From an uncultured Alistipes sp. (GTDB lineage: Bacteria > Bacteroidota > Bacteroidia > Bacteroidales > Rikenellaceae), in assembly GCA_900770585.1 (NCBI GenBank), contig CAAGKW010000001.1, positions 1 to 13,669 on the forward strand: a stretch of 13,669 nucleotides of DNA. The letters run 5' to 3'. The position numbers and the translations under genes are program-made. Of the stretch, positions 1 through 13,669 are shown one piece after another. Numbering within the stretch: position 1 is the stretch's first letter; every line of letters starts with the position of its first letter. The notes beneath the pieces are model-generated. The model did not search any database. It was not told where the DNA came from and worked only from the letters and a program-made list of their open reading frames with translations.

Positions 1-149
1 ACTCGTGGGCTGGGGCGGTCGCCCAAAGGGCGAGCCCACGAGTATGTGTCAAAATCAGAGATTTTGCCTGTTTTATTTTTCTAACCTATTAATTTCCAAG
101 CCAAAACCCAAAATTCTGAATTTTGAATCTTGAATTTTGAATTGAACAT
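1..149 (+). repeat. Bulged-hairpin intergenic repeat, copy 1
   Basis: This 149-nt non-coding stretch lies after the stop codon of the minus-strand TPR gene. Read on the plus strand, positions 1-10 (ACTCGTGGGC) pair with 34-43 (GCCCACGAGT). Positions 11-18 (TGGGGCGG) form a one-sided bulge, and 19-24 (TCGCCC) pair with 28-33 (GGGCGA) around an AAA loop. A second hairpin follows: 50-56 (CAAAATC) with 60-66 (GATTTTG). The tail is AT-rich and contains TTAAT (89-93) and CCAAAACCC (101-109). Copy 3 has the same order of parts, and copy 2 has the two hairpins. The left arm starts at the first base of the window, so the element may extend outside it. The function is unknown; it could be a mobile non-autonomous element or a structured 3' end. 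Confidence 0.75.
117..142. repeat. Short tandem direct repeat
   Basis: The 12-nt word TGAATTTTGAAT occurs exactly at 117-128 and again at 131-142, a period of 14 nt, inside the AT-rich tail of repeat copy 1. It looks like slippage-type repetition at the end of the element, next to the stop codon of the TPR gene. No function is proposed. Confidence 0.7.
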
Positions 150-848
150 TTAAGCTTTTCGCAGCGCCTCGATGAAACCTCCGAACTGCGCCCACAGGTG
201 CTCGGTCTGCAACCACAACTCGCGCGCCTGAGCCGCCACCGAGGGGCGTTCGCTCTCAATATCAGCCAAGTAACCCTCGTCAATGGGGTGCTCGTCGGCG
301 CGGAACTCATTGTAGTAGGCTGCGAAACGCTTGCCGAAGTTGCGCACCTCGACCGCAGGCAGTGTGCCCGTACGGCGAAACTCGCTCCACAGAGTCAGTA
401 TCGCCTTGTCGACCGATTTGTCGTTGATGTCGTCGGCAACATCGTCATAGGAGTCGTACTCCTCCATTGCTATGTAGGTGTAAGCCAAGCGGATAATGGC
501 TTCGAGATGATCCTCGGGATCGAGTTCGAGCAACATCTCGAACATCGCCGCCGCCATCTCCCAATCGCCAATCAGGAAGTGGTCGATGGCCGAACAGTAG
601 ACGACCTCCAAAGCCGCTTGCGAGTTGTCGTCCTCCCACTCGAAGATCACCTCACCCGACTCGGGCAGGAGCTCTTCGAGGCGTTGCACGGCGTGATAGC
701 GGGTGTTGCAGGCGGCCTCGATGTTGCCCTGCTTCTCCTCGCGGCGCGAGCGTGCGAGAATCTCAACGAAGTCCCAATTGCGGTCGGCGGGATCGGCAAC
801 CAAACGGAAGGTCTGGTCGGCCGTAGGTCTAAGCTGTGGTTTGATCAT
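150..848 (-). CDS. TPR-like protein coupled to cstA
   Basis: This is a 232-residue soluble protein without signal peptide or membrane segment, so probably cytosolic. Residues about 84-130 look like tetratricopeptide helices: a segment with W96, F103 and an LELDP turn at 107-111, followed by a helix pair rich in Ala and aromatic residues. The protein is acidic and mostly helical. I recognise no catalytic motif and no named family beyond TPR-like. The ATG at 846-848 lies inside the end of cstA, so the two frames overlap by 20 nt (829-848). This suggests translational coupling and a job linked to the transporter, for example as a regulator or partner, but that is inference from position only. 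The gene ends at the structured repeat 1-149. Confidence 0.8.
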   Translation of the reverse strand: MIKPQLRPTADQTFRLVADPADRNWDFVEILARSRREEKQGNIEAACNTRYHAVQRLEELLPESGEVIFEWEDDNSQAALEVVYCSAIDHFLIGDWEMAAAMFEMLLELDPEDHLEAIIRLAYTYIAMEEYDSYDDVADDINDKSVDKAILTLWSEFRRTGTLPAVEVRNFGKRFAAYYNEFRADEHPIDEGYLADIESERPSVAAQARELWLQTEHLWAQFGGFIEALRKA

Positions 849-2253
849 TGCGTCGTTTCCAGATGATAAATACGATTACGGTTACGAGGGTTATCACGCC
901 ACCAAGCACGTAGCTCAGCGTATGGTCGAGGTGGAACATCTCCTTTCCGAGGAAGAGGTAAGTACCACACACAAAGGTCATTACAATGGCAGGCAGGAGC
1001 GAAACCCAATAGTTCTTCTTGCGGCCGATGAGGTAGACCGTAACGGCCCAGAGCGTGAATACGGCCAGCGTCTGGTTGAACCACGCGAAGTAACGCCACA
1101 CCACATCGAAATCGACCAGCGTGATGATGAATCCCACCACAAACAGCGGAATCGAGATCGCCAGACGTTTCAGGAGGCTCTTCTGCTCGATGTGGAGGAA
1201 GTCGGCCACGATCAGTCGCGCACTACGGAACGCCGTATCGCCACTCGTGATCGGTGCAGCAATCACGCCCAGCACCGCCAGAATACCACCCACGCGACCG
1301 AGTGTCGTGTCGGCAATCAGCTTTACGGCCCACGAAGCGTTGTTGCCGTGCTCCGCCAACGCCGTACCCAGCGCCTCAACACCACCGAAGAAAGCCATCG
1401 CGATCGCCGCCCAAATCAGCGCAATCAGGCTCTCCGTGATCATCGCACCGAAGAACACGGGTCGGCACTGCTTCTGGTCGGTCAGGCAACGCGCCATCAT
1501 CGGCGACTGCGTAGCGTGAAATCCCGAAATCGCACCGCACGCAATAGTAATAAAGAGCGTCGGCACGATGGGGAAGTCCTCAGCGTCGGCCTTGAAGTTG
1601 TGCAACGAGGTCAGTTCGGGGATCGAGTAGTCGCCCGTGATCAGCACGCCCAACAGTCCGAGCGCCATAAACATCAACGCCGCACCAAACAACGGATAGA
1701 TGCGTCCGATGATCTTATCGACGGGCAGCAACGTAGCCAGAATGTAGTAAATCAGAATAATAGCAATCCACCACTGCAACGAGATCGAGGGTGTCATACC
1801 TGCCAGCAGACCCGCCGGTCCGAGCAGAAACACCGCACCGACCAGCACCATCAGGCAGACCGTGAACAGACGCATCACCTGCTTGACGCCCGAGCCGAGG
1901 TACTTACCGATGATCTCGGGCAGGCTCTGGCCATCGTTTTCGAGCGAGATCCAACCGCCCAGAAAGTCGTGCATCGCACCGAACAGAATACCTCCTGCCG
2001 TGATCCAGATGAACGCCACGGGACCGTAGAGCGCACCGAGCACCGCGCCGAAAATCGGACCAAGACCTGCGATGTTGAGCAGCTGAATGAGGAATGTTTT
2101 CCACTTCGGCAGGGGCATATAATCGACGCCGTCGAAGTGTGTTTGCGAGGGCACGGGCTTACCGGCCTCAGCTCCAACGAGCCGTTCGAGGTAGCGGCCA
2201 TAGACGAAATATGCCACCACCAACAGAGCGAAACAGATGATAAAGGTGATCAT
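829..2253 (-). CDS. cstA: Carbon starvation protein CstA, transporter
   Basis: This 474-residue polytopic inner-membrane protein has many hydrophobic helices from residue 2 (ITFIICFALLVVAYFVYGR) to the C-terminus. Family hallmarks are visible: the region at 46-100 with GLGPIFGA (63-70), TAGGILFGAMHDFLGG (85-100), and WISLENDGQSLPEIIGKYLG (101-120). The CstA family imports peptides and, in Enterobacteria, pyruvate during nutrient limitation. The substrate here is not known. The length fits the shorter CstA form; E. coli CstA is about 700 residues. The start is the ATG at 2251-2253, just downstream of a TATCTTCG box. The following TPR gene overlaps its 3' end, so both are probably one transcript. 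No LytTR two-component regulator is in the window. Confidence 0.95.
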   Translation of the reverse strand: MITFIICFALLVVAYFVYGRYLERLVGAEAGKPVPSQTHFDGVDYMPLPKWKTFLIQLLNIAGLGPIFGAVLGALYGPVAFIWITAGGILFGAMHDFLGGWISLENDGQSLPEIIGKYLGSGVKQVMRLFTVCLMVLVGAVFLLGPAGLLAGMTPSISLQWWIAIILIYYILATLLPVDKIIGRIYPLFGAALMFMALGLLGVLITGDYSIPELTSLHNFKADAEDFPIVPTLFITIACGAISGFHATQSPMMARCLTDQKQCRPVFFGAMITESLIALIWAAIAMAFFGGVEALGTALAEHGNNASWAVKLIADTTLGRVGGILAVLGVIAAPITSGDTAFRSARLIVADFLHIEQKSLLKRLAISIPLFVVGFIITLVDFDVVWRYFAWFNQTLAVFTLWAVTVYLIGRKKNYWVSLLPAIVMTFVCGTYLFLGKEMFHLDHTLSYVLGGVITLVTVIVFIIWKRRNDQTTA

Positions 2254-2272
2254 AGGCGAAAGTAATTTTATG

Positions 2273-2280
2273 CGAAGATA
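2273..2280 (-). promoter_or_regulatory. Candidate -7 box for cstA
   Basis: On the minus strand this reads TATCTTCG, which matches the Bacteroidetes -7 consensus TAnnTTTG at 7 of 8 positions. It lies about 20 nt before the cstA ATG, which would give a very short leader. The expected -33 TTTG about 19-21 nt upstream is not clear, so the call is moderate. Confidence 0.4.
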
Positions 2281-2333
2281 CGAATAAAAATCGGAGATTG
2301 TTCACTCTTTTGCGTCAGAATCGCCCCGAGACG

Positions 2334-2364
2334 TTGGAATTGCGATTCGATTTTTGTAACTTTA
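2334..2364 (+). promoter_or_regulatory. Candidate Bacteroidetes promoter, plus strand
   Basis: TTGG (2334-2337), a 19-nt spacer and TAACTTTA (2357-2364) fit the TTTG-N19-TAnnTTTG pattern with one mismatch in each box. The start point would be near 2371. It points away from cstA, towards the small cysteine-rich reading frame at 2432 and the tRNA. Confidence 0.45.
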
Positions 2365-2431
2365 CAACCCGATGTTGCGAATTAACGGGCGATTCGGCAA
2401 TGAGAATAATATCATATATCTGTAATATTTT

Positions 2432-2584
2432 ATGAACAAAACTACCCGCGTCGTATGCTTATGCATACTTGGTGCGGTGGGTTGCGAGGCGTGCGGCGAG
2501 AGTGGCTACGAGGTGCGAGGCGAGGTGTGCGACGGGGCAGGTTGCGGGCGAGGCACAGACAAAATTTGCGATAAAATGATATAA
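2432..2584 (+). CDS. Possible 50-residue Cys-rich peptide
   Basis: An ATG at 2432 opens a 50-codon frame ending in TAA at 2582-2584. The product has seven cysteines (9, 11, 18, 21, 33, 38, 46). It begins with a basic tip (MNKTTR) and a short hydrophobic run ending ILGAVGC, which resembles a weak lipobox with Cys18. A candidate promoter lies about 70 nt upstream. No homologous family is recognised. Against it: the stretch 2475-2555 is strongly G-rich and made of approximate repeats of TGCGAGGCG, which can produce a Gly/Glu/Cys-rich frame by chance, and no Shine-Dalgarno sequence is seen. The minus strand of the same stretch is also open, which lowers the weight of either frame. Confidence 0.25.
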   Translation: MNKTTRVVCLCILGAVGCEACGESGYEVRGEVCDGAGCGRGTDKICDKMI

Positions 2585-2597
2585 TTTGGTTTGAAAG

Positions 2598-2629
2598 TTG
2601 GAATATTCGAAATTTTTTTCGGATATTTG
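2598..2629 (+). promoter_or_regulatory. Candidate promoter of tRNA-Thr
   Basis: TTGG (2598-2601), a 20-nt spacer and GATATTTG (2622-2629) match TTTG-N20-TAnnTTTG with one mismatch in each box. Transcription would begin near 2636, about 26 nt before the mature 5' end of the tRNA. Confidence 0.5.
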
Positions 2630-2661
2630 CACCGCAAAAGGATCAAGACCTTTGAAGTGAT

Positions 2662-2734
2662 GCCGCAATAGCTCAGTTGGTAGAGCGTTTCACTCGTAAT
2701 GAAGAGGTCACGAGTTCAAGTCTCGTTTGCGGCT
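2662..2734 (+). tRNA. tRNA-Thr (anticodon CGT)
   Basis: This is a complete 73-nt cloverleaf. The acceptor stem is GCCGCAA (2662-2668) with TTGCGGC (2727-2733), and the discriminator is T2734. The D arm contains AGCTCAGTTGGTAGAGC. The anticodon stem TTTCA/TGAAG encloses the loop CTCGTAA, giving anticodon CGT, which reads ACG threonine codons. The T arm is ACGAG-TTCAAGT-CTCGT. CCA is not encoded; the next bases are CAAAA. The gene has its own promoter and a strong terminator, so it is a single-gene unit. Confidence 0.97.
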
Positions 2735-2735
2735 C

Positions 2736-2770
2736 AAAATGGCGATTACATCAGTAGTCGCCATTTTTTT
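2736..2770 (+). terminator. Rho-independent terminator after tRNA-Thr
   Basis: AAAATGGCGA (2736-2745) pairs with TCGCCATTTT (2758-2767). The stem extends inward through TTAC/GTAG (one G-T pair) to an ATCA tetraloop, about 14 bp in all. The right arm runs into seven T residues (2764-2770). It ends the tRNA transcript two bases after the tRNA. Confidence 0.9.
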
Positions 2771-2788
2771 GTGTCCGCCAAGGTGGTT

Positions 2789-2820
2789 TTTGCTTTTTTA
2801 GAATTAATTGACTAACTTTG
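2789..2820 (+). promoter_or_regulatory. Consensus Bacteroidetes promoter of the M64 gene
   Basis: TTTG (2789-2792), a 20-nt spacer and TAACTTTG (2813-2820) match the primary sigma factor consensus of Bacteroidetes in full. The start point would be near 2827, giving a leader of about 38 nt before the ATG at 2865. Confidence 0.75.
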
Positions 2821-2864
2821 TTGAAACTATAATCATCTCTAAGTTAAACTTATAAGTGGCCTCA

Positions 2865-4721
2865 ATGAGATACTTTCTACTTAGTATAATTACCCTTATG
2901 ACTCTTGTTGCTTGTGAGGACAACGACAACGAGTCGAATGTGGAACCGCAAAAGCCACAGGTGGAGATTCAATACTCTGCGGAGGAGAGGCAGGCGTTGA
3001 TAGATCTCTATAACGCAACCAATGGTCCTAATTGGTCACGAAATAACACTAATTGGTGCACAGAGGAGCCCTTATCGAAATGGGCGGGTGTGCAGTGTGA
3101 TAGTGGGCGTGTTGTAGGACTCTCGTTGTTCCTCAGCAATCTTAACGGCACAATCCCTCAATCGTTTGGCAATCTGAAACATCTGAAAAACTTAGATCTC
3201 AGCAATAACTATTTGCGGGGACCTATACCCACATCGGTTATGAACTCGCCGTGGTGGAATAGGTTGTGGCACAAGTTTCTACCTCAGCGCGACAACGGAA
3301 TCGCTGAGAGCGAACTGGTGATTCACGCCCCAAAATTTAGCTGTACCGATGCCAATGGTCAAATGGTCGACAATAGCATATTCGGTCGATATACATATAC
3401 GATATTCTATTGCGGGAAGCCTAATACGTCGGAGATGACTATCTTCAGATCGCTATATTCAGCCTACAAAGAGCAGATCGGATTTGTCGTAAATATCAAA
3501 GGTGCAAGCCCCAGCGAATGTAAAGATTTCGCCGATCAGTCACCGATTCCGATGACCGTGATTGCGACATCAAAGTCGAGTGACCTCAATCCATATCCAA
3601 ACAACAAAGTCAGTGTATTCGACCAGAGTGGCATAATGATATTCAATCCTTATTTCCATTCGTGTGTCGATCTTTTCGATCTCTTTGGCGAGCGGATTGG
3701 CCCAATCGAGGAGTATATCGACTATTCGCAAGATGGCGTAGTGGAGAAGTTGCAGAGCGCAGAAGAGGGCAATGGAATCAACATTATTTTGATGGGTGAT
3801 GCCTATACGGATTGGATGATTGCCGAGGGGCTGTATGACCAAACGATGAGAGGGTCGATGGACAAACTATTCACGGTAGAACCGTATAAGAGTCTGCGCC
3901 AATTGTTCAATGTCTATTCGGTTAAGGTTGTTTCGAAATGTGGTGGCTATTTTGCTGGCGCAGAGACGGCGTTAGAGTGCACTTTTGGTTCGGGAACGCA
4001 CGTCGGAGGCAACAAAAGCAAGGTGTTGAACTATGCAAGCAAGGTGCTGAACGAAGAGCAGATGGACGAAGCGGTCATCGTAGTTATAATGAATAGCACC
4101 CAATATGCGGGCACTTGTTACTTTTATTATCCGTCGGGGGCATTGGCCGATTATAGTCGAGGTTTGACCATATCGTATGTCCCGCTGGGGGCCAATGAGG
4201 CCGAAATGGAGCGTACACTACACCACGAAGCGTGTGGGCACGGCTTTGCCAAACTTGCGGACGAGTATGTCAATGAATCAGAGGTCGCGGACCATTCAAG
4301 ATATATGGCACAACATTACCAATATAACTATGGTTGGTACAAAAATATCGATTTCACAGGCGATCCTAAGCTCATTCGTTGGGCGAAGTTCATTGCCGAT
4401 CCACGTTATGCTGACGAGAAAATTGGTGCATACGAGGGGGCATATTATCGCAGAACGGGTGCTTGGCGTTCGCGCGAAACGAGTATAATGGTCCACAACA
4501 CGGGAGGCTTCAATGCTCCGTCGCGTGAGGCGATCTACTATCGTGCACACAAATTGGCCTACGGGGCAGAGTGGCAATATGACTACGAGGAGTTTGTGGA
4601 GTGGGACACCCCAAATCGTACGGCACCCACAACGACCCGAAGCTCTACCCCGATGATATATGCTCCGACTGCTGCTCCTATTATTATTAGTAAAGATTGG
4701 CGCGATGAACTGACCAAATAG
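2865..4721 (+). CDS. LRR and M64 zinc peptidase lipoprotein
   Basis: Starting at the ATG 2865 gives 618 residues; a GTG three codons upstream (2856) is possible but less likely. The N-terminus is a lipoprotein signal ending LVAC with Cys17, followed by acidic EDNDNE, the kind of signal that sends lipoproteins to the surface in Bacteroidetes. Residues about 38-125 are plant-type leucine-rich repeats (LYNATNG, LSNLNGTIP, LDLSNN). Residues about 145-280 look thioredoxin-like but lack CxxC. From about 300 the M64 (IgA peptidase-like) domain follows, with ILMGDAYT and the zinc site HHEACGHGFAKLADEY at 453-468. Members of this family cleave glycoproteins such as IgA; the substrate here is unknown. 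The gene is AT-richer than the neighbouring operon and ends 4 bp from the convergent DUF4296 gene. Confidence 0.9.
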   Translation: MRYFLLSIITLMTLVACEDNDNESNVEPQKPQVEIQYSAEERQALIDLYNATNGPNWSRNNTNWCTEEPLSKWAGVQCDSGRVVGLSLFLSNLNGTIPQSFGNLKHLKNLDLSNNYLRGPIPTSVMNSPWWNRLWHKFLPQRDNGIAESELVIHAPKFSCTDANGQMVDNSIFGRYTYTIFYCGKPNTSEMTIFRSLYSAYKEQIGFVVNIKGASPSECKDFADQSPIPMTVIATSKSSDLNPYPNNKVSVFDQSGIMIFNPYFHSCVDLFDLFGERIGPIEEYIDYSQDGVVEKLQSAEEGNGINIILMGDAYTDWMIAEGLYDQTMRGSMDKLFTVEPYKSLRQLFNVYSVKVVSKCGGYFAGAETALECTFGSGTHVGGNKSKVLNYASKVLNEEQMDEAVIVVIMNSTQYAGTCYFYYPSGALADYSRGLTISYVPLGANEAEMERTLHHEACGHGFAKLADEYVNESEVADHSRYMAQHYQYNYGWYKNIDFTGDPKLIRWAKFIADPRYADEKIGAYEGAYYRRTGAWRSRETSIMVHNTGGFNAPSREAIYYRAHKLAYGAEWQYDYEEFVEWDTPNRTAPTTTRSSTPMIYAPTAAPIIISKDWRDELTK

Positions 4722-4725
4722 TCCT

Positions 4726-5601
4726 CTACTCGATTCGGGGTGGGAGGGCGAAGTAGAGCGCGCTGTCGGCGGCCGTGGCGGGCGGTTCGGGAGCGTAGAA
4801 ATTCTCAACCAGCAGGCGGAATCCGAAGTTGCGGGCCGTCAGCGTATCAAGCGCCTCAGCTCGTGACGGATAGAACTTAACCGTCAGTGAATCAATCGTA
4901 AAGTGCGGGCGCGAGGGTTTCTCGTTCAGGTTGCAAAGCTCCAAAACCAGCTCCCGTGCTGTCGAATCGGCCATAAACGTATGGATATACTTGTCGCGCG
5001 TCTGGCGACGGTAGCGCAACGTGTAGAACTTCGAGCGGCGCTCGGTCGAATCGACCAAATAACCCACCGTGCGGTGGCTCGGATTCTTGTCGGTCGAGTC
5101 GATACGGTAGTAATACTCAACAAGATACTCGCCCGCGCGCGGGATTGGGATACGGCGTTTCATCTTGGCCGTGTCGGACACCGAGCGCATACGGATCGTC
5201 GTATCGAAATAGATGCGTTGCACGCTGGCACGGCGAGCGATGGCGTTGATCGTGTCGAGGTCGGCCACCTGCGCATTCAGAAGGTCCGACTCACGTTCGA
5301 GGCGCTGGATCGCAAGTTCCACAGCGTCGGACAATCGGGCGCTCTTTCGTTTGGAGAAACTATTGATCGTAATATGCAGATCTTCAACCGTATAACCATA
5401 CTTCTCGAAGATCGGTTCATAGAGCATCATACTGTCGAGCGAGATGTCGTGGCGATCGACATAGGCGTTTGTGAGGTAGACATCGTAGAAGATATCGGCC
5501 AGGCGGTCGTCGGGGATCACGCGCGGCTTGTTGCAGGCCGAAATGAGGGCCACCAGCGCCACCAACACGAGGCTTCGTATCAGGGTTTTCATCTGTTTCA
5601 T
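4726..5601 (-). CDS. DUF4296 lipoprotein
   Basis: This 291-residue protein starts with a lipoprotein signal ending LISAC, with Cys23 as the lipid-attachment residue. Residues about 27-110 fit DUF4296: the IPDDRLADIFYDVYLTNAY segment followed by charged helices. The remaining two thirds carry no motif I recognise. Predicted location is the periplasmic face of the envelope. Its ATG overlaps the stop of the upstream permease gene in an ATGA (5598-5601), so it is the last gene of the minus-strand run and translationally coupled to the permease. A second ATG three codons in (5592) is also possible. The function of DUF4296 proteins is unknown; linkage to a LolC/E-type permease hints at lipoprotein or envelope traffic. 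Confidence 0.85.
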   Translation of the reverse strand: MKQMKTLIRSLVLVALVALISACNKPRVIPDDRLADIFYDVYLTNAYVDRHDISLDSMMLYEPIFEKYGYTVEDLHITINSFSKRKSARLSDAVELAIQRLERESDLLNAQVADLDTINAIARRASVQRIYFDTTIRMRSVSDTAKMKRRIPIPRAGEYLVEYYYRIDSTDKNPSHRTVGYLVDSTERRSKFYTLRYRRQTRDKYIHTFMADSTARELVLELCNLNEKPSRPHFTIDSLTVKFYPSRAEALDTLTARNFGFRLLVENFYAPEPPATAADSALYFALPPRIE

Positions 5602-6818
5602 TTCTCTATTTTGGTTTCGGCAGGGCGGATCATCGTGCGCACGGTCAGCTGTGTGATTGCCGTCGTTACGACCGCCATTGCCGCTATAATCAACAATATA
5701 TCAGTTAGTTTCATCTCGACGGGGTAGTATCTCACCACGAACGTCGTGCCGGGCATTTCGATCAGTCCGAACTGCTGTTGCGCCCAGCAGACACCTACGC
5801 CGATCACCAATCCGAGCACGGCGCCGAGTGTTCCGATCAGTGCTCCCTCGCCCGTGAAGATCGAGCGAACGAACTCGGTACGTGCACCGAGGGCTCGCAG
5901 CGTGGCGATGTTGTCGCGTTTGTCGATGATGAGCATTGCCAGCGAGCCGACGATCGAGAACGAGGCGATGATCAGCACCAGCAGCGAGATGAAGAAAATA
6001 CCCCACTTTTCGTACTTCATAATGCGGTACAAGGCCGCCTGCTGTTCCAATCGAGTCACGACCCGAAACTCCTCACCCACAACTCGTTGCACCTCGTCGC
6101 GGGTGCGCTCTACCGACTCCTCGTCGCGCACGTCGATGAGCAGTTGCGAGGCGCGACCGTCGTAGTCGAACAACGACTGCGCCAGCTCGATCGTGGTCAG
6201 AATATATGCGTTATCGACATCGCCACTGATCGTAAAAACGCCCGAGGGCCACGTGCGACGCGAGGTATAGGCGTCGAAGGGCAGCAGTGTCGAGATCTCG
6301 CCACGGCGGGGCGAATAGAGGTTCAGAGGGGTGTCGAGGAAGGTTCGCACGCCGAGCTGGTAGGCCACACCCGAGCCGACGCAGGCCTGCTCGATCTCGC
6401 CCAGACGCAGTTCGAAATCGCCCGTGCGGACATACTCGTCCATCGGCAGCACGTCGCTATAATCGCTGTCGACGCCACGCACCGTGACCACCACCTGACG
6501 ACCTCCGTACTCGGCTAATGCGCTCTGTTCCAGCGCAAACGACACTCCTCGCACGCCCGCAACCGAGCGCAACGAATCGGTCGGCAGAGCCTCGATCGCG
6601 AATGTCTTACCCTCGCGCGGGCGCACCTCCAAATCGGCATCGAAGGCCGACTGCATACCGTCGACCAGCGCCGTAAAACCGTTGAACACCGACATCAGAA
6701 TGATCATCGCCGCCACGGGCACACCCACGGCCACGACACTCACCGCGGAGATCACATTGATCACCGAGTGCGACTTGGCCGAAAACAGATAGCGGCGGGC
6801 AAACAACAGCGAGAGCAT
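5598..6818 (-). CDS. LolC/LolE/FtsX-type ABC transporter permease
   Basis: This 406-residue protein has the MacB/FtsX layout: a first membrane helix at about 20-48, a large periplasmic domain to about 265, then three helices at about 274-299, 323-345 and 373-395. The cytoplasmic loop after helix 2 (DKRDNIATLRALGA) is the typical coupling segment that contacts the ATPase. The N-terminal pattern FARRYLFSAKSHSVINVIS is that of LolC/LolE, which release lipoproteins from the inner membrane for transfer to LolA. The matching ATPase (LolD) is not in the window. The gene follows rbfA by 41 nt, an order I associate with Bacteroidales. LolC versus LolE cannot be decided in a group that may use one permease type. 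Confidence 0.88.
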   Translation of the reverse strand: MLSLLFARRYLFSAKSHSVINVISAVSVVAVGVPVAAMIILMSVFNGFTALVDGMQSAFDADLEVRPREGKTFAIEALPTDSLRSVAGVRGVSFALEQSALAEYGGRQVVVTVRGVDSDYSDVLPMDEYVRTGDFELRLGEIEQACVGSGVAYQLGVRTFLDTPLNLYSPRRGEISTLLPFDAYTSRRTWPSGVFTISGDVDNAYILTTIELAQSLFDYDGRASQLLIDVRDEESVERTRDEVQRVVGEEFRVVTRLEQQAALYRIMKYEKWGIFFISLLVLIIASFSIVGSLAMLIIDKRDNIATLRALGARTEFVRSIFTGEGALIGTLGAVLGLVIGVGVCWAQQQFGLIEMPGTTFVVRYYPVEMKLTDILLIIAAMAVVTTAITQLTVRTMIRPAETKIEK

Positions 6819-6859
6819 TGCTTCCTTCGGGCTTGGTTAAGTAACTGAGCGAGCGACGA

Positions 6860-7201
6860 TTACTCCTCTTTGAGCAGGGTATCGATATTGGCGATATACT
6901 CCAACGAATCGTCGAGGAAGAACTGCAATTCGGGCACGCTCTTCACCTGGTTGCGGATACGCTGACCCAACGCGCGACGGATCATCCAGTTGTTCTCTTC
7001 GAGCGTGCGCATCACCTCGGTGCTCTTCTCGAAGGGGAAGATGCTGAAATAGATCTTGGCATAGTTCAGGTCGGGCGACACGCGCACGGTGGTCACCGAC
7101 GCCATCACGCCACGCACCAACGAGGCGCCCTCTTTGAGCAGAATCTCGGCAACGTCCTTCTGAATCTGACGCGCCATTTTAGCTTGTCTTGTGCTTTCCA
7201 T
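6860..7201 (-). CDS. rbfA: 30S ribosome-binding factor RbfA
   Basis: This 113-residue cytoplasmic protein is near the usual RbfA size (E. coli 133). RbfA binds the pre-30S subunit and helps mature the 5' end of 16S rRNA, notably in the cold. Visible family features are the N-terminal helix with RQAKMARQIQKDVAEIL, the strand SPDLNYAKIYFSIF, and the KH-type segment RRALGQRIRNQVKSVPELQF containing the helix-kink ALG motif, followed by DDSLEYIANIDTLL. The C-terminal tail ends KEE. The start is the ATG 7199-7201, 28 nt after the stop of the upstream barrel gene. Confidence 0.95.
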   Translation of the reverse strand: MESTRQAKMARQIQKDVAEILLKEGASLVRGVMASVTTVRVSPDLNYAKIYFSIFPFEKSTEVMRTLEENNWMIRRALGQRIRNQVKSVPELQFFLDDSLEYIANIDTLLKEE

Positions 7202-7229
7202 TTATTGTTTGTTTTTGCTTGTTAATCAA

Positions 7230-8099
7230 TTATTTAGCATTTGCCGATTGCAACGCGGCACGCTTCGGCGACGCAGCCTCGGCGGCCGCTTTGGCGGCCT
7301 TGCGCTCGGCCTCGACACGACGTTTCTCGGCACGACGGGCACGGCTCTCGCGCATACGTTCGAAGGCCGCAAACTCGCTCGCCTTGCCCACTCGATAGCC
7401 GTAACCGATGGTCATATAGATGTTGTCGATGGGCGAACGACGTGGCGTGGTCGCAAAGGGATTTTCGGGGCCGTCGGTGGCGTTGCCCGCATATTTGTTG
7501 GTGTTGCGCAGGATGTCGCCATAGCCGAAGTAGTAGCGCGCACCGATCGAAAATTCGTTACGCCCCGCCAGGTAGGCCGCACCGCCACCGCCCGCCAGGC
7601 CGTAGTTCCAGCGGTTGTCGCGCACCAGCTTGAAGTTGTAGGTGCCCGACGTGCCCTGCAACTCATTGACGTAGGTCGACGAGATGTTGTAGGCGAACGT
7701 AACCGCCAGGTCGATATAGACTCGCAGGCGGAAATCGGCCAAATAAAAGTGTGGTTGCCAGACGATTGGCACCAGCACCGAGTTGATATGGCGCGTATAT
7801 CGCAGAGCCTTTGTTTCGGGATTTTCCGACGAGAAATAGGGGTAATACGAGTAGCCGCGCTTCATAAATTCGATGTCGGCACCCACCGCACCGACAAATC
7901 GCTCGGCGGTGTAGTGACGCCACGTGACGCCGCCCGTATATCCGCCCCACATCATTCGCATCTCCTGCTTGGGGTAGAAACGCGCCGTCGACGCGCCCCA
8001 GCCGCCCTTGACTCCAAAGACGTGCTGAGCCTGTGCGGTGAGCGTGATGCCGATCACCGCCACGAGTGTCGTGAGTATGGTTATGATCCTCTGTTTCAT
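7230..8099 (-). CDS. Outer-membrane beta-barrel protein with basic tail
   Basis: The frame is open up to 8246, but the proper start is the ATG at 8097-8099, giving 289 residues. It begins MKQR, has a hydrophobic signal peptide ending AQAQ, and avoids overlap with the upstream gene. The body is made of alternating aromatic and polar strands (GGYTGGVTWRHY, FVGAVGADIEF, FSIGARYYFGYGD, YMTIGYGYRV) typical of small Bacteroidetes porin-like barrels. The oddity is the C-terminus: after the last strand at about residue 238 come about 51 residues rich in Ala, Arg, Lys and Glu, probably one long basic helix, where a barrel usually ends with an aromatic residue. Specific function is not recognised. It starts 4 nt after the Ig-like lipoprotein gene. 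Confidence 0.82.
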   Translation of the reverse strand: MKQRIITILTTLVAVIGITLTAQAQHVFGVKGGWGASTARFYPKQEMRMMWGGYTGGVTWRHYTAERFVGAVGADIEFMKRGYSYYPYFSSENPETKALRYTRHINSVLVPIVWQPHFYLADFRLRVYIDLAVTFAYNISSTYVNELQGTSGTYNFKLVRDNRWNYGLAGGGGAAYLAGRNEFSIGARYYFGYGDILRNTNKYAGNATDGPENPFATTPRRSPIDNIYMTIGYGYRVGKASEFAAFERMRESRARRAEKRRVEAERKAAKAAAEAASPKRAALQSANAK

Positions 8100-8103
8100 C
8101 TGT

Positions 8104-10155
8104 TTAGAAATTAAAGTTTGAGCCGAAACCGCCGAACGGATTGCTCGAATTGTTGCGTGTGCCCTCCTCTTTGCGGCGTTTCTCCTCCTCGCGTTTCTTG
8201 CGTTGTTCCTCGTAGAACTTGACCAAACGAACGCTCTCGCGCGCATCGAGCTGGCGGATCAGCGACTGCATCGTCACGGGGGCAAACATTCGGTTCATAT
8301 CGGCTACGATCTCGACATCCCAATTCATCTTGGTGGCAATCACCTCCTCGTCGCGCTCGTTGTGATAGATCTCGACACGCTCGGGCTGGCGGCTCTCGAT
8401 CAAGTTGCCACTATCCCAGCGACCGTTGCCGTTCACGTCCTCAACAATTCGCACATTGTATTCACCCTCAGTCACATAGCTGAACGTATGCGTACCCGTG
8501 CGGGCGTTACGGATCTGGTCGATCACCTTCTTGCCGTCCGAGCCCGTAAGTTGCAGAATGTAGGTGGCCGAGTCGCTCTTGCCACGCAGCTCGACGATCA
8601 CTTTGGCATACTTCTCGGCCGCCATCGTGGTCAGCTCCTTGCCGATCGAGTCGTTGGCATAGCCCGCAACATCGACAAAGGTCGAGTCGGGAATCACCAA
8701 TTTATATTTCAGTCCGTCGCCCCACTTGGTCATCAATCGCCAGCGACGCATATTGGTCGTGTCGCGCATCAGGGTGATCGGGACATTACGAGTCTGCTGC
8801 TTGTTGTCGATCTCGGCGAGCGTGATCGACGCGGTATCCAACTTCACCAGCGGATACTCGAACTCCAACTCCAAACCGCGCTCGGGGTTGATGTCGCCCG
8901 AGGTCGTGATGCGGTACGAGAAGGGGTTCTTCGCAGGGGGCGGAGTGTATTCGACGCCTGCCTCCTCGGCCTTTTTGCGTTCGCGCTCCTCGCGTTCGCG
9001 GGCACGCTCCTCCTCCTTGGTTTCGATCTTGCGCCACGGCAACATCAGCTGCTCGGTGGTGATATTGAGGGTGTTGGTGGTGTCGTGCTTCATATAGACG
9101 ATTCGACCGCGAATGGTGTCGGGCAGCTCTTCGGGCGCAACATTCAGCCACAACGACATCGTGTCGCGGCCCTCGGTCTGGTACTCCCAGATCACCTGCT
9201 CCGAGGCGATGCTATCCAAAATAATGCTGTCGATCTGCGGGCGTGGCGCACCGAAACGTAACACTGCCTGGTTGCTCTTGGGTCGCTCGAAGGCGGTCAG
9301 CATCTGACGTTTGAAGGTGCCATCCATAAACATTCGCATATAGAGCTGCGGCTCACCCGTCACGTAGCGACGCAGCGAGTCGTACCAAATGGCAAACTCC
9401 TGCATCTGGGCGGGGTTCTGCTCCTCCTCGACGAAACCCACAAGGTCCGTTCCCGGGTCGTACATCTGGTTGTCGTTCTTATCTTGGAACGCATAGATGC
9501 GGTAGGCGGTGGGCTTCAAGTTCTTAGCCAGGAAGATACCGTTGGTCTCGGCACGGGCAATGGCGTCGGGCTCTCGGCGCAACATCGTCGAATCGAACTC
9601 CGAGGTGCGCACCAACGTATCGAGTGCCAGCGAATCGGCACGATAGAAGTAGATGTAACTCTTCGCCACGCTATCCGACTTCTGTGCGTCGGCCGTATAA
9701 CCCGACATCCACATCGAGTCGATCTCCTCGCCCGTCGAGAAGACATACGAGAACGAGTGCAGGGGGTTACCCTCGTTGTTGTCGCGCAACGACGCACCGA
9801 AATTGAGCACGTAGGTCTGATCGTCGCGCAGGGTATCCTTGATGTCGATCAACACGCCGCGACCACGAATCGAGAGCGTCGGTTTGGTCTTCATTCGGGG
9901 CGATGTGAAGAACTCCTTATGTTGGTCTTTGAGCTGCACATACTCGTTGAACTCGACGAAGATACGCTTTGCAGCGAACTTTGTCGTATGGTTCTCGGGC
10001 GTAGCGACCATCAGCACGGGCGGAATCGTGTCGCGCGGGCCGCCCTGCGGGGTTGTGGTGTTGGCACAGCGCACCAGCATCGACGAGAGAAACAGCAACA
10101 GAATGGCTGTTTTCGCCGCCGTGCGGAGCGTTAGCGTCTTTTTCAGAAGAGTCAT
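8104..10155 (-). CDS. Ig-like (Big_5/SbsA-type) domain lipoprotein
   Basis: This 683-residue protein begins with a lipoprotein signal ending LVRC (Cys30), then ANTTTPQGGPRDTIPPV, the standard opening of a large Bacteroidetes lipoprotein family. Residues about 42-142 form one Ig-like domain of the Big_5/SbsA type. Residues about 375-405 are a charged K/E/R-rich stretch that could be a helix or coiled coil. A segment with NVRIVEDVNGNGRWDSGN near residue 595 resembles a carboxypeptidase-like or Cna-B-like fold with an acidic, perhaps calcium-binding, loop. The C-terminus has a second charged stretch and ends GGFGSNFNF. It is probably anchored in the outer membrane. The role is unknown, perhaps structural or in surface assembly. 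It sits between an unknown lipoprotein gene and the barrel gene. Confidence 0.85.
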   Translation of the reverse strand: MTLLKKTLTLRTAAKTAILLLFLSSMLVRCANTTTPQGGPRDTIPPVLMVATPENHTTKFAAKRIFVEFNEYVQLKDQHKEFFTSPRMKTKPTLSIRGRGVLIDIKDTLRDDQTYVLNFGASLRDNNEGNPLHSFSYVFSTGEEIDSMWMSGYTADAQKSDSVAKSYIYFYRADSLALDTLVRTSEFDSTMLRREPDAIARAETNGIFLAKNLKPTAYRIYAFQDKNDNQMYDPGTDLVGFVEEEQNPAQMQEFAIWYDSLRRYVTGEPQLYMRMFMDGTFKRQMLTAFERPKSNQAVLRFGAPRPQIDSIILDSIASEQVIWEYQTEGRDTMSLWLNVAPEELPDTIRGRIVYMKHDTTNTLNITTEQLMLPWRKIETKEEERAREREERERKKAEEAGVEYTPPPAKNPFSYRITTSGDINPERGLELEFEYPLVKLDTASITLAEIDNKQQTRNVPITLMRDTTNMRRWRLMTKWGDGLKYKLVIPDSTFVDVAGYANDSIGKELTTMAAEKYAKVIVELRGKSDSATYILQLTGSDGKKVIDQIRNARTGTHTFSYVTEGEYNVRIVEDVNGNGRWDSGNLIESRQPERVEIYHNERDEEVIATKMNWDVEIVADMNRMFAPVTMQSLIRQLDARESVRLVKFYEEQRKKREEEKRRKEEGTRNNSSNPFGGFGSNFNF

Positions 10156-10190
10156 CTTTCGAGTTTATACTTAACTACTTACGTTCGTTG

Positions 10191-10778
10191 TTAGTCAATC
10201 GGATCGGCGGGTGTGTATTGACCCTCGTTCGAGCCGTTGCCTTCGTCACCCTCGTCGGGTGTTTCGGGATCGGGTGTTTCGGGTACTTCGGGCGCAACGT
10301 ATGCCTCGTTGTTCATTCGCCACGGACCCTCGACATAGCGCTTCTTGGCCGACCACGGACGGAACGTGACGCTCACATAGAGGTCGGGCAGATTCTCCAC
10401 CACCTCGGTCATACGCCACGCAAAGAGTCGGTTCACGGGATCGACCACCACGATCGTCGCGGGCGTAGCCGTCAGCTGCAACACCACGACCGTATCCTGC
10501 TGCTCGGCACGCGCCATTGCGTCGGAGCGTTTCTCGCCCGTGGTCTTCGAGGTCAGCACCCCATTCAGCGCGTCCTCATACGAGGCGACGGTCCACTGCG
10601 TCGTGTCGGCCGCAAAGGCATAGGCGATCATCCCCTCGCCCTGCACCGCAACACCGCCCGACTCGGCCTGATAGTAGGGTCGGAGGTTGTAGCGACAATC
10701 CATCGTCACCTTCTTGAAACAGCCCGTCGCGGCGACCGCCAAAGCCGCCAAAGCTATGATTCTAAGCCATTTATTCAT
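10191..10778 (-). CDS. Uncharacterised lipoprotein, acidic Pro-rich tail
   Basis: The ATG at 10776-10778 is preferred over the TTG two codons upstream, giving 195 residues. The start codon lies across the folK stop region (8-nt overlap), so translation is probably coupled. A lipoprotein signal ends AATGC with Cys20. The middle part, with several beta-type strands and Ala/Val-rich turns, matches no family I recognise. A second Cys follows eight residues after the lipid site. The last 40 residues are rich in Pro, Glu, Asp and Gly (PEVPETPDPETPDEGDEG), a flexible acidic tail that may stick out from the membrane. It lies between folK and the Ig-like lipoprotein. Confidence 0.7.
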   Translation of the reverse strand: MNKWLRIIALAALAVAATGCFKKVTMDCRYNLRPYYQAESGGVAVQGEGMIAYAFAADTTQWTVASYEDALNGVLTSKTTGEKRSDAMARAEQQDTVVVLQLTATPATIVVVDPVNRLFAWRMTEVVENLPDLYVSVTFRPWSAKKRYVEGPWRMNNEAYVAPEVPETPDPETPDEGDEGNGSNEGQYTPADPID

Positions 10779-11289
10779 TTCCAATTACTTCACTTTCGTG
10801 TTTCGAGAGCAACTCCGCACGCAGCTCCTCCATCGTCTTGCCCGATACGGGGTGCTTGCGGCCCTTCATCAACTCGCACAGCGGAGCCAGCACGAAATCG
10901 CGCTCCTCGATCAGCGGGTGAGGAATAGTCAGTCGGGGCGACTCGATCACCAGATCGTCATAGAACAGAACGTCGATGTCGATCATACGCGACGAGTAGT
11001 GAGCACCCGTTTCGGCTTTGAGGCGGGTCTCCTCCTCGCGGTCGCGACCCAACTCGCGCTCGATGGCCTGAACTGCGTCCAGAACCTCGTCAGCCGACAG
11101 ATCGGTGTCGACTTCCAAAACCTGATTCGAGAACTCATCGTCCGACGAGAAACCCCACGGACGGCTCTTATAACGGTGCGAGCAGCGCAGCACGATACCC
11201 ACCTTATCGTTGATCATTCGTTGTGCGGTGCGCAGGCGCGACTTCACGTCGCCCAGGTTGCCGCCGGTAATTAATGTTACACGTGCCAT
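10771..11289 (-). CDS. folK: HPPK, folate biosynthesis pyrophosphokinase
   Basis: This is a 172-residue 2-amino-4-hydroxy-6-hydroxymethyldihydropteridine diphosphokinase. It transfers pyrophosphate from ATP to the pterin alcohol, the step before dihydropteroate synthase. Visible motifs: GGNLGD at 9-14 (the usual SLGSN[LM]GD region, here ITGGNLGD), SRPWGF at 42-47, F53/N55/Q56, IERELGR at 76-82, the metal-binding SRMIDIDVLF with Asp104 and Asp106, and IPHPLIEERDFVLAPL further on. The length fits the family. It starts 27 nt after the stop of holB and its end overlaps the next lipoprotein gene. Confidence 0.95.
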   Translation of the reverse strand: MARVTLITGGNLGDVKSRLRTAQRMINDKVGIVLRCSHRYKSRPWGFSSDDEFSNQVLEVDTDLSADEVLDAVQAIERELGRDREEETRLKAETGAHYSSRMIDIDVLFYDDLVIESPRLTIPHPLIEERDFVLAPLCELMKGRKHPVSGKTMEELRAELLSKHESEVIGNE

Positions 11290-11316
11290 ATTCGGTTGAA
11301 GTTTTAAGTTTTTTGT

Positions 11317-12459
11317 TTATAGTTTTACAATTAATTTGCTGATTGCCAATGCAAAATGTGTCGCCACGATCAACGGATTGCCATTCTGGACGATCTGTCC
11401 GCGGGCGGTCTCGATCTCGGCCACGAGAGCCTCGATGTTGTGGTTGCCCACAAAGGGTGCGAACTTCGAGCAGAATGTTGCCTCATCGGCCCATAGGTAG
11501 CTGATCTCGCCCATACCTGCGTTGAGCATATAGCTCTCGCGCAGCAGTCGGAGCGAGTCGCCAAAGAAGGCTATCTGGCGGTCGCGGGTCAGCGTCGCAA
11601 ACGACTCGGCCCAATCCAACAGGCCGAGGTGTTTGTTGCTGTAACTCAGGCGCATCAACGTGCAGAACATATCGAACGACGACGCCGACATCTGATCGCC
11701 ACCCTGCACCAGACGACGTGCCTCGATCAGGTCGCCACACGCCAGACGCGCCAACTGCTCGGCACGCTCGCGCTCCAAACCACTCTCGGCAACAAGTTGT
11801 GCGGTCAGGTCCTCGCTGTCGATACGTGGCACCGCCACCTCCTGCGTACGCGAGATGATGGTCGACAACAGTCGCTGGGGCTGGCTGCTAACCATCAGGA
11901 AGAGGGTCTTGTCCCACGGCTCTTCGAGGATTTTGAGCAGTGTGTTTGCCGCCTCGTTGTTCATCAGCTCGGGCAGCCACACCAGCACGATCTTATACTC
12001 ACCCTCGTAGCTCTTGTACGACAACGTGCGGATTATCTCGCCCGCATCGTGCACCGAAATGAGGGGTTTGAGCGTCTTACCCAGGTCGAGCTTATCGTTC
12101 CACATCGCCTCGTCGAAGTAGGCACCCGTAGCCGTGATCATCTCGCGCCACGGTTTGAGGAAATCGCCACTCATCATCTTCTCGCCCGACTTTTTGCCCT
12201 GCTTGTTGACCGGAAAAACAAAGTGCAAATCGGGGTGAACCAACTCAGCCATCTTGCGACACGACGGGCACTCGCCACACGAGTCGCCATCGTGGCGGTT
12301 GCTGCAATTGACATACTGAGCGTATGCCAATGCCATCGCAAACGCTCCGCCACCGCACTCACCCGTGAAGAGTTGAGCGTGGCTCACACGTCCCTGATCG
12401 ACCGCTCGACGCAATCGCTCCTTAATCTGGTCGTGTCCTATTACCTCCGAAAATCGCAT
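11317..12459 (-). CDS. holB: DNA polymerase III delta prime subunit
   Basis: This 380-residue clamp-loader subunit belongs to the AAA+ family and acts in loading the sliding clamp. The N-terminus has the expected VIGHDQIKERLRRAV and SHAQLFTGECGGGAF (26-40). The Walker A lysine is replaced (Ala39), as expected for a delta prime that does not hydrolyse ATP. Four cysteines at 52, 61, 64 and 67 form the zinc-binding module. LLKILEEPWDKTLFLMVSS followed by LLSTIISRTQ are the typical sensor and SRC-like region, here SRT. The start is the ATG 12457-12459. It is the first gene of the minus-strand run. No clear promoter was found between it and the hairpin repeats. Confidence 0.92.
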   Translation of the reverse strand: MRFSEVIGHDQIKERLRRAVDQGRVSHAQLFTGECGGGAFAMALAYAQYVNCSNRHDGDSCGECPSCRKMAELVHPDLHFVFPVNKQGKKSGEKMMSGDFLKPWREMITATGAYFDEAMWNDKLDLGKTLKPLISVHDAGEIIRTLSYKSYEGEYKIVLVWLPELMNNEAANTLLKILEEPWDKTLFLMVSSQPQRLLSTIISRTQEVAVPRIDSEDLTAQLVAESGLERERAEQLARLACGDLIEARRLVQGGDQMSASSFDMFCTLMRLSYSNKHLGLLDWAESFATLTRDRQIAFFGDSLRLLRESYMLNAGMGEISYLWADEATFCSKFAPFVGNHNIEALVAEIETARGQIVQNGNPLIVATHFALAISKLIVKL

Positions 12460-12503
12460 TTCCAGTCAGTTTTCTTTGTTTTTGTGTTCTCTGCTTCTAA
12501 CAC

Positions 12504-12599
12504 GCACCTTTGCGGGCTGGGGGGGTCGCCCGAAGGGCGAGCCCGCAAAGGTGCCCGCCATATGGGCGAGTTTTGCTGTTTAATTTGTTTCCACTAAAT
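12504..12599 (+). repeat. Bulged-hairpin intergenic repeat, copy 2
   Basis: Positions 12504-12517 (GCACCTTTGCGGGC) pair with 12541-12554 (GCCCGCAAAGGTGC), a 14-bp perfect stem. Positions 12518-12525 (TGGGGGGG) are the one-sided bulge, and 12526-12531 (TCGCCC) pair with 12535-12540 (GGGCGA) around a GAA loop. A weak second hairpin, CGCC (12556-12559) with GGCG (12565-12568), and a T-rich tail follow. The inner part matches copy 1, while the outer arms are unrelated in sequence. It is the first unit of a tandem pair with a period of about 96 nt. Confidence 0.8.
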
Positions 12600-12715
12600 C
12601 CAAGTTCGGCGGCTGCGGGGGTCGGCCTTCGGCTGAGGCGCTGAACTTGGGCAGTTTCCACAGAAACTGCCATTAATATTCTCAATCCAAAACCCGCAAT
12701 TCCAATAATTGTGGA
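12600..12715 (+). repeat. Bulged-hairpin intergenic repeat, copy 3
   Basis: CCAAGTTC (12600-12607) pairs with GAACTTGG (12643-12650), and the stem continues inward through GGCGGC/GGCGCT with one G-T pair and one G-G mismatch. The bulge is TGCGGGGG. The upper stem is TCGGCC with GGCTGA (one G-T pair) around a TTC loop. The second hairpin is GCAGTTTC (12651-12658) with GAAACTGC (12663-12670), loop CACA. The tail has TTAAT (12673-12677) and CCAAAACCC (12687-12695) as in copy 1. It ends next to the stop of the truncated Fic gene. This copy is the most diverged. Confidence 0.72.
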
Positions 12716-13669
12716 TTATTTCTCCTCTTCCTTCATCAGATCAATGAATACGGGCATAGCGTCTCTGACCGCATCGGGAGAAAGGGGTGTATGCTTAGAA
12801 CCACGAATGTAAACTTGTCCAGTTCTATATCCAATCAGGTCTGAAGGCTTGATGATACCGGCTACGATACAGGGTTGAAACATCTCAAAGTGCCAATTCT
12901 CAAAATTACGCCCGGCGATTTCTCCTGCATTGCCGTTCTGAATAATCTCCCTTACACTTTCCTTAACTTGCAGGAATGCCTGATAATACCCTCTTGCCGC
13001 TAATGCGTTCTTGCGTTCTGCATCTGTCTTATCATCCTTAGGATTCCATTCACCAGAACGCACTCGTTCTATAAGTCCTTCTGTAACTCTGTAACCCTCG
13101 ATTGACAGGGAGTGATAAGAGTCTCTAACATAGTTCTCGTCCATGTTACCAAGAACCTCCTCCAAGGATAATGTTGAATTAGCTGCCTTTGGATTCAATG
13201 CAAGAATCTGTTCTTTCATCTTCTTCCACATCAGGCGTAAGCGTATTGTATAGGGAGAAATGATACGACCACTTGCAAACGTGCTTTCCATTTTATCCTC
13301 AAAAGGGTCCTCGGGACGCAGATTGTGACCTATTCTTACCATATAGTCAAGGATTCTCTGAGCCATTTCCTCGCGCCCGACATTGCGAAGAGCACCAACC
13401 AATCTTGATGCTCTGGATGAATTTCCTTCATCTGCAACTTCCCTTAGTATTTCATCCGCACTACCAACCATCAAAAGACATGTACGTGCATTTACAGCAC
13501 TCTTCTTGAAGTACGTGGGAGTACAAAATGCCAAAGCTTCGGGCAGAGTGTACAATCTTAAACCATATCTTGGTTCGATGTACACCTGTCTGGGCATCGA
13601 GGCAGTGATGTCCAATAATGAGTCGCCATGTTTCAGCTGGATGATGTTATTACTGGCTTTTGTGGAACG
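12716..13669 (-). pseudogene. Fic family protein, catalytic end missing
   Basis: The frame is open from the window edge, so the 5' end is outside; 317 residues are visible. A TTG at 13615 is an in-frame alternative start but probably not the real one. Numbering from that TTG, residues 62-105 (EGNSSRASRLVGALRNVG, then HNLRPEDPF) and 121-230 match the N-terminal half of Fic proteins. S169-L-S-I-E173-G174 is the (S/T)xxxE(G/N) inhibitory motif. IGYRTGQVYIRGSKHTPLSP (261-280) is the start of the Fic core. The frame ends in LMKEEEK just where such proteins continue to HPFxxGNGR, so about 100 C-terminal residues with the catalytic His are absent. Complete Fic proteins transfer AMP or related groups to target proteins. 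GC content (about 42 percent in a sampled 60 nt) is far below the neighbouring operon, suggesting transfer. Confidence 0.8.

Follow-up and report, generated by a model that had tools for sequence, protein, structure and literature searches.

What kind of element changes its stems while keeping them paired, and when does its fold matter? This question is raised by the window analysed here, a stretch of 13,669 nt from an uncultured Alistipes sp., in which hairpins with a G-rich bulge recur with differing arms. We propose, with moderate confidence, that these hairpins belong to a superfamily of small mobile palindromes, non-autonomous and restricted to one lineage, which resemble REPs and MITEs, are copied as DNA and are recognised by their shape in trans. 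The repeats are probably handled as folded single-stranded DNA.

Repeat units in the window

Each unit is built around a first hairpin, H1, which consists of an outer stem, a one-sided 8-nt bulge on the 5' side (TG.GG.GG) and an inner stem, usually TCG..CGA, and which is followed by a second hairpin, H2. The features in the window are:

1..43, + strand, H1 of copy 1: outer stem 1-10/34-43, bulge TGGGGCGG at 11-18, inner stem 19-24/28-33, loop AAA; covariance-model match 1-46, 48.6 bits
50..66, + strand, H2 of copy 1: CAAAATC AGA GATTTTG
12474..12582, + strand, stretch with copy 2: about 109 nt, no counterpart at the orthologous site of L018 and L037; ends uncertain by several nt (T-rich, with TTTGTTT flanking both sides)
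12504..12554, + strand, H1 of copy 2: bulge TGGGGGGG, inner stem and loop TCGCCC GAA GGGCGA; covariance-model score 68 bits
12556..12568, + strand, short H2 of copy 2: fold CGCC ATATG GGCG, only 4 bp, with a T-rich tail
12601..12649, + strand, H1 of copy 3: bulge TGCGGGGG, inner stem and loop TCGGCC TTC GGCTGA; covariance-model score 43.6 bits
12650..12671, + strand, H2 of copy 3: GGCAGTTTC CACA GAAACTGCC

The initial annotation had described three copies of one plan, and all three are present at the positions above with the 8-nt bulges, the 6-bp inner stem and the 3-nt loop that it reported. Its plan of a single hairpin is accurate for H1; H2, which starts 0-6 nt after H1 in each window copy, had been left unnamed although the end coordinates included it. 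Three matches to the core pattern lie in the window, compared with 0.00 on average over 200 shuffles. RNA folding confirmed the plan for copies 1 and 2, and in DNA folding of these two copies the centroid is the plan and the minimum-energy form is off by one base. Copy 3 is the weakest: its outer stem contains a G-G mismatch, each of its stems has a G.T pair, and in its lowest-energy fold the inner part is paired otherwise than in the plan. Copy 1 is cut by the window start, and the H2 of copy 2 scores below the threshold used for the H2 count.

Unit plan and core types

In the close kin of the window the unit comprises about 75-110 nt, with a short 5' tail, H1 and, directly behind it, H2. The tail often carries TTTG, with a peak about 18 nt ahead of H1, and a GGC/GCC closing stretch adjoins the bulge; the ends of the element are fixed only to within several nt. 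In total 108 copies were examined, after two finder matches unlike the family (L151 9884 and L015 2094) had been left out. The constancy of the bulge and the outer pairing in these 108 copies are partly a matter of construction, since the shape finder requires an outer stem and a TG/G-rich bulge. No search selected for H2, which therefore provides an independent test: it reaches score in 100/108 copies, compared with 2/108 shuffled ones, and window copy 2 is one of the eight in which no H2 was counted. The sequence of H2 is free, stems and loops both being variable; 43 strings were counted for the stem and 41 for the loop, of which fewer are truly different because the string boundaries vary.

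The outer arms of H1 had been described as unrelated to each other. They do vary with their pairing kept, but they are not wholly free: with few exceptions the pairs adjoining the bulge read GGC/GCC (or GGG/CCC), and the distal arms come in recurring sets. The core types are:

Type I: TGGGGCGG or TGCGGGGG with TCGCCC..GGGCGA
Type II: GGG TGGGGGGC TCGGCC..GGCCGA CCC
Type III: TCGCGCAA..TTGCGCGA
Type V: GGCG TGGGGCGG CGCGACT..AGTCGCG GG CGCC
Type VI: CGTGCGAC..GTCGCACGA

Several core types are joined to the same recurring distal arms, and many arm-core combinations exist. Units can also be nested, as at L146, where a type VI unit lies within type II arms. At five sites (L143, L154, L160, L259 and L261) the H1 loop is loaded with a cargo of about 85-100 nt; the copy at L259 is without its right arm, and L160 and L261 have a common cargo, yet their bulge and inner stem differ. 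Longer autonomous relatives lying between half elements were also considered and rejected, the long forms in a half-element scan of the collected loci being this loop cargo.

Distribution across genomes

Further copies are present in related genomes. Of the 42 stretches that a core-pattern scan of species genomes returned, 39 lie in five Rikenellaceae/Alistipes metagenome-assembled genomes (MAGs) from ruminants; the other three (L009, L022 and L031) were taken as chance and left out of all counts. When up to three mismatches were allowed, the five genomes had 47, 22, 4, 9 and 8 places and the reversed-pattern control had none, and in G001 the places were about equally divided between the strands (22 and 25). 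With the shape finder, four joined stretches from G001 and G002 yielded 30, 11, 4 and 3 places, compared with 1, 0, 2 and 1 in the reversed sequences; of the 11 places in G002 C16, at least two (7325 and 29884) are unconvincing. The repeats are extragenic palindromes in many copies, as REPs are, and 22/79 copies overlap a called ORF of at least 80 aa.

A covariance model of 53 copies matched 22/268 genomes of the family to which G001 belongs, at E-values of 1e-3 or better and in several of these genomes with at least 22 matches; two of the 22, G174 and G227, are doubtful, as they do not display the plan on reading. More distant species follow the plan with arms of their own. A clear H2 is present in G091, G141, G179, G118, G013, G109, G049, G019, G099 and G036, and on reading no clear H2 was seen in the copies of G016 and G063. 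A second model, made from 25 diverse copies and run on 393 genomes from the order, matched only G001 and a single 36-nt place in G411 (E 1e-6), and the narrow pattern matched 6/151 genus genomes, among which G116 and G072, with one 1-mismatch place each, are probably chance. The family is thus dispersed within genomes and restricted to this lineage among the genomes compared, which were MAGs or genomes of unstated completeness. No viral contig had a stretch with a core pattern and no plasmid matched a 206-nt stretch of the window, and a phage or plasmid origin was rejected.

Covariation and the possible stage at which the fold matters

Covariation of the stems is well above background. In 53 copies, which came from a search requiring outer pairing, 98.5% of cells pair compared with 79.9% when shuffled, 12/19 pairs have changes on both sides and both-side changes occupy 171 cells compared with 48.4; when the partners were slid by 1-3 columns, 34-44% of cells paired. 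In 25 diverse copies pairing is 96.4% compared with 72.7%, with both-side changes in 14/18 pairs. A further independent test comes from 73 copies selected only by their core, L116 and L117 having been dropped: 755/803 cells in outer pairs 3-13 are Watson-Crick, compared with a mean of 517 and a maximum of 568 when the arms were dealt anew among the copies. The inner stem and H2 also change with their pairing kept. The results support a repeat family in which the G-rich bulge is constant and the arms change while remaining paired, and the tests that had been proposed for refuting it do not do so, because both further copies and covariation above the shuffled controls were found.

Strong covariation would fit with a multi-copy family of small structured RNAs or of elements at mRNA 3' ends, in which H1 and H2 are transcribed, the bulge binds a protein or pairs with targets and the stems are maintained because the RNA is under selection. 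RNA under selection is expected to favour G.U over A.C; however, the outer cells of the 73 copies that are not Watson-Crick comprise 12 G.T, 12 A.C and 24 others. Such equal numbers are as expected for decay without selection on RNA pairing. Where GT pairs are frequent in REPs, they have been read as support for transcription (PMC3733652). Changes at one and the same site tell against an RNA as well. In 16 comparisons between same-site copies in different genomes, not all of them independent and with at most 8 arm differences taken to define the same element, 268/280 pairs were unchanged. A one-sided change was seen in 11 (5 to G.T, 3 to A.C and 3 to a mismatch) and a two-sided change in one, and this sole two-sided change (L080/L100) may be a replacement, since H2 differs there too. 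An RNA fold maintained in place by the host is not well supported, because G.T and A.C are equally frequent and 11/12 changes are one-sided, and for the same two reasons the claim that kept pairing means preservation of the folded form is, for copies in place, not supported as it was worded. H1 is conserved in place above its close flanks in 9/12 comparisons, with the opposite in L077/L097, and this point in favour of an RNA could reflect a host constraint. The 5 changes to G.T among the 11 one-sided ones likewise count against our reading.

The sequence ahead of H1 also bears on transcription. Within 60 nt before H1 the motif T[AT]..TTTG is present on the same strand in 53/106 copies compared with 15 on the opposite strand, and downstream it is present in 30/108 copies; it could be part of a promoter, or may instead mark a target or the unit's left end. 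TA..TTTG is the -7 motif of Bacteroidetes, but the full motif occurs in only 4/106 copies upstream and in 21/108 downstream, and a classic Bacteroidetes promoter driving a small RNA gene was rejected on these motif counts. Furthermore, the stems and loops of H2 are free, the repeats of the window and of the three other loci searched have no Rfam match and the upstream gene sets no rule for their orientation. Taken as a whole, we regard transcription-based maintenance as unlikely, and in a repeat family covariation of the stems, even when strong, does not on its own count as evidence for a functional RNA.

The pairing could also arise without any selection on the fold, if intrastrand template switching perfected the palindromes and recombination between repeats spread them. 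This would agree with pairing that is near-perfect overall, yet accumulates one-sided changes in place, and with the many arm-core combinations described above. It is also in line with the place at 82600 in G1C4, where, by reading, the shorter form relative to G002 resembles a hairpin-templated rearrangement. However, correction of this kind should erase a one-sided 8-nt bulge, whereas the bulge persists across the family, in two sets found by searches that require or score it, and the process alone leaves new copies at new sites unexplained. We consider it quite improbable as the explanation. The fold seems to be needed, or made, at the time when copies multiply.

Presence, absence and exchange at genomic sites

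Copies come and go between related genomes. The stretch with window copy 2 is missing in L018 and L037, which have the neighbouring copy 3 at the same site; L063 is without a copy that L017 has, and L110 is without the type III copy of L144, which adjoins a hairpin similar to an intrinsic terminator. A target-site duplication would be expected of a MITE mobilised by a DDE transposase; by eye, no consistent one was seen in these three cases, the surroundings of copy 2 being T-rich with TTTGTTT on both sides.

Among 65 orthologous intergenic regions of G001 and G002 (at least 60 nt in G001, with flanks at least 80% identical, from stretches of C8, C20, C4 and C25), seven were occupied in both genomes, three in G001 only and two in G002 only, while the other 53 were empty in both (Fisher P 6e-6), a count that rests on a simple longest-ORF caller. 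In four of the seven doubly occupied regions no occupants with an identical arm and orientation were found, with flanks that are 92-99% identical, and co-occupancy counting only these four regions gave P 9e-4. Unlike occupants between such flanks indicate that sites are reused, the occupant switching its type and often its direction. Copies of C8 and C20 in G001 with both flanks in G002 had a copy there at 11/15 sites, and two of the four 'empty' G002 sites contain a truncated or loop-loaded unit that was missed by the finder. Additional pairs with exchange of type or orientation exist, though these were drawn with bias.

No clear bias in location was seen in the intergenic regions of G001, where 9/43 convergent, 16/84 tandem and 4/38 divergent regions are occupied. 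Of 79 copies, 51 have a called gene on each side. The gene upstream of the copy shares its orientation in 26/51 (P 1.0) and the gene downstream in 17/51 (P 0.02), and because of the latter count orientation is not fully random.

Search for a mobilising enzyme

The best-known small bacterial palindromic repeats are associated with RAYT transposases. Y1_Tnp was found in 0/5 carriers, and in the genus draw it matched 2/151 genomes, G079 and G130, neither of which is a carrier. A RAYT model, run on 15 of the 22 carriers and among them the four outside the genus draw, gave no matches in any of these; the remaining 7/22 come from the genus draw, and a draw of this kind had Y1 matches only in G079 and G130. 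Genes for Y1 or RAYT proteins may be missing through assembly loss. The reverse transcriptase domain RVT_1 was present in 5/8 carriers, with none in G002, G004 and G005, and mobilisation by reverse transcriptase was rejected on the grounds that not every carrier has it.

The repeats might be orphan REPs of the RAYT type whose TnpA-REP has been lost or lies within unassembled parts of the MAGs. Apart from the outcome of the Y1 and RAYT searches, two points count against this: the GT[AG]G tetranucleotide stands at the 5' foot in only 3/108 copies, and the units are larger, with two hairpins in close kin. We consider orphan REPs very unlikely, and the RAYT-REP system itself was rejected on the enzyme searches together with the foot count.

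In the mechanism that we favour, copies would multiply as DNA, and a trans-acting enzyme would recognise the folded single strand by its bulge and stems. If the folded strand is what is recognised, the stem sequence may therefore drift while the shape is kept at copying. Copies that have landed would then decay, mostly without selection for pairing. It is also conceivable, although we hold it to be doubtful, that a separate mobility system is at work, in which an enzyme other than Y1/RAYT reads the G-bulge by shape and fixed intergenic slots have their occupants replaced and their orientation turned over. Were such a shape-recognising slot system real, the slot would be inherited while its occupant turns over. 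The exchange at slots and the absent enzyme are the parts that deserve follow-up.

Comparison with known systems

With Rfam 15 at the gathering score, the window and the loci L144, L147 and L158 matched only one tRNA, and a known Rfam family was rejected. In our literature search, which had preprints and most subscription papers outside its coverage, no paper describing these repeats was found. The statement that no named family has this shape thus held in the searches, but the kind, REP-like palindromes whose stems have alternative complementary residues, is known (PMC3733652).

Among interspersed repeats, bcr1 of Bacillus cereus and the BOX/RUP-type repeats have a modular or conserved secondary structure. 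They resemble the family in being interspersed structured repeats, and we know of no sequence relation between them and these hairpins.

In the IS200/IS605 family a folded single strand is recognised and insertions occur without target duplication. The ends of these elements and their palindrome-associated derivatives are similar to the present units in having two hairpins near the ends (PMC6006769). IS200/IS605 elements are, however, driven by a Y1 HUH transposase, and no Y1 was found in the searched carriers; they also use cleavage and guide tetranucleotides, of which none was identified here, where both strands are used about equally (G001).

A closer likeness is seen with REPs and BIMEs and their RAYTs. 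These too are short extragenic palindromes in many copies per genome, with bulged stems in some, and they form lineage-specific types and subfamilies with alternative complementary stem residues, the last of which had already been reported for REP-like palindromes (PMC3733652). In contrast to REPs, which have a GTAG/GTGG foot and a cognate RAYT, the repeats described here lack both in the copies and carriers searched, and they have an 8-nt G-rich bulge, a second hairpin of free sequence and no excess of G.T. The CGTC-tagged REPs are also palindromic repeats without a dedicated transposase and are reported from Bacteroidetes too; the same source gives REPs as palindromes of 20-40 bp (PMC3733652). 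Here, however, CGTC occurs at the 5' foot in 0/108 copies and never after H2, and its complement GACG is at the 3' foot in 11/108. The nearest published lead, judging from its description, may be a TnpA-REP group of Bacteroidetes, subclass 2.6, in which atypical structures lie on either side of the genes (PMC6006769); this enzyme was not found in the searched carriers.

The best reading of these comparisons is that the repeats are a new lineage-restricted REP/MITE-like variant and that they are not REPs by their defining tag or by their enzyme. An abundant and apparently recently active family, without a RAYT in the searched carriers and with a fixed bulge, drifting stems and H2 and exchange at its sites, provides a natural data set for asking what moves hairpins that are defined by their shape.

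Repeats within and beside the bulged hairpin

In several loci from related genomes, the loop of H1, the bulged hairpin of the repeat unit, carries cargo of approximately 85-100 nt in length, the terminal part of which is a second repeat, CCCGCCCATATGGCGGG:

L143, 9654-9786: H1 loop with cargo
L154, 14015-14148: H1 loop with cargo
L160, 12350-12620: H1 loop with cargo
L259: H1 loop with cargo
L261: H1 loop with cargo

Some stretches of this cargo look palindromic as well, with changed arms. A separate repeat family is centred on AGCAAAACCCGCCCATATGGCGGG (for example at L143, 10074-10290), with 45 distinct windows in the loci examined, some of these loci overlapping one another; it is arranged in tandem in places, with a period of approximately 97 nt. 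Members of this family often directly adjoin H1 and sometimes fill the role of H2, the second hairpin directly behind it.

Genomic surroundings

Two genes of the window, with their Pfam results:

Window 2856-4721: M64-type peptidase (PF09471)
Window 12716-13615: gene without a Pfam match at E 1e-3

The N-terminal part of the peptidase appears leucine-rich-repeat-like by eye. In the orthologous loci L018 and L037 the sequence differs from that of the window starting shortly past copy 3 (H1 at 12601-12649), and therefore synteny breaks there.

H1 copies lie within approximately 100 nt of a contig start or end in G091 (C50, C2, C74, C79 and C81) and G048 (C54), which suggests that the assembly may break at the repeat itself or at a longer unit.

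The intergenic flanks of many copies contain, beside the hairpins, heptad-like runs of TTGAATT/TTGAATC and TTGTGAA (for example window 100-145). In several copies, intrinsic-terminator-like hairpins, AAAGCCRCGCTC..GAGCGYGGCTTTTT, are located approximately 20 nt 5' of H1 (L083, L027, L144 and L158), possibly reflecting a landing preference.
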